Shown here in pieces: positions 1-64,000 of a stretch of 64,000 nt of DNA. The translations under genes were made by a program, and so were the position numbers. The stretch covers positions 124,001 to 188,000 of the forward strand of contig NZ_ML636800.1 of NCBI RefSeq assembly GCF_006476605.1. Direction: 5' to 3'. The notes below the pieces were generated by a model. The model was not told the DNA's origin. It saw only the letters and a program-made list of their open reading frames with translations, and ran no database searches. Source of the DNA: Brucella gallinifaecis (GTDB lineage Bacteria; Pseudomonadota; Alphaproteobacteria; Rhizobiales; Rhizobiaceae). The first letter of the stretch is position 1. Each line of letters begins with the position of its first letter.

Positions 1-2
1 CC

Positions 3-632
3 TTAGCTTGGCCGTTTGTCTATCCATGGCCGCAACGCCCTGCCGGTCTGGTCGAGGCTGCCTTTGATGAATTGGCGCGTCGCTGGCTGCCAATCCTTGA
101 TCATGCAGAAGAACATGGCGTGGATATCTGCTATGAAATCCATCCGGGTGAAGACCTGCATGATGGTGTGACATTCGAGATGTTTCTTGAGCGTGTGAAG
201 AATCATGCGCGTGCGAATATGCTCTATGATCCATCGCACTACGTGCTGCAATGTCTCGATTATCTCGACAATATCGACATCTATAAAGACCGGATCAGGA
301 TGTTTCACGTCAAGGATGCCGAGTTTAATCCGACAGGACGTCAGGGTGTTTATGGCGGCTATCAGGGCTGGGTCAATCGCGCTGGCCGTTTCCGCTCGCT
401 TGGCGATGGCCAGGTCGATTTCGGTGCTGTGTTTTCGAAAATGGCTGCCAATGATTTTGATGGATGGGCTGTTGTCGAATGGGAATGCGCACTCAAACAC
501 CCCGAAGACGGTGCGCGTGAGGGGGCCGAATTCGTTAAACATCATATCATTCGCGTGACTGAAAAAGCATTCGATGATTTCGCCGCTGGCGGCACGGATG
601 ATGCTGCCAATCGTCGTATGCTGGGATTATAA
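3..632 (+). CDS. Sugar phosphate isomerase/epimerase, xylose isomerase-like TIM barrel (5' partial)
   Basis: The reading frame is open from the first bases of the window, so the N-terminus lies outside. The visible 209 residues have the AP-endonuclease-2/xylose isomerase-like barrel pattern of spaced metal-ligand candidates: Glu in YEIHPGED, Asp and His in YDPSHY, His in MFHVKDAEF and Glu in VVEWECAL near the C-terminus. Members isomerise or epimerise sugars or inosose-type compounds in the cytoplasm. It ends 9 bases before a Gfo/Idh/MocA oxidoreductase on the same strand. This pair is common in Rhizobiales sugar loci, where keto-sugars are made by one enzyme and processed by the other. The exact substrate cannot be read from the sequence. 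A TTG at 72 is not needed as a start because the frame continues upstream. Confidence 0.85.
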   Translation, partial: LAWPFVYPWPQRPAGLVEAAFDELARRWLPILDHAEEHGVDICYEIHPGEDLHDGVTFEMFLERVKNHARANMLYDPSHYVLQCLDYLDNIDIYKDRIRMFHVKDAEFNPTGRQGVYGGYQGWVNRAGRFRSLGDGQVDFGAVFSKMAANDFDGWAVVEWECALKHPEDGAREGAEFVKHHIIRVTEKAFDDFAAGGTDDAANRRMLGL

Positions 633-641
633 GGTACTCCA

Positions 642-1817
642 ATGACCATTGAAGCAAAAAACAAGGAAACAGCCCATCCTCGCATACGGCTTGGAATGGT
701 TGGCGGTGGTGCAGGCGCGTTTATCGGCGGCGTGCATCGCATGGCATCGCGTCTCGATAATCGCTTTGAGCTGGTGGCAGGCGCACTCTCGTCCTCAGCC
801 GAAAAAGCGCAGGCGTCCGGACGTGAACTTGGACTGGCCGAAGATCGTATTTATTCAAGCTATAAAGAAATGGCGATCCGCGAAGCGCGGCTTAAGAATG
901 GCATTGAAGCAGTAGCGATCGTCACGCCAAATCATGTGCATTATGATGCAGCTAAGGAATTTCTGCGCCGTGGTATTCATGTGATCTGTGACAAGCCCCT
1001 GACCTCCACTTTAGCGGATGCAAAGAAGCTTAAGAAAGTGGCCGATGAGAGCGGGGCACTGTTCGTCCTGACTCACAACTACACCGGCTATCCAATGGTG
1101 CGTCAGGCCCGCGAAATGATTGCTAATGGCGAACTGGGTGATTTACGTGTTGTTCAGGTAGAATATGCGCAGGATTGGCTCACTGAAGCCGTGGAGGAAA
1201 CCGGAGCAAAGGGTGCTGTATGGCGCACGGACCCGGCACAATCAGGCCTTGGTGGAGCAACGGGCGATATTGGCACCCATGCCTTTAATCTTGCATCCTT
1301 CGTTACCGGCCTGACGCTTGAAAGCCTGGCGGCGGACCTTGACAGTTTTGTTGAAGGCCGTCGCCTTGATGATAATGCGCATGTCATGCTGCGTTTTGCC
1401 GGTGGGGCCAAGGGTATGCTCTGGTGCAGTCAGGTGGCACCGGGTAATGAAAATGCGCTGCGTCTTCGTGTTTATGGGACCAAAGGCGGCATTGAATGGG
1501 CTCAGGAAGATCCAAACCGGCTGTGGTTCACACCGTTTGGTGAACAAAAGCGGCTGATTACCCGTGGCGGCGCGGGTGTAGGCGCCTCTGCAACACGTGT
1601 AACGCGTATCCCGAGCGGCCACCCTGAAGGTTATCTTGAAGCATTCGCAACAATTTACACGGAAGCAGCTAATGCTATTGAGGCCAAACGTGACAATAGA
1701 AGTCTCGACAGCGCGGTTATTTATCCAACCGTCGATGATGGCGTCAAAGGCGTTGCATTCATTGATGCCTGTGTCCGATCATCGAACAAAAATGGCGGAT
1801 GGGTCAACCTGATCTGA
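642..1817 (+). CDS. Gfo/Idh/MocA family NAD(P)-dependent oxidoreductase
   Basis: A 391-residue cytoplasmic dehydrogenase of the glucose-fructose oxidoreductase / inositol dehydrogenase family. The N-terminus holds a Rossmann nucleotide-binding motif (MVGGGAGAFIGGVHR). The family catalytic-lysine motif appears as CDKPLT near residue 113, and the C-terminal sheet domain begins around residue 135 with the HNYTGYPMVRQAREMI pattern typical of this group. Members oxidise a sugar hydroxyl to a ketone or act on inositols. It follows the isomerase/epimerase by 9 bases and is very likely co-transcribed with it. The pair converges on the fucosidase operon, so a role in degrading the imported sugar is plausible but inferred. 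Start ATG 642 is preceded by a weak AAGG at 631-634. Confidence 0.9.
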   Translation: MTIEAKNKETAHPRIRLGMVGGGAGAFIGGVHRMASRLDNRFELVAGALSSSAEKAQASGRELGLAEDRIYSSYKEMAIREARLKNGIEAVAIVTPNHVHYDAAKEFLRRGIHVICDKPLTSTLADAKKLKKVADESGALFVLTHNYTGYPMVRQAREMIANGELGDLRVVQVEYAQDWLTEAVEETGAKGAVWRTDPAQSGLGGATGDIGTHAFNLASFVTGLTLESLAADLDSFVEGRRLDDNAHVMLRFAGGAKGMLWCSQVAPGNENALRLRVYGTKGGIEWAQEDPNRLWFTPFGEQKRLITRGGAGVGASATRVTRIPSGHPEGYLEAFATIYTEAANAIEAKRDNRSLDSAVIYPTVDDGVKGVAFIDACVRSSNKNGGWVNLI

Positions 1818-1846
1818 CCTCAGGAAGGATGCAAATAATTTCGATC

Positions 1847-1886
1847 AGAGCATTTCCAATGCTTCGCTTTCACTGGGAAATGCTCT
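1847..1886. repeat. Intergenic palindrome with AGAGC...GCTCT ends
   Basis: An inverted repeat with arms AGAGCATTTCC and GGGAAATGCTCT around a 17-base loop lies between the convergent oxidoreductase and fucosidase genes. It may act as a bidirectional terminator. It shares its AGAGC ends and layout with palindromes at 19660-19700 and 43253-43300. Confidence 0.6.
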
Positions 1887-4113
1887 AACCAATTACTCTA
1901 ACAACGCAATCAGCAAGCACTTGGATGTCCTTGATGCCTTGAGGATGGCGGATTGAAATTGTGCAGTCCGATCCACCTTTGATTGTCAGCAAGGTGATCG
2001 TTCTGTCGCTCCATTCCATATCTATTACATGCCCACCTCTTACACGAATACCGCTCACACGGCCTTCTGACCATTTTTCCGGCAGTGCAGGCAACAGGCG
2101 TATTTCTCCCGGTCTCGATTGTACCAGCATTTCCAGAATCCCGGCCGCACCGCCAAAATTTCCATCAATTTGAAACGGAGGATGTGCATCCATGAGATTT
2201 GGATAGGTACGTTCCGGCGATAACAGGAGATTGAGAACTTGCTGCGCCTTTGCACCATTTCCAAGTCGTGCCCATAGATTAAGCCGCCAGCCAATTCCCC
2301 AGCCAGTGGCTTCATCGCCGCGACGTTCAAGTGCAACTTGTGCTGCTTTTGCCAGCTCAGCTGTCTCCAGCGGGTCAATTTGCAAACTTGGATACAATGC
2401 ATAAAGATGTGAAACATGACGATGGTCTTGTTCAGGCGCTTCGACATCCCAGTCTTCCAGCCATTCCTGCAACTGTCCGGCCTGCCCAATACGATCTGCC
2501 GGAAGGCGATTGCGAGCAGCCATGACCGCAGAACGCAGATCGACATCACATTCTAACAGAACCGATGCTTCTGCTACTGCGTCAAAAAGATCGCGCAGAA
2601 TCTGTCGGTCCATGGCGGGACCTGCGCATAGCGACGAACCAAAGGGGTGGGAGTTTTCTGGAGAAAGGGATGGACAGGTAACGAGATAGTCACTTCCAGG
2701 TAAAGTAATTAATGTGTCTAAAGCAAATTCTGCCGCACCTTTGAGGATCGGGTAGATGCGTGAAAGAAGTTTCAGGTTGGGGTTAAAGCGGTAGTGATCA
2801 TAAAGCTGAACGCTCAGCCATGCACCACCCATTGGCCAAAGTCCCCAATGTGGTCCATCGATTGGGCCAGTAGCACGCCACAGATCCGTGTTATGATGCA
2901 GAACAAAACCGCGTGCTCCATAGTGAACGCGAGCCATTTCTTGGCCTGTTTGCGCAATATCCTCCATCATTTCCAGAAGCGGTAGAAATGTTTCAGAGAG
3001 ATTTGCAGGATCGGCTAGCCAGTAGTTCATCTCTGTATTGATATTGACAGTATATTTGCTGTTCCAGGCTGGCAGAATGTCTTCATTCCAGATGCCCTGC
3101 AAGTTAGCCGGCTGCGTACCCGGGCGCGAGCACGAAATTCCAAGATATCGCCCATATTGAACGTAAAGCGCTGCGAGGGAAGGATCATCGCCCTGCATAT
3201 AATTAGCGATACGCTTGTCTGTTGTCAGCGCAGGCTCTGCCCTGGTAGATAATGAAATGGACATCGTATCAAACAGACGTTTGTGTTCGGCTATATGCGC
3301 TGCCAGCAGGGTATCATAGGGTATTTTTGCAGCGGCATCGAGCCGTGCCAGCACATCGGCTTGCGGGTTTCCGCTGACATCGTCATAACGTCGGAAGTTG
3401 GTGCCTGCATCTATGAGCAAAATAACACTATCGGCTTCCAGCACACGAACGGTTTCCGGGCCGGTATCGATTAGCCCGCCATCCGCTAACACTCTAACCC
3501 GGAACGCAAAATTCAGTGCACCTTGAATACCGTTTTGCCGACGGTTATGCCCATCATAACCAAGCGTCGCATTCACAACATCGACAGGTTCACCATTTTG
3601 TGGACTGCTTAGCAGAACACTCATCGATAAAGCACCCGGGCGATCGGCACTAAGACGGCACACCAGCACATTATGAATAGCGGTGGCAAAAACTTCGCGT
3701 CGAAACGTTATTCCCTGGCATTGATATTGCGTTTCAGCAACCGCTGTACTGAGATCAAGTTTACGGCGATAACCAGTAATGTTCATATCGTGATGCATAC
3801 TGAAACGAACATCGCCGATTGGCTGATATGATGTCTGAAGGTCGGGATCAGCCATCGCGCTCTGAGTGGCCAGGCGCTCGGCATCTTGATATTTACCTTC
3901 AAGGATCAGGCGCCGAACTTCTGGCAGCGTTTCAGATGCTGAATGATTGACGGGCTGGTAAGGGCCACCATTCCAGAAAGTGCTTTCGTTGATCTGAAGC
4001 CGTTCACTCCAGTCACCACCAAACACCATGGCCCCCAGCCTGCCATTGCCAACGGGCAGGGCCTCCGTCCATATGGCAGCGGGGCGATCATACCATAGCT
4101 GGTTGGCTGTCAT
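1885..4113 (-). CDS. Glycoside hydrolase family 95 alpha-L-fucosidase-type enzyme, cytoplasmic
   Basis: A 742-residue GH95 protein. The inverting alpha-fucosidase residues known from Bifidobacterium AfcA can be located: the Asn pair of the N-I-N motif (N357 and N359), the Glu in SPENS (E486) and the Asp in QIDGNFGG (D650). Other family signatures are NLQGIWNE, WPMGGAW, DHRHVSHLYALYP and TGWGIGWRLNLW. The N-terminal beta-domain opens with LWYDRPAAIWTEALPVGNGRLGAMVFGG. There is no signal peptide, so it should act in the cytoplasm on a short imported fucoside or, as some GH95 members do, an L-galactoside. It is the last gene of the minus strand ABC operon, 138 bases after the ATPase. AAGGA lies about 10 bases before ATG. 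Confidence 0.9.
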   Translation of the reverse strand: MTANQLWYDRPAAIWTEALPVGNGRLGAMVFGGDWSERLQINESTFWNGGPYQPVNHSASETLPEVRRLILEGKYQDAERLATQSAMADPDLQTSYQPIGDVRFSMHHDMNITGYRRKLDLSTAVAETQYQCQGITFRREVFATAIHNVLVCRLSADRPGALSMSVLLSSPQNGEPVDVVNATLGYDGHNRRQNGIQGALNFAFRVRVLADGGLIDTGPETVRVLEADSVILLIDAGTNFRRYDDVSGNPQADVLARLDAAAKIPYDTLLAAHIAEHKRLFDTMSISLSTRAEPALTTDKRIANYMQGDDPSLAALYVQYGRYLGISCSRPGTQPANLQGIWNEDILPAWNSKYTVNINTEMNYWLADPANLSETFLPLLEMMEDIAQTGQEMARVHYGARGFVLHHNTDLWRATGPIDGPHWGLWPMGGAWLSVQLYDHYRFNPNLKLLSRIYPILKGAAEFALDTLITLPGSDYLVTCPSLSPENSHPFGSSLCAGPAMDRQILRDLFDAVAEASVLLECDVDLRSAVMAARNRLPADRIGQAGQLQEWLEDWDVEAPEQDHRHVSHLYALYPSLQIDPLETAELAKAAQVALERRGDEATGWGIGWRLNLWARLGNGAKAQQVLNLLLSPERTYPNLMDAHPPFQIDGNFGGAAGILEMLVQSRPGEIRLLPALPEKWSEGRVSGIRVRGGHVIDMEWSDRTITLLTIKGGSDCTISIRHPQGIKDIQVLADCVVRVIG

Positions 4114-4251
4114 TGATAGAATTCCTTGCGAAAAATAAGAGGATTAAGCAACACATCTCATCTTGCCTATCGTTCTCATGCGTCTGTGATGAGGGTGTTA
4201 AGCGCGGAAAACGGGCATAAGACGTGGCAATGTCGGCTGTGATATCGAGTG

Positions 4252-5334
4252 TCAGCGTAGGCGGGCACCGGATTGGGGATCAAAAAGGAAAGCTTTTTCA
4301 GGCTCAAATCCAGTTTGAATGATATCTCCTGCGTTGACTGTGCGGTTGTCGCCAAGATTGACAGTCAATGCTTCATCACGGCTGATGCCTGCATAACCGT
4401 AAGAGCTGCCGCCCAGACTTTCAACGACATCAATCCTGATTGGAAAGCTGGTTTCAGCATCAGTTGAAAAATGTTCCGGGCGAATGCCGATCGTAACGGG
4501 GCTGCCTGCCTTGACGGGCGCATTGACTGGCATTTTGAGTTCAACATTGTCGAATTCATCAAGACGGATTGTGACATGGTTCTGTGCTTTTGCGATAATA
4601 TGGCCGGGCAGAAAGTTCATGCGTGGCGAGCCAATGAAACCAGCCACAAACATGTTGTCTGGATCATCATAGAGCTGCATGGGTGAGCCGGATTGTTCGA
4701 CGCGGCCAGCTCTTAGAACCACGATCCGGTCGGCAAGTGTCATCGCTTCCACCTGATCATGCGTTACATAGATCATGGTTGAAGACAGTGATCTGTGCAG
4801 TTCTGCAATTTCCAGTCGCATCTTGACACGTAACTCGGCATCCAGATTGGACAAAGGTTCATCGAACAGAAATACAGAAGGATCCCGGACGATCGAGCGG
4901 CCAATAGCAACGCGTTGGCGCTGCCCGCCGGAAAGCGCTGCAGGTTTGCGGTCCAGCAAAGATTCTATACGCAGGCGCTTCGCCGCATTGTTAACACGCT
5001 CGGTGATTTCAGCCCGCTTCATGTTTGCCATGCGTAACGGAAATCCGATATTATCGCGGACGCTCATATGCGGATATAATGCATAATTCTGAAACACCAT
5101 GGCCACACCGCGTTCCGTTGGCGTGGCATCATTGATGCGGCGGCCATCGATGCATATGTCACCTTTGGTGATTGGCTCAAGCCCTGCGATCATGCGCAGC
5201 AGGGTTGACTTGCCGCAACCAGACGGACCAACGAAAACCGTCAGCGAGCCGTCATCAAGGGCAAGGTCAACACTGTCAATGACCTTAACAGTTCCATATT
5301 GTTTTCCTACACTCTTCAGCTCAACCGTAGCCAT
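4252..5334 (-). CDS. Sugar ABC transporter ATP-binding protein, MalK/UgpC type
   Basis: A 360-residue ATPase of the CUT1 carbohydrate importer class. It shows Walker A (GPSGCGKST near residue 36), the Q-loop (VFQNYALYPHMSV), the signature ALSGGQRQRVAIGR, Walker B (VFLFDEPLSNLD) and the switch His (YVTHDQVEA). A C-terminal TOBE/OB regulatory domain follows from about residue 235. It would energise the two permeases at 6441-8182 with the binding protein at 8179-9480, which otherwise lack an ATPase. AGAGGAG sits just before the ATG. MalK-like ATPases can serve several importers, so sharing with other systems is possible. Confidence 0.93.
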   Translation of the reverse strand: MATVELKSVGKQYGTVKVIDSVDLALDDGSLTVFVGPSGCGKSTLLRMIAGLEPITKGDICIDGRRINDATPTERGVAMVFQNYALYPHMSVRDNIGFPLRMANMKRAEITERVNNAAKRLRIESLLDRKPAALSGGQRQRVAIGRSIVRDPSVFLFDEPLSNLDAELRVKMRLEIAELHRSLSSTMIYVTHDQVEAMTLADRIVVLRAGRVEQSGSPMQLYDDPDNMFVAGFIGSPRMNFLPGHIIAKAQNHVTIRLDEFDNVELKMPVNAPVKAGSPVTIGIRPEHFSTDAETSFPIRIDVVESLGGSSYGYAGISRDEALTVNLGDNRTVNAGDIIQTGFEPEKAFLFDPQSGARLR

Positions 5335-5373
5335 ATTTTTCTCCTCTGATCACCCTCTGGATGAATATGCCCT

Positions 5374-6411
5374 TCATTCCTGATTACGGGCTATTGGCTT
5401 ACCGCTTGAACCACGCAGAATGATATCGCAGTCGAGTGTTCGGGATCGTATGTCCGGTACATCGCCTCCCAGTAAGCGTGACATGACGTAGGATTTAATC
5501 GAATTGGCAATCTGGGGGACAGGCTGTGCTACAGCCGTGACGCCGCCATCATAAAGACGAAACAATTCGACATCATCGAAACTGACAATCGCCAGGTCAT
5601 CAGGTGTTGATAATCGATGCTCGCGCATCCATTCCAAAACCCCCATAGTCATCTGGTAGTTGGCGCAATAGACCGCAGTTGGTGGTTCTGAAAGAGACAT
5701 AAGTGTCTGTACGGCGTCGTAGCCGCTTTCCAAAGACCAGTTGCTTTGTTGCAGATATTCTCCGCGCAATGCGATACCATGCGCTTGCAGCGCCCGTTCA
5801 TATCCTTCCCGGCGTTGAACACCTGATGAATCTGTGGATGCACCACTTATATGAGCAATCCTTTTATGCCCTGTTTCAATCAGGTGGCTAACTGCCCGGA
5901 AACTTGCATTCGCATTATCAACGAACACGCGATCAACTTTTGGTCCTGCTACATCATTATTATAAATGACGACTGGAATGTTCAGGTCGATTAGATGTGC
6001 AACGGATTGTGCAGCATCCGGTGAGCCGGCCATAATGAGTGCGTCAATCCGCTGGCCTGCAAAAAAGTCTATTGCATTTCGTAAAAGTCCGGCATCGCTA
6101 TCGTGGCAATAGGTGATTATCGAGCAGTTTTCCTGACGGAAGACGCGAACAAGATGATTGAGCAATTCCGCATGAAATTCATCAAAAACCGGTACCAGCA
6201 AGCCAATCAAACCAGTCCGTACATTTTTCATGGCGGCGGCGATAGCATTGCGCTGAAAGCCCAGTGTTTCAATGGCGCGTTCTATTTCCTGCCGGTTGGA
6301 TTTGCGAATTTCCATATTATTCAAATAACGTGACACAGTGCCAACAGCGACGCCAGCCAACTCGGCTACATCATTTATTGTTGCGCGTTTTTTACGTTCG
6401 TCAGATGCCAT
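5374..6411 (-). CDS. LacI family transcriptional regulator
   Basis: A 345-residue repressor-type protein. The N-terminal helix-turn-helix (KRATINDVAELAGVAVGTVS) and hinge helix (RYLNN) are followed by a periplasmic-binding-protein-like effector domain (GLIGLLVPVFDEFHAELL onward). It is encoded inside the ABC operon between permease and ATPase, so it probably senses the imported sugar or a product and controls this operon. A candidate operator overlaps the promoter at 9527-9542. ATG 6411 is chosen because GGAAG lies 7 bases upstream. An in-frame ATG at 6444 would overlap the preceding permease stop as ATGA and add 11 residues; it cannot be excluded. Confidence 0.9.
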   Translation of the reverse strand: MASDERKKRATINDVAELAGVAVGTVSRYLNNMEIRKSNRQEIERAIETLGFQRNAIAAAMKNVRTGLIGLLVPVFDEFHAELLNHLVRVFRQENCSIITYCHDSDAGLLRNAIDFFAGQRIDALIMAGSPDAAQSVAHLIDLNIPVVIYNNDVAGPKVDRVFVDNANASFRAVSHLIETGHKRIAHISGASTDSSGVQRREGYERALQAHGIALRGEYLQQSNWSLESGYDAVQTLMSLSEPPTAVYCANYQMTMGVLEWMREHRLSTPDDLAIVSFDDVELFRLYDGGVTAVAQPVPQIANSIKSYVMSRLLGGDVPDIRSRTLDCDIILRGSSGKPIARNQE

Positions 6412-6440
6412 ATGCCTGCTTCCACAATTGTCGTTCTGCT

Positions 6441-7265
6441 TCATTCTTTGCCGCCTGAGCGGTTTTTAGCATCAGCGTTAAAAAACTTCTGGAATAGGAT
6501 GAACACAACCAGCGGAACAGCCATGGTAACAATTGCAGCAACAGATTGTTGATCAAGATTAGGTTCAAAAGAACCAGCAATGCGTGCCAGCAAAACCGTC
6601 AGCGGTATTTCTGTTCGAAGATAGAGCATAGGCAGCAGCATCGAATTCCAGCACCAGAGGAATTGAAGAATGCCAACTGTTGCCAGCGGAGTAATCGAAT
6701 TGGGCAACACAACATGAAAGAATGTGCCAATGGGCGAGCATCCATCGACCTTTGCAGCTTCTACAAGCTCTTTGGGAAATTCCTGCATAAAGCTTTGAAC
6801 GAGGAAAATCGACCAGGCAAAAGACAGGCCAACGAATGGGATGAGCACAGCCCAGACATTATCAATCATGCCAAGTTCGCGCCATAGCGTAAAAAGCGGT
6901 ATGATGACGACCTGTTGCGGTAGAACAAATGAATTCACGATGAGCAGCAGCAACAAACGCCGCCCTGGGAAGCGTAAAAACTGAAAGGCATAAGCCGCAG
7001 CCGGTGCAAGAAGCAGAGTGAGCACTGTCGCAAGGCCAGTCAGTTTAAGAGACGACCAAAAGGCCGAGGCAAGTGGATATTTTGTCCATACCGTATGCCA
7101 GGCATCAAACGTGAAACGAACGTTATGAAGCGACCACCAGCCGCCCGCTGCGATGTCAGCCGCGGGGCGTAACGAAGTCATCACCAGACCGATCACCGGA
7201 ATTATCCAAAGGAATGCCATTGTGCCAACAAGAAGTGGCACCCACCAGGGAGCACGTATATTCAT
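6441..7265 (-). CDS. Carbohydrate ABC transporter permease, MalG type
   Basis: A 274-residue integral membrane protein with about six hydrophobic segments, beginning WVPLLVGTMAFLWIIPVIGLVMTSL. The EAA loop that docks on the ATPase is visible as EAAKVDGCSPIGTFFHVVLP near residue 180. It is the second permease of a CUT1-type importer; its start overlaps the stop of the first permease by 4 bases (ATGA), which points to translational coupling. Together with the genes on either side it forms an inner-membrane channel for the sugar delivered by the binding protein. Confidence 0.92.
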   Translation of the reverse strand: MNIRAPWWVPLLVGTMAFLWIIPVIGLVMTSLRPAADIAAGGWWSLHNVRFTFDAWHTVWTKYPLASAFWSSLKLTGLATVLTLLLAPAAAYAFQFLRFPGRRLLLLLIVNSFVLPQQVVIIPLFTLWRELGMIDNVWAVLIPFVGLSFAWSIFLVQSFMQEFPKELVEAAKVDGCSPIGTFFHVVLPNSITPLATVGILQFLWCWNSMLLPMLYLRTEIPLTVLLARIAGSFEPNLDQQSVAAIVTMAVPLVVFILFQKFFNADAKNRSGGKE

Positions 7266-8182
7266 TTCGCCTCTCTGGTGCGCTGACGCACTAATGGAAT
7301 GGAAACGAAGAGTACTGAAGCCAGCAAGATTACGGTTGCCGCTGCACCATAACCGAGTTTGAACTGCATCATTGACTCACGGAACATAAAATAGCCCACG
7401 GTTTCAGTCGAGCGGACGGGGCCGCCTCCGGTGAGGACGAAGATCATATCGAAGGCTCTCAGAGAGCCTAGCAGATTAATGAATATTGCAACCTTGAGAC
7501 CGGGCATCGAGAGAGGCAATATGATATGACGCATCATTGAGACCGGTTTGGCGCCATCAATATATGCCGCTTCCAGAACGCTTTTCGATATTGTCTGAAT
7601 GGATGCAAAACACGTCATGAGTGGCAGACCGACCTGTGTCCAGGCATAGGCAACAATCACGCCACCCAGTGCGGTCGATACGTCTCCCAGCCAGGCACGT
7701 GTCAGTGTTTCAAGCCCGATGGCGTTCAGGATTGCATTCAGCATTCCACTTTCGCCGGGACGATATATACCAAGCCAGATGAAACCACTTACAGCCTCAG
7801 CGATCCCGTAGGTCATGAAGATCATGACCCGGAATGGTAACGTTATCCGCGGTGCAAGCGAACACATCACAGCCAGTCCCCAGCCAATGCCCACTGAAAG
7901 GACCGTGGTCGCCACGGTCCAGATCAGTGTCGTCCATAAAGCCATACGAAAGCTGGCATCTCCGGCGAGCATCACATAGTTCTTCAACCCTGCCCATTTT
8001 GCAGGTGACAAACCACGAATCTCATAAAAGGAAAGACGTATGGTTTCAAAAAGCGGGTAGACTACCGCCCATGTGAACAGGATGACTACAGGCGCGAGAA
8101 GGATAAAGGCTGCCCCTCTCTCCGTGTGCAGGATGTGCCTGATCCTGCTGCTCCACGGTTTAACGGTCAAGGCGCTCATCAA
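7262..8182 (-). CDS. Sugar ABC transporter permease, MalF type
   Basis: A 306-residue permease with about six membrane segments; the first is AAFILLAPVVILFTWAVVYPLF. The conserved cytoplasmic EAA loop reads EAAYIDGAKPVSMMRHIILPLSMPG around residue 210. It forms the heterodimer partner of the 6441-7265 protein. Its start overlaps the binding protein stop by 4 bases and its stop overlaps the next permease start by 4 bases, so the three transport genes are tightly coupled. Confidence 0.92.
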   Translation of the reverse strand: MMSALTVKPWSSRIRHILHTERGAAFILLAPVVILFTWAVVYPLFETIRLSFYEIRGLSPAKWAGLKNYVMLAGDASFRMALWTTLIWTVATTVLSVGIGWGLAVMCSLAPRITLPFRVMIFMTYGIAEAVSGFIWLGIYRPGESGMLNAILNAIGLETLTRAWLGDVSTALGGVIVAYAWTQVGLPLMTCFASIQTISKSVLEAAYIDGAKPVSMMRHIILPLSMPGLKVAIFINLLGSLRAFDMIFVLTGGGPVRSTETVGYFMFRESMMQFKLGYGAAATVILLASVLFVSIPLVRQRTREAK

Positions 8183-9480
8183 TACAGCCCTTTAGCCTTT
8201 TCTTCGATTGCTGCCGTTACGATATCAATATTGGCATCACTCGGGTCCTGAAGAAAGCGCTGCAATTGAACACGATATTCGTCACCAAGATCACCCGGCA
8301 GGCTGTCGCCCAGCACAAAAGCCGCTTCGGCACCAGACACAAAGCTATTGGAGGCCTGCACTGCGGGAAGATATAGTGTTGTGTCCGTGGCCTTGGACGG
8401 AGATGCCAGTCCTGCCTTGGCAATAATTGCGCTGCCTTCTTCGCTGAGTGTAAAATCTATGAAAGCATCGGCAGTTTCAGGATTGCTTCCGGTAGAAAGC
8501 GAAACAAATTCCTTGGCATCTACGCTGGTGGCATTGTCGTGACCAAGCCCCATGGCCGGGAATTGGAACAACCCATATTGCGAAGGATCCAGCTTATAAA
8601 TAGAATCTGCACGGTTAGAGACCCACATTCCCATCTGGAACATGCCGCCCGTACCTTCTTTTAGCACTTTATCGGCAGCATTATCCCATTCCATGCCCAG
8701 CATGGTAGAAACATCGCCGCAACAACCAGCATCCAGCAATTCACGCCATTTACGCAATGCGGCCTTTACGTTCTCGTCGGTCCAGGGCACTTCATGCGCG
8801 GCTAGTTTTTTAGAAAAATCTGCACCGGCTTGACGCAAAAGAAGTGTTTCAAAAACCTCTGCATGTGCCCAGAATTTGGCTGGGATTACCCATGCTGTGA
8901 CGCCAGAGGCATTGAGCTTTTGAATCGAATCCAGAAGTCCGGCCCAATCTTGCGGAACATTTTCAATGCCAGCTTTTTTGAAAGTCTCTTTATTGTACCA
9001 AAGTCCGCTACGATCGCCATACGAGAAGGTTATACCGTAAAGATCTCCTGAGACTGTACCGAGATCTTTCCAGGTGGAATCCAGTTTATCATTCCATTTC
9101 ATAGCGTCATATGACTTGCTCATAGGGCGCAATAAACCAGCATCAACAAGCTCAGAACGGAATGAAGGCCAGGTATTCACCATCAGGTCAGCGCTTTCAC
9201 CGCCCAATAAAGCTGTCCGCAGGCCGCCTCTGGGATCGCCGGACCATGTAACCGGAATTTCTTTTACCGTAACATCCGGGTATTTTTCCGTGAAGGCTTT
9301 CTGAAGTGCACGAACCGTATCGAGATCTGAGCCAGACATCCATTGAAGAATGACAAGTTCACCTTCCGGCTGAGCATGTGCAGCAACCGAACTTGCAAGC
9401 AAGATCGCCAAACTGCTCGCTATCAGATTTTTACCGCGCGGATTAGCAGACAAACTGCGGACTACGCTGCTTATATTCAT
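8179..9480 (-). CDS. Extracellular (periplasmic) sugar-binding protein, ABC transporter
   Basis: A 433-residue solute-binding protein of the CUT1/MalE-like family. A signal peptide is evident (basic start, hydrophobic LIASSLAILLASSVAAHAQ, cleavage likely after AHA near residue 36). The mature part starts EGELVILQWMSGSDLDTVRALQKAF, the usual first strand and helix of these proteins. It is the first gene of the operon. Its Shine-Dalgarno GGGAGGAGG (9487-9495 on the minus strand) is 6 bases from ATG and unusually strong; it is fully complementary to the CCUCCUCCC loops of RNAs encoded elsewhere in the window. The ligand is inferred to be a fucosylated or related sugar from the fucosidase in the same operon. 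Confidence 0.93.
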   Translation of the reverse strand: MNISSVVRSLSANPRGKNLIASSLAILLASSVAAHAQPEGELVILQWMSGSDLDTVRALQKAFTEKYPDVTVKEIPVTWSGDPRGGLRTALLGGESADLMVNTWPSFRSELVDAGLLRPMSKSYDAMKWNDKLDSTWKDLGTVSGDLYGITFSYGDRSGLWYNKETFKKAGIENVPQDWAGLLDSIQKLNASGVTAWVIPAKFWAHAEVFETLLLRQAGADFSKKLAAHEVPWTDENVKAALRKWRELLDAGCCGDVSTMLGMEWDNAADKVLKEGTGGMFQMGMWVSNRADSIYKLDPSQYGLFQFPAMGLGHDNATSVDAKEFVSLSTGSNPETADAFIDFTLSEEGSAIIAKAGLASPSKATDTTLYLPAVQASNSFVSGAEAAFVLGDSLPGDLGDEYRVQLQRFLQDPSDANIDIVTAAIEEKAKGLY

Positions 9481-9512
9481 CGGGTTCCTCCTCCCATGAG
9501 CTATTTATATAA

Positions 9513-9546
9513 TGTATTTATCTAAAATGAAACGTTGTCAACTAAA
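9513..9546 (-). promoter_or_regulatory. Promoter region of the fucoside operon with candidate LacI operator
   Basis: On the minus strand a perfect -35 hexamer TTGACA is embedded in TTGACAACGTTTCAT (9527-9541), an imperfect palindrome centred on AACGTT, as is usual for LacI-family operators. AT-rich -10 candidates (TAAATA or AATACA) follow 15 to 17 bases later. A repressor there would block polymerase binding. It lies about 50 bases before the binding protein start. Confidence 0.5.
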
Positions 9547-9868
9547 TTGAATATTCTGGAGAAGAGAAATTTCTGCAAGCAGGTTTTTTTGATAATATCA
9601 GGGGCGATCCGCCTTTCAGACATGTCAGGATGTGATCAAACTCAGCGGCGAATATATTGATGACCTCTAGGGTCCTGACCCTAAGATACTCGCTAGAATC
9701 ATTCTGCTTTCAGTTATAAATCGCCGGTTTGGTGCGAAGCACTAGATTGATAATCAGCCTTGGAAGCTTCCCATTAATTATGGGCAGGGCTATTCAATGC
9801 TTGTCACACTTGTCCCCAAGGATAATCGTGTATAGCTTGAGATAAACATTCATAAAAAGAGGAAGTTT
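9547..9868. other. Intergenic region between the fucoside operon and ybaK
   Basis: No gene was found here. It holds one notable short sequence, the GGGTCCTGACCC copy at 9668-9684, and presumably the promoter of the downstream deacylase gene. Nothing else stood out. Confidence 0.6.
9668..9684. repeat. Solo terminal repeat resembling the MITE-like element end
   Basis: TAGGGTCCTGACCCTAA is the reverse complement of the first 15 bases of the terminal inverted repeat of the element at 47400-47670 (TTAGGGTCAGGACCC). TA lies at both sides. It may be the remnant of an excised or decayed element. Confidence 0.45.
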
Positions 9869-10342
9869 ATGAGCCTGGAATCGGTCAAGGCGTTCTTTGC
9901 TGATAAAGCACCGGATATTGAGGTTATCATATTGCCAACCAGTACCGCGACTGTTGCGCTTGCGGCTGAAGCGCATGGTGTAGAGCCGGGGCAAATTGCC
10001 AAGACATTATCCTTTACATCTAAAGGTCAGACCATTCTTGTGGTAACGCGCGGCGATGCGCGTATTGATAATCGTAAATTTAAAGATAAGTTTGGAAGCA
10101 AACCACGTATGCTGGATGCTACGAGCGTCCTGAATGAAACCAGCCACCCTGTTGGAGGTGTGTGCCCATTTGGTTTGCCTGCGGCTCTGCCTGTCTATTG
10201 TGACGTATCACTTCAAGCCTTTGATGAAGTTGTACCTGCGGCAGGTGCAACGAACAGCGCAGTAAAAATCGCTCCGCAACGGATGGCCGAACTCGCTTCT
10301 GCTGAATGGATCGATGTTTGCCAGCAAGCCGATAAAGGCTAG
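9869..10342 (+). CDS. YbaK/EbsC family aminoacyl-tRNA deacylase
   Basis: A 157-residue cytoplasmic protein of the YbaK/ProX editing-domain family, which hydrolyses mischarged tRNA such as Cys-tRNA(Pro). Family marks are the conserved Lys in QIAKTLSF (near residue 45), TRGDARIDNRKF, and GGVCPFGLP near residue 95, which shapes the substrate pocket. The length is normal. The start ATG at 9869 follows AGAGGAAG at 9858-9865. It stands alone between the fucoside locus and rirA. Exact tRNA specificity within the family cannot be read from sequence alone. Confidence 0.9.
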   Translation: MSLESVKAFFADKAPDIEVIILPTSTATVALAAEAHGVEPGQIAKTLSFTSKGQTILVVTRGDARIDNRKFKDKFGSKPRMLDATSVLNETSHPVGGVCPFGLPAALPVYCDVSLQAFDEVVPAAGATNSAVKIAPQRMAELASAEWIDVCQQADKG

Positions 10343-10695
10343 ACATCCAGGGGCAGGACCTAAAACTTTTCACGCTTAAGATGCAAAGATGAAAATGCTC
10401 AATCTGTGCGTTTTGGAGGTATCTTTTCAAAAGCCCATTACTATTTTTTCTGAATGCGTACCGTTTTTAATGTCATATTGAAAAGAAGCGTTTTTTCCCT
10501 TTAAAGATGATTAATTTTGTCATATACTTAAGAATAATTCTAAAAAAGAATCGAACTAAACGCACGCGCCTGGCACATATCGTCTAAATAGCCGTATTCA
10601 TTCGGACTATTGGAGATTGTGGTGTAATAAAAGCAAAGCTTTTTGATAGGACAGTCCAGTCTGAAAGCTAGAGGATGTGCTGAAAGGAATAATAA
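10343..10695 (+). promoter_or_regulatory. rirA upstream region with Irr-type iron control element
   Basis: No gene was seen here. At 10528-10544 lies TTAAGAATAATTCTAAA, a palindrome built on AGAATAATTCT that matches the Irr/ICE box of Rhizobiales (TTAGAA...TTCTAA). It is 152 bases before the rirA start, so Irr probably represses rirA when iron is low. The same motif precedes bfd (18551-18565) and the FTR1 gene (62396-62410). Confidence 0.65.
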
Positions 10696-11160
10696 ATGCG
10701 TCTTACTCGTCAGACGAATTATGCCATTCGCATGCTTATGTATTGTGCCGCTAATGACGGCAAACTGAGCCGCGTTCCTGAAATTGCTCGCGCTTATGGC
10801 GTATCAGAGCTCTTTCTGTTTAAGATTTTGCAGCCATTGGTCGAGCATCAACTTGTCGAGACTGTCCGTGGGCGCAATGGCGGTGTTCGCCTGGGACGCG
10901 CTGCCAAGGATATTTCATTATTTGATGTTGTCCGCGTAACAGAAGAAAATTTCTCCATGGCTGAATGCTTCGAAAACGATGCAACAGAGTGCCCATTGGT
11001 TGATAGCTGTGGTCTTAATTCTGCTCTGCGCGAAGCGCTCAATGCATTCTTCGGTGTCTTGATGAAATATAGCATCGCCGATTTGGTTAAGTCCCGGACG
11101 AATGTTCGTACGCTGCTAGGGCTTGATGAAGATATTGAAATAGAACGCGTCGCCAGCTGA
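10696..11160 (+). CDS. rirA: Iron-responsive transcriptional regulator RirA (Rrf2 family)
   Basis: A 154-residue Rrf2 regulator. It starts MRLTRQTNYAIRMLMYCAAN, has a winged helix with SELFLFKILQPL as recognition region and a GRNGGVRLG wing. The three cysteines that bind the RirA iron-sulfur cluster are C91, C99 and C105 in MAECF, TECPL and DSCGL, the spacing known from rhizobial RirA. With iron it represses iron and heme uptake genes; when the cluster breaks down under iron shortage, repression is lifted. It is adjacent to the heme uptake locus, which is a known target type in Brucellaceae. AAGGAATAATAA precedes ATG. The symbol is given because the sequence closely resembles Rhizobium RirA. 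Confidence 0.96.
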   Translation: MRLTRQTNYAIRMLMYCAANDGKLSRVPEIARAYGVSELFLFKILQPLVEHQLVETVRGRNGGVRLGRAAKDISLFDVVRVTEENFSMAECFENDATECPLVDSCGLNSALREALNAFFGVLMKYSIADLVKSRTNVRTLLGLDEDIEIERVAS

Positions 11161-11185
11161 CAAGCTGATGATTTATAAATTGGTG

Positions 11186-11220
11186 AAAGGTTGAAAACAA
11201 ACAGGTTTTCAACCTTTTTT
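11186..11220. terminator. Bidirectional terminator between rirA and hmuV
   Basis: The stem AAAGGTTGAAAAC / GTTTTCAACCTTT with a 6-base loop is followed by a T-run on the + strand. The symmetrical A/T flanks allow it to serve both convergent genes. Confidence 0.75.
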
Positions 11221-11234
11221 CTTTCGTCATATAC

Positions 11235-12035
11235 TCAAAGCGATGCGGCAAAAGCCGATTGGGGCAGCACAAATGGGACGCCTTTTGCAGGTGGAATACC
11301 GACCCGCAAACTGCATTCATAAACCCGCTCAAGCCGTTCATCAGTCAAAGCATCTTGCGGTGTGCCAATTGTATCTAGTCTGCCTTTGTGCATGACAGCT
11401 ATACTATCTGCAAACATGGCTGTCAGGTTCAAATCGTGAAGAATGGCAATGACCCCGCCACCTGCCGCTGCAAAATCCCGTGCAATTTCCATCACAGCAA
11501 TCTGATGTTTTATGTCGAGACTGGAAATCGGCTCATCAAGAAACAGATAGCGTGGTTTTCCATCTACAACAGGCTTCCAGACCTGGCATAAAACGCGAGC
11601 CAGCTGTACCCGCTGTTGCTCGCCGCCGGACAATTCCTGATAAAGTCTGCCGCTAAAACCAGCGAGATCAACCTTCTCCAATGCAAGATCAGGCAGTCTT
11701 TCCTGCTCTTCACCTGTTACGCCACTAAATCCACCCGTCAAACCGATATGGACAATCTCACGAACCGTAAATGGAAATGACAACGCACTGGCTTGCGGAA
11801 GCACAGCACGACGTGCCGCCATGCGCCATGGCTTGATGCTGCTGAAATCTTCACCATCGAGATATGCTGAGCCAGTATAAGCAATATCTCCAGAAAGTGC
11901 GCGCAACAATGTTGTTTTACCAGAGCCATTAGGACCGACAATTGCCGTAACTTCACCCGGGCGTGCAATGAAGTTGATATTCTCGAGAATGGACTTGCTG
12001 CCGATGGATACGTTTAAATTTGTGGTTTTAATCAT
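11235..12035 (-). CDS. hmuV: Heme ABC transporter ATP-binding protein HmuV
   Basis: A 266-residue ATPase of the FecE/HmuV class with Walker A (GPNGSGKTT), LSGGEQQRVQLARVL signature, Walker B (YLFLDEPISSLD) and the switch His in AILHDLN. It powers import of heme from periplasm to cytoplasm through HmuU. ATG 12035 (MIKTTNLNVS) is chosen because GAGG lies 7 bases upstream and the start then sits 7 bases after the hmuU stop. A longer frame running back to 12191 is an artefact of overlap with hmuU. It is the last gene of hmuPSTUV. Confidence 0.94.
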   Translation of the reverse strand: MIKTTNLNVSIGSKSILENINFIARPGEVTAIVGPNGSGKTTLLRALSGDIAYTGSAYLDGEDFSSIKPWRMAARRAVLPQASALSFPFTVREIVHIGLTGGFSGVTGEEQERLPDLALEKVDLAGFSGRLYQELSGGEQQRVQLARVLCQVWKPVVDGKPRYLFLDEPISSLDIKHQIAVMEIARDFAAAGGGVIAILHDLNLTAMFADSIAVMHKGRLDTIGTPQDALTDERLERVYECSLRVGIPPAKGVPFVLPQSAFAASL

Positions 12036-12042
12036 CACGGCC

Positions 12043-13161
12043 TCATAGATCCAGAACGCCGCGCTGACGCAGCAATATCCAGAGGAAAAAGGGAGCACCA
12101 CAGGCGGCGGTGATAATGCCAATTGGCAGTTCCGCAGGTGCAACAATGGTTCGGCTGACGGCATCTGCCAGCAAAAGTATAATCGCGCCAAGCAATGCTG
12201 CCGAAGGCAATAAATAACGATGGTCCGGGCCGATACTCAAGCGCAGCATGTGCGGCACGACAATACCGATAAAGCCAATACCGCCCGATATCGCAACTGT
12301 CGCCCCCGTTGCAGCAGCAACGGTTACTATCGCAACATTCTTGATACGCTGAACAGGAATACCGAGATGCCCGGCCGCTGCCTCGCCCAGCGCAAGCGCG
12401 TTAAGACCACGTGCCAGAAATGGTGTTGCAAGAAGGACAACCGCAATAATCGGCCCAGCCGTGCCGATCTTTCCCCATGTTGCACCGGCAAGCGATCCAA
12501 GCCCCCAGAAGGTCAGATCGCGCAATTGACGATCATCAGAAATATAAATGAGAGTGCCTGTGGCAGCTCCCGCCAATGCACCAAGCGCGATACCAGCCAG
12601 CAACATGGTTGCAACTGATGTACGACCACGCCGTGTTGCCACACGATAAAGAACAAGCGTTGTAATAAGGCCGCCAATGAATGCAGCCAGAGGCAATGCA
12701 TATAATCCAAGCAAAACATAAAGTGGCGCAAATGCTGTTCCCCCCAGAACGATCATGGAAACAGCACCAAGACTTGCACCCGCAGAAACACCAACCAGTC
12801 CCGGATCAGCAAGCGGATTACGGAAAAGCCCCTGCATCACAGCGCCCGACACTGCGAGTGAGGCACCCACCAATATGCCGACAATAATGCGGGGCAGGCG
12901 GATTTCCATAATGATAAGGTGATCACGCCGAAATGCTTCTGCACCTTCCTGTGAGCCAAGAACATATTCACGCAATACAGTCAAAACAGATGCGTCAGAC
13001 GCACCCGCAGTAAGACTGAAAAGCGCTGTCACACACAGAGCTATTGCCAGAATTACAATAGCAAGACGTGCTCGGGCAGAGCGATCACCAACATGTTTTA
13101 CTGCTGCTTGATCAGGCGCGACAAAGCTTCCGGGTTTTACCGCATGATCATGGCTGGTCAT
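12043..13161 (-). CDS. hmuU: Heme ABC transporter permease HmuU (FecCD family)
   Basis: A 372-residue FecCD-type permease with about ten predicted membrane helices. Typical blocks are EIRLPRIIVGILVGASLAVSGAVMQGLFRNPLADPGLVGVSAGA at residues 85-130, and GFIGIVVPHMLRLSIGPDHRYLLP near the end. An N-terminal polar extension of about 30 residues precedes the first helix. It forms the inner-membrane channel for heme with HmuT and HmuV. It lies 68 bases after hmuT and 7 bases before hmuV in the same operon. Confidence 0.94.
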   Translation of the reverse strand: MTSHDHAVKPGSFVAPDQAAVKHVGDRSARARLAIVILAIALCVTALFSLTAGASDASVLTVLREYVLGSQEGAEAFRRDHLIIMEIRLPRIIVGILVGASLAVSGAVMQGLFRNPLADPGLVGVSAGASLGAVSMIVLGGTAFAPLYVLLGLYALPLAAFIGGLITTLVLYRVATRRGRTSVATMLLAGIALGALAGAATGTLIYISDDRQLRDLTFWGLGSLAGATWGKIGTAGPIIAVVLLATPFLARGLNALALGEAAAGHLGIPVQRIKNVAIVTVAAATGATVAISGGIGFIGIVVPHMLRLSIGPDHRYLLPSAALLGAIILLLADAVSRTIVAPAELPIGIITAACGAPFFLWILLRQRGVLDL

Positions 13162-13229
13162 GTATATATGTCCTTATTATGCATCTGTGCGGCATGCTTT
13201 TGTATCTGCAATCACGGTAGGCACAGATT

Positions 13230-14111
13230 TTAGTTTGCAGCCTGTGTGCCGTATAGTTTTTCAGACAGTTCACGGCTGGCTGCGCCAGTCCGCGGACCGA
13301 AACCAAGCAGATAGAGCGAATCCATCTGAACAATATTACCGCTGCGGCCAGCAGGAGAATTCGCCAAAACAGGGTTCTTGAAAAGGTCTTCTATCTGAAC
13401 GCTATCCTTGCCGATATTCATCGTCAAAATCATATCGGGCGCAGCTTTTTCAATGGCTTCAACAGTCAACTGCTTATAGCCCTGATAAGAGTCGATGGCA
13501 TTCACACCACCTGCGAGGCTTATGATACCATCTGCACCCGTGCCAGTACCGGACGCCATAATACGTCCGTCGCGTACACCCATGATAAAAAGCACACGTT
13601 TACGAGGGTTTTGAGTGGCTGAAATGCTCGCAGCCACTTCAAGATCACGCGATACATTTGTTGCAAGTTCTTTGGCTTTGTCTTCAAGACCAAAAGCGTG
13701 ACCAATGGCTTCAATCTTTGCAATCACGCCATCGCCCGTATAGGATTCAGGGATCATGACAATCGGAACCGATGCTTTTTTCAGAACTTCCAGAGTTTCT
13801 GGTGGGCCACTGCCTTCTGACATTAAAATGCCAGTCGGATTGATCGAAAGTACGCCTTCCGGCGATAAACGGCGCATATAACCTATATCAACAAGTTCAT
13901 GAACCTGCTCTGGATATGTGCTTGTCTGATCCCGTGCAACAAGCATATCACCAGCGCCAAGCGCATAAACGATCTCTGTTATCGCACCGCCAACGGATAC
14001 AATCCGGGATGTATCAGTAAATTTCTCGACCGTATCCGCTTTTGCAAATCCACTCAAAGCAACGGTAGTAACCAGAACGGCCAAAGCCATATAACGGCTA
14101 ATGATTGTCAT
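13230..14111 (-). CDS. hmuT: Periplasmic heme-binding protein HmuT
   Basis: A 293-residue TroA-fold binding protein. A signal peptide MTIISRYMALAVLVTTVAL...AKA is visible, with cleavage around residue 25. The body contains RIVSVGGAITEIVYALGAG and the conserved Tyr region DIGYMRRLSPEGVLSINP, where known HmuT/ShuT proteins coordinate heme through Tyr. It hands heme from the outer-membrane receptor BhuA to HmuUV. Between it and hmuS lies a stem-loop (14127-14161) that could set relative mRNA levels. Confidence 0.93.
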   Translation of the reverse strand: MTIISRYMALAVLVTTVALSGFAKADTVEKFTDTSRIVSVGGAITEIVYALGAGDMLVARDQTSTYPEQVHELVDIGYMRRLSPEGVLSINPTGILMSEGSGPPETLEVLKKASVPIVMIPESYTGDGVIAKIEAIGHAFGLEDKAKELATNVSRDLEVAASISATQNPRKRVLFIMGVRDGRIMASGTGTGADGIISLAGGVNAIDSYQGYKQLTVEAIEKAAPDMILTMNIGKDSVQIEDLFKNPVLANSPAGRSGNIVQMDSLYLLGFGPRTGAASRELSEKLYGTQAAN

Positions 14112-14126
14112 ATCTTACACCCTTCA

Positions 14127-14161
14127 TGCCTGTTTCAGAAATAATCATCCCTGAAACAGGC
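14127..14161. repeat. Intercistronic stem-loop between hmuS and hmuT
   Basis: GCCTGTTTCAG and CTGAAACAGGC form an 11-base-pair stem with a 12-base loop, and no T-run follows on the minus strand. It is likely an RNA stabiliser or processing site rather than a full terminator. Confidence 0.6.
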
Positions 14162-14191
14162 ATTGAAACGAAGGCCGAGGCCTTTTTATAT

Positions 14192-15268
14192 TCAAGCGGC
14201 AGTAGATTGTGGCAAACGCGGCAGATTTTCTGCAATCATGCGCCAGTCAGCAAGCTCCGCATCGCCTTCATGGCGTTCACCAAAGAACTGGATAATCATC
14301 TCACCCTTGGCATCATAGACCTCAAGCGAAGTAACGTGGCCGTCCTTGGTAGGCTTGCGAACAACCCATGCATCGGCAATGTGATCGGCACGCAGATGCA
14401 AATGGAATGTCGGATCAAGCACATTAAGCCAAGGACCCATCATCTTGATTTCAGCAATTTTGCCTGTATGGATCTGAATGCAACCACGGCTTCCAACAAA
14501 GCACATGATGGGGATTTGTTCCTGCACGACATGGTTCATCATGGCCTCGACTGCCGACAGATCAACCCGCCAAGCAAAATCCTGACCGGCCAGATGCACG
14601 GCCTGATGTCGATCAACACCAAAATCTTTCAAAAGACCAACAAACTGATGCACATCGGTAAGCGCACCCCAGCGCTCCCGGAACGCTTCGCCATCAATCG
14701 TTGAAACATCCGCTTTTTCCACTTTGGTAGCGAAAGGCTTTGTTTCGATTGCAGATGTCTGATCATCCAGCAGCAAATCAGAAACAAGCTCTTCATAAGC
14801 TTCCAGATTGGATGAAGGGCGAAGATGAATTTTATGAACCGCTTCACCTGACGCATCAAAAAACTGCAGGCTGCGCCGAATATGTTCACCATCCTGCTTA
14901 GCAACAGCAAAACCATGCACCCAGTGCTTCGGGAAAATGCGAAGATCGATTTCCTTGCCGAGCGTCAATGACGCATGCGGACCCCATATCGTTTTCTCGA
15001 AAGGGCCGATTTTTTCATGCACAGCGCTTTCATTGCGCGTAAGCGCCATGACTTCACCAAGTGATGGCGCATGTTTGAGCAATGTTTCTACATCTGCGCG
15101 AATACGACGGGCAGAGAGTGAGCTTTCAGCATCTGCACCTGTATATGCCGCAATATAATCGGCTTCTGATATCCCGAGGCTTTGAGCAAAATCACGTTCG
15201 CGCATTTTCGGGTTATCTGCCCGTGCCTTGAGTATTTGCTCTGGGGAGGGCTTGGTCTGGGTCGTCAT
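14192..15268 (-). CDS. hmuS: Heme-handling/degrading factor HmuS
   Basis: A 358-residue cytoplasmic protein of the HemS/HmuS/ChuX family. It is a tandem duplication of two homologous halves; the repeated pattern is seen in VMALTRNESAVHEKIGPFEK and the second-half counterpart MMNHVVQEQIPIMCFVGSRGCIQIHTG. The second half contains the family heme-ligand region. It accepts heme imported by HmuTUV and promotes its breakdown or delivery. It is encoded directly after hmuP (10 bases) and before hmuT. An IsdG-like heme monooxygenase at 18105 gives a second possible heme-degrading route. Confidence 0.93.
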   Translation of the reverse strand: MTTQTKPSPEQILKARADNPKMRERDFAQSLGISEADYIAAYTGADAESSLSARRIRADVETLLKHAPSLGEVMALTRNESAVHEKIGPFEKTIWGPHASLTLGKEIDLRIFPKHWVHGFAVAKQDGEHIRRSLQFFDASGEAVHKIHLRPSSNLEAYEELVSDLLLDDQTSAIETKPFATKVEKADVSTIDGEAFRERWGALTDVHQFVGLLKDFGVDRHQAVHLAGQDFAWRVDLSAVEAMMNHVVQEQIPIMCFVGSRGCIQIHTGKIAEIKMMGPWLNVLDPTFHLHLRADHIADAWVVRKPTKDGHVTSLEVYDAKGEMIIQFFGERHEGDAELADWRMIAENLPRLPQSTAA

Positions 15269-15278
15269 TTCTATTTGC

Positions 15279-15539
15279 CTACTTGTTAAGAATGAGCTTG
15301 CCTTGACGGGTAATCTTCAAACGATAGAGAGAGCCGCCATGCTCTATCGCCACTTCACGGGAGCCGTTGAAAAGTTCACGGCTGCCATATGTCTTGAGTT
15401 GCGTTTCATAAGGCTGTTCAGGAGTGTGCGACTTAACCGGGCCTGTCGTTTCTAAACGCGACTGGATTTCAGGCATGCGGCTTAAGACGCGCTCACGCGG
15501 CAACTGCACCTGCATGTCGATATGGATTCGCCTGTTCAT
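15279..15539 (-). CDS. hmuP: Small hemin uptake protein HmuP
   Basis: An 86-residue protein of the HmuP family, which in Bradyrhizobium and Sinorhizobium is needed for expression of the heme receptor gene. The C-terminal core [20 protein letters not shown] followed by [14 protein letters not shown] is the family signature. ATG 15539 is chosen because AAAGG lies about 8 bases upstream and it gives a normal size; the open frame runs further but lacks family similarity there. It is the first gene of the minus strand heme operon and faces bhuA across the regulatory region, which fits a role as local coactivator of bhuA. Confidence 0.88.
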
Positions 15540-15821
15540 TTCACTGCCTTTGCACCAGTAATGGAGCCATTTTTGTTGACCGAGCCGATCCCAACAATTC
15601 ATTAGTTGACATAAACGATCATGTTTAATAATCACTGCCTTACTGGATTAATTGAGTCAAGTTTAAATCTCGTTTATCCCGAGCAAGCCCGAAGGTTTCC
15701 TTCCAGCCAGCATTGTTGTGCCCCCTCAAAAAGGGGGAAGTTTAACCTATTGAGATAATTAAATTTCTCGCATCTGAGTGACTGTGAGAAGTTTTCTGTG
15801 GCTTTCAGGAGAAATCAAGCG
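15540..15821. promoter_or_regulatory. Divergent hmuP / bhuA promoter region
   Basis: A 282-base AT-rich region that must hold promoters for both directions and probably RirA or Irr sites. A stem CCCCCTCAAAAAGGGGG is at 15721-15737, and TTGAGATAATTAAATTTCTC at about 15750-15769 is an imperfect palindrome that could be an iron-regulator site. No ICE palindrome of the kind upstream of rirA is present. AGGAG at 15807-15811 is the ribosome site of bhuA. Confidence 0.5.
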
Positions 15822-17879
15822 ATGCCAGCAATTAACGGGGAACAAAGGCGGTCATTTCTGGCAAGCACGGGTCTTGCTGTCATCATTGCTGCAATGACGT
15901 CTGGTGCATATGCGCAGCAACAGCCTGCCGCAACTGATGCAGATGGCGTTAAACTGAATACAATCACCATTCAAAACCCAACTGCGGCTAAAGGCGACGC
16001 ACCATATTCAACGCCTGCTGCAGTCAGCGCGATTTCAAAAGAAGAAATCAATCGCTATGGCGACGTAAAGCTCGATGATCTACTCCGTGATATACCCGGA
16101 ACATTTACTCGTATTAACGGTTCACAGCCCGGTGTCGCAGTCAATATTCGCGGGTTTGAAGGATCCGGGCGCGTTAATACGATGATTGATGGCGTTCGCC
16201 AGAATTTCCGTTTTACAGGCCACGAAGCTTCTGGCTTTACATATGTAGACTCTAATCTTCTTGCAGATATTGACGTAAGCAGAGGTGCTGTCACAGGACT
16301 GGGTGGCGGTGCGCTCGCAGGCAGCGTCAATCTCCGCACCTTAGGTGTTGATGACATTGTGCGCCCAGGTCAGCAATATGGTGTATTGGGCCGTGCTTCA
16401 TGGGGTAGCAATGGGGTCGGATTCTCGGAGATGCTTGCAGCAGGCGCCCGCGCAAATTCGATGGGTATTGCGGGAGCTATCAGCCATCGGGATTCCGATA
16501 ACTATAAAAATGGTGATGGTATTGAACAAAATAATACGGGTCAGAAGCTAACTTCCGGCCTGATTAAAACTGAATTTGGTTTTGGCGAAGATCATAAACT
16601 GTCTCTGGGCGGCGTTTTTTATAAAAATGATTTTGGTGCCAATTCATATAATCAAACGATCAAAAACCAGACACTGACTGCTAACTACAGCTATAACCCT
16701 AGCGATAATGATCTGATCGATTTCCGTCTGAATGGTTATTATAACCGCCTTGATATGAACTACTTTGAAAACCTCAGTGGAGCATGGAGCGCGACAACAA
16801 GCGGGCGCGAAATCAGGGATATCGGACTGGGCTTCGATGCATCGAACACTTCTCGCTTCAACATTGATAAAGTTGCAGTAAAGTGGAATTACGGTGTTGA
16901 ATATTTCCATGATAAAGTAACAGGCGAAAAGACCGGCGTTAATCCAGATAATGGACGCAGCACAGCTGGTGCTGTCTTCTCGGATACGACTCTCTCATAT
17001 GGAATTGCAGACCTGACAGTCGGTTTACGCTATAACTTCTATAGCCTCGAGGGCGATGCAAAAGACGGTACATCGCTCGTTGACAAATCCTTCAATGCAC
17101 TTGATCCACGTATTACTTTAGCATTCAACGCAACAAGCTGGTTGCAGCCTTATGTGACCTATTCACATTCAATGCGCAGCCCTACACTTCAGGAAACTAT
17201 GGTTGGTGGCGTCCATCCTGGGAGCACTCAGGTTGGTTTCCGTGCTAATCCGGACCTTGAACCTGAAAAACAAAGGGGCTGGGAAATCGGTGCGAATATT
17301 CGCAAGGACGACCTGTTTACCGCAGGCGACAGCTTACGAATTAAAGCTAATTACTATAACATGAATGTTGAGAATTATATTGTAAGCTCAGGCTATAATG
17401 GCTGCAATCCATTCGGTCCTAACTGCCAGACCTGGTATACAAATGTCGATGGGGATTCACGCGTTCAGGGTGTTGAACTTCAAGCCGCATATGATGCAGG
17501 ATTTGCATTTGCTGGTGTGACCTACACATACACGAAAGCTGATCTGCCACCGATCATGCCTGGACTGGGCGCCAGCCAATACCTCCCGGACAATATTTTC
17601 TCATTGTCAGGTGGAGCACGCTTCTTTGAACGTAAACTTACTGTTGGCGGTCGTTACAGTTATGTTTCCACTGGTGAAGTTGCGGGATATACAGGCGTGA
17701 CAAAAAGCAATGAGAGCTATGGTCTGGTCGATATTTTCGCAAATTATAAGTTCACCGACAATATCGACTTAACACTCAAAGTTAACAACCTATTCGATAA
17801 GTCTTATACGCCTTTTCTCAGCACATCAGGATCAGGTCAGGGACGCACATTCCTCGTAGCGACACAGTTCCAGTTCTAA
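15822..17879 (+). CDS. bhuA: TonB-dependent heme/hemoglobin receptor BhuA
   Basis: A 685-residue outer-membrane receptor. A signal peptide precedes AYAQQ around residue 33, followed by a short N-terminal stretch, the plug domain (TPAAVSAISKEEINRYGDVKLDDLLRDIPGTFTR with NIRGFEGSGRVNTMIDGVRQNFRF) and a beta-barrel that ends in the terminal Phe of VATQFQF. The receptor motif YSHSMRSPTLQE, near the FRAP/NPDL heme-receptor signature NPDLEPEKQRGWEIG, supports heme specificity. It moves heme across the outer membrane using TonB. ATG 15822 with AGGAG 11 bases upstream is preferred over the GTG at 15798. In Brucella this receptor is BhuA. Confidence 0.93.
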   Translation: MPAINGEQRRSFLASTGLAVIIAAMTSGAYAQQQPAATDADGVKLNTITIQNPTAAKGDAPYSTPAAVSAISKEEINRYGDVKLDDLLRDIPGTFTRINGSQPGVAVNIRGFEGSGRVNTMIDGVRQNFRFTGHEASGFTYVDSNLLADIDVSRGAVTGLGGGALAGSVNLRTLGVDDIVRPGQQYGVLGRASWGSNGVGFSEMLAAGARANSMGIAGAISHRDSDNYKNGDGIEQNNTGQKLTSGLIKTEFGFGEDHKLSLGGVFYKNDFGANSYNQTIKNQTLTANYSYNPSDNDLIDFRLNGYYNRLDMNYFENLSGAWSATTSGREIRDIGLGFDASNTSRFNIDKVAVKWNYGVEYFHDKVTGEKTGVNPDNGRSTAGAVFSDTTLSYGIADLTVGLRYNFYSLEGDAKDGTSLVDKSFNALDPRITLAFNATSWLQPYVTYSHSMRSPTLQETMVGGVHPGSTQVGFRANPDLEPEKQRGWEIGANIRKDDLFTAGDSLRIKANYYNMNVENYIVSSGYNGCNPFGPNCQTWYTNVDGDSRVQGVELQAAYDAGFAFAGVTYTYTKADLPPIMPGLGASQYLPDNIFSLSGGARFFERKLTVGGRYSYVSTGEVAGYTGVTKSNESYGLVDIFANYKFTDNIDLTLKVNNLFDKSYTPFLSTSGSGQGRTFLVATQFQF

Positions 17880-17881
17880 AC

Positions 17882-17911
17882 ATATTCGGGAGATTCAGGT
17901 CTCCCGAATAT
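17882..17911 (+). terminator. Stem-loop after bhuA
   Basis: ATATTCGGGAGA and TCTCCCGAATAT form a 12-base-pair stem with a 6-base loop 2 bases after the bhuA stop. No long T-run follows, but position and stem strength suggest transcription termination. Confidence 0.65.
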
Positions 17912-18104
17912 CACTCGTCGTATCTGTGATACCCACTCATCTCTGACCGCTGAAGTGGTGTTCATATTCCAGGATACGATGCGGCGAGTGCGGACCCTAC
18001 CACCGCACTCGCCCACATTTGTCAGAATACAACAACGCAACTTCTGTTAGGATATTCTGCGACCCGTTTTATAGCCAATCCCTTTTTGAAAGAGAGGATC
18101 AGCA

Positions 18105-18419
18105 ATGTTTATCGCAATGAACCGCTTCAAGGTAGTTATCGGTAATGAGGCCGAGTTTGAAACCGTATGGCGCAGTCGCGACTCACAGCTATCAGAACTT
18201 CCTGGCTTTGAAAGCTTTCATCTTTTGCGTGGCGCAACAAATGAAGAAGAAGGCTATACGCTTTATTCGTCACATACCGTGTGGAAAACACGTGAAGACT
18301 TCGTATTCTGGACAAAATCTGAACAGTTCAGAAATGCGCATCGCAATGCAGGCAACACCAAACCGCTCTATGCTGGCCCACCTCAGTTTGAGGGATTTGA
18401 AGCAGTTGAAGGCATTTAG
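18105..18419 (+). CDS. bhuQ: IsdG-type heme monooxygenase BhuQ
   Basis: A 104-residue antibiotic-biosynthesis-monooxygenase-fold protein. The heme oxygenase triad known from IsdG (Asn, Trp, His) can be placed at N6, W69 and H79; the Trp-His spacing of ten matches IsdG. The sequence LPGFESFHLLRG is typical for the dimer core. It would open the porphyrin ring of imported heme in the cytoplasm and release iron. BhuQ is the Brucella name for this protein, described as iron- and RirA-controlled. It stands 225 bases after bhuA with its own AGAGAGGA ribosome site and is followed by a terminator. The alternative is another monooxygenase of the same fold, less likely in this setting. Confidence 0.88.
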   Translation: MFIAMNRFKVVIGNEAEFETVWRSRDSQLSELPGFESFHLLRGATNEEEGYTLYSSHTVWKTREDFVFWTKSEQFRNAHRNAGNTKPLYAGPPQFEGFEAVEGI

Positions 18420-18473
18420 ACCGTCTTGAAGTGTCTTTTTCCACATGATGTGACGAAATGGCGCACAACTCAT

Positions 18474-18505
18474 AAACAGGGCAAATTAAGCCCTGTTTTT
18501 CTTTA
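18474..18505 (+). terminator. Rho-independent terminator after bhuQ
   Basis: AAACAGGGC / GCCCTGTTT form a 9-base-pair stem with a 7-base loop followed by TTCTTT, 55 bases after the bhuQ stop. Confidence 0.8.
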
Positions 18506-18874
18506 TGTAAAAGCCTAATTAATGTTTAAAGATGGGCCCTTAACTCATATTTAGAATAATTCTAAGTTGTTGATTTTTAGAACGTTTCAAAAACATAAAA
18601 TTTGACTCAATGATCTATTTCCGATCATAACCTGACTGAAATTGGTCAGTTTTAAAAGACTTATCCAAGACTACCTTTGATGTTTGGGCCTTTAACCCTA
18701 GCAATTGGAGGAACCTTTGTTTGGTTCAGCACGGCTAATAGCCACTACTAAAGTAAATTTTCGCACAAAAACTGCGATTTTTAACGTTGGCAATAATAAC
18801 GACAAGAGAATCTCGCGTCGCCTTATAGGTTCTTTACAATCGCAGATCGTTGCCGATGCTGGAGTTTACTTTAA
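18506..18874 (+). promoter_or_regulatory. bfd-bfr upstream region with Irr-type boxes
   Basis: TTAGAATAATTCTAA at 18551-18565 is a perfect 15-base palindrome of the Irr/ICE class. A second weaker copy, TTTAGAACGTTTCAAA, lies at about 18577-18592. Irr is known to repress iron storage genes when iron is limiting, which fits their place before bfd and bacterioferritin. The start of bfd is about 310 bases downstream. No other gene was recognised in between. Confidence 0.65.
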
Positions 18875-19186
18875 ATGTTAGTCTGTAGCTGCAATGTTAT
18901 TACCGATAAAGATATTGAGGCTGTCATTACGCAACTTCTTGATGAAGATTGCTGGCGTTTAATCGTGCCCGGGACAGTGTTTAATGCCATATCCAAGAGT
19001 GGTCGCTGCTGTGGCTGCTTCCCAAATGTCGTAGAAACGATCATAAGGGTTACTGAAGAATATCATCTTCGTCATAACCATATGGACGAAAACGTGGTTC
19101 TGTTCATGGACCGTGTGCGTTCTCTACGAGACAAATTCGGGAGTTCTTGGAATGAAAGGCGAACCAAAGGTCATCGAGCGGCTTAA
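18875..19186 (+). CDS. bfd: Bacterioferritin-associated ferredoxin (Bfd-like, 2Fe-2S)
   Basis: A 103-residue protein whose first half is a Bfd domain. The 2Fe-2S ligands are C4 and C6 (LVCSCNVIT) and C45/C46 with C48 (GRCCGCF), near the spacing in E. coli Bfd. Bfd passes electrons to bacterioferritin to release stored iron. At 103 residues it is longer than the E. coli protein (64); the extra C-terminal part contains a helical stretch ending in a basic tail. Its 3' end overlaps the bacterioferritin start by 35 bases in another frame, so the two are translationally linked. The start ATG follows GGAG at a somewhat long distance. Confidence 0.9.
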
Positions 19187-19637
19187 CGAGGCACTGTTTC
19201 TCGAACTTGGCGCTGTAAACCAGTATTGGTTGCATTATCGTCTGCTGAACGATTGGGGTTTCACGCGTCTTGCGAAGAAAGAACGCGAGGAATCCATTGA
19301 AGAAATGCAGCATGCGGACAAAATCATCGACCGCATTATTTTTCTTGAAGGCCACCCAAACCTTCAAACTGTTGCCCCTCTGCGGATCGGCCAGAATGTC
19401 AAGGAAGTGCTCGAAGCCGACCTTGCTGGTGAATATGACGCCCGCACTTCTTATAAGAAATCACGCGAAATCTGCGATGAGCTTGGCGACTATGTTTCCA
19501 AGCAGCTTTTCGATCAGCTTCTGGCTGATGAAGAAGGGCACATTGATTTTCTCGAAACCCAGCTCGAACTTCTCGAAAAAATCGGCGAAGAACGCTACGG
19601 CATGCTCAATGCCGCACCGGCTGATGCAGCAGAGTAG
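19152..19637 (+). CDS. bfr: Bacterioferritin
   Basis: A 161-residue four-helix iron storage subunit. All ferroxidase residues are present: E18, E51, H54, E94, E127 and H130, and the heme-binding Met is M52. Twenty-four subunits form a shell that oxidises Fe(II) and stores it. ATG 19152 ([15 protein letters not shown]) is chosen because it gives the standard family N-terminus and GGGAG lies 9 bases upstream; the open frame extends back to 19113. It overlaps the bfd end by 35 bases. With the upstream Irr-type box it is probably expressed when iron is plentiful. Confidence 0.96.
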
Positions 19638-21101
<1,464 letters not shown>

Positions 21102-21122
21102 CCGGCATGTCGGTATGATTAG

Positions 21123-21158
21123 ACATAGCGATTGAGTGGAGGAACTCAGTCGCTATGT
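21123..21158. repeat. Stem-loop between glf and the first glycosyltransferase
   Basis: ACATAGCGACTGAGT-type arms (left ACATAGCGATTGAGT, right ACTCAGTCGCTATGT) enclose a GGAGGA loop, followed by TTATAT. It may be a partial terminator separating glf from the transferase genes. The loop carries a GGAGG core. Confidence 0.5.
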
Positions 21159-21196
21159 TTATATAAGTGTAAAATATTTTAAAGGAAGGCTTTGAT

Positions 21197-22072
21197 TTGT
21201 CTGTCGCAATGGCCGTACTAACGTGCAACCGTCCAGATGATATTAATCGTCTTCTGAATGTATCGAAACAGTTAAAGCCGGAATTGGAATCGATCCATCT
21301 TGTTGATGCTGGCCAGAGTGGAAAACCGGACTATAATGGCTCCGACCTGATATATCACAAGTCGGAGATAAACTTGGGCGGTGCAGGCGGTTTTTCGTTT
21401 GCTATCCTCTCGGCACTAGCATCTGGTGCTGATTGGGTTTGGATTATGGATGATGATGCTTGCCCGATAGACATGGATTGTCTGAGATTACTTTTGGTTG
21501 GTGCCGAAAAGCATAATCTTGATGTAGTCTCTCCTTTGATCGTCTCACCACAGGATATCCATAGTACGGCATTTCCGTTCAAGATTAATGGTCGATTAAC
21601 GATAGACCGCAAGGCCGTGCAAGAGCGTGAGTTTATTCCAAATTTAGCGCATTTTTTTAATGGGGCGCTCGTTCGGCGTGATGTCTTCTTCAGGATTGGA
21701 CTTCCAGACATTAGGCTTTTTATTCGTGGTGATGAAGTGGATTTCTTACTAAGGTTGAGACGAGAAGGTGTGCGCTTTGGCACACTGACGACGGCTTTAG
21801 TGAGTCATCCTCCTGTCTGGGGAGAGATAGCTTCAATCATTGAAGACCGGCTTCAGTTGCTGATTCCAGAAACGAGTTTCAAAAAGTATTATTTTTTCCG
21901 CAACAGAGGGTATCTTGCTCGTCGACATCGCCGACCTCTGAGTTTTTTTGCGGATATTATCTTATACCCTTATTATTTTCTGATAAAAAATAAGTTGGAT
22001 TGGCATGGCTTGAATGAATGGTGGCATGCTTTCTATGATGGGCTTCGTTATCGATTTGGTCGAAAGTTATAA
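21197..22072 (+). CDS. GT2 family glycosyltransferase, galactofuranosyltransferase-like
   Basis: A 291-residue GT-A fold enzyme. It begins VAMAVLTCNRPDDINRLL, carries the motif NLGGAGGFSFAI and the metal-binding acidic run WVWIMDDDACP around residue 92, plus RGDEVDFLLRLRREG for acceptor-side recognition. The GGAGGF plus DDD combination is seen in GlfT-type enzymes that use UDP-galactofuranose, which fits the adjacent glf. Start is TTG 21197, supported by AAGGAAGG 7 bases upstream and by the N-terminal beta strand beginning immediately after. It is likely cytoplasmic or membrane-associated. The glycan made (LPS O-antigen, capsule or other) cannot be told. Confidence 0.82.
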   Translation: MSVAMAVLTCNRPDDINRLLNVSKQLKPELESIHLVDAGQSGKPDYNGSDLIYHKSEINLGGAGGFSFAILSALASGADWVWIMDDDACPIDMDCLRLLLVGAEKHNLDVVSPLIVSPQDIHSTAFPFKINGRLTIDRKAVQEREFIPNLAHFFNGALVRRDVFFRIGLPDIRLFIRGDEVDFLLRLRREGVRFGTLTTALVSHPPVWGEIASIIEDRLQLLIPETSFKKYYFFRNRGYLARRHRRPLSFFADIILYPYYFLIKNKLDWHGLNEWWHAFYDGLRYRFGRKL

Positions 22073-22099
22073 TTGTTTAAATGAGAGTACTATAAGGGA

Positions 22100-23014
22100 A
22101 TGGTTACAAAGAACAAAGACAATCAAAATGTGGCTATCATTATAGTAACCTATAACAGACATGTTTTTTTGGAGGGGCTTCTAAATAGTATTGTTTCACT
22201 TGAGTGTAAACCAAAGTTTGTCATTATTGTAGACAACAATAGTGGGGAGCATACTAAAGATACTTTAAGAAATTTCTCTTCGAAAGATCTGGATTTTGAA
22301 TTAATAGTAAAAAGTCTCGATGCCAATATTGGTGGTGCAGGAGGCTTTTCTGTTGGTGTACAAGAGGCCATGCAAACCACAGCGGATTGGTTTTGGCTCA
22401 TGGACGATGATGTTATTGTTCTTCCTGACGGCTTGGAAAAGATGATGCGGTGGTCAGGACAGTTCAAATGTTTTCATGCAGGCAGGCAGGATCCTAACGG
22501 AAATCATTTTTTTTGCGAACAATGGGTTAGTGATAGTCTTGCAGTTCAGATACCATTTTTTAAAGATCCATATCAAGGAAAAGGATACTTCCTAAGCAAT
22601 TATGGCTGCTTTGAAGGAATGATGGTGCACCGCAGTATCGTGGAGCTGATTGGAATACCTGATCCGCGATTTTTTATTGTTTGGGATGATGCGATCTATG
22701 GGTGGCTTGCTTCAAAACATACTGATGTTGCATTTATTGCTGATGAATGCCTTCAAAAAGTAAGGAAGCAGAGGCAGGTAAGTCTGGGTTTGAGGCATCT
22801 GAATGACTCTAGTAATATTTCCAGATATTATGCGATCAGAAACAGAAGGCTTATCAAAGAGTATTATAAGAAGTATAGAAGTTACATTCCGTTTCTTTTT
22901 GAATTTGGATCTATCCTAGTGTTTAATAAAGAGTTTATACGAATGTTAATCGTTGAAAGAAGTCTAAAAGGATTTCCGAGTCTTGTAAAAGGGTTATTCG
23001 CAGATAATATATGA
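22100..23014 (+). CDS. GT2 family glycosyltransferase, galactofuranosyltransferase-like
   Basis: A 304-residue GT2 enzyme paralogous to its upstream neighbour. It has VAIIIVTYNRHVFLEGLLNSIV at the N-terminus, NIGGAGGFSVGV and the acidic motif WFWLMDDDVIVL. The region VWDDAIYGWLASKHTDVAFIAD is the catalytic-base area. The gene is strongly AT-rich and uses many A/T-ending codons, unlike the surrounding chromosome, which suggests recent acquisition. It is 27 bases downstream of the first transferase and only about 8 bases from a decayed IS3-type transposase, so this end of the block has been rearranged. Confidence 0.8.
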   Translation: MVTKNKDNQNVAIIIVTYNRHVFLEGLLNSIVSLECKPKFVIIVDNNSGEHTKDTLRNFSSKDLDFELIVKSLDANIGGAGGFSVGVQEAMQTTADWFWLMDDDVIVLPDGLEKMMRWSGQFKCFHAGRQDPNGNHFFCEQWVSDSLAVQIPFFKDPYQGKGYFLSNYGCFEGMMVHRSIVELIGIPDPRFFIVWDDAIYGWLASKHTDVAFIADECLQKVRKQRQVSLGLRHLNDSSNISRYYAIRNRRLIKEYYKKYRSYIPFLFEFGSILVFNKEFIRMLIVERSLKGFPSLVKGLFADNI

Positions 23015-23021
23015 TTTTAAA

Positions 23022-23400
23022 CTATATTGGGTTTGCTGGAAGTTCAAATTTGTGAGAAAGTAGAGTTATTGAGCTATTCCTGACCAAGTAGAGGGATTTG
23101 GCACTGGTTATGGCTTGCCGTTTCAACTTGATTGGGCATTTGTGGCGCAAAGATGAGTGCCTTCTATTTGGATTATAGAAGGCGTCGATATATTGTCCAA
23201 TGGCGTTTTTGGCGTGGACCCTTGTTTTGAACACTGTTCGCCAAATCAGCTCAGATTGAATAGTCTTGAAGTCAGTTCCTACCTTGCACTGTCATAGCAA
23301 TTATCTTTGCCGATCATCGACAGTATGCGGATGGGTATGGCTCGTCGAAAGGCCGCCAACGCCAAGTCTTGCTTGAAGCGGTCACCGGTGACTTACCCAT
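23022..23400 (-). pseudogene. IS3-family transposase (OrfB) remnant
   Basis: Reading the minus strand gives pieces of a DDE transposase in order: VTGDRFKQDLALAAFRRA, then LSMIGKDNCYDSAR, a one-base frameshift, FKTIQSELIWRTVFKTR, and finally YIDAFYNPNRRHSSLRHKCP. These match the C-terminal half of IS3-group OrfB proteins. The expected segment with the second catalytic Asp (HTDRGSQY type) is missing between the first two pieces, and stops interrupt the frame upstream. The 5' half is absent. It cannot encode an active enzyme. It marks past insertion next to the glycosyltransferase block. The left limit near 23400 is approximate. Confidence 0.75.
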
Positions 23401-23664
23401 GCGTGGACTTCTGTAGGTTACATGTGAGGCGGCGAAATGCTTCCGGATAGAGGTAGCAGAGCCAATCCTGTCAAAGGTTAGAATTTCAGTCCCAACGCTT
23501 TTAGGGAAAGTCCAGTTTTCATCTTAATCAAATTTACGACAAGCGCCTACCTTGATAAACTGCTCGTTTTACTTGATTGGCTATATTCGTAAAAAGTCTA
23601 CAGTGAATCTAACCGCTTCTAATAAATCCCGGCTATCGCTTGACGCATGGAAAGTCAGAACGTA
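23401..23664. other. Degenerate region between IS remnant and cobalamin riboswitch
   Basis: No open frame could be assigned. The first 80 bases may hold further decayed transposase sequence on the minus strand; the rest must include the promoter for the riboswitch transcript. No clear consensus promoter was found. Confidence 0.4.
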
Positions 23665-23885
23665 ATGGTGTTACGACGGTTCCCCAACCGAGAGCGAAGG
23701 GGATTAATAGGGAACACGGTGAGGACGACCCAAAAGGGACTGAGACCGTGGCTGCCCCCGCAACTGTAAGCGGATTGCCGTTCATCCTTGTGACGTTGAA
23801 ACGTCATGTCACTGAGCTTGTCAAAGTTCGGGAAGGCAGATGAACAGCGGATATTCGTAAGCCAGGAGACCTGCCGTCTAACGTA
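23665..23885 (+). ncRNA. Cobalamin (B12) riboswitch
   Basis: All the core pieces are present in order: GGGAACACGGTGAGG near 23710, the highly conserved GGCTGCCCCCGCAACTGTAA at about 23750-23769, and GCCAGGAGACCTGCCGTC at 23861-23878, whose end pairs with GACGG at 23675. Adenosylcobalamin binding is expected to lower expression of the downstream transport genes. A short leader frame and a weak terminator-like hairpin follow at 23928-24026. Confidence 0.95.
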
Positions 23886-23927
23886 GTCCATTGTCACGGG
23901 CGGGGATGCCCGGAGCAGGAGTTGGTT

Positions 23928-24026
23928 ATGACAGCTTTTAACGTCCTCAGACGTTGCTTTTCTTTGTCATTCATATCCCCGGATATGTCCGTTCTCTTCA
24001 CGCGCCGGATCACTTCCGCCGTTTGA
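23928..24026 (+). CDS. Possible 32-residue leader peptide behind the B12 riboswitch
   Basis: ATG 23928 is preceded by AGGAG 6 bases upstream and opens a 32-codon frame ending at TGA 24026, 33 bases before the btuF-like start. It begins MTAFNVLRRCFSLSF. Its early codons overlap a hairpin AACGTC-CTCA-GACGTT followed by GCTTTTCTTT (23939-23959), which resembles a weak intrinsic terminator. The ribosome site and position make translation plausible. It may instead be a by-product of the expression platform. Confidence 0.3.
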   Translation: MTAFNVLRRCFSLSFISPDMSVLFTRRITSAV

Positions 24027-24059
24027 TACGGCTTTTCTCACATCATTTCGGGGATTCAA

Positions 24060-25088
24060 ATGAAACTCATCGGCAAATTGCCGTTTGGCGCAATCTTTGG
24101 CGCTGTAACCCTTTTCACAACTGGTTATGCTGTGCAGGCAGCTGAAACGCAATATCCGCTTACGCTTAAAAATTGTGCGCGTGATGTGACGTTTAAACAT
24201 GCACCGGAACGTGCGGTAGCGGTCGGACAAAGCAGTGCAGAGATTATGTATCTGCTTGGCTTAGGCGATAAAATGGTCGGCACAGCCTTGTGGGTTGGTC
24301 CTGTTCTGAAAGGTTATGAAGAAGCCAATGCCAAGGTGAAACGCCTTGCCGATAATGATCCGAGCTTTGAAAGCATTCTGGCAGAAAAACCAGACCTGAT
24401 TGCCAACCAGTTTCAGTGGCAGATCGGGCCAGAGGGTGTCGTAGCAAAGGCCGAGCAGTTTGAAGAGCTTGGTGTCCCTGTCTATACTTCACCGGCTGAT
24501 TGCATTGGTAAAGACAATTCGGATGGTGGTGATGGTGTTCGCCACGACGCTTTCAGCATGGATCAGGTCTATCAGGAAATTGATGAACTGGCACAGATTT
24601 TCAATGTGCAGGATCGTGGTGTAAAGGTTGTTGCTGAGCTGAAAGCACGTGAAGAAGCGGCACGCAACAAGATTGCATCTGCGGATGGCAAGCTTTCGGC
24701 TGTCGTTTGGTTCTCCAGTGCGGAACTGGACATTGATCCCTATGTTGCAGGCAAGAATGGTGCTCCGGCCTATATTCTGAAAACGCTCGGTATCAACAAT
24801 ATCATCGATAGCGAGGAAGAGTGGCCGACTGTTGGTTGGGAAACCATTGCCAAGGCTAATCCGACGATTATAGTTGCCGGTGCAATGGATCGTCGCCGGT
24901 TTCCGGCAGATGATGTGGCGGTAAAACGTGAGTTTTTGAAGACCGATCCGGTTGCAAGCCTCATGCCTGCTGTGAAAGACGGCTATGTCTTTGATATGGA
25001 TGCACAGGCGATGAACCCGACCATCCGTACCATTGAAGGTATCGAGACGCTGGCAGACGCCATTGCAGCTTCAGGCCTGGGCAAGTGA
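24060..25088 (+). CDS. ABC transporter substrate-binding protein, probably cobalamin (BtuF-like)
   Basis: A 342-residue periplasmic binding protein of the TroA/FecB fold with a signal peptide MKLIGKLPFGAIFGAVTLFTTGYAVQA, cleaved near residue 29. The first domain has RAVAVGQSSAEIMYLLGLGDKMVGTALW and the second AVVWFSSAELDIDPYVAGKNGAPAYILKTLG. The family covers siderophore, heme and B12 binders. The upstream cobalamin riboswitch and the downstream FecCD permease and ATPase point to vitamin B12 or cobinamide import. GGGGAT precedes ATG. It ends in a GTGA overlap with the permease gene. Confidence 0.85.
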   Translation: MKLIGKLPFGAIFGAVTLFTTGYAVQAAETQYPLTLKNCARDVTFKHAPERAVAVGQSSAEIMYLLGLGDKMVGTALWVGPVLKGYEEANAKVKRLADNDPSFESILAEKPDLIANQFQWQIGPEGVVAKAEQFEELGVPVYTSPADCIGKDNSDGGDGVRHDAFSMDQVYQEIDELAQIFNVQDRGVKVVAELKAREEAARNKIASADGKLSAVVWFSSAELDIDPYVAGKNGAPAYILKTLGINNIIDSEEEWPTVGWETIAKANPTIIVAGAMDRRRFPADDVAVKREFLKTDPVASLMPAVKDGYVFDMDAQAMNPTIRTIEGIETLADAIAASGLGK

Positions 25089-26140
25089 CAACACGCTCAG
25101 CCATGGTTGCTGGCAAGCCATCCAGAAGGACAAGTGGCAGGCTGTTTTTTACAGCCCTGGCGCTTGCCTTGTTGCTGGGCTCATTGTGGCTGGGCGCTGC
25201 CATCGGGGAAACCGCCATTCCTTTTGACGTGGTAGCAAAAACCATTGCCAATCGCATGTGGAATGCCGGTTATTCGATTGAGCCTATCGATGAGGGTATC
25301 GTCTGGAGCTATCGTCTCAGCCGCGCAGTGGTGGCTGCCTGCTGCGGTGCGGCTCTTGCCATGTCGGGCGTGATCTTGCAATCGCTGCTGCGAAACCCTC
25401 TTGCCGACCCTTATATTCTTGGTATTTCGGCAGGCGCGTCCACAGGGGCTGTTGGTGTTGCAATTCTCGGTATTGGTGCCGGTATGTTATCATTGTCAGT
25501 AGGCGCATTCATGGGGGCAATTGTTGCCTTTGTGCTTGTTTCCCTGCTGGCACTGAGGGCAGGGCGCGGCAATGGCACGATCATTCTTGCCGGCATTGCA
25601 GGTTCGCAGCTATTCAATGCGCTGACCTCATTCATCGTGACCAAAGCTGCAAATGCCGAGCAGGCGAGGGGGATCATGTTCTGGCTTCTGGGCAATTTGT
25701 CCGGTGTGCGCTGGCCGGATGTGATGCTTGCGCTTCCTGCGTGTCTTATCGGGCTTGCCATCTGCCTCTGGCATGCACGCGCTCTTGATGCTTTTACCTT
25801 CGGTTCTGAATCGGCTGCATCGCTTGGTATTCCTGTGCGTCGTGTCTATGTCGTGTTGATTGGTGTCAGTGCGATGATGACTGCGGTGATGGTTTCCATC
25901 GTTGGATCCATTGGCTTTATTGGCTTGGTAATTCCGCACGCAGCCCGCATGGTGGCGGGCGTAAGACATGGCCGAATGTTGCCGGTGGCCGCATTGATCG
26001 GAGCAATTTTCATGATTATTGCCGATATTATTTCCAGAATTATTATTCCGGGGCAAGTCTTGCCTATCGGGGTTATTACTGCACTGTTCGGCGCTCCAGC
26101 CTTTGCATTCCTGCTCGGGCAGAGAAGGGCAAAAACATGA
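25085..26140 (+). CDS. FecCD family ABC permease, probably cobalamin (BtuC-like)
   Basis: A 351-residue permease with about ten membrane helices. Family blocks are YRLSRAVVAACCGAALAMSGVILQSLLRNPLADPYILGISAGAS and GFIGLVIPHAARMVAGVRHGRMLPV. It forms the channel for the ligand of the preceding binding protein. GTG 25085 overlaps that gene's stop as GTGA; ATG 25103 is an alternative six codons later. Its stop overlaps the ATPase start as ATGA, so the three genes are translationally coupled. Function as B12 importer rests on the riboswitch. Confidence 0.87.
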   Translation: MTTRSAMVAGKPSRRTSGRLFFTALALALLLGSLWLGAAIGETAIPFDVVAKTIANRMWNAGYSIEPIDEGIVWSYRLSRAVVAACCGAALAMSGVILQSLLRNPLADPYILGISAGASTGAVGVAILGIGAGMLSLSVGAFMGAIVAFVLVSLLALRAGRGNGTIILAGIAGSQLFNALTSFIVTKAANAEQARGIMFWLLGNLSGVRWPDVMLALPACLIGLAICLWHARALDAFTFGSESAASLGIPVRRVYVVLIGVSAMMTAVMVSIVGSIGFIGLVIPHAARMVAGVRHGRMLPVAALIGAIFMIIADIISRIIIPGQVLPIGVITALFGAPAFAFLLGQRRAKT

Positions 26141-26940
26141 TGCTTTCAGCGCATAATGTAAGCTGGTCGACCAGTGGTGTCGAAATTCTGCATAATATAT
26201 CGCTGGATGTAAAAGCGGGTGAATTTCTTGGTTTGATCGGGCCAAACGGGTCAGGCAAGACAAGTTTTCTGTCGCTTCTTTCAGGTGTGCGTCATAGTCG
26301 CTCCGGCGAAGTGAGGCTGAACGGTAGGTCGATCAGTGAACTCAAGCGCCGGGAGATTGCCCGTAAACTGGCGCTTGTCGAACAGCAGGCCGGAACCACT
26401 GATCGAATTACTGCCCGGCAGGCAGTGGAACTTGGTCGAACTCCCTATCTTGGCGCTCTTTCACCCTGGTCGCAGGAAGATGATGAGATTGTCGATCGTG
26501 CTTTACGCAATGTGGATATGACGCATCTTGCGGATCGTTTATGGCATACGCTTTCAGGCGGGGAACGCCAGCGTGTCCATATTGCGCGTGCACTTGCACA
26601 GGAACCTGAAATCCTGCTTCTCGACGAGCCGACAAATCATCTCGACATTGGCCATCAAATCGGGTTGCTTGATCTTGTAAGCCGCCAAAAACTGACAGTG
26701 GTTGCGGCACTCCATGATCTTAATCATGCGGCCATGTTCTGTGATCGCATAGGTGTCATGAACAAAGGTCGCCTTGTAGCACTGGGTACGCCGCGCGATG
26801 TGCTGCAAGCAGACTGTATCAGCCGTGTCTTTGGTGTCGAGGTTGATGTGGAAGAATATGGCTTGAACGGTTGCCATATTCGCTATCATGCACCTGCTAG
26901 TATGGCGGACCCGAAATTCGTATCACTGTATTGCAATTAA
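26137..26940 (+). CDS. ABC transporter ATP-binding protein, probably cobalamin (BtuD-like)
   Basis: A 267-residue FecE-type ATPase with Walker A (GPNGSGKTS), signature TLSGGERQRVHIARALA, Walker B (LLLDEPTNHLDI) and switch His (ALHDLNHAAM). It drives the BtuC-like permease. The last 14 or so codons, ending in SMADPKFVSLYCN, are encoded by the left arm of an intergenic palindrome (26897-26972). The protein's C-terminus has therefore probably been replaced by repeat insertion. The catalytic core is unaffected. Confidence 0.88.
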   Translation: MMLSAHNVSWSTSGVEILHNISLDVKAGEFLGLIGPNGSGKTSFLSLLSGVRHSRSGEVRLNGRSISELKRREIARKLALVEQQAGTTDRITARQAVELGRTPYLGALSPWSQEDDEIVDRALRNVDMTHLADRLWHTLSGGERQRVHIARALAQEPEILLLDEPTNHLDIGHQIGLLDLVSRQKLTVVAALHDLNHAAMFCDRIGVMNKGRLVALGTPRDVLQADCISRVFGVEVDVEEYGLNGCHIRYHAPASMADPKFVSLYCN

Positions 26941-26972
26941 CTAAACGAATTTCGGGTCCAAAGCCATACTAG
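26897..26972. repeat. CTAG-bounded palindrome overlapping the btuD-like 3' end
   Basis: The left arm starts CTAGTATGGCGGACCCGAAA and the right arm ends GGGTCCAAAGCCATACTAG. The arms are about 25 bases with few mismatches. The left arm lies within the coding region, and the stop codon falls in the loop. It shares CTAGTRTGG ends with the palindrome at 26986-27063. Confidence 0.7.
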
Positions 26973-26985
26973 TAAACTATTGAAT

Positions 26986-27063
26986 CTAGTGTGGTTTACG
27001 GACTTGAAGTTCCTAAACGGGAATGCAAGACAAATGATAGGAACTTCAAATCCACCACACTAG
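26986..27063. repeat. CTAG-bounded palindrome
   Basis: Arms CTAGTGTGGTTTACGGACTT(GAAGTTCCT) and AGGAACTTC...CCACCACACTAG enclose a 24-base loop. It sits 13 bases after the previous palindrome and has the same end sequence, which suggests two members of one short mobile or repetitive family. Confidence 0.65.
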
Positions 27064-27177
27064 TATCAGGTCTCATTGCGAAAGCTTGGAACCGGCCCCC
27101 AGAACAAGTTACATGTGAAATTAATTGGAGAATTTCTAGCGATTCATCTTAATCCGGAAATACTCTGACCCTGAACA

Positions 27178-27645
27178 ATGCGCATAAATATGATTGGTAT
27201 GAAAATGAGTAAACGGCTTTTCTTTGCAGCAGCAATTCTGGTTTTTTCTGCATTACCAGCGCTTGCAGAGACTTTTGAAGTTAAAATGATGAACAGGGGT
27301 GAAAAAGGTTCAATGGTATTTGAGCCTGACTTTTTGAAAGTAGCTCCGGGTGACAAAGTAAAGTTTATCGCGACCAACAAAAGTCATAATGCAGCGACCA
27401 TTGATGGCATGGTTCCTGAAGGAAATCCGGGCTTTAAAGGAAAGATCAATGAAGAAATTGAAGTGACTTTTGATCAGCCAGGTTTTTACGGCATCAAGTG
27501 TTCGCCGCATTATGGCATGGGTATGGTGATGATGATCAAGGTCGGCGAAGCAGAACTTCCCAAGAGTTACATGAATGTAAAGTTCCCTCCGCGAGCAAAG
27601 GTACGATTTGAAGAAATATTTACTCAAGTTAATAGCAATAAATAG
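27178..27645 (+). CDS. Pseudoazurin (blue type-1 copper protein)
   Basis: A 155-residue periplasmic electron carrier. A signal peptide ends ALPALA at residue 30; the mature protein begins ETFEVKMMNRGEKG. The four copper ligands are H70, C108, H111 and M116, which are mature positions 40, 78, 81 and 86 exactly as in known pseudoazurins (NKSHNAAT and IKCSPHYGMGM). It carries electrons, classically to copper nitrite reductase in denitrification; no denitrification gene is in this window. The start is uncertain: ATG at 27178, 27190, 27199 or 27205 would all leave the signal peptide core intact, and no clear ribosome site decides. Confidence 0.93.
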   Translation: MRINMIGMKMSKRLFFAAAILVFSALPALAETFEVKMMNRGEKGSMVFEPDFLKVAPGDKVKFIATNKSHNAATIDGMVPEGNPGFKGKINEEIEVTFDQPGFYGIKCSPHYGMGMVMMIKVGEAELPKSYMNVKFPPRAKVRFEEIFTQVNSNK

Positions 27646-28074
27646 TGAGTATTTATAAGATTATACTCATATATGGTGCAGATATATCTGTGAAAAACAC
27701 AAAATATGTGTTTTTTACTTAGGATTATCACGATATTGTGAGCGCCGGTGTTAACAATCTGTTTCCATTTTGTTGACAGTTTGATTATACGACACCATGT
27801 TGCATTCAGGCGAGCATTCTCTTCATTGAGAGAATGTCACTAGAATAACTGAAATAATCATATTTTGATTGTGCAGTTATTCTAGAGATTGAATGTAAGA
27901 ACCATAACGGATTTGTGGGTCCGCTATGGTTCACTTTGGATGAAGTATAAATAATTGGCATACTTGTTTCTGCAAAGGCAGGTCCATAAACAAGTATGTG
28001 GCGAATGTTATATTAAAAATAAATATTGTAAGTATATTGAGCGGCGGCCTGACATTTGACAGGTCGCCGTTAAT
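27646..28074. other. Gene-free region with three tandem palindromes
   Basis: Three inverted repeats follow each other: 27840-27885 (CTAGAATAACTG / CAGTTATTCTAG), 27899-27932 (GAACCATAACGG / CCGCTATGGTTC) and 27959-27998 (CATACTTGTTT / AAACAAGTATG, with an inner CTGC-GCAG stem). A further stem GGCGGCCTG...CAGGTCGCC at about 28041-28066 may terminate the SMP-30 gene. No coding sequence was seen. Confidence 0.65.
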
Positions 28075-28995
28075 TTATGGATGCTGAGCACCGGTTACTG
28101 TGAGATAGATCGCATATAATGATTTGGTCGCCGCTATAAAAAGCCGGTTACGGCGTGGCCCGCCAAAGGTAATGTTTGCGACAGTCTGTGGTGTTCTGAT
28201 TTTGCCGAGCAATTCGCCTTCTGGCGAGAAGCAATGTACGCCATCGCCCGCGCTGGACCACAGATTGCCCGCGGTGTCGAGGCGAAAGCCATCCGGCAAA
28301 CCATTGTCAATTGTGCAAAACACCTTGCCGCCGGTGACACGTTTTCCATTGTCTGCAACATCAAAAACACGGATATGACGGGGCGCTGTTTCATCATGAC
28401 TATAGGCACTGTCAGCCACAAAAAGTCTGGTTTCATCCGGCGAAAAGGCCAGTCCGTTGGGCTGTTCAAAGTCTGTTATAACAGCCGTTAGCTCGTTACT
28501 TTCAGGGTCAAAACGATAGACATTGCGGGTTGGCTGCTCGGGTTCTGCCTTATAGCCTTCATAATCTGCCATAATGCCGTAGGTCGGGTCGGTAAACCAG
28601 ATGCTGCCATCAGAACGCACAATAACATCATTCGGCGCGTTGAGTTTTTTGCCCTGATAGCTGTCTGCAATGACGGTTATGCTGCCATCGACTTCCGTGC
28701 GGGTGACACGACGACCGCCATGTTCACAGGAGACAAGCCGTCCTTCACGGTCGCGCGTATTGCCATTGGCGAAGTTGGAAGGTTGGCGGAAGGTGGAAAC
28801 ACCACTGTCCGGCAGCCAGCGCAAAATACGTTGATTGGGTATATCGCTCCATAGCAGGCAGTTCATATCTCCGAACCAGATTGGCCCCTCAGCCCAGCGA
28901 CAATCGCTGTAAAGTTCGTCAAGACTGGCGCTCGGCACGATCATCTGTTTGAAACGGTTATCATGAATTTCGTAAATAGAAGGATTTTGCGACAA
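28075..28995 (-). CDS. SMP-30/gluconolactonase family sugar lactonase
   Basis: A 306-residue six-bladed beta-propeller hydrolase. Visible marks are WAEGPIWFGDMNCLLWSDIPNQRILRW with a metal-binding Glu, NDVIVRSDGSIWFTDPTYGI with the conserved Asn, and PNGLAFSPDETRLFVADS with the second Asn/Asp metal site; DGFRLDTAGNLWSS carries the catalytic-base Asp. Members open aldonolactones. It is the distal gene of an RbsABC-type sugar import operon, so it likely hydrolyses the lactone from oxidation of the imported sugar. No signal peptide is seen. Translation appears to start at TTG 28995 with CGGAG upstream. Confidence 0.9.
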   Translation of the reverse strand: MSQNPSIYEIHDNRFKQMIVPSASLDELYSDCRWAEGPIWFGDMNCLLWSDIPNQRILRWLPDSGVSTFRQPSNFANGNTRDREGRLVSCEHGGRRVTRTEVDGSITVIADSYQGKKLNAPNDVIVRSDGSIWFTDPTYGIMADYEGYKAEPEQPTRNVYRFDPESNELTAVITDFEQPNGLAFSPDETRLFVADSAYSHDETAPRHIRVFDVADNGKRVTGGKVFCTIDNGLPDGFRLDTAGNLWSSAGDGVHCFSPEGELLGKIRTPQTVANITFGGPRRNRLFIAATKSLYAIYLTVTGAQHP

Positions 28996-29019
28996 GGAAA
29001 TTACTCCGGGGAATGCTGT

Positions 29020-29967
29020 TTAACGCTCAGGCCTGCGGCTGCTGGCAAGGAAAATAACCGCAATGATGGTAAGCCCTGTCAGGACCAGACGCACACCGGC
29101 GCCAAAACCATAGGTGTTGAGCATTGAAACTATAAGAAACATGAAGAGCGCTGCACCCCAAATACCAGGGATATTGGAATCGCCACCCGCAACAGCTGTG
29201 CCGCCGATAATGACGACTGCAATCGACATAAGAAGATATTCAGTCCCCATATTGAGTGCAGCACCGCCTGAGAAGCAGGCCAGCAGGAAACCACAGAGCG
29301 AAGCCAGAACCGCACAGAGCAGATAGGTGATGAAGCGTGTACCATCAACCGGAACACCTGCCATACGGGCCGCGAACGGGTTTTGCCCGATTGCTGAAAT
29401 CCAGCGGCCATAAATGCTTTTCTTGAGAAGAACCCAGCCCAGGACCGACAGAAGCAGCGCCACGATTGCTACATTGGGAATGCCATAGATGGACGAAGTG
29501 GTGAATTGCGCCAGCACTTCAGGAGGCTTTACGCGTAAGCCGCGATTGCTCCATATAGCCGTTGACTGGATCAGGAAGCTCATCGACAGGGTGGCTATAA
29601 TGGGCGGAATACGCAGCAGTTTGATCAGCGCATAATTGCAAATGCCAATGCCAAGACCAATAAAGAGCGCCACTGCAAGCCCCGCCAGCACCATGCTGTC
29701 GTGCGAGTCCATCAATTTGAGTGCCAGTGTTGCAGCAAGGGTCATGGTTGCAGGCACGGAGAGATCGATATTCCCGGGGCCGAGTGTGATTACAAACATC
29801 TGCCCCAGACCAACGATCACCGAGAAGGATGCGAAGGTGAAGGCAGCATGAGACAGTCCTGCAGCGCCGCTTCCGCCGGTAAATAATATGGTTATGATCC
29901 AGACAGCTATGGTTGCAATAAATGACCATATCCAAGGACGATTTGTGAGAAGTGTAACCGCGTTCAT
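29020..29967 (-). CDS. Sugar ABC transporter permease, RbsC type (second)
   Basis: A 315-residue CUT2-class permease with about eight to ten membrane segments; it begins WIWSFIATIAVWIITILFT and contains GLGQMFVITLGPGNIDLSVPATMT, the family motif near the first loop, and GGTAVAGGDSNIPGIWGA near the C-terminus. ATG 29967 is chosen because it overlaps the stop of the first permease as ATGA; an upstream frame to 30057 lies inside that gene. It pairs with the 29964-30905 protein in one importer, as in systems with two different RbsC subunits. Confidence 0.92.
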   Translation of the reverse strand: MNAVTLLTNRPWIWSFIATIAVWIITILFTGGSGAAGLSHAAFTFASFSVIVGLGQMFVITLGPGNIDLSVPATMTLAATLALKLMDSHDSMVLAGLAVALFIGLGIGICNYALIKLLRIPPIIATLSMSFLIQSTAIWSNRGLRVKPPEVLAQFTTSSIYGIPNVAIVALLLSVLGWVLLKKSIYGRWISAIGQNPFAARMAGVPVDGTRFITYLLCAVLASLCGFLLACFSGGAALNMGTEYLLMSIAVVIIGGTAVAGGDSNIPGIWGAALFMFLIVSMLNTYGFGAGVRLVLTGLTIIAVIFLASSRRPER

Positions 29968-30905
29968 TGCTTTTTCCCCTGACGGTCGAGGCGATTGAGG
30001 AAGAGGCGTAGCGCAAGAACCAGAATGAGGATTCCCCCCTGTGCACCAATCTGCCAATCGGGAGAAATGCGCATGAAGGAAAGAAATGAACCTGCAAGTG
30101 TGAGTGTCAATGCGCCAATGACGGCACCTATGGGTGAAATGCGTCCGCCTACGAATTCGCCGCCGCCCAAAATAACACCGGCAATTGAAAGCAGGGTATA
30201 ACGCAGCGCGATATTGGCATCTGCCGAAGTTGTAAGACCTACAAGGGCGATACCGGCAAGAATAGCAAAGAAAGCGGCAAGTGCGTAAGTTCCGGCGCGG
30301 ATGGCAGTGATAGACCAGCCTGCACGTTCGATCGAACGGTTATTGCCACCGGCACCACGCATCAAAACACCAAAGGTTGTGCGCATGACGATGAAATGTG
30401 TCACGATGGCAATCAGTATGCTTGCGACAATGGCCATAGGCACAAAGGGGGGCTTCGTTGTCATAATCCACCGTGCCCAGTCAGGTGCCTGACCACCAGG
30501 AGATGGTAAAAGCAAAACAGCCAGTCCACCCCAGACAAAGCTCATACCAAGTGTCACGACAATGGAAGGCAGATTGCGCAGGTGGATAATGGCCCCCAGT
30601 GCTGCATAGGTTGCGATTGCGGCCGCAAGGATCAGAACACCGATCACGGGATCGGTATTGAGATAGGTTGCGGCAACACAGACCACAAAACTCACGAACG
30701 TTCCCATCGACAGGTCAAGGTCGTTGACTGCCATGATGAGCATCTGTGCGATGGTTGCGAGCGCAATCGGCACTGCCAGATTGAACAACAGGTTGAGGCC
30801 GGTATAGCTCATCGCACGCGGTTGCATGTAGAAAACTGCAGCCAATAGCAGCACAAGCGAGAAAACCGGCGTGAGCAGGCGAAGAGATGAAGCGGAAAGA
30901 CGCAT
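29964..30905 (-). CDS. Sugar ABC transporter permease, RbsC type (first)
   Basis: A 313-residue CUT2-class permease. Membrane segments begin LLTPVFSLVLLLAAVFYM; the motif AQMLIMAVNDLDLSMGTFVSF and the C-terminal GGGEFVGGRISPIGAVIGAL match RbsC relatives. Its start codon overlaps the ATPase stop by one base (TAATG) and its stop overlaps the next permease start by four, so the transporter genes are tightly coupled. Confidence 0.92.
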   Translation of the reverse strand: MRLSASSLRLLTPVFSLVLLLAAVFYMQPRAMSYTGLNLLFNLAVPIALATIAQMLIMAVNDLDLSMGTFVSFVVCVAATYLNTDPVIGVLILAAAIATYAALGAIIHLRNLPSIVVTLGMSFVWGGLAVLLLPSPGGQAPDWARWIMTTKPPFVPMAIVASILIAIVTHFIVMRTTFGVLMRGAGGNNRSIERAGWSITAIRAGTYALAAFFAILAGIALVGLTTSADANIALRYTLLSIAGVILGGGEFVGGRISPIGAVIGALTLTLAGSFLSFMRISPDWQIGAQGGILILVLALRLFLNRLDRQGKKQ

Positions 30906-32365
30906 TATTCGTGTCCTCCCTCAAAGGATGCAGCAAGCACGTTTTTTTCCGTAATTTCGTCGCCGATAAGTTCTGTCACGATTGCACCGTCCCGGAAGAC
31001 ATAGACGCGATCACACAATTCTATCTCGTCCATTTCGGTAGAGTACCAGACAAAGGTTCGGCCTTTTTCAGCTTCATTGCGCAGGATTTCATAGACTTCC
31101 TGTTTGGTGCCGACATCAACACCGCGCATGGGGTCATCCATCAGGATAGAGCCTGCACTCGTGGCAAGTGCACGGGCGAAAAGAACTTTTTGCTGATTGC
31201 CACCGGAAAGCGATAATATGCGATTGCCCATATCCGGTGTACGGATCTGGATTTTGTCTTTCCATTGATTGCCAAGCTGATCTTCCTGCGTCTGATCGAC
31301 AAGTTTTAACGATGAAAGGCGATCAAGCGAGCTGATGGTGAGATTGTGCAGAATACTCCAGAGTGGAAATGTACCGTTCAAGCTGCGATCACCCGCTACG
31401 AAAGCAATCTCGCAATTGCGTGCCGGCAACCAGTTTGGCCGTCGAGCATAATAGAGATCAAGCAGCATTTTTGTCTGGCCATGACCGGCAAGGCCTGCAA
31501 GACCTATAACTTCGCCTTTGAAAGCCTGAAACGGCTTGATGTCGTTGGGGCGTTTTTGTGCACGCAGAACAGGCTGGCTTGTTGTATCGGTTGTTGCAAT
31601 ACGACGAGCGGTTTTTTCACGTTCAACGCTGCCCATCGCCTCGACAAGGCTGCGGTTTGTGAATTCGCCAGCTTCACGATTGGCGACAACCTTGCCGTCT
31701 TTCATGACGACAATACGGTCAGAGGTCGAAAGAATTTCTCCGAGCATATGTGATATGAGAATAACCGAGCCACCAGTGCTGACGAAGCTGCGGACATAAG
31801 TCATCAGCTGGGCGGCGATGCCAGCATCAAGCGATGAAGTGGGTTCATCAAGTATGACAAGCCTGGGTGATGATCCGGGTGCTGTGAAGTTAATTGCGAT
31901 TTCCACCATTTGCCGCTCGGCAATCGAAAGTTCATCGACCGTTGCAGCACAATCAATTTTATGGCCGGGGAAAATTTCGTTGAGCTTTCTGGCAATGAGA
32001 TCAACAGCTTTGCCGCGCCAGTTCGCACCTGTCAGGTCGCGTTGCATGATGCGGACATTTTCGGCAATTGTCAGATTGGGAAAAAGCGATAATTCCTGAA
32101 AGACGCAGCGTATGCCATGTTTGCGTGCAGTGGCTACACCATGGCCGGTTTCGCCATGATAGGAGAGAGTGCCCTCATGCGGAGAAAGCCCACCATTTAT
32201 GACATTGACGATGGTGGATTTGCCTGCGCCATTATGGCCGACAAGCCCCACACATTCACCTTCATGGATTACGAGTTCAGCGCCATCCAATGCTTTTACT
32301 GCACCGAACTGCACGCGAATATTGCGTGCGGCGACAACCTCGCTTTTGTCGATTGAATGAGACAT
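30905..32365 (-). CDS. Sugar ABC transporter ATP-binding protein, RbsA/MglA type
   Basis: A 486-residue double ATPase. The N-terminal domain has Walker A GHNGAGKST, signature LSIAERQMVEIA and Walker B LVILDEPTSSLD. The C-terminal domain (from about residue 270) has a GLAGHGQTKMLL P-loop that is degenerate, as is common in this class, and a good signature LSGGNQQKVLFARAL with SILMDDPMRGVDVGTK. It powers import by the two RbsC-type permeases. The second nucleotide site lacks the canonical GKT, so hydrolysis is probably carried by the first. Confidence 0.92.
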   Translation of the reverse strand: MSHSIDKSEVVAARNIRVQFGAVKALDGAELVIHEGECVGLVGHNGAGKSTIVNVINGGLSPHEGTLSYHGETGHGVATARKHGIRCVFQELSLFPNLTIAENVRIMQRDLTGANWRGKAVDLIARKLNEIFPGHKIDCAATVDELSIAERQMVEIAINFTAPGSSPRLVILDEPTSSLDAGIAAQLMTYVRSFVSTGGSVILISHMLGEILSTSDRIVVMKDGKVVANREAGEFTNRSLVEAMGSVEREKTARRIATTDTTSQPVLRAQKRPNDIKPFQAFKGEVIGLAGLAGHGQTKMLLDLYYARRPNWLPARNCEIAFVAGDRSLNGTFPLWSILHNLTISSLDRLSSLKLVDQTQEDQLGNQWKDKIQIRTPDMGNRILSLSGGNQQKVLFARALATSAGSILMDDPMRGVDVGTKQEVYEILRNEAEKGRTFVWYSTEMDEIELCDRVYVFRDGAIVTELIGDEITEKNVLAASFEGGHE

Positions 32366-32431
32366 GCATCCGAACTGTATTGGAGATAAGGGAGGGCAGA
32401 CATTCCCTGTCTGCCCTTTGGAAAGAAGGTT

Positions 32432-33448
32432 CTATTTTGCGTCAGCAATGACCTTTTGAGCATCTTCCAGCGAATATTCGACATTCGCGACGCCGCCCTT
32501 CTGCGTGTTGCCCAGTTCCTTGTCGAGCGTGTCCTGCGTGATGCTCAGGAAGGGAACGACGAGGTCTTTCTTGACTTCCTTGCCGTCAAGAATCTGCTGT
32601 GCGACCCAGAAAGCAAGTGTTGAAACACCTGGAGCAATCGAAACCGACATGGTTTCGTAACCATTGGCATCTTTTTGCTGTTTCCACCACTGCAATTCGT
32701 CTTCACGGTTGCCCATGATGATGATTGGCGTTTCACGCTTTGCAGCGGCAAAAGCCTGTGCTGCACCATATCCGTCACCGCCTTGTGTTACGACGGCATC
32801 AATTTTCGGCAGACTTGGTAAAACACCGGCGACAGCGCGTTGCGCAACATCCGCAGCCCAATCGCCATGGACAGAACCAACGATCTTGAACTTTGGATGC
32901 TTCTTTACACCTTCTTCTATGCCAGCATGTATTTCATCATCAACGGAAACGCCTGCAAGTCCGCGAATTTCAAGCAGGTTTCCGCCTTCCGGCAAGCGTT
33001 TTGCAAGATAATCGATCTGGCCTTCACCAATAGCCTTGAAGTCAACCGCAATGCGCCATGCGCAAGGTTCCGTCACAATACCATCGAAAGAAACAACTGT
33101 AATGCCAGCATCACAGGCTTCCTTGACGGCACCGTTAAGCGCTGTTGGCGATGCGGCATTGATGACGATGGCATCATATCCCTGAAGGATCATGTTCTGA
33201 ATTTGTGCGGCTTGTTCCGTAGCCTGATTTTCAGCCGTGGTGAAAGCATCAGCGGCTGAAACTATGCCTGTATTGACGGCTTCCTTTGTCACCTTGTCCC
33301 AGCTTTGCAGCATGGCCTGACGCCATGAATTGCCGGCATAATTATTGGAGAAAGCGATCTTTTTTGATGATGTATCGGCAAATGCGCTGCCGCTCGCCAT
33401 AAGAGCGGCCAATGCAGCAGACGCCAAAAGAATTTTCCCAAGCTTCAT
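32432..33448 (-). CDS. Sugar ABC transporter substrate-binding protein, RbsB type
   Basis: A 338-residue periplasmic binding protein (peripla_BP_4 class). The signal peptide MKLGKILLASAALAALMASGSAFA is cleaved near residue 24; the mature part begins DTSSKKIAFSNNYAGNSWRQAMLQSW. Later motifs are AIVINAASPTALNGAVKEACDAGI and DAVVTQGGDGYGAAQAF. ATG 33448 is chosen because GGGAGGA lies 6 bases upstream. It leads the operon with the ATPase, permeases and lactonase. The divergent GAF histidine kinase system starts about 320 bases away, which suggests sugar-dependent control. Confidence 0.93.
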   Translation of the reverse strand: MKLGKILLASAALAALMASGSAFADTSSKKIAFSNNYAGNSWRQAMLQSWDKVTKEAVNTGIVSAADAFTTAENQATEQAAQIQNMILQGYDAIVINAASPTALNGAVKEACDAGITVVSFDGIVTEPCAWRIAVDFKAIGEGQIDYLAKRLPEGGNLLEIRGLAGVSVDDEIHAGIEEGVKKHPKFKIVGSVHGDWAADVAQRAVAGVLPSLPKIDAVVTQGGDGYGAAQAFAAAKRETPIIIMGNREDELQWWKQQKDANGYETMSVSIAPGVSTLAFWVAQQILDGKEVKKDLVVPFLSITQDTLDKELGNTQKGGVANVEYSLEDAQKVIADAK

Positions 33449-33766
33449 TTTATTCCTCCCGGTTGTAAAAATTCGTTCTACAGCGTCTGAAAACGATGCA
33501 GATCGTTTGAACTTGTAAAATGGCGCGAAGCCTCCCGCACCGCTGCTCCTCAACAGCACCAGCTCACCAATGACATTTTCTGTTGTCTTGCGAGCTCTTT
33601 TCTGGTGAAGCAAGAATGAAATAAATGTGCTGCACTGTGAAGGCTGATCAAAGCAATCATCTTGCGGGTTCTTGCATTATGATTGCGGAAACCCGCAAGA
33701 CGAACCGATAGAAAAGCAGCTTATTATAAGACCGAAGCAATCTTTATTTGGGAGGAGAGCTGTTTG
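33449..33766. promoter_or_regulatory. Divergent region between rbsB-like gene and histidine kinase gene
   Basis: Promoters for both directions must lie here. No RNA gene or repeat was recognised. GGGAGGAG at 33749-33756 serves as ribosome site for the kinase gene. No clear operator could be assigned. Confidence 0.45.
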
Positions 33767-34996
33767 ATGGAACTATCGCCTGCGCATCTGCTTGATCGAT
33801 ATCTGAATATTTCCAGATTGCTGGCAGGACAGCTCGATTTTGATTCCATTATTCAGGCAGTCGCTGCCGAGATTAATTATATCCTGCCTTATGACCACCT
33901 TGATGTTTGTATCAAGATGATTGATGGCAAGTTTCATATTGCCTATGAAAACGGGATAGACACAGCCTGGAGCGGGAACTCGCCAGCGTTGTTGTCGGGA
34001 AGCCCAATTCGCACGCTTCTGTCCGGTGAGGTTGAATATCTGCTTACGGATGATGCCCGTATTGATCCGCGCTTTCATTTTGATGGCGCTTTTTCGACAC
34101 CGATCATCAAGCATGACCTCAAAGCCCGTTTGCATGTGCCATTGAAAGCCCAGGGTGATATTATCGGTGCACTGAGTTGCTCAAGTTTACAAACGGGCAG
34201 CTATTCGATGCGCGATGTGGAAAATGCGCAATCAATTGCAGATCTTCTGACGCCATATTTTTTTGCAATCCGTGCAGCAGAACAGGCAAAACGTTCGGCG
34301 ATTGTCGAGACGGAAGCGCGGGCGCGTGAAGAAGGTTTGCGTTTTGGCGCCCTTAAACTCACGGAGGCTCTGGAGATTGAACGGCATCGAATCGGCATGG
34401 ATTTGCATGATCAGACGCTCGCTGATCTTACGCGATTAGCGCGTCATGTCGAGCGGCTGACACGTTCGCCCGACCTCTCCGGTGAACAGCTTGAACCGTT
34501 GTTTCGTGGCTTGCAGCACTGTATGCAGGATCTGCGCCAAATCATTGAAGAAGCAAAACCTTCTGTGCTTCAGCTGTTTGGTTTTGCGCAGGCAACGGAG
34601 AACCATCTTGACCGTTCGATCCGTGAAAGTGGTGCTGTTATTAAGTGGTTTCTGGATGACCAGAGCAATGGCATGATGGAAAGTCTTGAAGAGACGGTTG
34701 CGACGTCTCTTTTCCGCATTGTGCAGGAAGCTATCAACAATGCGATAAGACATGCTATGGCCGGAGAACTCCGCGTTCGTCTGCGTGATAAGGGCGGACG
34801 TCTTCTGGTTGAGATCATGGATGATGGTATTGGCATGGAACGGCAGGTGCAGCGCATAGGGCACGGCATTGATAATATGCGCACGCGCTCACGTCTCATT
34901 TCGGCAAATTTTTCTATCAGAAAAAATGCGGAGGGCAGCGGTACATGTGTGAGCATTCATTTGCCACCGGCAATATCTGAAGCAAATGGAGGGTAA
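33767..34996 (+). CDS. GAF-domain sensor histidine kinase, NarL/HisKA_3 class, cytoplasmic
   Basis: A 409-residue kinase without membrane segments. Residues 20-165 form a GAF-type sensory domain. A coiled linker (AKRSAIVETEARAREEG) leads to the HisKA_3 dimerisation helix with phospho-acceptor H214 in MDLHDQTLADL. The HATPase domain shows the N-box FRIVQEAINNAIRHA, DDGIGM and a final GSGTCVSIHLP. It would phosphorylate the response regulator encoded directly downstream. Start ATG 33767 follows GGGAGGAG; the longer frame to 33683 lacks a ribosome site. Location beside an RbsABC operon suggests a sugar or metabolite signal, unproven. Confidence 0.9.
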   Translation: MELSPAHLLDRYLNISRLLAGQLDFDSIIQAVAAEINYILPYDHLDVCIKMIDGKFHIAYENGIDTAWSGNSPALLSGSPIRTLLSGEVEYLLTDDARIDPRFHFDGAFSTPIIKHDLKARLHVPLKAQGDIIGALSCSSLQTGSYSMRDVENAQSIADLLTPYFFAIRAAEQAKRSAIVETEARAREEGLRFGALKLTEALEIERHRIGMDLHDQTLADLTRLARHVERLTRSPDLSGEQLEPLFRGLQHCMQDLRQIIEEAKPSVLQLFGFAQATENHLDRSIRESGAVIKWFLDDQSNGMMESLEETVATSLFRIVQEAINNAIRHAMAGELRVRLRDKGGRLLVEIMDDGIGMERQVQRIGHGIDNMRTRSRLISANFSIRKNAEGSGTCVSIHLPPAISEANGG

Positions 34997-34997
34997 G

Positions 34998-35771
34998 ATG
35001 CAGGTTTTGATCGTAGAAGATGATCCGTTGCATCGCACCTATCTGGGTGAAGCAATCCGCGCCGCATTGCCGGAATGCGTGGATGTGATGGAAGCGGATA
35101 ATGGTTCAAGCGGTGAGAAGCTTGCACGAATGCATCGTGCTGCGCATATCGTAATGGATCTGCAAATGAGTGGGCGTAATGGTATTGAAGCCGCACGCAC
35201 CATCTGGAAGGAAAATCCTGAAACCCGGATTTTGTTCTGGTCGAATTATGCGGATGAAGCCTATGTACGTGGTGTCTCGCGTATTGTGCCGGAAGGCGCT
35301 GCTTATGGCTATGTATTGAAATCGGCTTCAGATGATAAATTGCGGCTGGCATTGCGCAGTATTTTTGTCGAGGCGCAATGCGTGATCGATCGCGAAGTGC
35401 GTGGATTGCAGCAAAAAAGCCTTGGCCACACAAGCGGTTTTAGCGAAAGCGAATATGAAATCCTGATTGATATAGCCCTGGGCCTGACGGATCGTGTGAT
35501 TGCACGCCGTCGCAACCTGTCGCTTAGAAGTGTTCAGAACAGATTGCAGCAACTCTATGAAAAGCTTGGAGTTTATCAGGAAAAAGGCGAGCCGGAGGAG
35601 GGGCGTTTCAACCTCCGTGCCCGCGCTGTGACGGTTGCGCTTTTGCGTAAGCTTTTGAATTACAGTGCGCTGGAGCGTGCCGAGATAGAGCTGAATGACT
35701 GGATCAGCCGACAGCCGCTCTCAGGCGAGGCTGTTTCAGATCGAGGCCGAGTTCCTTCGCACGAGCAATGA
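34998..35771 (+). CDS. Response regulator, receiver plus LuxR-type HTH
   Basis: A 257-residue regulator. The receiver has acidic residues E7-D8-D9 (VLIVEDDP), phospho-acceptor D54 (IVMDLQMSG) and a conserved Lys in YVLKSAS. A helix-turn-helix of LuxR/NarL style follows at about residues 145-190 (FSESEYEILIDIALGLTDRVIARRRNLSLRSVQNRLQQLYEKL), and a longer-than-usual C-terminal tail. ATG 34998 is chosen because GGAGGG precedes it by a few bases and its first codons match the receiver strand; the stop of the kinase gene lies 2 bases upstream. Its 3' end overlaps the convergent gene by 68 bases. Confidence 0.9.
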   Translation: MQVLIVEDDPLHRTYLGEAIRAALPECVDVMEADNGSSGEKLARMHRAAHIVMDLQMSGRNGIEAARTIWKENPETRILFWSNYADEAYVRGVSRIVPEGAAYGYVLKSASDDKLRLALRSIFVEAQCVIDREVRGLQQKSLGHTSGFSESEYEILIDIALGLTDRVIARRRNLSLRSVQNRLQQLYEKLGVYQEKGEPEEGRFNLRARAVTVALLRKLLNYSALERAEIELNDWISRQPLSGEAVSDRGRVPSHEQ

Positions 35772-36825
35772 CAGGTATAAAACGGCGCTGTTTCTTTTCC
35801 GCATGGTTTGAAGCAATATCGGATATGCGGTGCTTGAGATATGGATTGAGAAAGCGTTCGCGTACGCTAACAACATAGGCTTCCGCCTGTTCGCCCAGAC
35901 CATCGGCGGCAAAAACCGGAAGAACTTCTTCACGCCAGAGCGCCTCAAGTTCCTTGCTGATCGTTTCATCCTGCATGGCTTCCAGCACAATTTCGTCCTT
36001 TGGACGATTGCCGGTCAACCATTGTTCAGCAATGAAACTATGTCCGAGATTAAGCAGATAGAGCTTGAGATGCTCATAAAGGGCGAGATTGTCCGTTACC
36101 ACAATATCAGGATGTGTGCAGGGCAGGGTTAGTCCTTCTGCCTGTTCAATGGCCCAAATTGCATAGGGTTCAGCAATGGCGCCAACCGGGTCGACAGGCT
36201 CTGATACAATGCGGTCAACAAGGCTGTTGGCAAAGACACATGTGCTGTCAATCCATTGTGTGAAAGCTTTTGGCAAGCTCCAGCTTTCAGCAAGATCAAG
36301 TATAATCGAACGTAGTTTGTCACCATTGCGTGAGATCAGCTCACAGGGGAAAATCGACAGGGATGCGTCGGGATTGATCTGCCAGCGATGATGCAGCAGC
36401 ACAAGCAATTTGGCAGGAAAGCTTTTTGGCAGACGATCTGTTTCGCTTAACAGGGATACATCGTCTGCAGCATCAAGCGCGAAACCTTTGTCTCCCGTAT
36501 TGGACAGGATCACCTGAACCTGTGTGGCAAGAGTGCGGATTGTCTGCCAGTCGCTATGAGCTGAATAAGCGCTACTTACGCTTCTGGACTGATATGTCTG
36601 GTCAATAACCTTGCCATCGGCCAGTCCCCGAATGATAACCGGATAGCCGTCACCACTGTTGAGAGCCTTGATACGGCGCGAGCTTTCTGGATTATCTGTC
36701 GTCTGGACAATGGCAATTGTCCCTATCGCTTCTTGTTTTTCAAGGGCTTGTGAGATGAAAAAATCGGCATGTCCGAGCAGGAAACGGCTCGTTCCAAACT
36801 GTAGAATCGATGGCTGGATGGTCAT
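35704..36825 (-). CDS. Mannitol dehydrogenase-family protein (UxaB/UxuB-like)
   Basis: A 373-residue NAD-dependent dehydrogenase. The N-terminal Rossmann region starts LQFGTSRFLLGHADFFI. The catalytic pattern K-x4-N-x2-H is seen in KLYLLNLGHSF, and the C-terminal helical domain ends with ARAKELGLDLKQPRLRAAVG. The family includes tagaturonate and fructuronate reductases (UxaB, UxuB) and mannitol dehydrogenase. The neighbouring altronate dehydratase-like gene favours a hexuronate-type role, interconverting a keto-hexonate and a hexonate. At 373 residues it is shorter than most UxaB proteins (about 480). GGGAGGA precedes ATG. Its 3' end overlaps the response regulator gene by 68 bases, tail to tail. 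Confidence 0.85.
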   Translation of the reverse strand: MTIQPSILQFGTSRFLLGHADFFISQALEKQEAIGTIAIVQTTDNPESSRRIKALNSGDGYPVIIRGLADGKVIDQTYQSRSVSSAYSAHSDWQTIRTLATQVQVILSNTGDKGFALDAADDVSLLSETDRLPKSFPAKLLVLLHHRWQINPDASLSIFPCELISRNGDKLRSIILDLAESWSLPKAFTQWIDSTCVFANSLVDRIVSEPVDPVGAIAEPYAIWAIEQAEGLTLPCTHPDIVVTDNLALYEHLKLYLLNLGHSFIAEQWLTGNRPKDEIVLEAMQDETISKELEALWREEVLPVFAADGLGEQAEAYVVSVRERFLNPYLKHRISDIASNHAEKKQRRFIPVIARAKELGLDLKQPRLRAAVG

Positions 36826-37016
36826 TCATTCCTCCCTGAATTGTCAGGAAATAGCTACGTTAGCGGATAAAATTGGTCAAGCCACTCTTTGTAAACAATC
36901 GAAAGCATGGTGCGACAAAACTGACATGAATGCCAATATGTAATAATTACATGTGTTTAAGTAATATTGCACTTTTTGCGGCTTCAAAATATGGTAAGGC
37001 CAATTTGGGAGAGAGC

Positions 37017-37721
37017 ATGAGCGAGCATATTAACTCCGCGGAACCGCGGAGACTTTACCAACAAATTGCTGACCGGGTCCGGCAACTGATCCGTGAAGAA
37101 TATTTTCCAGCTGGAAGCAGACTTCCCGCCGAGCGTGAACTTGCGCAGCAACTTGGTGTGTCGCGACCTTCCTTGCGTGAAGCGCTTATAGCGCTTGAAA
37201 TTGCGGGAAATGTCGAAATACGCATGGGGTCCGGTATTTATGTTGCTTCAGAGGAAACGCGGATTCCAGCGCAGGGCGGGTCCATTGGTGAAAGCCCGGT
37301 GGAAATCATGCAGGCACGCTCGCTTGTTGAAGGCAGTGCAGTGATCATGGCTTGCAGCCAGATTACCGCGGAAACGCTGGAGCGTTTGCGTGGCAATCTC
37401 GATGCGATGTGTTTACAGATTGAAGCTGAGCGCAAGCCGATTGAACTGGATCGCCAGTTTCATCTGATCATTGCTGCAGAATCAGGCAATTCAGTTATTT
37501 CACGCATTGTTCGTGATCTGTTTGACGAGCGGCACAGTCCGCTGACCGCTCAAATGCGCACCCGTTACGAGAATGTCGAAACATGGGCGCTGGCTTTGGC
37601 CGAGCATGAAAAGATTTATGCTGCACTCGAAGCGCGGGATCCGCTTCTGGCGCAGGCAGCAATGCGAACGCATCTGGATACATCGAAGCAGCGGTGGATG
37701 GAAAACGAACCTCGGGAATAG
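37017..37721 (+). CDS. GntR family regulator, FadR subfamily
   Basis: A 234-residue regulator. The winged helix lies at residues 10-75 (RLYQQIADRVRQLIREEYFPAGSRLPAERELAQQLGVSRPSLREAL), followed by a FadR-type helical effector domain with the metal-ligand pattern DRQFHLIIAAESGN and DPLLAQAAMRTHLD. ATG 37017 is chosen because GGGAGAGAG lies just upstream. It is divergent from the mannitol dehydrogenase-like gene and directly upstream of the UxaA-like gene, so it most likely represses both until a hexuronate intermediate is present. Confidence 0.92.
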   Translation: MSEHINSAEPRRLYQQIADRVRQLIREEYFPAGSRLPAERELAQQLGVSRPSLREALIALEIAGNVEIRMGSGIYVASEETRIPAQGGSIGESPVEIMQARSLVEGSAVIMACSQITAETLERLRGNLDAMCLQIEAERKPIELDRQFHLIIAAESGNSVISRIVRDLFDERHSPLTAQMRTRYENVETWALALAEHEKIYAALEARDPLLAQAAMRTHLDTSKQRWMENEPRE

Positions 37722-37767
37722 GGTTGGTAATCATCGCTGTTGCGATCTTGGGAATGAGGTCAGAATT

Positions 37768-39312
37768 ATGAACGACAAAGCTGTCTCGGCTGTGACGCCG
37801 GTAATCCTTTTACATCCGTCCGATGATGTGGCGGTTGCGCGTATATCGGTTCGCGCAGGCGATCCGATTGGCTTTGGTGATGTGATCGCACGCAATCTGA
37901 TAGGGCGCGGCCATAAAGTCGCGTTACATGCCATCCCGCAAGGCAGGGAAGTGCATAAATATGGCCAGGTGATTGGCGTTGCAACGCAGGATATTGCGGT
38001 AGGCGAGCATGTGCATTTGCACAATCTTGCAATGCTGCCGTCTGAACATGAACATCAGTTTTCGGTCGATATTGAAGAACGCGGCATGCTGCCTGAAGCA
38101 GAGCGCCGCCATTTCATGGGCTATGACCGCGGTTTTGGCGGTGCCGGTACGCGCAATTATATCGGTGTCATTTCATCGGTAAATTGCTCAGCAACCGTCT
38201 CTCGTTACATTGCGGATTATTTCAACCGTATGGGCGGTCTGGATGGCTTTGATAATGTTGATGGCGTGGTAGCCCTCACCCATGGAAGCGGCTGTGCGCT
38301 TAACACCAAATCGGAAGGTTATCGCCTGCTGACGCGCACCATTCAGGGCTATGCAAAACACCCGAATTTTGGTGGTATTTTGCTGATTGGCCTTGGTTGC
38401 GAGACCAACCAGATTGCGCCGATCATGGAACATTATCGCATGGAAGAAAGTGCGCGCCTGCGCACCATGACGATCCAGCAGCAAGGCGGCACGCGCAAGA
38501 CCATTGATCATGCGATTGCCGAGATCAAGGAAATGCTGCCGCTGGTAAATGCTGCCAGGCGCACGCCGCAGCCTTTGTCAAAGCTGAAACTGGCATTGGA
38601 ATGCGGTGGCTCGGATGGATATTCCGGCATTTCTGCAAACCCTGCTCTGGGCTATGCGTCTGATCTGATCGTGCGCAATGGCGGCACCACCGTTTTGGCA
38701 GAAACGCCGGAAATTTATGGTGCGGAACATCTGCTCACACGCCGTGCGGTTACGCCTGCGGTTGCGGAAAAGCTTCTCCAGCGTATCGACTGGTGGCGCG
38801 ATTACACGGCTCGCAATGGTGACGAGCTGAACAACAATCCATCGCACGGAAACAAGCTTGGTGGTCTGACCACTATTCTTGAAAAGTCGCTGGGTGCTGT
38901 TGCCAAGGGCGGCTCCATGCCTCTCAAGGCCGTTTATGAATTTGCTGAAACCGTAACTGAACAGGGTTTCACCTTCATGGATACGCCGGGCTATGATCCG
39001 GTTGCCGTGACCGGACAGGTGGCGGGCGGTTGTAACGTGATCTGCTTTACCACAGGGCGGGGTTCGGTTTCGGGCTTCAAGCCGGCGCCTTGCATCAAGA
39101 TCGCGACCAATTCCGAAATGTATGAACACATGAAGGAAGATATGGACTTCAATTGCGGTGGCATTGTTACCGGCGATGAAACCATCGAAGAGTCCGGCAC
39201 GCGTATTTTTGAACACATTATCGCAGTCGCCTCCGGTCAGAAAACGCTGAGTGAAATCTATGACTATGGCGACAATGAATTCGTACCCTGGCAGGTTGGT
39301 GCTGTTACCTGA
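37768..39312 (+). CDS. Altronate/galactarate dehydratase family (UxaA type)
   Basis: A 514-residue cytoplasmic dehydratase. The N-terminal SAF domain (about residues 10-90, VRAGDPIGFGDVIARNLIGRGHKVALHAIPQGREVHKYGQVIG) is followed by the large C-terminal catalytic domain with GFGGAGTRNYIGVISSVNCSA, LTHGSGCALN, LIGLGCETNQI and MKEDMDFNCGGIV; these conserved Cys and Gly residues are the probable iron site. D-altronate and related hexonates are dehydrated to 2-keto-3-deoxy acids. Both SAF and catalytic parts are in one chain. ATG 37768 with GAGG upstream is preferred to the overlapping frame from 37573. It follows the GntR gene by 46 bases. Confidence 0.93.
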   Translation: MNDKAVSAVTPVILLHPSDDVAVARISVRAGDPIGFGDVIARNLIGRGHKVALHAIPQGREVHKYGQVIGVATQDIAVGEHVHLHNLAMLPSEHEHQFSVDIEERGMLPEAERRHFMGYDRGFGGAGTRNYIGVISSVNCSATVSRYIADYFNRMGGLDGFDNVDGVVALTHGSGCALNTKSEGYRLLTRTIQGYAKHPNFGGILLIGLGCETNQIAPIMEHYRMEESARLRTMTIQQQGGTRKTIDHAIAEIKEMLPLVNAARRTPQPLSKLKLALECGGSDGYSGISANPALGYASDLIVRNGGTTVLAETPEIYGAEHLLTRRAVTPAVAEKLLQRIDWWRDYTARNGDELNNNPSHGNKLGGLTTILEKSLGAVAKGGSMPLKAVYEFAETVTEQGFTFMDTPGYDPVAVTGQVAGGCNVICFTTGRGSVSGFKPAPCIKIATNSEMYEHMKEDMDFNCGGIVTGDETIEESGTRIFEHIIAVASGQKTLSEIYDYGDNEFVPWQVGAVT

Positions 39313-39348
39313 TCTGCTTCATGCAATAAAGAATGACAGGAATTTCCG

Positions 39349-40365
39349 ATGGTCAAAGCTCTGCGTATCGAGAGCGAAAACGTAACCCGTTTTGCTGATA
39401 TTCCCGAAGCACCCCTCTTGCCCGGTCATGTCCGGGTAAGTGTGAAACATGTAGGACTTTGCGGCAGCGATCTGAATACGTTCAAGGGACTTAACCCGCT
39501 TGTGGAACTGCCACGCATTCCAGGCCATGAAATTGGCGGCGAAATCCTTGAGGCGGGCGAGGGCGTAAGTGCAGCCTATGCCAAGGGAAAGCGCGTTATC
39601 GTGCTGCCTTATACCAATTGCGGCCAGTGCTCGTCATGCCGCAAGGGTCGTCTGAATGCCTGTCGTTATAACAAAACGCTCGGCGTCCAGCAGAATGGGG
39701 GGCTGGCGGAGCAGATCGTTCTGCCTGCCGAAAAACTTATTTTGAATGATACGCTTGCACCGCGTCATCTCGCATTGGTCGAGCCGCTTTCGGTTGGTTT
39801 TCATGCAGTTGAACGCGGTCGCGTTCAGGCTGGTGATACGGTTGCAGTTCTTGGTTGCGGCATGATCGGCATGGGTGTGCTGATCGGTGCTGTGGCGCGT
39901 GGAGCGAAAGTGATCGCCATTGATCCAAGTGCCGAAAAGCGTGAACTGGCGATAAAACTTGGTGCAATACATGTTTTGCCGGGTGGGGAAGATGTTGTTG
40001 CGAAAGTGCAGGAACTCACCAATGATGACGGTGTTGATATTGCGTTTGAAGCGGTCGGCCTGCCGATTACCTTTACCCAGGCTGTCGATCTTGCCGGTTT
40101 TGCAGGGCGCGTCGTCTATGTGGGCTATTCCAAGTCGCCTGTAACCTATCAGACCCAGTTCTTTAATCTCAAGGAACTTGACATTATGGGTTCGCGCAAC
40201 GCGACACTTACCGATTTTGAAGCTGTGATTGCGCATCTTGAAAAGCTTGGAGACGATGCTGACCTGCTTATTTCAAAGGTGTTTCCATTTGAACAAGCGG
40301 AGCAGGCGCTGCCCTATTGGGATGGAGATCGCAACGTTCTGAAGATCATTATTGAACGCAATTGA
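39349..40365 (+). CDS. Zinc-dependent alcohol dehydrogenase, sugar-acid/polyol type
   Basis: A 338-residue medium-chain dehydrogenase. The catalytic zinc site is shown by LCGSDLN and PGHEIGGE, the structural zinc by four cysteines in CGQCSSCRKGRLNAC, and the NAD site by VAVLGCGMIGMGV. Members include sorbitol, L-idonate and L-galactonate dehydrogenases. It lies 36 bases after the UxaA-like gene and before the TRAP transporter, so oxidation of an imported polyol or aldonate is likely. The exact substrate is not readable. Confidence 0.9.
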   Translation: MVKALRIESENVTRFADIPEAPLLPGHVRVSVKHVGLCGSDLNTFKGLNPLVELPRIPGHEIGGEILEAGEGVSAAYAKGKRVIVLPYTNCGQCSSCRKGRLNACRYNKTLGVQQNGGLAEQIVLPAEKLILNDTLAPRHLALVEPLSVGFHAVERGRVQAGDTVAVLGCGMIGMGVLIGAVARGAKVIAIDPSAEKRELAIKLGAIHVLPGGEDVVAKVQELTNDDGVDIAFEAVGLPITFTQAVDLAGFAGRVVYVGYSKSPVTYQTQFFNLKELDIMGSRNATLTDFEAVIAHLEKLGDDADLLISKVFPFEQAEQALPYWDGDRNVLKIIIERN

Positions 40366-40379
40366 ATCGAAACAAGTTT

Positions 40380-40408
40380 CTGCGCCCGAGAAGGACGGGC
40401 GCAGGAAT
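40380..40408 (+). terminator. Stem-loop after the zinc dehydrogenase gene
   Basis: CTGCGCCCG / CGGGCGCAG form a 9-base-pair stem with a 7-base loop followed by GAATTTTG. It may partially separate the enzyme genes from the TRAP genes. Confidence 0.6.
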
Positions 40409-40464
40409 TTTGTGGAGGAAACCGGCCCATTGGCCACTTGTAAGAACCCTAAGGGAGGACTGAC

Positions 40465-41442
40465 ATGAAAAAGTTTGTAACCGGCATGATCGCCGCAAGC
40501 ATGCTGCTGGCAGGCAGCATGGCAGCTTATGCAGCCAATGTGTCAATTAAGGTTGCCTATGAAAACAATCCGGGCGAACCTTTTGATGAGGTTATGCATT
40601 ACTGGAAAGACGATCTTGCCAAGCGAAGCAATGGCGAAATCACGCTTGAACTTTATCCAAGCTCGCAGCTCGGTTCCAAGAAGGATGTGACCGAGCAGGC
40701 GATGATGGGATTGAATGTCGTAACTATTTCCGACGTTGGCTTTCTGGCTGAATATGACCCCGATCTGGGTGTTCTTTATGGCCCGTTCCTGAGCGATGAT
40801 CCCGCACAGCTTTTCAAGGTTTATGACGGTCCATGGTTCAAGGAAAAGAGCGAAGAACTTAAGAAGAAGGGCATTCATATTGTAATGCCGAACTATCTTT
40901 ATGGTATCCGCCAGATCATTTCCAAGAAGCCGATCCATACACCTGAAGATCTCAAGGGTATGAAGATCCGCGTGCCGAACAACGTTATGCAGATCAAGAC
41001 GTTTGAAGCCATGGGGGCAACACCGACCCCGATGCCGTTGGGTGAAACCTTCCCGGCTCTTGCACAGGGCGTGATCGATGGCGTTGAAAACCCGATTTCG
41101 GTCCTTTATGGCCAGAAATTCCAGGAAGAAGCCAAATATCTGAGCAAGGTCGGCTATCTGACCAATGTGGCTCTGATCGTTGGTGGTGAAGCTTTCTTTT
41201 CAACACTACCGGAAGAACAGCTCAAGCTGATCCATGAGACCGCCTATGATGCCGGTCTTTACAGCCAGAAGCTCACGATCGAAAAAGACAACGAAATGAT
41301 CGAAAAGATGAAAGAAGCCGGTGTCGAGGTGATTGAAGTCGACCGTGCTCCTTTCAAAGCTTTGGCTGAAAAGGTCTATACGCAGTTCCCGGAATGGTCG
41401 CCTGGTCTTTATGAAAAGATTCAGGCTGAGCTGAAAAACTAA
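40465..41442 (+). CDS. TRAP transporter substrate-binding protein, DctP family
   Basis: A 325-residue periplasmic binding protein with signal peptide MKKFVTGMIAASMLLAGSMAAYA (cleavage near residue 23). Family marks are VSIKVAYENNPGEPF, the ligand-carboxylate Arg region LKGMKIRVPNN and the hinge motif LAQGVIDGVENP. DctP proteins bind carboxylated ligands; the neighbouring dehydratase and dehydrogenase suggest a hexuronate or aldonate. It is followed by a strong stem-loop and the two membrane subunits. Confidence 0.94.
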   Translation: MKKFVTGMIAASMLLAGSMAAYAANVSIKVAYENNPGEPFDEVMHYWKDDLAKRSNGEITLELYPSSQLGSKKDVTEQAMMGLNVVTISDVGFLAEYDPDLGVLYGPFLSDDPAQLFKVYDGPWFKEKSEELKKKGIHIVMPNYLYGIRQIISKKPIHTPEDLKGMKIRVPNNVMQIKTFEAMGATPTPMPLGETFPALAQGVIDGVENPISVLYGQKFQEEAKYLSKVGYLTNVALIVGGEAFFSTLPEEQLKLIHETAYDAGLYSQKLTIEKDNEMIEKMKEAGVEVIEVDRAPFKALAEKVYTQFPEWSPGLYEKIQAELKN

Positions 41443-41462
41443 ACTCTCCCTGTTTGGGCATG

Positions 41463-41490
41463 GCCATGTCGCAGCTTTTGCTGCGACATG
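41463..41490 (+). repeat. Intercistronic stem-loop between dctP and dctQ genes
   Basis: CCATGTCGCAG / CTGCGACATGG pair over 11 bases with a CTTTTG loop. It is not followed by a T-run. Such stem-loops often stabilise the mRNA of the abundant binding protein. Confidence 0.65.
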
Positions 41491-41512
41491 GTACGGTCAT
41501 GGAATTATTCCG

Positions 41513-41983
41513 ATGAAATACTTTGAAAAACTGATTGAGTGGCTGGCCGCAGCACCGCTTTTAATTCTGCTCGTAATGTTTAACGTTGCGGTCGTCATGC
41601 GCTACTGGTTGAATCAGCCTCTGCAATGGACCGAGGAAATGGCCGGTCTGCTGATGATCTGGATTGTCATGCTGGGGAGTGTGGCTGCCGAACGCAGCAA
41701 TCAGCACCTCGCTATTCCAATGCTGGTAGACCTTCTCTCGGAAAAGGTTCGTGATGTCGTAAATGCAATTATCTCGATTTTGTCGGGGCTGTTTCTGCTC
41801 TATGTATCCTATGCAGGATACAAGCTCTCGGTTGCAGCACAGTTTAAAGTTACCGATGTGCTTCGGGTTTCCTATTTCTGGATCGATATTGCAGTTCCCG
41901 TTGGCTTCGTGATTATCGCTGTTTACATGTTTTCGGGTGCTTTCAAGTCCTTGCGCACCGTTTTCGCAGGAGGCAAGGCATGA
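41513..41983 (+). CDS. TRAP transporter small permease, DctQ family
   Basis: A 156-residue membrane protein with four hydrophobic helices, including LAAAPLLILLVMFNVAVVMRYW and the family motif QWTEEMAGLLMIWIVMLGS. It forms the transport complex with the DctM subunit. Its stop overlaps the dctM start as ATGA. Confidence 0.93.
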   Translation: MKYFEKLIEWLAAAPLLILLVMFNVAVVMRYWLNQPLQWTEEMAGLLMIWIVMLGSVAAERSNQHLAIPMLVDLLSEKVRDVVNAIISILSGLFLLYVSYAGYKLSVAAQFKVTDVLRVSYFWIDIAVPVGFVIIAVYMFSGAFKSLRTVFAGGKA

Positions 41984-43254
41984 ATCTGACAACTATCGTT
42001 CTTATTATGCTGGCACTGATCGCGCTTAACATGCGCCTTTACGTTGCCATTCTGATTGCCGTCTTTACATATTTCATCTTCTTCAATCAGATGCCGATAG
42101 CGATTGCTGTGCAGCGCTTTATCAGTCCGGCACAGAATACGTCGCTTCTCGCTATTCCATTTTTCATAATGCTCGGTACAGTGATGTCGCATACGGGTAT
42201 TGCGGAGCGACTGATCAAGGTTGCGGATATTCTGGTGGGGCGTATGCGTGGGGGCATGGCACTGACCAATATCATGGTGTCTACCCTGATGGGTGGTGTG
42301 AGTGCTTCAAACCTTGCCGATAGCGCCATGCTGACCCGCATGATGGTGCCGGAAATGGTCAAACGTGGCTATGACAAGGCGTTTTCCTGTGCAGTGACCG
42401 CAGCAGGATCGCTGATCACGCCGATCATTCCTCCGGGTATTGCACTTATTATCTATGGCCTTATCGCTGATGTATCCATTGGCAAGATGTTCATGGCTGG
42501 TGTCGTGCCGGGCATTCTTGGCGCTGTCATTTTGATGATAGCAGCCTATATCACTTCGGTAAAACGCGGTTACAAACCCAGCCGTGAAAAGCGCATGAGC
42601 GGCGCTGAAGTTGCATCGACACTTGCGTCTGCCTGGCCTGCCGTTCTGCTGCTTTTTGCGATTATCGGCGGTATACGAATGAACATCTTCACACCGACGG
42701 AAGCCGGTGCGGTTGCTGTTACGCTGGTTCTGATTATCGGTTTTGTGATTTATCGCGAGATGCGCGTGTCGCATGTGGTGGATTCACTGATCGAAACCGC
42801 TAAATCCACAGCTTCCGTCATGCTCGTCATCATGGCATCATCGGCACTTGCATGGGTGTTTTCGCTGGAGCAGGCCGGTCAGTCGCTGATGCAGCTGATT
42901 TCGTCTTTCACCAGTAACCCCTATGCATTCCTGCTGGCCGTCAATGTGATCCTTTTAATCCTTGGTGCGCTGATTGAAGGCACGGCGCTGATGATCGTTC
43001 TGGTGCCGCTGCTGATGCCTACAGTCAAGGCTCTCGGTATTGATCCGGTGCATTTTGGTATCATCGTTATCATTAATCTTTCGATCGGTACCTTGACCCC
43101 GCCGGTTGGTACAGTGATGCTGATGGTCTGTAATATTGCCAAAGTGCGGGTTGCAGATTTCACCCGTCAGGCATTCAGCATGTATCTGGGGCTGTTCATC
43201 CTGCTGGCTCTGGTAACTTATGTGCCGTTTATCTCAACATTTCTGGCAAATTAG
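41980..43254 (+). CDS. TRAP transporter large permease, DctM family
   Basis: A 424-residue integral membrane protein with about twelve helices. It has the family motifs LAIPFFIMLGTVMSHTGIAERL, MGGVSASNLADSAMLTRMMVPEMVKRGY, and SLITPIIPPGI, plus a second-half repeat GTLTPPVGTVM. It carries solute using an ion gradient with substrate from the DctP protein. It is the last gene of the sugar-acid operon. Confidence 0.94.
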   Translation: MNLTTIVLIMLALIALNMRLYVAILIAVFTYFIFFNQMPIAIAVQRFISPAQNTSLLAIPFFIMLGTVMSHTGIAERLIKVADILVGRMRGGMALTNIMVSTLMGGVSASNLADSAMLTRMMVPEMVKRGYDKAFSCAVTAAGSLITPIIPPGIALIIYGLIADVSIGKMFMAGVVPGILGAVILMIAAYITSVKRGYKPSREKRMSGAEVASTLASAWPAVLLLFAIIGGIRMNIFTPTEAGAVAVTLVLIIGFVIYREMRVSHVVDSLIETAKSTASVMLVIMASSALAWVFSLEQAGQSLMQLISSFTSNPYAFLLAVNVILLILGALIEGTALMIVLVPLLMPTVKALGIDPVHFGIIVIINLSIGTLTPPVGTVMLMVCNIAKVRVADFTRQAFSMYLGLFILLALVTYVPFISTFLAN

Positions 43255-43300
43255 AGCGCATCTCGAAAAGTTTGAAACGGTTTTCGGACAAAGATGCGCG
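43253..43300. repeat. Intergenic palindrome with AGAGCGCATC...GATGCGCG
   Basis: GAGCGCATCTCGAAAA and TTTTCGGACAAAGATGCGCG form an imperfect stem with loop GTTTGAAACGG. It begins at the dctM stop. It resembles the palindromes at 1847-1886 and 19660-19700 and similar elements spread in Rhizobiales chromosomes. Confidence 0.55.
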
Positions 43301-43335
43301 TTAAAACTAATATTTAGAGCGCCGATCTGATTGAA

Positions 43336-43368
43336 AGAAAGGTGCGGAAAAATCCGCACCTTTCTACT
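43336..43368 (+). terminator. Rho-independent terminator of the TRAP operon
   Basis: AAAGGTGCGGA / TCCGCACCTTT form an 11-base-pair stem with a short A-rich loop, followed by CTACTTT. Confidence 0.75.
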
Positions 43369-44197
43369 TTAAGGCACCAAGCAACCGCCCTTTGATAAGA
43401 TGGCGATGCAACTCCATGGCTATGGTATGACTGACAAATGCCAGCCAGTGCAGCAATGAAACATACCGAATCTTCTGCGCATATGAACATTGATATAAGC
43501 GTCAATGCTGCGGACAGCTCCCCAAATTTTATTGGTATTTTTGTAAAAACCAGTGAGAATTACGCTCGACCGGGCTGGAAGGCACTTTATTTTTTACCAT
43601 TGTGCCGACCCTGATTGGCGGATTATCCGCTTCATCAGATATATGGTTGAGAGCTGAAAATTATCTTGAATATATTTGCTTTTTTGAGGAATGAAGCAGC
43701 TGATCTGTGGCCGCTTTTCAGCTCTGGCCGGATAGTTCAGATATAAGTATAATCATACAATTTTACTGAAATTAAGCAAAGCTATATTCTAATAATACTA
43801 TTTTGTCTGATGTCGCAGCTAATTGCATATTTGTCGCAGTCCGTTCGTATATCGGCCTTGCATAGGACTACTATTCTTCACAGGTTGGCGTGATGAACCA
43901 GATACGAAATAACATCCATCAACCGTTATATTTCGCCGCGCACTCGCATCAAAAACAATCAAGGGGATGAGCTGCGCTTGGATGAATCCGTGACTGTGGG
44001 TGGACATGTCTGGAAATGGCCTATATAAATAGATCACACCATTCGATAATCATTCTTTGCGGGCATCATATTGCCTGCAAGTTGCGCATGTCTAATTCGC
44101 GCAAGAATGAAGAAATAAAAATGATAAAAAGGAGATTAAACCCACCAGCACAGTGGGGTTAAACATAATGCATGGTATTTTATACAAGGACGAAAGT
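43369..44197. other. Gene-free region upstream of proV
   Basis: About 830 bases without a convincing gene; small frames here lack ribosome sites and family patterns. A stem TTAAACCCA / GTGGGGTTAA at 44137-44162 with an AAGGAG (44129-44134) just before it sits in the proV leader and may affect translation. Nothing else was recognised. Confidence 0.5.
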
Positions 44198-45382
44198 ATG
44201 AAGTCGCCAGCTAAGACAAAAATAAGCTTAAACAGCGTGTTTAAAGTCTTTGGCGATGATCCGAAACTTGCAATGCAAGAATTGCTTGCAGGTAGATCAA
44301 AGGCTGAAATTCACAGCGATCATGGGGCCACAATCGGTGTGGACAACGCGACCTTCGATATTAAAGAAGGTGAAGTATTCGTAATTATGGGCCTCTCAGG
44401 TTCAGGTAAATCCACACTATTGCGCCTGCTTAATAGGCTGATAGAACCAACTTCCGGTTCCATCGAGGTTGATGGTCGTGACATTGTAAAAATGTCCAAG
44501 CGCGAGCTGATTGACCTTCGCCGCCGCGATATGAGCATGGTCTTCCAGTCCTTTGCACTGCTTCCCAATCGTTCTGTGCTCAACAATGCAGCTTTTGGCC
44601 TTGAAGTGGCCGGAATAGGCGAGGCTGAACGACATGAGAATGCGTTGAAAGCCCTTGCAGCGGTCGGCCTTGAGCCTTATGCGCATTCGATGCCTGACCA
44701 ATTGTCCGGTGGTATGAAGCAGCGTGTTGGTCTTGCAAGAGCACTGGCGAGCGAGCCGACCATTCTACTGATGGATGAAGCTTTTTCAGCACTTGACCCG
44801 TTGATCCGCACCGAGATGCAGGATGAACTCAAACGCCTGCAAGCTGAACACAGCCGCACGGTTATTTTCGTCAGTCATGATCTTGATGAAGCCATGCGGA
44901 TTGGTGATCGTATCTGCATCATGCAGCACGGCAAGGTCGTTCAGGTGGGTACGCCAAACGAAATCGTTTCTGCACCTGCGAATGACTATGTGCGCTCATT
45001 CTTCAGCAATGTTAATGTTTCAAGGGTTTTCAAAGCAGCTGATGTGGTGCGCGAAGACGAGTTGATCACTATTGATCCGACGCAATTGTCTTCTGCGCTT
45101 GAACGTCTTGATGCAAGTGGAGTGCCTTATGGCGTGTTGCTGGGTGCGGACCGTATTTATCGCGGTATAGTTACGCGCGATGCTCTCAGTAACGGCAGTT
45201 TCAAGGCTGAAAATGATCAGTTTGATGGGGCAGCGGCAATTCAGGCTGATGCACCGCTTTCGGGACTTCTGATGCGCGTGGCGGAAAGTCCCTGGCCTGT
45301 TCCTGTCACCGACAGGAATAATCGTTATCTTGGTGCAATCAGTAAATCGGCATTGCTTGAAACGCTTGGCCGCGCAGGTTGA
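44198..45382 (+). CDS. proV: Glycine betaine/proline ABC transporter ATP-binding protein
   Basis: A 394-residue ATPase of the ProV/OpuAA class. It has a conserved N-terminal part (SLNSVFKVFGDDPKLAM), Walker A GLSGSGKST, signature LSGGMKQRVGLARALA, Walker B ILLMDEAFSALDP and two C-terminal CBS domains (about residues 280-390) that sense ionic strength in this class. It energises uptake of an osmoprotectant. ATG 44198 is chosen because AAGGA lies 7 bases upstream; a GTG at 44153 in the same frame would add 15 residues. It heads the proVWX operon. Confidence 0.92.
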   Translation: MKSPAKTKISLNSVFKVFGDDPKLAMQELLAGRSKAEIHSDHGATIGVDNATFDIKEGEVFVIMGLSGSGKSTLLRLLNRLIEPTSGSIEVDGRDIVKMSKRELIDLRRRDMSMVFQSFALLPNRSVLNNAAFGLEVAGIGEAERHENALKALAAVGLEPYAHSMPDQLSGGMKQRVGLARALASEPTILLMDEAFSALDPLIRTEMQDELKRLQAEHSRTVIFVSHDLDEAMRIGDRICIMQHGKVVQVGTPNEIVSAPANDYVRSFFSNVNVSRVFKAADVVREDELITIDPTQLSSALERLDASGVPYGVLLGADRIYRGIVTRDALSNGSFKAENDQFDGAAAIQADAPLSGLLMRVAESPWPVPVTDRNNRYLGAISKSALLETLGRAG

Positions 45383-45479
45383 TCTGTGCGCCTTATTTCT
45401 CTCAGGCTTCGGGGTTGATCCCGTCACGGACCATATAAGTCCAGCCATAGGTAACTCGATCTGAAATGGACGGTAAACC

Positions 45480-46397
45480 ATGGATTTTAATTTTAGTATC
45501 GGCGGTGGGGCAGATGTAGTCGTCAACTATATTCTCGATCATTTTACCCCCGCACTCGACATTATCGCAGCTACAATCGGCTTTGTAACAGACAGCATTC
45601 AGAACACGCTTCTTGCTATTCCGCCCTATGGTGGCGTTGCAATTCTTACACTTCTGGCCTTATGGCGTGTAAGCTGGAAGTTTGCAGTCTTTGCTGTTCT
45701 TGCCCTTGCCCTGATAATTCATATGGGGCTGTGGAGCGGCACGATGGAAAGCCTTTCACTTGTTCTGGCTTCCACCATCATTGCGGTTGTAATCGGTATT
45801 CCTCTTGGCATAGCAATGGCCCGCAGTGATGCGGTTGCATCCGTTATTCGCCCGGTTCTTGATCTCATGCAGACAATGCCTGCATTCGTGTATCTTATTC
45901 CGGCTGCTATGTTTTTCGGTCTTGGCGCTGTGCCGGGTACGATTGCAACCGTGATTTTCGCTATGCCACCAGTAGTGCGTCTGACCAATCTCGGTATTCG
46001 CCAGGTAGATGCAGAATTCGTTGAAGCTGGTCTCGCATTCGGTTGCACATCCAGACAATTGCTCTTCAAGGTACAGCTCCCCAATGCAATGCCATCAATC
46101 ATGGCAGGCATGAACCAGACAATCATGCTGTCGCTTTCAATGGTGGTTATCGCCTCGATGATCGGAGCAGGCGGCCTTGGCAATACGGTTCTGACAGGCA
46201 TTCAGCGTCTGGACGTCGGCAAGGGCTTTGAAGGCGGTCTTGCTGTGGTCATTCTGGCGGTCATTCTTGACCGTATCACACAGAGTTTCGGCAAAGGAAA
46301 TTCAGGCGGGGTGCTGGGCTTTTTCAAGAGGCTGTCACTCATAAAAAAGACCGATGGTGAACAATCGTCAGCCTCACTTCGTAATCAACAGGCATAA
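45480..46397 (+). CDS. proW: Glycine betaine/proline ABC transporter permease
   Basis: A 305-residue permease with about six to seven membrane segments. After an amphipathic N-terminal part, it has LSLVLASTIIAVVIGIPLGIAMARSD, the motif MQTMPAFVYLIPAAMFFGLG and the EAA-type loop VEAGLAFGCTSRQLLFKVQLPNAMPSIMAG. These match ProW/OpuAB. It starts 97 bases after proV with GGACGG as ribosome site. C-terminal residues are polar. Confidence 0.93.
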   Translation: MDFNFSIGGGADVVVNYILDHFTPALDIIAATIGFVTDSIQNTLLAIPPYGGVAILTLLALWRVSWKFAVFAVLALALIIHMGLWSGTMESLSLVLASTIIAVVIGIPLGIAMARSDAVASVIRPVLDLMQTMPAFVYLIPAAMFFGLGAVPGTIATVIFAMPPVVRLTNLGIRQVDAEFVEAGLAFGCTSRQLLFKVQLPNAMPSIMAGMNQTIMLSLSMVVIASMIGAGGLGNTVLTGIQRLDVGKGFEGGLAVVILAVILDRITQSFGKGNSGGVLGFFKRLSLIKKTDGEQSSASLRNQQA

Positions 46398-46433
46398 AAA
46401 TAACGGGAACTCTTTCAAATCAAAGGAGAAGTT

Positions 46434-47300
46434 ATGTTAGGTAAACTGACAAAGTTAAGTCTTGCAGCAGTTGTTGCAGGTGGTATGGCTGTTGGATCAG
46501 CTTTCGCGCAGGATAATCAAACGGTGAAAATCGGCTGGGCTCCATGGTCTGATGCTGAGTTCGTTACAAAACTTGCCGCCAAACTGATCGAAGACAATCT
46601 CGGTCAGAAGGTTGAGCTGATACAGACCGATGTGGCACCGCTTTATCAGGGTGTGAGCCGTGGTGATGTTGATGCGATGTTGATGGCATGGTTGCCGGAA
46701 ACGCACGCAGATTATTATAAGCGGGTTGAAGACAAAGTCGAAAACCTTGGACCTCTTTATGAAGGCGCCAAACTGGGCTGGATTGTTCCAGATTACATTC
46801 CTGAAAGTGAAATCAGCTCAATTGAAGATCTGAAAAAGCCGGAAATTCGTGAAAAGCTGAAAGGTGAAATTCAGGGTATTGATCCGGGCGCAGGTCTGAC
46901 CCGTCTTTCAGAAGAGGCGATCAAGAAATATGGGTTGGATTACAAGCTCAATGTATCCAGTGAAGCTGCGATGTTAACGACAGTTGATCGTGCAACGCGT
47001 TCTGATGGATGGTTTGTAGCAACTTCCTGGAGCCCGCACTGGATGTTCGGCAAATACAAGCTTCGCTATATTGCTGATCCAGAAGGTGCCTTGGGCGGCG
47101 CAGAGCATGTGGATGCAATTACGCGCAAGGGTTTCAAGGAAGACAATCCTAAGGCCGCAGCACTGCTTGCCAAAATGAGCATTCCAATTGATGAGCTTGA
47201 AACTGCAATGTTCAATGCTCAGGAAACGTCTTATGAGAAGGCTGTCGACAAATATATTGCCGATCACCCGGAGCGGATTAAGGAATGGCTTGCTGAATAA
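46434..47300 (+). CDS. proX: Glycine betaine/proline-type substrate-binding protein
   Basis: A 288-residue periplasmic binding protein of the OpuAC fold. A signal peptide ends GSAFAQ near residue 24. Aromatic residues that can form the quaternary-amine cage are present in KIGWAPWSDAEF, LMAWLPETH and ATSWSPHWMF. It delivers betaine, proline betaine or choline-like ligands to ProWV. AAGGAGAAGTT precedes ATG. A strong terminator follows the gene. Confidence 0.92.
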   Translation: MLGKLTKLSLAAVVAGGMAVGSAFAQDNQTVKIGWAPWSDAEFVTKLAAKLIEDNLGQKVELIQTDVAPLYQGVSRGDVDAMLMAWLPETHADYYKRVEDKVENLGPLYEGAKLGWIVPDYIPESEISSIEDLKKPEIREKLKGEIQGIDPGAGLTRLSEEAIKKYGLDYKLNVSSEAAMLTTVDRATRSDGWFVATSWSPHWMFGKYKLRYIADPEGALGGAEHVDAITRKGFKEDNPKAAALLAKMSIPIDELETAMFNAQETSYEKAVDKYIADHPERIKEWLAE

Positions 47301-47321
47301 GCAGAGCATCACAAATATGAG

Positions 47322-47349
47322 AAAACCCCGGCGTTTGCTGGGGTTTTTT
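47322..47349 (+). terminator. Rho-independent terminator of proVWX
   Basis: AAAACCCC / GGGGTTTT pair around GGCGTTTGCT, followed by T residues and C. Confidence 0.85.
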
Positions 47350-47367
47350 CATGCTTGCAGAATATAA

Positions 47368-47401
47368 AAGGAGCAGGCTCCTCCCCAAGAACCTGCTCCT
47401 T
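47368..47401 (+). other. Stem-loop with CTCCTCCCC loop
   Basis: AAGGAGCAGG / CCTGCTCCTT form a perfect 10-base-pair stem; the loop starts CTCCTCCCC (47378-47386). The arrangement resembles the anti-Shine-Dalgarno loops of the RNAs at 56493 and 61926, but no T-run follows, because the MITE-like element begins at the stem end. A separate RNA here is unproven. Confidence 0.35.
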
Positions 47402-47670
47402 AGGGTCAGGACCCATTAATTTTATGAGAATGGCATCTGAAATGACAAGATCTGCAAGAAGAGACATGAGGACCGGGGTGGTTCCCCCGGTTGAGCGGCT
47501 CGACGCAGCAGATCGTCACGTCATTTCGATGTCCGAAGGATGTGGCCCATCCGCCCGCCTACTTCGTCGAAAAGGCTTGAAAATGAACCACATTTCCTTC
47601 GCCTTTTCTTATCAAATCCGAACGGATAGCCTCACACCATTCCCGTCAAATTAATGAGTCCTGACCCTAA
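47400..47670. mobile_element. MITE-like element, 271 bp, no intact transposase
   Basis: The ends are inverted repeats of 23 bases with one mismatch: left TTAGGGTCAGGACCCATTAA, right TTAATGAGTCCTGACCCTAA. TA occurs at both outer edges, as expected for a TA target duplication. The inside (about 225 bases) has no intact transposase. It may be a MITE or a deletion derivative of an insertion sequence. A lone copy of the end is at 9668-9684. Confidence 0.7.
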
Positions 47671-47846
47671 TGCATCGCCTCACTGCTGAGGGTCGATGCT
47701 GATTAGCAATAACTAAACATTATCCCAAAAGCGCTATAGCAACTTTAGCGTACAATTATTTTTTTATGCAACTTTATTTTGATATCTGTAAATGGAATTA
47801 TGGTGTTTTTTATCTGGGCTGAGCAAGCTGTCATATTTTGCAGTGT

Positions 47847-48500
47847 TTACTCAAGTCCGCACGCGCGTAGAAACAGAGTAGCTACTTCTTTTTCAATGCG
47901 TTCAAGATCCAGCGGCTCGTCTTTACTGAGCGACATCATGCTGCGGACCTGTGTTTCAAAATCAGCATAATGTTGGGTGACGGCCCAGATGTGCATTTGA
48001 AACAGCAATGGATCGACAGGTTTGATGCGACCATCATCCACCCATGACTGGATGAGCTTCACTGCATTATGGGTTGCAGAAACATGTTTCTTCCAGTGAC
48101 GGCTGAGAAATGGCGCCCCATTGGCAATCTCGGTCGTGAATAGCCGCGAGGCTTTCGGATTCTTCTGGCTATATTTGAGTTTGGCGCGAATATATTGCCG
48201 GATCAGTGTTGCCGGGTCTTCCTCATTGCTAACACCGAGAAAAATATCTTCCCATTCATCAAGGATGAAGATTAGGATATCCTCATAGAGCTCTTCTTTG
48301 CTGGAAATGTAATAATGGAGCTGAGGTTTGGTCAGACCTGCACGCTGGGCAATCCCTTGCGTGGATGCACCCACCAGTCCCTTTTCTGCAAATTCATCGA
48401 TAGCGGCTGTGCGAATAGCACCTTGAATGCGACGCCTGCGGTCAAGAACCCTGTCCCGGCCGGTCAGCTCATTATCGTCATTCTGGTCTTCTATTGTCAT
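47847..48500 (-). CDS. TetR family regulator, RutR-like
   Basis: A 217-residue regulator. The helix-turn-helix lies near residues 25-70 (IRTAAIDEFAEKGLVGASTQGIAQRAGLTKPQLHYYISSKEELY). The C-terminal domain matches RutR/YcdC: IRQYIRAKLKYSQKNPKASRLFTTEIANGAPFL and HIWAVTQHYADFETQV. RutR responds to pyrimidines such as uracil and thymine in E. coli. It is downstream of the minus strand catabolic operon and probably controls it through the near-consensus RutR box at 54706-54721. The N-terminal arm of about 20 residues is polar. Confidence 0.88.
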   Translation of the reverse strand: MTIEDQNDDNELTGRDRVLDRRRRIQGAIRTAAIDEFAEKGLVGASTQGIAQRAGLTKPQLHYYISSKEELYEDILIFILDEWEDIFLGVSNEEDPATLIRQYIRAKLKYSQKNPKASRLFTTEIANGAPFLSRHWKKHVSATHNAVKLIQSWVDDGRIKPVDPLLFQMHIWAVTQHYADFETQVRSMMSLSKDEPLDLERIEKEVATLFLRACGLE

Positions 48501-48593
48501 ATGTACCAGCCGCTATCTAAGCATGTCATGAAAACAAGGAATTACAGCGTGACGAATGTCAGTAATCCATTCGGCATGCTGTAATTCAGGAGC

Positions 48594-49604
48594 TTATTGG
48601 CCCAATTGCTTCTTGATGTCGAGACCCGCGCCCTTGTTAACAAAAGCGTCGGTGGCAACCTTGGTCATGTCCAGCTCATCACCGCTGACGATACCGGATT
48701 TGCGAGCCAGTTCGTAAAACTCTTTTACCCGGTTCATATCAATGGCTCCAATGCCTTTTTCCAGCGTGTCACCGCCGTCGATAAGCTTGAGATCCTTAAG
48801 ACGTGCAAGTTCAGCATCGAGCGTTTCCTTGCTCATATCTGCATTGTCTTTGAGGATCAGCTCATAAGCTTTGCTGTTGTCGCCATAGAGGAAATTGTTC
48901 CAGCCTTCGATAGAGGCCGTTACAAAACGCTGCACGAGATCCGGGTTTTCTTCAATGAGCTGCTGGCGTGTCTCAATGGTGTTGGCATAGGTGTTATAAC
49001 CCTGATCAGCGAGAAGGAAGGTTGTCACCTCTGCACCTTCTTTCTCGGCATAGATAGGCTCGGCAGTGGCATAGGCTTGCTGTACGGTCTTCTTGTCGCT
49101 CAGGAACTGCGCAAGACTATAGCCATAAGGACGAAGCTGTTCGTCCTTGAAGCCAAAATCCTTGACCAGCCAAGGCCAGAATGAGAACTGGCCGTCCTTG
49201 GAAATCAGAATGGTCTGTGCATTGGCAAGCTCTTTGAAATCCTTGTATTCGCCTTTATGCGCCATTAATGCCTGTGGGTCTTTCTGATAGAAAGCCGCGA
49301 CAACGGTCGTTGGGACGCCATTGGCGACATTGTTGAAAGACAAAAGCAGATTGCCAGTCAGCAGAAAGTCGAGACGACCGGCGGCAAGCATTGGACGGTT
49401 GTTGACTTGCGGTCCACCCATTTCGATATTCACATCAAGGCCGTATTTTTCATAAGTGCCATCAGCAACAGCCTGATAGAAGCCGCCGTGACCAGCCTGC
49501 GCCAGCCAGTTGGTGCCAAGTGTTACCTTATCAAGCGCATAGGCCACCTGTGCGGAAAGGCCCATGGAGAGAGCAGCGAGTGCTGTAACGAGTGTCTTTT
49601 TCAT
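48594..49604 (-). CDS. NMT1/THI5-like ABC substrate-binding protein
   Basis: A 336-residue periplasmic binding protein. The signal peptide MKKTLVTALAALSMGLSAQVAYA is cleaved near residue 23. The mature protein starts LDKVTLGTNWLAQAGHGGFYQAVADGTYEKYGLDVNIEMGGPQVN, the NMT1/ThiY pattern. Relatives bind pyrimidine-type ligands, riboflavin or nitrate/taurine-like compounds. It belongs to the importer whose permease is at 52186 and ATPase at 53039, although it is separated from these by two enzyme genes. The ligand is probably a small heterocycle, inferred from neighbours. Confidence 0.9.
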   Translation of the reverse strand: MKKTLVTALAALSMGLSAQVAYALDKVTLGTNWLAQAGHGGFYQAVADGTYEKYGLDVNIEMGGPQVNNRPMLAAGRLDFLLTGNLLLSFNNVANGVPTTVVAAFYQKDPQALMAHKGEYKDFKELANAQTILISKDGQFSFWPWLVKDFGFKDEQLRPYGYSLAQFLSDKKTVQQAYATAEPIYAEKEGAEVTTFLLADQGYNTYANTIETRQQLIEENPDLVQRFVTASIEGWNNFLYGDNSKAYELILKDNADMSKETLDAELARLKDLKLIDGGDTLEKGIGAIDMNRVKEFYELARKSGIVSGDELDMTKVATDAFVNKGAGLDIKKQLGQ

Positions 49605-49619
49605 TTTAGTTCCCCTTAG

Positions 49620-50999
49620 TTAGTCTTTTGCTACCATGTCGGCTGTCCAGCCGCGCGTTTTACCGGGATTGAGCAGACCATAAGGATCGGCCTGTTTTTT
49701 GAATTCGATCTGCACGCTGTCGATCTCCTTCATGCCGCCATCTTCAATAGTGTAGGCGTGAGGATCGTAGATGTCACAGCCGTCTACCTGTTCCAGCTCT
49801 TCGATCAGGCGATACATTTCATCTCGGCCTTCAAAGCGTACAAGCGGCAGGGCGAAAATCTGGACTTCACCTTCAAGACGCGCCATTTCATGATGCATAT
49901 ATTGCTTGTCGCCATAGCGTTCGATCTGACGTGTCACCACATCGATGTCGAATGGTCGCGGATAGGCAACCTGCAAATAGGTCCAGCCCGGCTCTGCTTT
50001 CAGCGCCTGCAACGTGGTGTGATTCCAGCCACATTCATATGCAGGCTGAAGACCGGCTTTGTGAAGCGCATCCAGTGTCATCGAGAAGGAGACCTTGCCG
50101 CCAAATTCAGCGGTAAGTTGCTCGAAACGTGCTACCTCATCGGGAGCAATCATTGCAAAAACGGCGTCCTTGTCAGATGGGAAAAGATCACCAAACTTTG
50201 TGTAAAAGCGTGCAAAGCGACGATCAACCGTGGTCAGAAGATAGCAGTCAAGTTTTTCTTCGAGCGCCTTAAGGCAGAATTTTAACGTTGCTTCGTAACT
50301 ATCGAATAATGCAGCAGTATGTACCCATTCTGTCGCTTTTGTGAGGCCGATTTCAAGTTCAAGAATGATACCATTTGTACCATAAGCATGCTGAACCTTA
50401 TGAATATCAGAACCTTTGAGTTCGATAATTTTTGGCTCGGCCTCAACGGTCAGAACCTTGACCGAATAGACATTGCCATCGTCACGCAACATACCGTGGC
50501 GCAGTGAGCCAATGCCGCCAGAGCCGCCTGAGAAAAATCCGCCAATGGTGGCGATACGACGGGTGGACGGATACATCAGCAGTTCCTGACCGGTTTCACG
50601 CACGGCATCGTCGAGGCGTGAAATACGTGCGCCACCTTCAACGCGAACCTTGCCCGGTTCGATTGCGATAATGCGGTCGATCTTGGTCATATCGAGAATA
50701 ATGCCGCCTTCGAGCGGAACGCACTGGCCATAATTTCCAGTGCCGCCACCGCGAACAGTGATCGGAATGCGAAGCCTTGCGGCAGCGGCGGCTATGCGGC
50801 GCACTTCATCCTGATCTTTTGGAATGACAACCAGATCGCCAAGATAATGACCGATATCCTCCGTCAGGATCGGGCTGTACCAGAAATAGTCGCGGGAGCG
50901 CAGTTCAACCTGTTTGGGGTCGTCATAAATGCGGATGCCTTCTATTTCGGCGCGAAATGCGGCCCAGTCATAGATGCGCTGTGGTGCGGCAGAATTCAT
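49620..50999 (-). CDS. FAD-binding oxidase/dehydrogenase (GlcD/VAO type)
   Basis: A 459-residue flavoprotein. The FAD_binding_4 domain covers about residues 50-220 with VVIPKDQDEVRRIAAAAARLRIPITVRGGGTGNYGQCVPLEGGIILDMTK and GGFFSGGSGGIGSLRHG. The C-terminal part resembles the oxidase C-domain and ends LLNPGKTRGW, a typical tail. It would oxidise a hydroxy acid or similar substrate with FAD. It lies between the amidohydrolase (13 bases) and the binding protein (15 bases) in one operon. The substrate is unknown. Confidence 0.88.
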   Translation of the reverse strand: MNSAAPQRIYDWAAFRAEIEGIRIYDDPKQVELRSRDYFWYSPILTEDIGHYLGDLVVIPKDQDEVRRIAAAAARLRIPITVRGGGTGNYGQCVPLEGGIILDMTKIDRIIAIEPGKVRVEGGARISRLDDAVRETGQELLMYPSTRRIATIGGFFSGGSGGIGSLRHGMLRDDGNVYSVKVLTVEAEPKIIELKGSDIHKVQHAYGTNGIILELEIGLTKATEWVHTAALFDSYEATLKFCLKALEEKLDCYLLTTVDRRFARFYTKFGDLFPSDKDAVFAMIAPDEVARFEQLTAEFGGKVSFSMTLDALHKAGLQPAYECGWNHTTLQALKAEPGWTYLQVAYPRPFDIDVVTRQIERYGDKQYMHHEMARLEGEVQIFALPLVRFEGRDEMYRLIEELEQVDGCDIYDPHAYTIEDGGMKEIDSVQIEFKKQADPYGLLNPGKTRGWTADMVAKD

Positions 51000-51011
51000 G
51001 GGGTTCTCCGA

Positions 51012-52214
51012 TTAAACTGGTTTGCCATCGCGCCAGATGACGCGGCGCGCCTGCGGACGGCTGATAAGGTCGTTAATGTCTGTGGCGTCATGCCAGATAA
51101 AATTCGCAGCCCCACCTGCCGACAGTTCCTTTACGCGGTTGCTTCCAATGAAACGGGCGGGCAGGGTGGTGATACTGTCGAGCCATTCATCCGGCTCAAG
51201 GTGGCAGACCGGGGCTGCGAGGCGTAGAACCGAAAGCGGATCGTAATCGCCATAGGGGTAGAAGGCGTCGCGCACATTATCGGAGCCAAGCATGGTGTCC
51301 ATACCAGCCAGACGCGCTTCTTTAAGCGGTGCTATACCGCGAAGACGGGGCGATTTTCCGCCAAGCCTGTTTTGCAGATAAAGATTGGATGTCGGCAGCG
51401 ATACAAGTGCAGTTCCTGCATCAGCTGCGGCAGTGAGAATGCGTTCCAGTTCTTCGGGTGAACGCAGCGAAAGCGAACAGGCATGACCGCAAAGAACACG
51501 GCCTGCCATATTATGACGCTTGGTTACTGCAACAATCAGCGAGAAACCATCGGCCTCGTGTTCAAGTCCTTCATCGACATGAAAGTCGAGCTTGAGATCA
51601 TGTTTGACTGCGAGGCGAAACATGTCTTCGATCTTGGTTTCAAGATCAGCATTACGATAGAAGAAGGCGCCGAGAACACCATTGTCTTTTGCTACTCTTT
51701 CGGCAATGGCTGCACCTGCATCAGGCACAATATCGCCATGGATAAGAGCCGCAAGCTCGAGATCGATGCGGTCTTTCCATTCCTCGCGCAATTCAACCAG
51801 AATTGGCCATGCGGTCGGTATTTCTGGCATTGTCCAGTCGACATGGGTTCGCATGGCGCCAACGCCTTGAGCATAGGCAGCTGTCAAGCCACCGGTGGCA
51901 CGTGTGCGAATGTCGTCGGCGCTCCAGCTTTCACGGTCGATGTTCATCAGATCAATGGCATCGAACAGACATTCAACTTTGGCGCTGCCACGCTTAGCAA
52001 TGCGGTCAATGGTGAATGTCTTGTCGAGATGCACATGCACATCGGCGAAAAGTGGGGTGATAAAGCCACCATCTGTTGTTTGCGAATTTGTGAATGACAC
52101 AATGCGTCCGCCATCAATGCCAATGTCATAATGACTGCTCATGCCAGCAATGGCGACGCCTTGGAGTCTATCAGCCTTCACAATCTTATCTTTCACGACG
52201 AATCTCGCTTTCAT
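51012..52214 (-). CDS. Cytosine deaminase-like amidohydrolase
   Basis: A 400-residue metal-dependent hydrolase of the CodA-like branch. Metal ligands and active-site residues are suggested by ADVHVHLDKTF, LDFHVDEGLEHE, VLCGHACSLS and MLGSDNVRD, which carry the His pair, His-Asp-Glu, second His and Asp respectively. It likely opens or deaminates a cyclic amide or N-heterocycle. ATG 52214 is chosen; its first 29 bases overlap the permease 3' end. Two residues before it the frame stays open to 52232. Activity on cytosine itself is not implied. Confidence 0.88.
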   Translation of the reverse strand: MKARFVVKDKIVKADRLQGVAIAGMSSHYDIGIDGGRIVSFTNSQTTDGGFITPLFADVHVHLDKTFTIDRIAKRGSAKVECLFDAIDLMNIDRESWSADDIRTRATGGLTAAYAQGVGAMRTHVDWTMPEIPTAWPILVELREEWKDRIDLELAALIHGDIVPDAGAAIAERVAKDNGVLGAFFYRNADLETKIEDMFRLAVKHDLKLDFHVDEGLEHEADGFSLIVAVTKRHNMAGRVLCGHACSLSLRSPEELERILTAAADAGTALVSLPTSNLYLQNRLGGKSPRLRGIAPLKEARLAGMDTMLGSDNVRDAFYPYGDYDPLSVLRLAAPVCHLEPDEWLDSITTLPARFIGSNRVKELSAGGAANFIWHDATDINDLISRPQARRVIWRDGKPV

Positions 52215-53028
52215 GCCAGCGCCCCAATACAAGGCGCGATAGCCAACTTGTGATCAGAAAAATCACAATGCCGAGCAGCGAAACGAGGAAAAGGGCTGCA
52301 AACATGCGTGGGATTTCGTTGCGAAAGCTCGATTCCAGAATGCGTGAGGCAAGGCCTGTGCTTTGGCCAGCACTGCCTGCAACAAATTCTGCCACCACAG
52401 CACCGATCAGCGAAAGACCACCTGCGATCTTCAATGCTGCCATAAAATAAGGCAGGGCACTTGGAGCAAGCAGATAGCGCAGGCGTTGCCATGGCGAAGC
52501 GCGGTAAAGCTTGAAAAGGTCACGCAGATTATGATCCGCACTGCGCAGCCCGATCACCGTGTTTGACAGGATCGGGAAGAAAGCCACAATCCATGCGCAG
52601 ATCAGCAGCGCTGAAAACGTATCACGCACATAGATCAGGATCAGCGGTGCAATGGCAATGACCGGCGTCACCTGCAAAATGACGGCAAATGGAAAGAAAG
52701 CCATTTCGACCGGTCGTGACAGCGCGAAGATCATACCAAGCAAAACGCCGCCGACAATCGCACAGAGCAGCGAAATCAGCGTGAGCTTGATTGTGAACCC
52801 CATCGATTTCATCAGCGACGGGCCGTCTTTTATCAGCGTTTCACCGATGAGCGAGGGGGCTGGGATCAGGTAATGCGGCACATTATAATAGCGCACCAGG
52901 CCTTCCCAGATACCAAGAGCGATAATGATCGCCAGCGTTGGCATAATGATACGCAGATTGCGCTCTCTGCGGGCAAGGCGGTGTTGTTCAGAATTCAGAA
53001 TGGGCAGCTCATTTTGCATCTGGCTCAT
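52186..53028 (-). CDS. ABC transporter permease, SsuC/TauC type
   Basis: A 280-residue permease with about six membrane segments, starting IIMPTLAIIIALGIWEGLVRYY. The EAA-like loop reads LFKLYRASPWQRLRYLLAPSALPYFMAALK. This class partners with NMT1-type binding proteins. ATG 53028 is chosen as it lies 10 bases after the ATPase stop. The frame extends to 53163, but that part overlaps the ATPase gene. Confidence 0.92.
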   Translation of the reverse strand: MSQMQNELPILNSEQHRLARRERNLRIIMPTLAIIIALGIWEGLVRYYNVPHYLIPAPSLIGETLIKDGPSLMKSMGFTIKLTLISLLCAIVGGVLLGMIFALSRPVEMAFFPFAVILQVTPVIAIAPLILIYVRDTFSALLICAWIVAFFPILSNTVIGLRSADHNLRDLFKLYRASPWQRLRYLLAPSALPYFMAALKIAGGLSLIGAVVAEFVAGSAGQSTGLASRILESSFRNEIPRMFAALFLVSLLGIVIFLITSWLSRLVLGRWHESEIRRER

Positions 53029-53038
53029 TTTCCCACCT

Positions 53039-53848
53039 TCAATGATCAATGTCTTGCGACGAAAGCGTTGCGGTAAGCGCATCGGAAACCCGGGCACAGT
53101 CTTTTGCATAAGCATCCGTCGCACGATAATTTTCAGCGCGTGGATAACGACCTTCAATCCCAATATCCGCGACTACCCGACCGGGCCGGGCGGCCATGAC
53201 GATAACGCGGTTGGAGAGATAGACAGATTCATAAACGCTATGCGTGACAAAGATCACGGTGAGGCCGTGTTCCTGCCAGAGCCGCAGCACATCATTGTTG
53301 AGTTTGAAGCGCGTCATTTCATCAAGCGCTGCAAATGGCTCATCCATCAACAGAAGGCGAGGGCGTGTGACCAGTGCACGGGCAATCGAAACGCGCATTT
53401 TCATGCCGCCGGAAAGCTCACGCGGATAGGCATTGGCAAAACGCGACAAACCAACCTGTGTGAGCACTTCTTCGACGCGCGGCGTGGCTTGCTTGCGGGA
53501 AATACCGGAAAGGCGCAGCGGCAGATAAACATTGTCAAACACGCTGGCCCACGGCATAAGTGTTGGCTCCTGAAACACAAAGCCGATGTCCTGCGCCCCG
53601 GCGGGACCCTTTCCCGGCATGTGGCCATTGACACGAATATTGCCTGCGGAGATGGATTCAAGGCCTGCGATCATCCGCAAAGCCGTACTCTTGCCACAGC
53701 CTGATGGGCCGAGAAAGCTTACGAACTGACCTTGTTCAATCTTGAGCGACATATCGCTGACTGCAATAACGCCCGTGCCATATTGCTTGTAGACGCCGTC
53801 AATATTGATCAGGGAAGATTGGGGTTGCGAGTTGGGGGCCACGCTCAT
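53039..53848 (-). CDS. ABC transporter ATP-binding protein, SsuB/TauB type
   Basis: A 269-residue ATPase with Walker A GPSGCGKST, Q-loop GFVFQEPTLMPW, signature LSGGMKMRVSIARAL, Walker B LLLMDEPFAALD and switch His FVTHSVYE. It energises the 52186 permease for the ligand of the NMT1-like protein. It begins 5 bases after the hydrolase stop. Confidence 0.93.
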   Translation of the reverse strand: MSVAPNSQPQSSLINIDGVYKQYGTGVIAVSDMSLKIEQGQFVSFLGPSGCGKSTALRMIAGLESISAGNIRVNGHMPGKGPAGAQDIGFVFQEPTLMPWASVFDNVYLPLRLSGISRKQATPRVEEVLTQVGLSRFANAYPRELSGGMKMRVSIARALVTRPRLLLMDEPFAALDEMTRFKLNNDVLRLWQEHGLTVIFVTHSVYESVYLSNRVIVMAARPGRVVADIGIEGRYPRAENYRATDAYAKDCARVSDALTATLSSQDIDH

Positions 53849-53853
53849 CGTCC

Positions 53854-54654
53854 TTACCAGGCGGGTTGGTTATCAAGCCACGAGAGCGGCACGCGTTCGA
53901 TCTCGGCCAGCACTTCGACCAGCCGTTGCGCAGCAAAGTCGATGGTCTTGCGGCCCTTTTCGGCAGTAGCAATCGATGCATCGCCTGCTGCACCGTAACT
54001 ATTGATGTCCTGCACCTGCCAAGCGGGTTTTGCACCCCCACTCAGCGACAAATGCTTGTAATCAGAGGCAAGCGTTTCAGTCAGTGTATGAAAGTTCTGC
54101 GCTTTTGACATGTCCACCAGATCAGGGTGGAATTCGAGCATGACAGATGTTTCCATATCGCCTGCATGGATGCCGTGCTTAAGCTCGTGATCGCTATAAA
54201 CGCCTTGTGGCATACCAAGGCCAAACCAGTTGACACTGAAGACCATCATATTGTGCTTGATACGCAATTCGCGAGCGACAATATCCATAATGGTGATCTG
54301 ACCGCCATGACTGTTCAAAAGTGCCATTTTGCGCACGCCAGATGCTGCAACGCAGGCGCCGATTTCACACCACATGCGAATGAGTGTCTCGGCGCTAAAT
54401 GTCAGTGTGCCGGGATAAAGGCTGTGCTCATTGCTCTTGCCGATGGCCTGAGTCGGCAGAAAAAGCGCATGGCTCTCCTCTGGCAGACGAGAGATAGTCT
54501 CTTTGACCATGCCGTCCACGATTGCAGCATCGACTGCAAGAGGCAGATGGGGACCATGCTGTTCAATTGCGCCGACGGGCAGAACCGCCACGATCTTATC
54601 ACGCTCGAGGCGGGAAAACGCTTCGCTCGTGTATTCAGACCAATATCTTTTCAA
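53854..54654 (-). CDS. Creatininase family amidohydrolase
   Basis: A 266-residue metal hydrolase. Metal-binding and catalytic patterns are VGAIEQHGPHLPLAVD (Glu, His, Asp), GKSNEHSLYPGTLT, LLNSHGGQ and HAGDMETSVMLEF. The family opens cyclic amides such as creatinine and also includes formamide-releasing enzymes. Start TTG 54654 is preferred: TAGGAG lies 8 bases upstream and LKRYWSEYT is the usual family opening; a longer frame begins at TTG 54687. It is the first gene of the minus strand operon, next to the RutR-type operator. Confidence 0.88.
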   Translation of the reverse strand: MKRYWSEYTSEAFSRLERDKIVAVLPVGAIEQHGPHLPLAVDAAIVDGMVKETISRLPEESHALFLPTQAIGKSNEHSLYPGTLTFSAETLIRMWCEIGACVAASGVRKMALLNSHGGQITIMDIVARELRIKHNMMVFSVNWFGLGMPQGVYSDHELKHGIHAGDMETSVMLEFHPDLVDMSKAQNFHTLTETLASDYKHLSLSGGAKPAWQVQDINSYGAAGDASIATAEKGRKTIDFAAQRLVEVLAEIERVPLSWLDNQPAW

Positions 54655-54705
54655 GGTGGTGGCTCCTAATTCGTTGGGAGGCGGCAAAGCTTTTTACTAG
54701 TCAAT

Positions 54706-54721
54706 CTGACCGATTGGTCAA
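54706..54721. promoter_or_regulatory. RutR-type operator
   Basis: CTGACCGATTGGTCAA matches the RutR consensus TTGACCANNTGGTCAA at 12 of 14 specified positions and is a palindrome (TGACC-GATT-GGTCA). It lies in the divergent promoter region between the creatininase and oxidoreductase genes, so the RutR-like TetR protein at 47847 probably controls both directions. Confidence 0.75.
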
Positions 54722-54834
54722 ACTAAATGTTTGAAAAATTGACGATGCGTGTAAATAAGATGTGAATCCGTGACGAATTCGCCACGCGACAGCCTGCCTC
54801 ATGTTTATGATGCGCGGAAATTTCCGGAGGTCCT

Positions 54835-56067
54835 ATGGACAACAGATGTATTATTATCGGTGCTGGTCATGCCGGTTCGCAAGCGGCAATCAGTTTGAGA
54901 CAAGAAGGCTATGCAGGTGAAATCATCCTCATCAATGATGAGAAGGATATTCCCTATCACAAGCCGCCGCTTTCCAAATCCTACCTGAAAGCGCCGGAAG
55001 CCGGCATTCTCGTTCTGCGCCCGGAAAGCGCCTATCGCGATAATAATATTGAGATAGTTTTTGGCCACAGCGTTGAACATGTTTCGCCTGATAACAAGAC
55101 CGTCATGCTTGATGATGGCAAAAAGCTGCAGTGGTCGGAACTGGTTTTTGCAACCGGTGCCCGTGCACGAATCCCCGATCTGGCGGGCGTTGATCTTGAT
55201 GGCGTTGTCACGCTGCGCCGCCTTGATGATGCGCGGCGCATTGCTAAAATGATGCCAGATGTTGAAAATGTGGTGATTATTGGCGGTGGTTTTATTGGTC
55301 TTGAAATGGCGCATAGTGCTGTTGCGCTTGGCAAGAAAACCGTCCTGATTGAAGCTGCACCCCGTGTTCTGGGCCGTTCGGTTGCAACCCATATTTCTAC
55401 ACATGTTGAAACACGTAGCCGCGCGGCAGGAATTACGCTTCTCACAAATGTGGGAGTTGAATCCATTGAAGGAGAAAACGGTCGCGTTGCAGGGGTGAGA
55501 ACGGCCAATGGCACAGTTTTCCCGGCTGATATGGTGGTGCTTGGTACAGGTGCTGTTCCGAATGTGGAGCTGGCTCTTGAAGCCGGGCTTGTTGTTGATA
55601 ACGGCATTGTGGTGGACGCGCATATGCGTGCATCAAGTGAGCATATCTATGCGATTGGTGATTGCGTGAGTTATGATCATTTTCATGCAGGTCGTCGGGT
55701 GCGACTGGAATCGGTGCAGAATGCCACCGATCAGGCCAGGCATGTTGCACGCTCAATCGTTGGTCGGGCTACGCCGTTTCGTGATGTCGCATGGTTCTGG
55801 TCGGATCAGGGTGACATGAAGTTGCAGACCGCCGGACTATCCTTTGATGCCGACCGCCATATTCTGTCTGGCAATCCAGAAGACAATGCTTTTTCTGTTT
55901 TTCATTTTGCAGGTGATAAACTGGTGGCGGTCGACTCTATCAATCGTCCGGCTGATCATATGATGGCACGCCGGTTGCTTGCGGCTGGTATCAGCCCGAG
56001 TGAAGACGATATTGCAGCAGGCAGTATACGTTTCAAGGAATTGCTCGCAGCTGCGCCGAAAGTCTGA
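54835..56067 (+). CDS. FAD/NAD(P)-dependent ferredoxin reductase-type oxidoreductase
   Basis: A 410-residue flavoprotein of the rhodocoxin/putidaredoxin reductase type. FAD motif CIIIGAGHAGSQAAISLRQEGY is at the N-terminus; a second Rossmann motif, VVIIGGGFIGLEMAHSAVALG, is at residues 143-163; IYAIGDCVSY is the final FAD contact. It passes electrons from NAD(P)H, typically to a ferredoxin or oxygenase. No oxygenase is in this window, so its partner is unknown. CGGAGG precedes ATG. It is divergent from the creatininase operon and shares the RutR-type operator region. Confidence 0.9.
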   Translation: MDNRCIIIGAGHAGSQAAISLRQEGYAGEIILINDEKDIPYHKPPLSKSYLKAPEAGILVLRPESAYRDNNIEIVFGHSVEHVSPDNKTVMLDDGKKLQWSELVFATGARARIPDLAGVDLDGVVTLRRLDDARRIAKMMPDVENVVIIGGGFIGLEMAHSAVALGKKTVLIEAAPRVLGRSVATHISTHVETRSRAAGITLLTNVGVESIEGENGRVAGVRTANGTVFPADMVVLGTGAVPNVELALEAGLVVDNGIVVDAHMRASSEHIYAIGDCVSYDHFHAGRRVRLESVQNATDQARHVARSIVGRATPFRDVAWFWSDQGDMKLQTAGLSFDADRHILSGNPEDNAFSVFHFAGDKLVAVDSINRPADHMMARRLLAAGISPSEDDIAAGSIRFKELLAAAPKV

Positions 56068-56076
56068 GGATATAAA

Positions 56077-56466
56077 ATGACGGTTTTAAAACATCTGCTG
56101 CCTGACGATATGGCAGCTCCCTTTGCTGCCTATAGCCATGGCGTGAAGATAAGCGCTGGCACTGAACTCGTGTTCTGCTCTGGTCAGCTTGGTATCGCAC
56201 CAGACGGTTCGGTGCCCGAAGATGCAGGCGAACAGGCTGCACTTTGCTTTGATAATATCCGTCGTATCCTGCGTGATGGCGCAATGGATCTTTCCAATGT
56301 TGTGCGTATCAACGCCTATGTAACGGATCGCGCTCATATGCGTGCTTATATGGACGTGCGCGACCGCTTGTTTCCGCAGCCTGCACCGGCTTCGACGCTG
56401 ATGATTGTTTCCGGTTTTACGCGCGAAGAATTTAAAGTCGAAATTGAGGTTGTAGCAGCTAAATAG
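56077..56466 (+). CDS. RidA family (YjgF/RutC-like) protein
   Basis: A 129-residue protein of the RidA/RutC fold. The family motifs SGQLGIAPDGSVPEDAGEQAALCFDNI and VRINAYVTDRAHMRAYMDVRDRLF are clear; the acid-side strand MIVSGFTREEFKVEIEVVAA ends the chain. The Arg usually used in RidA deaminases at the dimer interface appears not to be in its common context, so it may be a RutC-like relative. It starts 9 bases after the reductase stop and is co-transcribed. RidA proteins hydrolyse reactive enamine or imine intermediates. Confidence 0.9.
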   Translation: MTVLKHLLPDDMAAPFAAYSHGVKISAGTELVFCSGQLGIAPDGSVPEDAGEQAALCFDNIRRILRDGAMDLSNVVRINAYVTDRAHMRAYMDVRDRLFPQPAPASTLMIVSGFTREEFKVEIEVVAAK

Positions 56467-56492
56467 CTTGCTTATGTCCGGACCGATTGCAC

Positions 56493-56615
56493 AAAAAAAT
56501 AGCACCCGGCGCGGGAGGAGCGACGGGTGCCATTTAGGGGAAGACCGAAATGGGAGGAGGAATTTCGGTCTTTATATCACCGAGGAGAATGGGAGGAGGA
56601 AATACCCCGGTGAAA
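56493..56615 (-). ncRNA. Three-hairpin small RNA with CCUCCUCCC loops (ar14/CcsR-like)
   Basis: Read on the minus strand, three stem-loops follow one another: 56612-56578, 56572-56541, and 56530-56501. Their loops contain CCTCCTCCC (56599-56591 and 56560-56552) and CTCCTCCC (56520-56513). The third is a rho-independent terminator followed by a 7-base T-run (56499-56493). Loops of this kind are complementary to Shine-Dalgarno sequences. The layout matches rhizobial ar14 RNAs and Rhodobacter CcsR RNAs. It lies about 75 bases downstream of the DUF1127 gene on the same strand, so processing from that mRNA is likely. Confidence 0.8.
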
Positions 56616-56690
56616 ACTTTGAAACTTTATAACCGCATGGATCAAGCATTGCGGTTCATGCCAAAGGCAGAAGCCTTGTGGGGCGCGCTG

Positions 56691-56837
56691 TTAGCGAGCG
56701 GCAGCCTTGCGTGCAACGAATGGAATTTCCGAAGGCATAATGCCGAGGTCGTTCAGTTCGCGTGGGCTCAGGCGGCTCAGTTCGTTTACAGTGTTACGGT
56801 AACGGCGCCAGTTGTTGTACGAGCGGATCAGGTTCAT
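56691..56837 (-). CDS. Small DUF1127 protein
   Basis: A 48-residue basic protein starting MNLIRSYNNWRRYRNTVNEL, followed by SRLSPRELNDLGIMPSEIPF. The RRYR and ELxDLGI elements are the DUF1127 hallmark. AGGTGAGAGAA precedes ATG. Small DUF1127 proteins are common in Alphaproteobacteria, often stress-linked and thought to bind RNA; in Rhodobacter one (CcaF1) is co-transcribed with CCUCCUCCC RNAs. The same order, DUF1127 gene and then hairpins with that loop, is found here, so the two are probably one transcription unit. The gene is convergent to RidA and divergent from gcvT. Confidence 0.88.
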   Translation of the reverse strand: MNLIRSYNNWRRYRNTVNELSRLSPRELNDLGIMPSEIPFVARKAAAR

Positions 56838-57150
56838 TTCTCTCACCTAGTCAAAAATCAAATCTCTTTGTTACCCACAGCATATAGGCTTGAAGGATCG
56901 GGAAGTGGAGAGACAGATTTGCATAGCTGCTGTGCAATTAAGATCGATAATTGCATGTATTTTGCGCAGTTCGGCCATTTTAAAATCACAATCATGATTA
57001 TAGTTGGCAGACAGCTCATTTTTTAAGTTGAATTTCTTGTCGTAAAAAACCGTTAAATTGTCGGCTACAGGCGATAATTCGGGATGACTCATGGGCTGGT
57101 TTCCTTTATGTGACTTATGTCGAGCGTCGAAGCATAATGCTTTTGCGTAG

Positions 57151-57322
57151 TCTGTCTGCGGGAGAGTGCCATTTGGCCGCCGAAGGGGAAATCGCCCGAA
57201 ATCTCTCAGGTACAATGAACCGCAGACAGGGAAGGCAACTCTGGAAAGTCAGGGGAAACCCTGCGCCGAAGGTGTAAGTATAGCTTTATGGCTATGCGAG
57301 TCTCTCAGGCTTGAGACAGAGG
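57151..57322 (+). ncRNA. Tandem glycine riboswitch
   Basis: Two aptamers are visible. The first spans about 57152-57229 and contains GGGAGAGTGCC, GCCGAAGGGGAAATCGCCCG and TCTCTCAGGTAC, closed by TCTGCGG/CCGCAGA. The second spans about 57237-57322 with CTCTGGAAAGTC, GCGCCGAAGGTGTAAGT and TCTCTCAGGCTTGAGACAGAG. Glycine binding is expected to raise gcvTHP expression. Confidence 0.95.
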
Positions 57323-57374
57323 GGCACGAAGCAGCCGCATTTTGCGGTTGTATACGTGCGACTCTGGAGTTGTT
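57323..57374 (+). promoter_or_regulatory. Expression platform of the glycine riboswitch
   Basis: A stem CAGCCGCA / TGCGGTTG is followed by CTCTGGAG at 57362-57369, which overlaps the gcvT ribosome site. CTCTG is a second copy of the 5' strand of the aptamer-2 P1 stem (57239-57243), so CAGAG at 57317-57321 could pair with either. Without glycine it may cover the ribosome site. Confidence 0.6.
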
Positions 57375-58490
57375 ATGGGCGATACCGCACAATTGAATAC
57401 TTTGCTGAATACCCTGCCATTGCAGGATCTGCATGAGAAAACTGGCGCACGCTTTGGCGGTTTTGCTGGCTGGAATATGCCGATCACCTATCCGCTAGGC
57501 GTGATGAAGGAGCATCTTCACACGCGTGAGCATGTCGGTCTTTTTGATATTTCACATATGAAGCTGATTGAAGTTTCAGGCAAGGATACAATTGCGCTTC
57601 TTGAGCAAACCTGTCCGCTTGATCCATCGGTTCTGAAAACCGGTCAGTCGAAATACACTTTCTTCCTCAATGACAAAGGCGGCATTCTTGACGATCTTAT
57701 CGTCACTCGTCTTGGCGAAGACCGCTTTATGGTTGTTGCCAATGCGGGCAATGCGGATGCCGACATTGAGCATCTTGATGAAGCCGCAAACGGCAAAGAC
57801 GTCATCGTCAATCCGCTTGATCGCGTGTTTCTAGCGATTCAGGGCCCGGAGGCTGAAAGCGTCATTAATGATCTTGGTCTTAAAGGTGCAGAACTCTCTT
57901 TCATGTGTGGCTTTGAGCCAAAGGCTGGCTGGTTCATGACCCGCTCGGGCTATACTGGCGAAGACGGTTTTGAAATTGGCTTGCCTGTTGATGAAGCACG
58001 CGCACTTGCCACAAAGCTTCTGGCTGATGAACGTGTCGAATGGATCGGCCTTGCTGCGCGTGACAGCTTGCGCCTTGAAGCCGGTCTTTGCCTGCATGGT
58101 CAGGATATTACACCGGAAACCGATCCGGTCTCTGCTGGTCTCACATGGGCAATCAGCAAGCCTGTGCGTGAAAAGGCAGCGTTTAATGGCGCCAAAGCTG
58201 TTCTGGATGCGCTTTCCAAGGGTGCAACCGCCAAGCGCGTTGGCCTTAAGCCGGAAGGCCGTCAGCCGGTTCGTGCCGGAGCAGAACTTTTTGATGAATC
58301 CGGTTTTCAGATCGGAACAGTCACATCGGGTGGCTTTGGCCCATCCGCAGCTTGTCCCGTTGCCATGGGTTATGTCGAGGCAAGCCTCGCAGTCCCCGGC
58401 ACCCGTATTTTCGCTGACGTCCGCGGTAACAAGGTTCCCGTTGATGTGTCGGCACTTCCCTTCATACCGCATCGCTATCGCAAAGGATGA
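57375..58490 (+). CDS. gcvT: Glycine cleavage system T protein (aminomethyltransferase)
   Basis: A 371-residue T protein. It begins [37 protein letters not shown], with the folate-binding Asp region [19 protein letters not shown], and has [15 protein letters not shown] and [14 protein letters not shown] further on. It transfers the methylene group to tetrahydrofolate and releases ammonia from aminomethyl-lipoyl GcvH. ATG 57375 with GGAG upstream is chosen because upstream codons are part of the riboswitch. It overlaps the first bases of a longer gcvH frame. Confidence 0.96.
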
Positions 58491-58495
58491 TTTCC

Positions 58496-58864
58496 ATGGC
58501 CAATATCCTGTTTACCGAAGATCATGAATGGATCAGCATCGAGAGTGGCATTGCCACTGTCGGCATCACGATCCACGCACAGGAACAGCTAGGCGACCTC
58601 GTATTTGTAGACCTGCCGGAAGTTGGTCGCACCGTTTCCAGAGGCGAAGGCGTTGTCGTCGTTGAATCGGTCAAGGCCGCTTCGGATGTTTATGCACCGG
58701 TCGATGGCGAAGTTGTTGAAGTTAACGAAGCCGTGTCGAGCGATCCGGCCCTTGTCAATCAGGCCGCAGAAGGCGAAGGCTGGCTGTTCAAGCTCAAGCT
58801 TTCCGATGAAGGCCAGCTCTCGGGGCTTCTCGATAAAGCCGGTTACGACAAGCTTGTAGGATAA
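58496..58864 (+). CDS. gcvH: Glycine cleavage system H protein
   Basis: A 122-residue lipoyl carrier. The lipoylated Lys is K60 in [20 protein letters not shown]. The N-terminus [21 protein letters not shown] is the family opening. ATG 58496 is chosen because AAAGGA lies 9 bases upstream and its N-terminus is canonical; an in-frame ATG at 58487 would overlap the gcvT stop. It shuttles the aminomethyl group between GcvP and GcvT. Confidence 0.95.
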
Positions 58865-58868
58865 ACAA

Positions 58869-61682
58869 ATGACGGAAACTGTTCTTCCCTTTGTTGCCCG
58901 TCATATCGGGCCTCGGGTGGACGACGAGCGTGCAATGCTTGCAGCGCTCGGTCTTCCTTCCATGGAAACGCTGATCACGCAGGCCGTTCCTGCCTCGATC
59001 CGCCTTAATCATGCGCTTGATCTGCCAGCCGCTTTGAGCGAGCACGCAGCTCTTGCAGAGCTTAATGAAATCATGGGCCGCAATGTGGTGAAGAAGAGTT
59101 TCATCGGTGCGGGTTATCATGGTGTGTATACGCCGCCAGTGATCCAGCGAAACCTGTTTGAAAACCCGGCATGGTACACGGCTTACACGCCTTACCAGTC
59201 GGAAATCAGTCAGGGTCGTCTGGAGCTTCTGTTCCACTTCCAGACGCTTGTGGCCGAGCTTACCGGTCTGCCGGTTGCCTGTGCATCGCTGCTGGATGAA
59301 GCTACTGCCATTGCCGAAGCTGTGGGCGTCGCGATCCGTCATCATCGCGACAAGCGCTCGCGCATTTTGCTTGCAGGCGATCTGCATCCGCAGAGCGTGG
59401 ATGTGATCAACACCCGCGCAGAACCGCTTGGCTGGCAGGTTGACGCTGGAAGTGCTGTTGACGACAACACCGCTGCCGTCATCATACCATGGCCGGATAC
59501 CCGCGGCGTCTATGGCGATTTCACCGCCTTGATTGCCGATGCAAAAGCCAAGGGAGCTCTGGTCATTGCGGTGGCTGATCCGCTGGCGCTCACCATTCTG
59601 GAAGCTCCTGCCAAATGGGGCGCTGACATGGCTGTCGGTTCCATGCAGCGCTATGGCGTTCCAATGGGCTTTGGTGGTCCACATGCTGCATATCTCGCAG
59701 TATCTGAGCCGCTGACCCGCATTATTCCGGGCCGTATCGTTGGTCAGTCGGTTGATGCACATGGGCGTGCCGCCTATCGTCTGGCGCTCCAGACGCGTGA
59801 GCAGCATATCCGTCGCGACAAAGCGACTTCCAATATCTGCACCGCGCAGGCGCTGCTTGCCAATATGGCTGCATCCTTTGCCATATGGCATGGGCCTTCA
59901 GGTCTTCAGGCTATTGCAACACGTGTCGCTACTCTTGCGTCGCGCTTTGCAACTGGCCTCAAAGCTGCGGGTATCGAAATCGCGGGCGATAGCCTGTTCG
60001 ATACCGTCACAATTAAGGTTTCCGGCAAGGCGCAGGCCATTGCAGATGAGGCTGACAAGGGTGGGCGTCTCATCCGCGTCATCGATGCGGATTGGGTTGG
60101 CGTTACCTTTGACGAAACTTCAACCGAAGACGATCTTGCAGCACTCGCCGTTCTGTTTGGCGCAAAGCCGGTCGGCAATGATGATCTGCTTGTGCCATCC
60201 AAGGGGCGTGGTAAAGGCTTCCTGACACAGGATGTGTTCCATTCGCACCGTTCAGAAACTGAAATGATGCGCTTTCTGCGTCGTCTGGCGGATAAGGATC
60301 TGGCGCTTGACCGTGCGATGATCCCGCTTGGTTCCTGCACGATGAAACTCAATGCGGCAGCGGAAATGATGCCGGTGAGCTGGAATACGGTTGCCAATCT
60401 GCATCCATTCGCACCTGCGGAACAGACGACCGGCTATGCCAGAATGACCTCGGACGTCGAAGCATGGCTTTGCGAAATCACCGGCTTTGCAGGTGTATCA
60501 TTGCAGCCCAATGCTGGCAGTCAGGGTGAATATGCGGGGCTTCTTGCAATTCGTCATTATCATCAGGCGCGTGGGCAAGGGCATCGCAATATCTGCCTGA
60601 TCCCATCATCTGCACATGGCACCAATCCTGCCAGCGCATCGATGGCAGGCATGAGTGTTGTGGTCGTCAATTGCCGCCCGGATGGCGATATCGACATTGA
60701 TGATCTGAAAGCCAAGGCTGAGAAGCATCGCGATAATCTTGCGGCGTTTATGATCACCTATCCATCGACCTATGGCGTGTTTGAAGAAGGCATCAAAGCT
60801 TTCTGCGAGATCATCCATGACAATGGCGGTCAGGTCTATTTCGACGGTGCAAATCTCAATGCACTGGTTGGCCTTGCGCGTCCATGCGATATTGGCGCTG
60901 ATGTTTGCCACATGAATCTGCACAAGACATTCTGTATTCCGCATGGCGGTGGCGGTCCGGGTGTTGGTCCGATTGGTGTTGCAAAGCATCTTGTGCCTTA
61001 CCTGCCGGGCCATATTGATCTTGGTTCCAAACATGCGGTTTCGGCCGCACCATTTGGCAGCGCATCCATTCTGGTCATTACGTGGATGTATATCCGCATG
61101 ATGGGGGGCGCGGGTCTCAAGAAGGCAACCGAGGCTGCAATCCTCAATGCTAACTACATCGCGCATCGCCTGAAGGGCGCTTACCCGATCCTTTATACCG
61201 GTGCACATGATCGCGTGGCGCATGAATGTATCGTGGATACGCGCATACTCAAAGACAAAGCAGGCATCAGCGTGGAAGATGTTGCAAAGCGTCTCATCGA
61301 CTATGGTTTTCATGCGCCGACCATGTCCTGGCCTGTTGCCGGAACATTGATGATCGAGCCAACCGAGTCTGAGCCGAAATCGGAAATCGACCGTCTATGC
61401 GATGCGATGATTGCCATTGCCAGTGAAGCGAAAAAGGTTGCCGATGGTGTCTGGTCAAAGGATGATAATCCACTGGTCAACGCTCCGCACACGGCGGGAG
61501 ATACGCTGGCATCAGAATGGAATCATCCCTACACGCGTGAAGAGGCAGTATTCCCGGGAAGTGCCTTGAGTGGTGATTTTGACAAGACTGCAAAATATTG
61601 GCCGCCAGTCAGCCGCGTAGATAATGTGGGTGGGGACAGAAATCTCATCTGTTCGTGTCCGCCGGTTGCATCTTACGGCTGA
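58869..61682 (+). CDS. gcvP: Glycine dehydrogenase (decarboxylating), P protein
   Basis: A 937-residue PLP enzyme in the single-chain form, with two fused homologous halves. The first holds [18 protein letters not shown], the second the PLP-lysine motif [20 protein letters not shown]. Residues [13 protein letters not shown] and HGTNPASA bind cofactor phosphate. It decarboxylates glycine and loads GcvH. It starts 4 bases after gcvH. The sequence is full length without disruption. Confidence 0.96.
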
Positions 61683-61704
61683 TAAGACTTTATTAAGCAA
61701 CAGA

Positions 61705-61734
61705 ACGGAGCGGTACTATATCGCTCCGTTCGTA
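61705..61734 (+). terminator. Stem-loop after gcvP
   Basis: GAACGGAGCG / CGCTCCGTTC form a 10-base-pair stem with a 9-base loop, about 22 bases after the gcvP stop; GTAATAAAATTT follows. Confidence 0.7.
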
Positions 61735-61925
61735 ATAAAATTTCCGTCCATATATGCCCGTTTTGTTTGTCGGCAATTGCATAATAATTATTTTTAAAGA
61801 GCGTCGTTGAATAGGAAATCCGTTTTCAGAGAATTGCTTTCAGCGATGTAAACCTATGCCTGTATAAAAGCGCTGTGATGATGTGGCGCAATTAAATTTT
61901 TTCTCTAAGTTTTTGAAATTTAGTC

Positions 61926-62038
61926 AAAAAAAGAGCCGGACTAAAAAGTCCGGCCAAGTTATGAAGGTGCCATAAAGGCTAACCTCCAGAGGGGAACACC
62001 TACCGCGCGCAATGGGAGGAGGCGCAAGCGGTAAGCAC
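61926..62038 (-). ncRNA. Small RNA with CCUCCUCCC loop and intrinsic terminator
   Basis: On the minus strand the RNA would begin near 62038. Its first hairpin (62033-62001, stem TACCGC/GCGGTA with inner GCGC) exposes CCTCCTCCC (62022-62014). A middle part TCTGGAGGTTAGCC follows, and a terminator stem GCCGGACT / AGTCCGGC with a T-run (61932-61926) ends it. Length is about 113 bases. The motif is shared with the RNA at 56493-56615, the rest is not. It has its own promoter and no DUF1127 gene upstream. Confidence 0.75.
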
Positions 62039-62043
62039 CTGTC

Positions 62044-62072
62044 ATATGGACCTGTTGCGACCATTCTTCAAG
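62044..62072 (-). promoter_or_regulatory. RpoH-like promoter of the second CCUCCUCCC RNA
   Basis: On the minus strand CTTGAA (62072-62067) is followed 17 bases later by CCATAT (62049-62044). This fits heat-shock sigma factor promoters of Alphaproteobacteria (CTTGAA and CCATAT-type). The expected start is about 6 bases after the -10 element. Confidence 0.6.
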
Positions 62073-62395
62073 CCCTAAAACACGAAATTTTTGATCATTT
62101 CGGAAAATTGTGAAACTTTTCACGATCATGTGTAACCGGTTCATCGGTTAATGCGTCGCTGTTTTGCAATTTTTGATCTGTCTGACAGATTTAAAGCGAT
62201 AAAATTTCGGTAAATTATAGCTGCCTCCCCAAAGCGGGGGCCGGTTTTGGCGTAAAGACATATGTGAAAACAAAAACTTAAGGACTTTTTTCTGAATATG
62301 ATATGATGCGGCATAGATTAGACATAAATCAGTTGTTTATCGACAATGCCTTTCCTTCATATCCCTATTAATTGCCAAGTAAATATATGAAATTA

Positions 62396-62410
62396 TTAGA
62401 ATAATTCTAA
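62396..62410. promoter_or_regulatory. Irr-type iron control element upstream of the FTR1 gene
   Basis: TTAGAATAATTCTAA is a perfect 15-base palindrome identical to the one before bfd (18551-18565). It is about 260 bases before the FTR1 start, so distance to the promoter is uncertain. Confidence 0.6.
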
Positions 62411-62672
62411 AACTTTACTGTAATATTCATGTTCATTTTTGTTGCGGTGCCACAGATAGAGTTATAAAAGACAGGTAATCGATAATGGCCTGATAATCTT
62501 CTGCAGGTGCTTAATGGCATTTCCTGCAAAGCATCTGGCGGTTTCATCCGGGGCGTATGTGACGGGGTAAAAACCAAAAGCGATTCCCTGCAAATGATTA
62601 TGTCGGGCAATGTTCTGGTTACTGCATGGAGATGTTTCACATGCAGTTACAAGCGTACTGGATTGTTTTATA

Positions 62673-63512
62673 ATGCTCGTGCCATTTTTAATTATGTTCC
62701 GTGAAGGCGTGGAAGCCGCGCTGATTGTTGGTATTATTGCAAGCTATTTACACCAGACCGGGCGCAGTGCGTGGATGCCGGTGGTGTGGATCGGCGTTTT
62801 TCTGGCGCTTGCATTGTCGCTGTTTGTGGGTGCCGTTCTGCAATTATTGAGTGCTGAGTTTCCGCAAAAGGCACAGGAGCTGTTTGAAGCTGTTATCGGA
62901 CTGATTGCTGTTTTTGTGCTGACATCCATGGTTTTCTGGATGCGCAAGGCAGCGCGTTCTATCAAGGCTGAATTGCACCACTCAATTGACGCAGCCTTTG
63001 AAACGCCAACACATAAAGGATTCGGGCTTATCCTGATGGTGTTTTTTGCAGTGGCGCGTGAAGGGCTTGAGTCTGTCTTTTTCCTGCTTGCAGCTTTTCA
63101 ACAAAGCGAAGGTGGCGCCGCTCCATTAGGTGCTTTGCTTGGTGTCATTCTCGCAGCACTTGTCGGTTATGCTATTTACCGCGGTGGGCTTAAGCTTGAT
63201 TTGCGCCGGTTCTTCCGCTGGACAGGTGTTTTCATCCTGATCGTCGCAGCTGGAATTCTCGCAAATTCCGTTATGGCCTTGCATGAAGCAGGTATCTGGA
63301 ACCACTTTCAGACGGTCGTTTTCGACACGAGTGAGGTGCTTCCACTCGATAGCACATTCGGTTCAATATTGGCTGGAATATTTGGCTATATTGCCACGCC
63401 GACTATCAGTGAAGTGGTCGCTTATCTGGCCTTCCTTGTGCCCGCTCTCATTCTGTTCCTGATGCCATCATCCGCACCGGCGCAAAAAGCGTCTGCCAAA
63501 GGTTCCGCGTAA
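62673..63512 (+). CDS. efeU: FTR1/EfeU family iron permease
   Basis: A 279-residue membrane protein with about seven helices. Both FTR1 iron motifs are present: FREGVEAALIVG near residue 10 and AREGLESVFFLLAAF near residue 130, with REGxE as the iron-relay pattern. ATG 62673 (MLVPFLIMFREGVEAAL) gives the family N-terminus; the frame is open to 62610 but without family similarity. No strong ribosome site is visible for either. It imports ferrous or ferric iron with the EfeO-type protein encoded directly downstream. The upstream Irr-type box suggests iron control. Confidence 0.9.
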   Translation: MLVPFLIMFREGVEAALIVGIIASYLHQTGRSAWMPVVWIGVFLALALSLFVGAVLQLLSAEFPQKAQELFEAVIGLIAVFVLTSMVFWMRKAARSIKAELHHSIDAAFETPTHKGFGLILMVFFAVAREGLESVFFLLAAFQQSEGGAAPLGALLGVILAALVGYAIYRGGLKLDLRRFFRWTGVFILIVAAGILANSVMALHEAGIWNHFQTVVFDTSEVLPLDSTFGSILAGIFGYIATPTISEVVAYLAFLVPALILFLMPSSAPAQKASAKGSA

Positions 63513-63527
63513 TTAAAGAGATTTCTC

Positions 63528-64000
63528 ATGACCAAGACGCAAGACTCAAAGCCAGCCGCACCATTCTCCCGCACCCTTGTGCGAGCGGTGTTGGTGCTTG
63601 CCATTTTGTTGGTATTGGCAGCAGGAGCTGCTTTTTACTATGCATCCAAGGTTTCGGATAAATCGCGTCATGCAGATTATGACGATAAGATCCAGATTGT
63701 TATAAATGCCAGAAGCTGTGACCCGAATGAGCTGACAGTTCCTGCCGGGCGTAGCGTTTTTGAGATTTTCAACAAGTCAGATCGTTCGGTCGAATGGGAA
63801 ATTCTCGATGGCGTTATGGTACTTGAAGAACGTGAGAATATTGCACCGGGTTTCAGGCAAACGCTTTCCGCCAAGCTTTCACCGGGTGAATATCAGATTA
63901 CATGCGGGCTTCTTTCCAACCCGCGTGGCAAGCTTATTGTAACGCCTTCAGCAAGCAGCGAGGCTGAAAAAGGCAAGCTTCCATTGACCGCTTTCCTCGG
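63528..64000 (+). CDS. efeO: EfeO-like iron uptake protein, cupredoxin domain (3' partial)
   Basis: The frame runs off the window end after about 157 residues. An N-terminal membrane anchor or signal segment (LVRAVLVLAILLVLAAGAAFYYA) precedes a cupredoxin-like domain with IQIVINARSCDPNELTVPAGRSVFEIFN, VEWEILDGVMVLEERENIAPGF and GEYQITCGLLSNPRGKLIV, closely resembling the EfeO N-terminal domain. EfeO works in the periplasm with EfeU to import iron. AAAGAG precedes ATG, 15 bases after the efeU stop. The C-terminal peptidase-M75 domain would lie beyond the window. Confidence 0.9.
   Translation, partial: MTKTQDSKPAAPFSRTLVRAVLVLAILLVLAAGAAFYYASKVSDKSRHADYDDKIQIVINARSCDPNELTVPAGRSVFEIFNKSDRSVEWEILDGVMVLEERENIAPGFRQTLSAKLSPGEYQITCGLLSNPRGKLIVTPSASSEAEKGKLPLTAFL

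What the first reader, a model, noticed from the sequence alone, without database searches (positions are those of the whole stretch)
56493..56837. DUF1127 gene followed by a three-hairpin RNA with repeated CCUCCUCCC loops
Directly seen: a 48-codon DUF1127 gene and, about 75 bases downstream on the same strand, three consecutive stem-loops whose loops carry CCUCCUCCC, CCUCCUCCC and CUCCUCCC, the last followed by a T-run. Known families: rhizobial ar14 RNAs (e.g. NfeR1) and Rhodobacter CcsR RNAs carry this loop; in Rhodobacter the CcsR RNAs are processed from an mRNA encoding a DUF1127 protein. Inference: this is the Brucellaceae form of the same protein-plus-RNA unit, acting by blocking Shine-Dalgarno sites.
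Basis: partly seen in the sequence, partly recalled or inferred. Interest (0 to 1): 0.75.

Follow-up and report, generated by a model that had tools for sequence, protein, structure and literature searches.

The report
Small-protein gene with a regulatory-RNA tail
A tiny gene for a 48-residue protein is followed, probably on the same transcript, by a known kind of small regulatory RNA whose three loops could stick to the ribosome landing sites of other messages; the pairing is already known in related bacteria, but its switch region resembles that of a well-studied regulator and raises a testable question about what that regulator really controls.

Summary
A 48-aa DUF1127 gene (56691-56837, minus strand; Pfam E 1.6e-15) is followed 72 nt later by an Rfam ar14 sRNA (56497-56618; 81.5 bits, cut-off 58.8): three hairpins, anti-Shine-Dalgarno loops, T-run. 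It folds far better than shuffles (z -7.6) and its stems covary across 25 sequences. DUF1127 plus such an RNA is a published arrangement ('CIN1 locus', cited in PMC10253847), so this is a new member of a known kind. In 20 genomes 26 of 76 ar14 copies lie within 200 nt downstream of a DUF1127 domain; 0.008 expected. Added here: the published box of the LysR regulator VtlR/LsrB and a CTATAT -10 stand upstream of DUF1127 in 25 of 25 sequences; none was found between gene and RNA. VtlR is reported to activate DUF1127 genes in Brucella, and LsrB the ar14 RNA NfeR1 in Sinorhizobium, so both may feed one regulon. The box also precedes DUF1127 genes without ar14. Whether protein, RNA or both do the work is open; no transcript data were used.

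The parts
56921..56933 (-). VtlR/LsrB-type box: ACAGCAGCTATGC, reverse complement of the published GCAT-N3-TG-N3-T
   Evidence: 25 of 25 promoters of this locus; consensus from passages of PMC7486931; overlapping exact 13-mer at 56918-56930
56882..56887 (-). CTATAT, candidate -10 element, 46 nt from the box start
   Evidence: 25 of 25; spacing 46 nt in 24 and 44 nt in 1; CTATAT is the NfeR1 -10 given in PMC10746234 (passages). The generic sigma-70 scan did not flag it
56691..56837 (-). DUF1127 gene, 48 aa (coordinates include stop)
   Evidence: PF06568, E 1.6e-15; compared with the window, 24 relatives together show 197 base differences in synonymous and 48 in non-synonymous codons
56664..56677 (-). 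spacer stem-loop S1 (AAGGC-TTCT-GCCTT), no anti-SD motif
   Evidence: folds; a similar stem in many but not all relatives
56631..56656 (-). spacer stem-loop S2 (AACCGCA..TGCGGTT), no anti-SD motif
   Evidence: same stem in 23 of 25, with A-T/G-C exchange; no stem in L062 (16-nt spacer), a different one in L063. In the window alone the spacer region folds no better than shuffles (z 0.06)
56497..56618 (-). ar14 sRNA (RF02344), whole model
   Evidence: 81.5 bits, cut-off 58.8
56577..56613 (-). hairpin 1, loop CCUCCUCCC (56591-56599)
   Evidence: 100% of cells paired
56541..56572 (-). hairpin 2, loop CCUCCUCCC (56552-56560)
   Evidence: 88.4% paired
56497..56535 (-). hairpin 3 / terminator stem, loop CUCCUCCC (56513-56520)
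   Evidence: 95.7% paired
56493..56499 (-). T-run after hairpin 3 (Rho-independent terminator-like)
   Evidence: The generic terminator scan did not flag it

Best explanation
The locus is a protein-plus-sRNA transcription unit. A LysR-type regulator of the VtlR/LsrB kind turns on one promoter upstream of the DUF1127 gene; RNA polymerase reads through the DUF1127 frame into the ar14 RNA and stops at its third hairpin. The about 125-nt 3' part is released from the transcript (in Rhodobacter, by RNase E with help of the DUF1127 protein CcaF1) and acts in trans: its three exposed CCUCCUCCC-type loops pair with Shine-Dalgarno regions of several mRNAs, probably of transport and carbon-use genes, and lower their translation. 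The DUF1127 peptide is made too. Shown here: both parts, their linkage, structure and covariation, the conserved upstream promoter region, and that no promoter was recognised in the spacer. Inferred: read-through, processing, VtlR/LsrB binding at this site, targets. Known only from homologues: anti-SD repression, processing by RNase E and CcaF1, activation by VtlR/LsrB.
For: ar14 and DUF1127 models. Fold z -7.58 and covariation. Linkage: 26 of 76 ar14 within 200 nt downstream of a DUF1127 domain on the same strand, 0.008 expected, in 15 of 20 genomes; 0 pairs on opposite strands within 1 kb. In 17 of those 26 the ar14 model starts 27-43 nt after the DUF1127 Pfam domain, about where the frame ends, so there is no room for a promoter between gene and RNA (first loop motif often 23-36 nt after the frame's end). 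Published box plus CTATAT at near-fixed spacing upstream of DUF1127 in 25 of 25; that promoter block is more conserved than DNA further upstream (0.81 against 0.53 mean share of the commonest letter). Published box upstream of DUF1127-ar14 units in 19 of 37 (shuffle mean 2.3, max 7) and of stand-alone ar14 genes in 13 of 31 above cut-off (shuffle mean 0.64, max 5), 0 of 8 below it. Of this genome's two AbcR-type (ar15) copies, the C2 copy has the box and the window's copy does not, like the report that VtlR activates abcR2 but not abcR1 in B. abortus (PMC7486931, passages). GGGAGGAG 3-11 nt before an ATG: 14 places in the genome against 3 for the backward control; 3 of the 14 are the antisense of ar14 copies and 1 opens only a 21-aa frame; the other 10 include two solute-binding proteins, an ABC ATPase and an FGGY sugar kinase.
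Against: No transcript, 5'-end or processing data. A promoter inside the DUF1127 frame is not excluded. The box also precedes DUF1127 genes without adjacent ar14 (published box 12 of 30, core 13 of 30), among them one in the window's own genome (L008), so it marks the small-protein family as much as the RNA. 18 of 31 stand-alone ar14 and 18 of 37 units lack the strict published box. In a scan of 13-mers like the box, allowing one mismatch, the genome has 38 matches and the backward control 36. A sigma-70-like site lies elsewhere, at 56997-57026 (1.0 expected by chance). The best candidate target in the window (solute-binding gene, start near 9480) has no close homologue in the 29 other genomes of the genus searched (best-scoring match 27% identity), so it gives no comparative support; three ABC genes of ten is not shown to exceed their share of the genome. 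Whether this genome has a VtlR/LsrB protein was not tested. Papers differ on AbcR control: PMC8844928 says AbcR1 is under VtlR in B. abortus, and PMC7486931 found no LsrB control of AbcR in S. meliloti while PMC10746234 cites an LsrB site in its AbcR1 promoter.
Confidence: 0.72

Rival explanations
1. The ar14 RNA has its own promoter, in the spacer or inside the DUF1127 frame, and is only a neighbour of the DUF1127 gene, as NfeR1 is a gene with its own promoter in Sinorhizobium.
For: NfeR1 has its own LsrB/NtrC-controlled promoter, and NfeR1-homologue promoters from Brucella were part of a published alignment with that signature (PMC10746234, passages; which Brucella copies is not said there). 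39 of 76 ar14 in 20 genomes have no DUF1127 within 1 kb on the same strand.
Against: No sigma-70-like site (a weak scan) and no VtlR/LsrB box in the spacer; spacer length runs from 16 to 139 nt among relatives while the upstream promoter is fixed; in many genera the RNA starts at the DUF1127 stop codon.
Confidence: 0.15
2. The hairpins are only the 3' UTR of the DUF1127 mRNA: terminator and decay block, no trans action.
For: Last hairpin with T-run; further stem-loops in the spacer; the DUF1127 protein is strongly constrained, and such proteins act by protein contact in Agrobacterium (PMC12501420, passages).
Against: Anti-SD loops mostly kept while stems drift (15 of 25 keep three exact CTCCTCCC, 9 two, 1 one); the same RNA occurs without DUF1127 and behind phasin genes; homologue NfeR1 depends on these loops for translation inhibition (PMC8844928, passages).
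Confidence: 0.08
3. The loops act mainly in cis, folding back on the DUF1127 ribosome site to limit its own translation.
For: Computed loop-leader pairing is -8.2 kcal/mol for the window copy, stronger than the median of its class (-4.5) and of other gene starts (-4.8), and -13.1 for the own copy L004 with GAGGAG before the start.
Against: Over 37 DUF1127 leaders with ar14 pairing is weaker than over 30 without (median -4.5 against -7.7 kcal/mol, p 7e-5, not corrected for relatedness or paralogue class), and no different from 163 other ORF starts (p 0.34; starts guessed as first ATG); ar14 also occurs without DUF1127.
Confidence: 0.05

Closest known systems
Rfam RF02344 ar14 / NfeR1 (Smr14C2) of Sinorhizobium meliloti
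   Same: Three hairpins, anti-SD loops, terminator; above the Rfam cut-off; multicopy (4 here; six in S. meliloti per PMC7143759, passages)
   Different: NfeR1 has its own LsrB/NtrC-controlled promoter (PMC10746234); here the LTTR box and -10 precede DUF1127 and a 72-nt spacer with stem-loops lies between gene and RNA
Rhodobacter ccaF1-CcsR1-4 (Rfam RF02791 CcsR1)
   Same: DUF1127 gene followed on one strand by RNAs with anti-SD loops
   Different: Four RNAs and an RpoHI/RpoHII promoter there (PMC10253847, passages); one three-hairpin RNA here; CcsR1 model 27.4 bits, below the 65.3 cut-off
CIN1 locus / cuckoo RNAs (Reinkensmeier and Giegerich 2015)
   Same: Short DUF1127 gene associated with CcsR-like RNA, said to be often found in Alphaproteobacteria (as cited in PMC10253847)
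   Different: The original is not held, so whether it lists Brucella/Ochrobactrum members, a VtlR box or spacer stems could not be checked
VtlR-activated DUF1127 genes of Brucella (BAB1_0914, BAB2_0512, BAB2_0574) and atu1667 of Agrobacterium
   Same: DUF1127 genes activated by VtlR (PMC12595884, passages); PMC7486931 leaves open whether atu1667 acts as protein or RNA (passages). That the window gene is the BAB2_0512 orthologue is recalled from its place near gcvT and untested
   Different: The passages read treat these as small-protein genes (atu1667 also as a putative sRNA) and mention no ar14 RNA behind them

Membership tests
Rfam ar14 (RF02344) | covariance-model score at or above 58.8 bits | tested here: met
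   81.5 bits, full model 1-123
Rfam ar14 (RF02344) | three hairpins, each loop with the CCUCCUCCC anti-SD motif | tested here: met
   third loop is CUCCUCCC, 8 of 9 letters
Rfam ar14 (RF02344) | expressed as an RNA of about 115-125 nt | not testable with these tools
   no transcript data
NfeR1 type (ar14 with its own LsrB promoter) | LTTR box and CTATAT -10 directly upstream of the RNA | tested here: not met
   no box in the spacer, no sigma-70-like site there; box and CTATAT lie upstream of DUF1127
Rhodobacter CcsR1 (RF02791) | covariance-model score at or above 65.3 bits | tested here: not met
   27.4 bits, E 1.5e-4
Rhodobacter CcsR operon | RpoHI/RpoHII promoter | not tested
   no RpoH promoter scan was run
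DUF1127 (PF06568) | Pfam score above 23.3 bits | tested here: met
   57 bits
CIN1 locus (short DUF1127 plus CcsR/ar14-like RNA) | short DUF1127 gene next to the RNA on the same strand | tested here: met
   kept in 24 of the 80 loci, namely the 23 closest and L092
VtlR/LsrB regulon | GCAT-N3-TG-N3-T box in the promoter | tested here: met
   25 of 25
VtlR/LsrB regulon | binding by, and expression dependent on, VtlR/LsrB | not testable with these tools
   reported for named Brucella and Agrobacterium DUF1127 genes, not for this one

The most novel reading that the evidence does not exclude
The conserved output of the VtlR/LsrB regulator across Rhizobiaceae/Brucellaceae is a set of anti-Shine-Dalgarno RNAs (AbcR plus ar14). 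The 'small-protein' VtlR targets of Brucella-type genomes are in large part carriers of ar14 RNAs in their 3' ends, so phenotypes assigned to the DUF1127 proteins may belong wholly or partly to the RNAs; ar14 has become attached to several host genes (DUF1127, phasin) as a movable 3'-end regulator.
Probability: 0.45. Interest if true: 0.65.

Novelty: new member of a known kind. Interest (0 to 1): 0.42.

Why it matters
Two lines of work meet here. In Brucella, VtlR targets are discussed as small DUF1127 proteins, and for the Agrobacterium gene atu1667 the authors say it is unknown whether it acts as protein or RNA (PMC7486931, passages). In Sinorhizobium, LsrB activates the ar14 RNA NfeR1 (PMC10746234, passages). 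The anatomy shown here, one promoter region with the VtlR/LsrB box in front of protein and RNA together, makes the question of which product does the work directly testable, and warns that deleting such a DUF1127 gene may also remove or uncouple an sRNA.

Tried and rejected
Chance hairpins or a misread motif: rejected. CcsR1 membership by model: not met. A promoter in the spacer: none found; the fold of 56600-56700 is no better than shuffles in the window (z 0.06), although S2 recurs in relatives. Own-mRNA repression: mixed result, not excluded. Comparative support for a target: the solute-binding protein starting near window 9480 has no close homologue in the genus. A strict double CCTCCTCCC pattern over the class: 10 of 190 genomes, some with hits in the backward control too, so too strict and too unspecific to map the family. 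A LysR-type gene next to the boxed AbcR copy: none evident by reading the ORFs of the 3114 bases held (no family search was run on them); no VtlR protein search was run. The first 13-mer used for the box and the core WGCYATGCR were drawn up after seeing promoters of this genome, so only the published box is an independent test. Loci behind searches came from best-scoring hits, include paralogues, and leave out DUF1127 hits with E above 1e-3, units less than 250 nt from a locus edge, exact repeats, and loci L041-L120.

Full report
What is there. On the minus strand of the window a 48-codon gene (56837-56691) encodes a short arginine-rich protein that matches Pfam DUF1127 over almost the whole model (E 1.6e-15). 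After the stop codon come 72 nt of spacer and then an Rfam ar14 RNA at 56618-56497, 81.5 bits against a gathering score of 58.8. The three hairpins carry CCUCCUCCC, CCUCCUCCC and CUCCUCCC in their loops, and seven T follow the last stem. The RNA folds to -49.8 kcal/mol against a shuffled mean of -24.5 (z -7.58, 0 of 200 shuffles as good). The convergent neighbour is a RidA-type gene (Ribonuc_L-PSP, E 1.6e-22) that ends at 56466; on the other side, divergent, lies a glycine riboswitch at 57149-57232 before what reads as a gcvT-H-P operon (names by my reading of the ORFs, not by a family search).

Where it occurs. A scan of named genomes with the neighbouring oxidoreductase kept the best 80 of 399 relatives. 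The closest are Brucella (Ochrobactrum-type species), Ochrobactrum and Falsochrobactrum, at best 90% protein identity, so the window comes from that group; the classic Brucella species are not in the list, and the tool says records near the window's genome may be left out. 24 of the 80 loci, the 23 closest (L041-L063) and L092, carry the DUF1127 gene with anti-SD motifs behind it within about 2.3 kb of the oxidoreductase; 21 of them are titled Brucella, Ochrobactrum or Falsochrobactrum, 3 only 'Rhizobiales bacterium'. The other 56, among them one Paenochrobactrum, show no DUF1127 match in the stretch held. The window's own genome has 4 ar14 copies and 5 DUF1127 genes above the cut-off, a sixth match being below it; 3 of the 4 ar14 lie directly behind a DUF1127 gene, and 3 of the 5 DUF1127 genes have ar14 directly behind them. 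In the family, 60 of 61 genomes have ar14 at E <= 0.001.

Linkage tested. For 20 genomes of 20 genera, chosen by me from those 61, I took every DUF1127 match (91) and every ar14 match (76, of which 9 are below the ar14 cut-off). 26 of 76 ar14 have a DUF1127 domain within 200 nt upstream on the same strand, in 15 of 20 genomes; random placement predicts 0.008. Another 4 have one 201-1000 nt upstream, 7 only downstream, 39 none within 1 kb on that strand, and no pair lies on opposite strands within 1 kb. In 17 of the 26 the ar14 model begins 27-43 nt after the Pfam domain, about where the frame ends, so the RNA starts at or next to the stop codon. The window's group has a longer spacer.

Structure tested. 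On 25 RNAs of this locus (24 relatives plus the window; identity to the window 66-88%), the window's structure keeps 94.4% of cells paired, 13 of 35 pairs change on both sides (shuffled mean 5.4; slid structures 0-4), and none of 500 shuffles reaches the observed value on any of the five measures. Shuffles do not model relatedness; the slid control does, but the structure came from one of the sequences. The loop motif is not perfectly kept: by exact CTCCTCCC count 15 of 25 have three, 9 have two and 1 has one. The spacer holds a stem-loop S2, shared by 23 of 25 with an A-T to G-C exchange, and often a smaller S1; neither carries the motif.

Promoter. Upstream of DUF1127 in 25 of 25 sequences stands A-N3-CA-N3-ATGC, the reverse complement of the box GCAT-N3-TG-N3-T that PMC7486931 gives for VtlR (passages), with CTATAT 46 nt from its start (44 in one). 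CTATAT is also the -10 quoted for NfeR1 promoters; that paper mentions an earlier alignment of NfeR1-homologue promoters that included Brucella, so part of this may be in print for some ar14 copy (PMC10746234, passages). In the window's genome the published box precedes 4 of the 5 DUF1127 genes above cut-off: the three with ar14 (L001, L003, L004) and L008 without it; L007 lacks it. A 13-mer that I drew from these promoters matches 38 places with at most one mismatch, the backward control 36, so the sequence alone is not specific; 4 of the 38 lie 84-108 bases before those 4 DUF1127 domains. Beyond this group the published box lies 40-200 nt upstream of 19 of 37 DUF1127-ar14 units (shuffle mean 2.3, max 7) and 12 of 30 DUF1127 genes without adjacent ar14 (1.6, max 5) (the 37 and 30 include the own-genome ones), and 15-110 nt upstream of 13 of 31 stand-alone ar14 genes above cut-off (0.64, max 5) but of 0 of 8 below it. 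Of the two AbcR-type (ar15) copies of this genome, the one on C2 has boxes and the one in the window none, which resembles the published statement that VtlR activates abcR2 but not abcR1 in B. abortus; another paper puts AbcR1 under VtlR there (PMC8844928). The box therefore goes with the DUF1127/ar14/AbcR set, not with ar14 alone.

How it probably works. VtlR or LsrB is reported to activate three DUF1127 genes and AbcR2 in Brucella (PMC12595884, passages), atu1667 in Agrobacterium and NfeR1 in Sinorhizobium. The simplest reading is one LTTR-controlled transcript for protein and RNA, the RNA being cut from the 3' end as CcsR RNAs are from the ccaF1 transcript by RNase E with CcaF1 (PMC10253847, passages). 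The loops would then pair with SD regions: NfeR1's action depends on its three anti-SD motifs, with two transporter mRNAs validated (PMC8844928, passages), and it down-regulates ntrBC. In this genome GGGAGGAG lies 3-11 nt before an ATG in 14 places (backward control 3); 3 are the antisense of ar14 copies and one opens only a 21-aa frame; the other 10 frames match two solute-binding proteins, an ABC ATPase, an FGGY sugar kinase (glycerol kinase by my reading), a sigma-54 activator, CtaG, a histidine-kinase ATPase domain, a beta-lactamase-like protein, DUF779 and a glyoxalase-like protein. These are candidates only. The one I followed is not conserved in the genus.

Protein or RNA. The protein is under clear selection: compared with the window, 8 codons vary in amino acid and 34 synonymously among 24 relatives. 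So the DUF1127 product matters as well, in line with its protein-contact role in Agrobacterium (PMC12501420, passages). The data do not decide which product carries the VtlR phenotypes. L008, a boxed DUF1127 gene without ar14, speaks against the RNA being the sole reason for the box. Pairing of the loops with the unit's own leader is -8.2 kcal/mol in the window, so some action in cis is possible.

What is known. The three- and four-hairpin CCUCCUCCC RNAs were described in Rhizobiales (PMC3927594, passages), and the ar14 family is said to occur in Rhizobiaceae, Brucellaceae and Phyllobacteriaceae (PMC7143759, passages). PMC10253847 states that short DUF1127 genes are often found with CcsR-like RNAs in Alphaproteobacteria and that this was named CIN1 locus. 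The finding is thus a new member of a known kind. In the held library I found no paper listed with all of VtlR, NfeR1 and DUF1127 (3 papers with at least two), none with Brucella, Rfam and ar14 (a spelling with a Greek letter would be missed), and none with 'r14 family', Brucella and DUF1127 together (10 with two of the three); CIN1 locus, cuckoo RNA or BAB2_0512 gave 8. Papers that may already say more are not held: the cuckoo RNA paper, the CcaF1 paper of 2021, the Brucella fucose paper of 2018, the Agrobacterium LysR-sRNA paper of 2021, the Agrobacterium DUF1127 paper of 2020, the VtlR paper of 2015 and the CcsR paper of 2015. No claim of absence from print is made for them.

Beyond the window. 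In another family a DUF1127 gene is followed by four tandem two-hairpin CcsR-like RNAs (L193; best CcsR1 match 52.0 bits, E 1e-10, below the curated 65.3). Six of the 39 ar14 without DUF1127 (five above the ar14 cut-off, one below) lie right behind a phasin gene (Phasin_2, E 2.2e-12 or better), with the first loop motif 27-37 nt after the phasin stop codon, so ar14 sits behind at least two kinds of host gene.

Noticed in passing
   Followed up: partly
61928-62036 minus: ar15 (AbcR-type) sRNA, 61.3 bits, with one CCUCCUCCC; no VtlR box in 250 nt upstream, unlike the genome's other copy on C2.
   Followed up: partly
56631-56677 minus: Spacer stem-loops S1/S2 between DUF1127 and ar14; S2 shared by 23 of 25, function unknown, absent where the spacer is 16 nt (L062).
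   Followed up: partly
about 56970-56993 minus: A further stretch (ATTGTGAT...ATGGCC-like) some 150 nt upstream of DUF1127 is conserved in most of the 25 sequences, possibly a second regulator site.
   Followed up: no
L001 (own genome, C6): A second DUF1127-ar14 unit whose RNA region has four motif hairpins instead of three.
   Followed up: no
9478-9495: GGGAGGAGG 6 nt before the ATG of a solute-binding protein gene on the minus strand, an extended complement of the anti-SD loops.
   Followed up: partly
23660-23891 plus; 57149-57232 plus: Cobalamin riboswitch and glycine riboswitch (the latter upstream of a gcvT-like gene).
   Followed up: no
   Followed up: no
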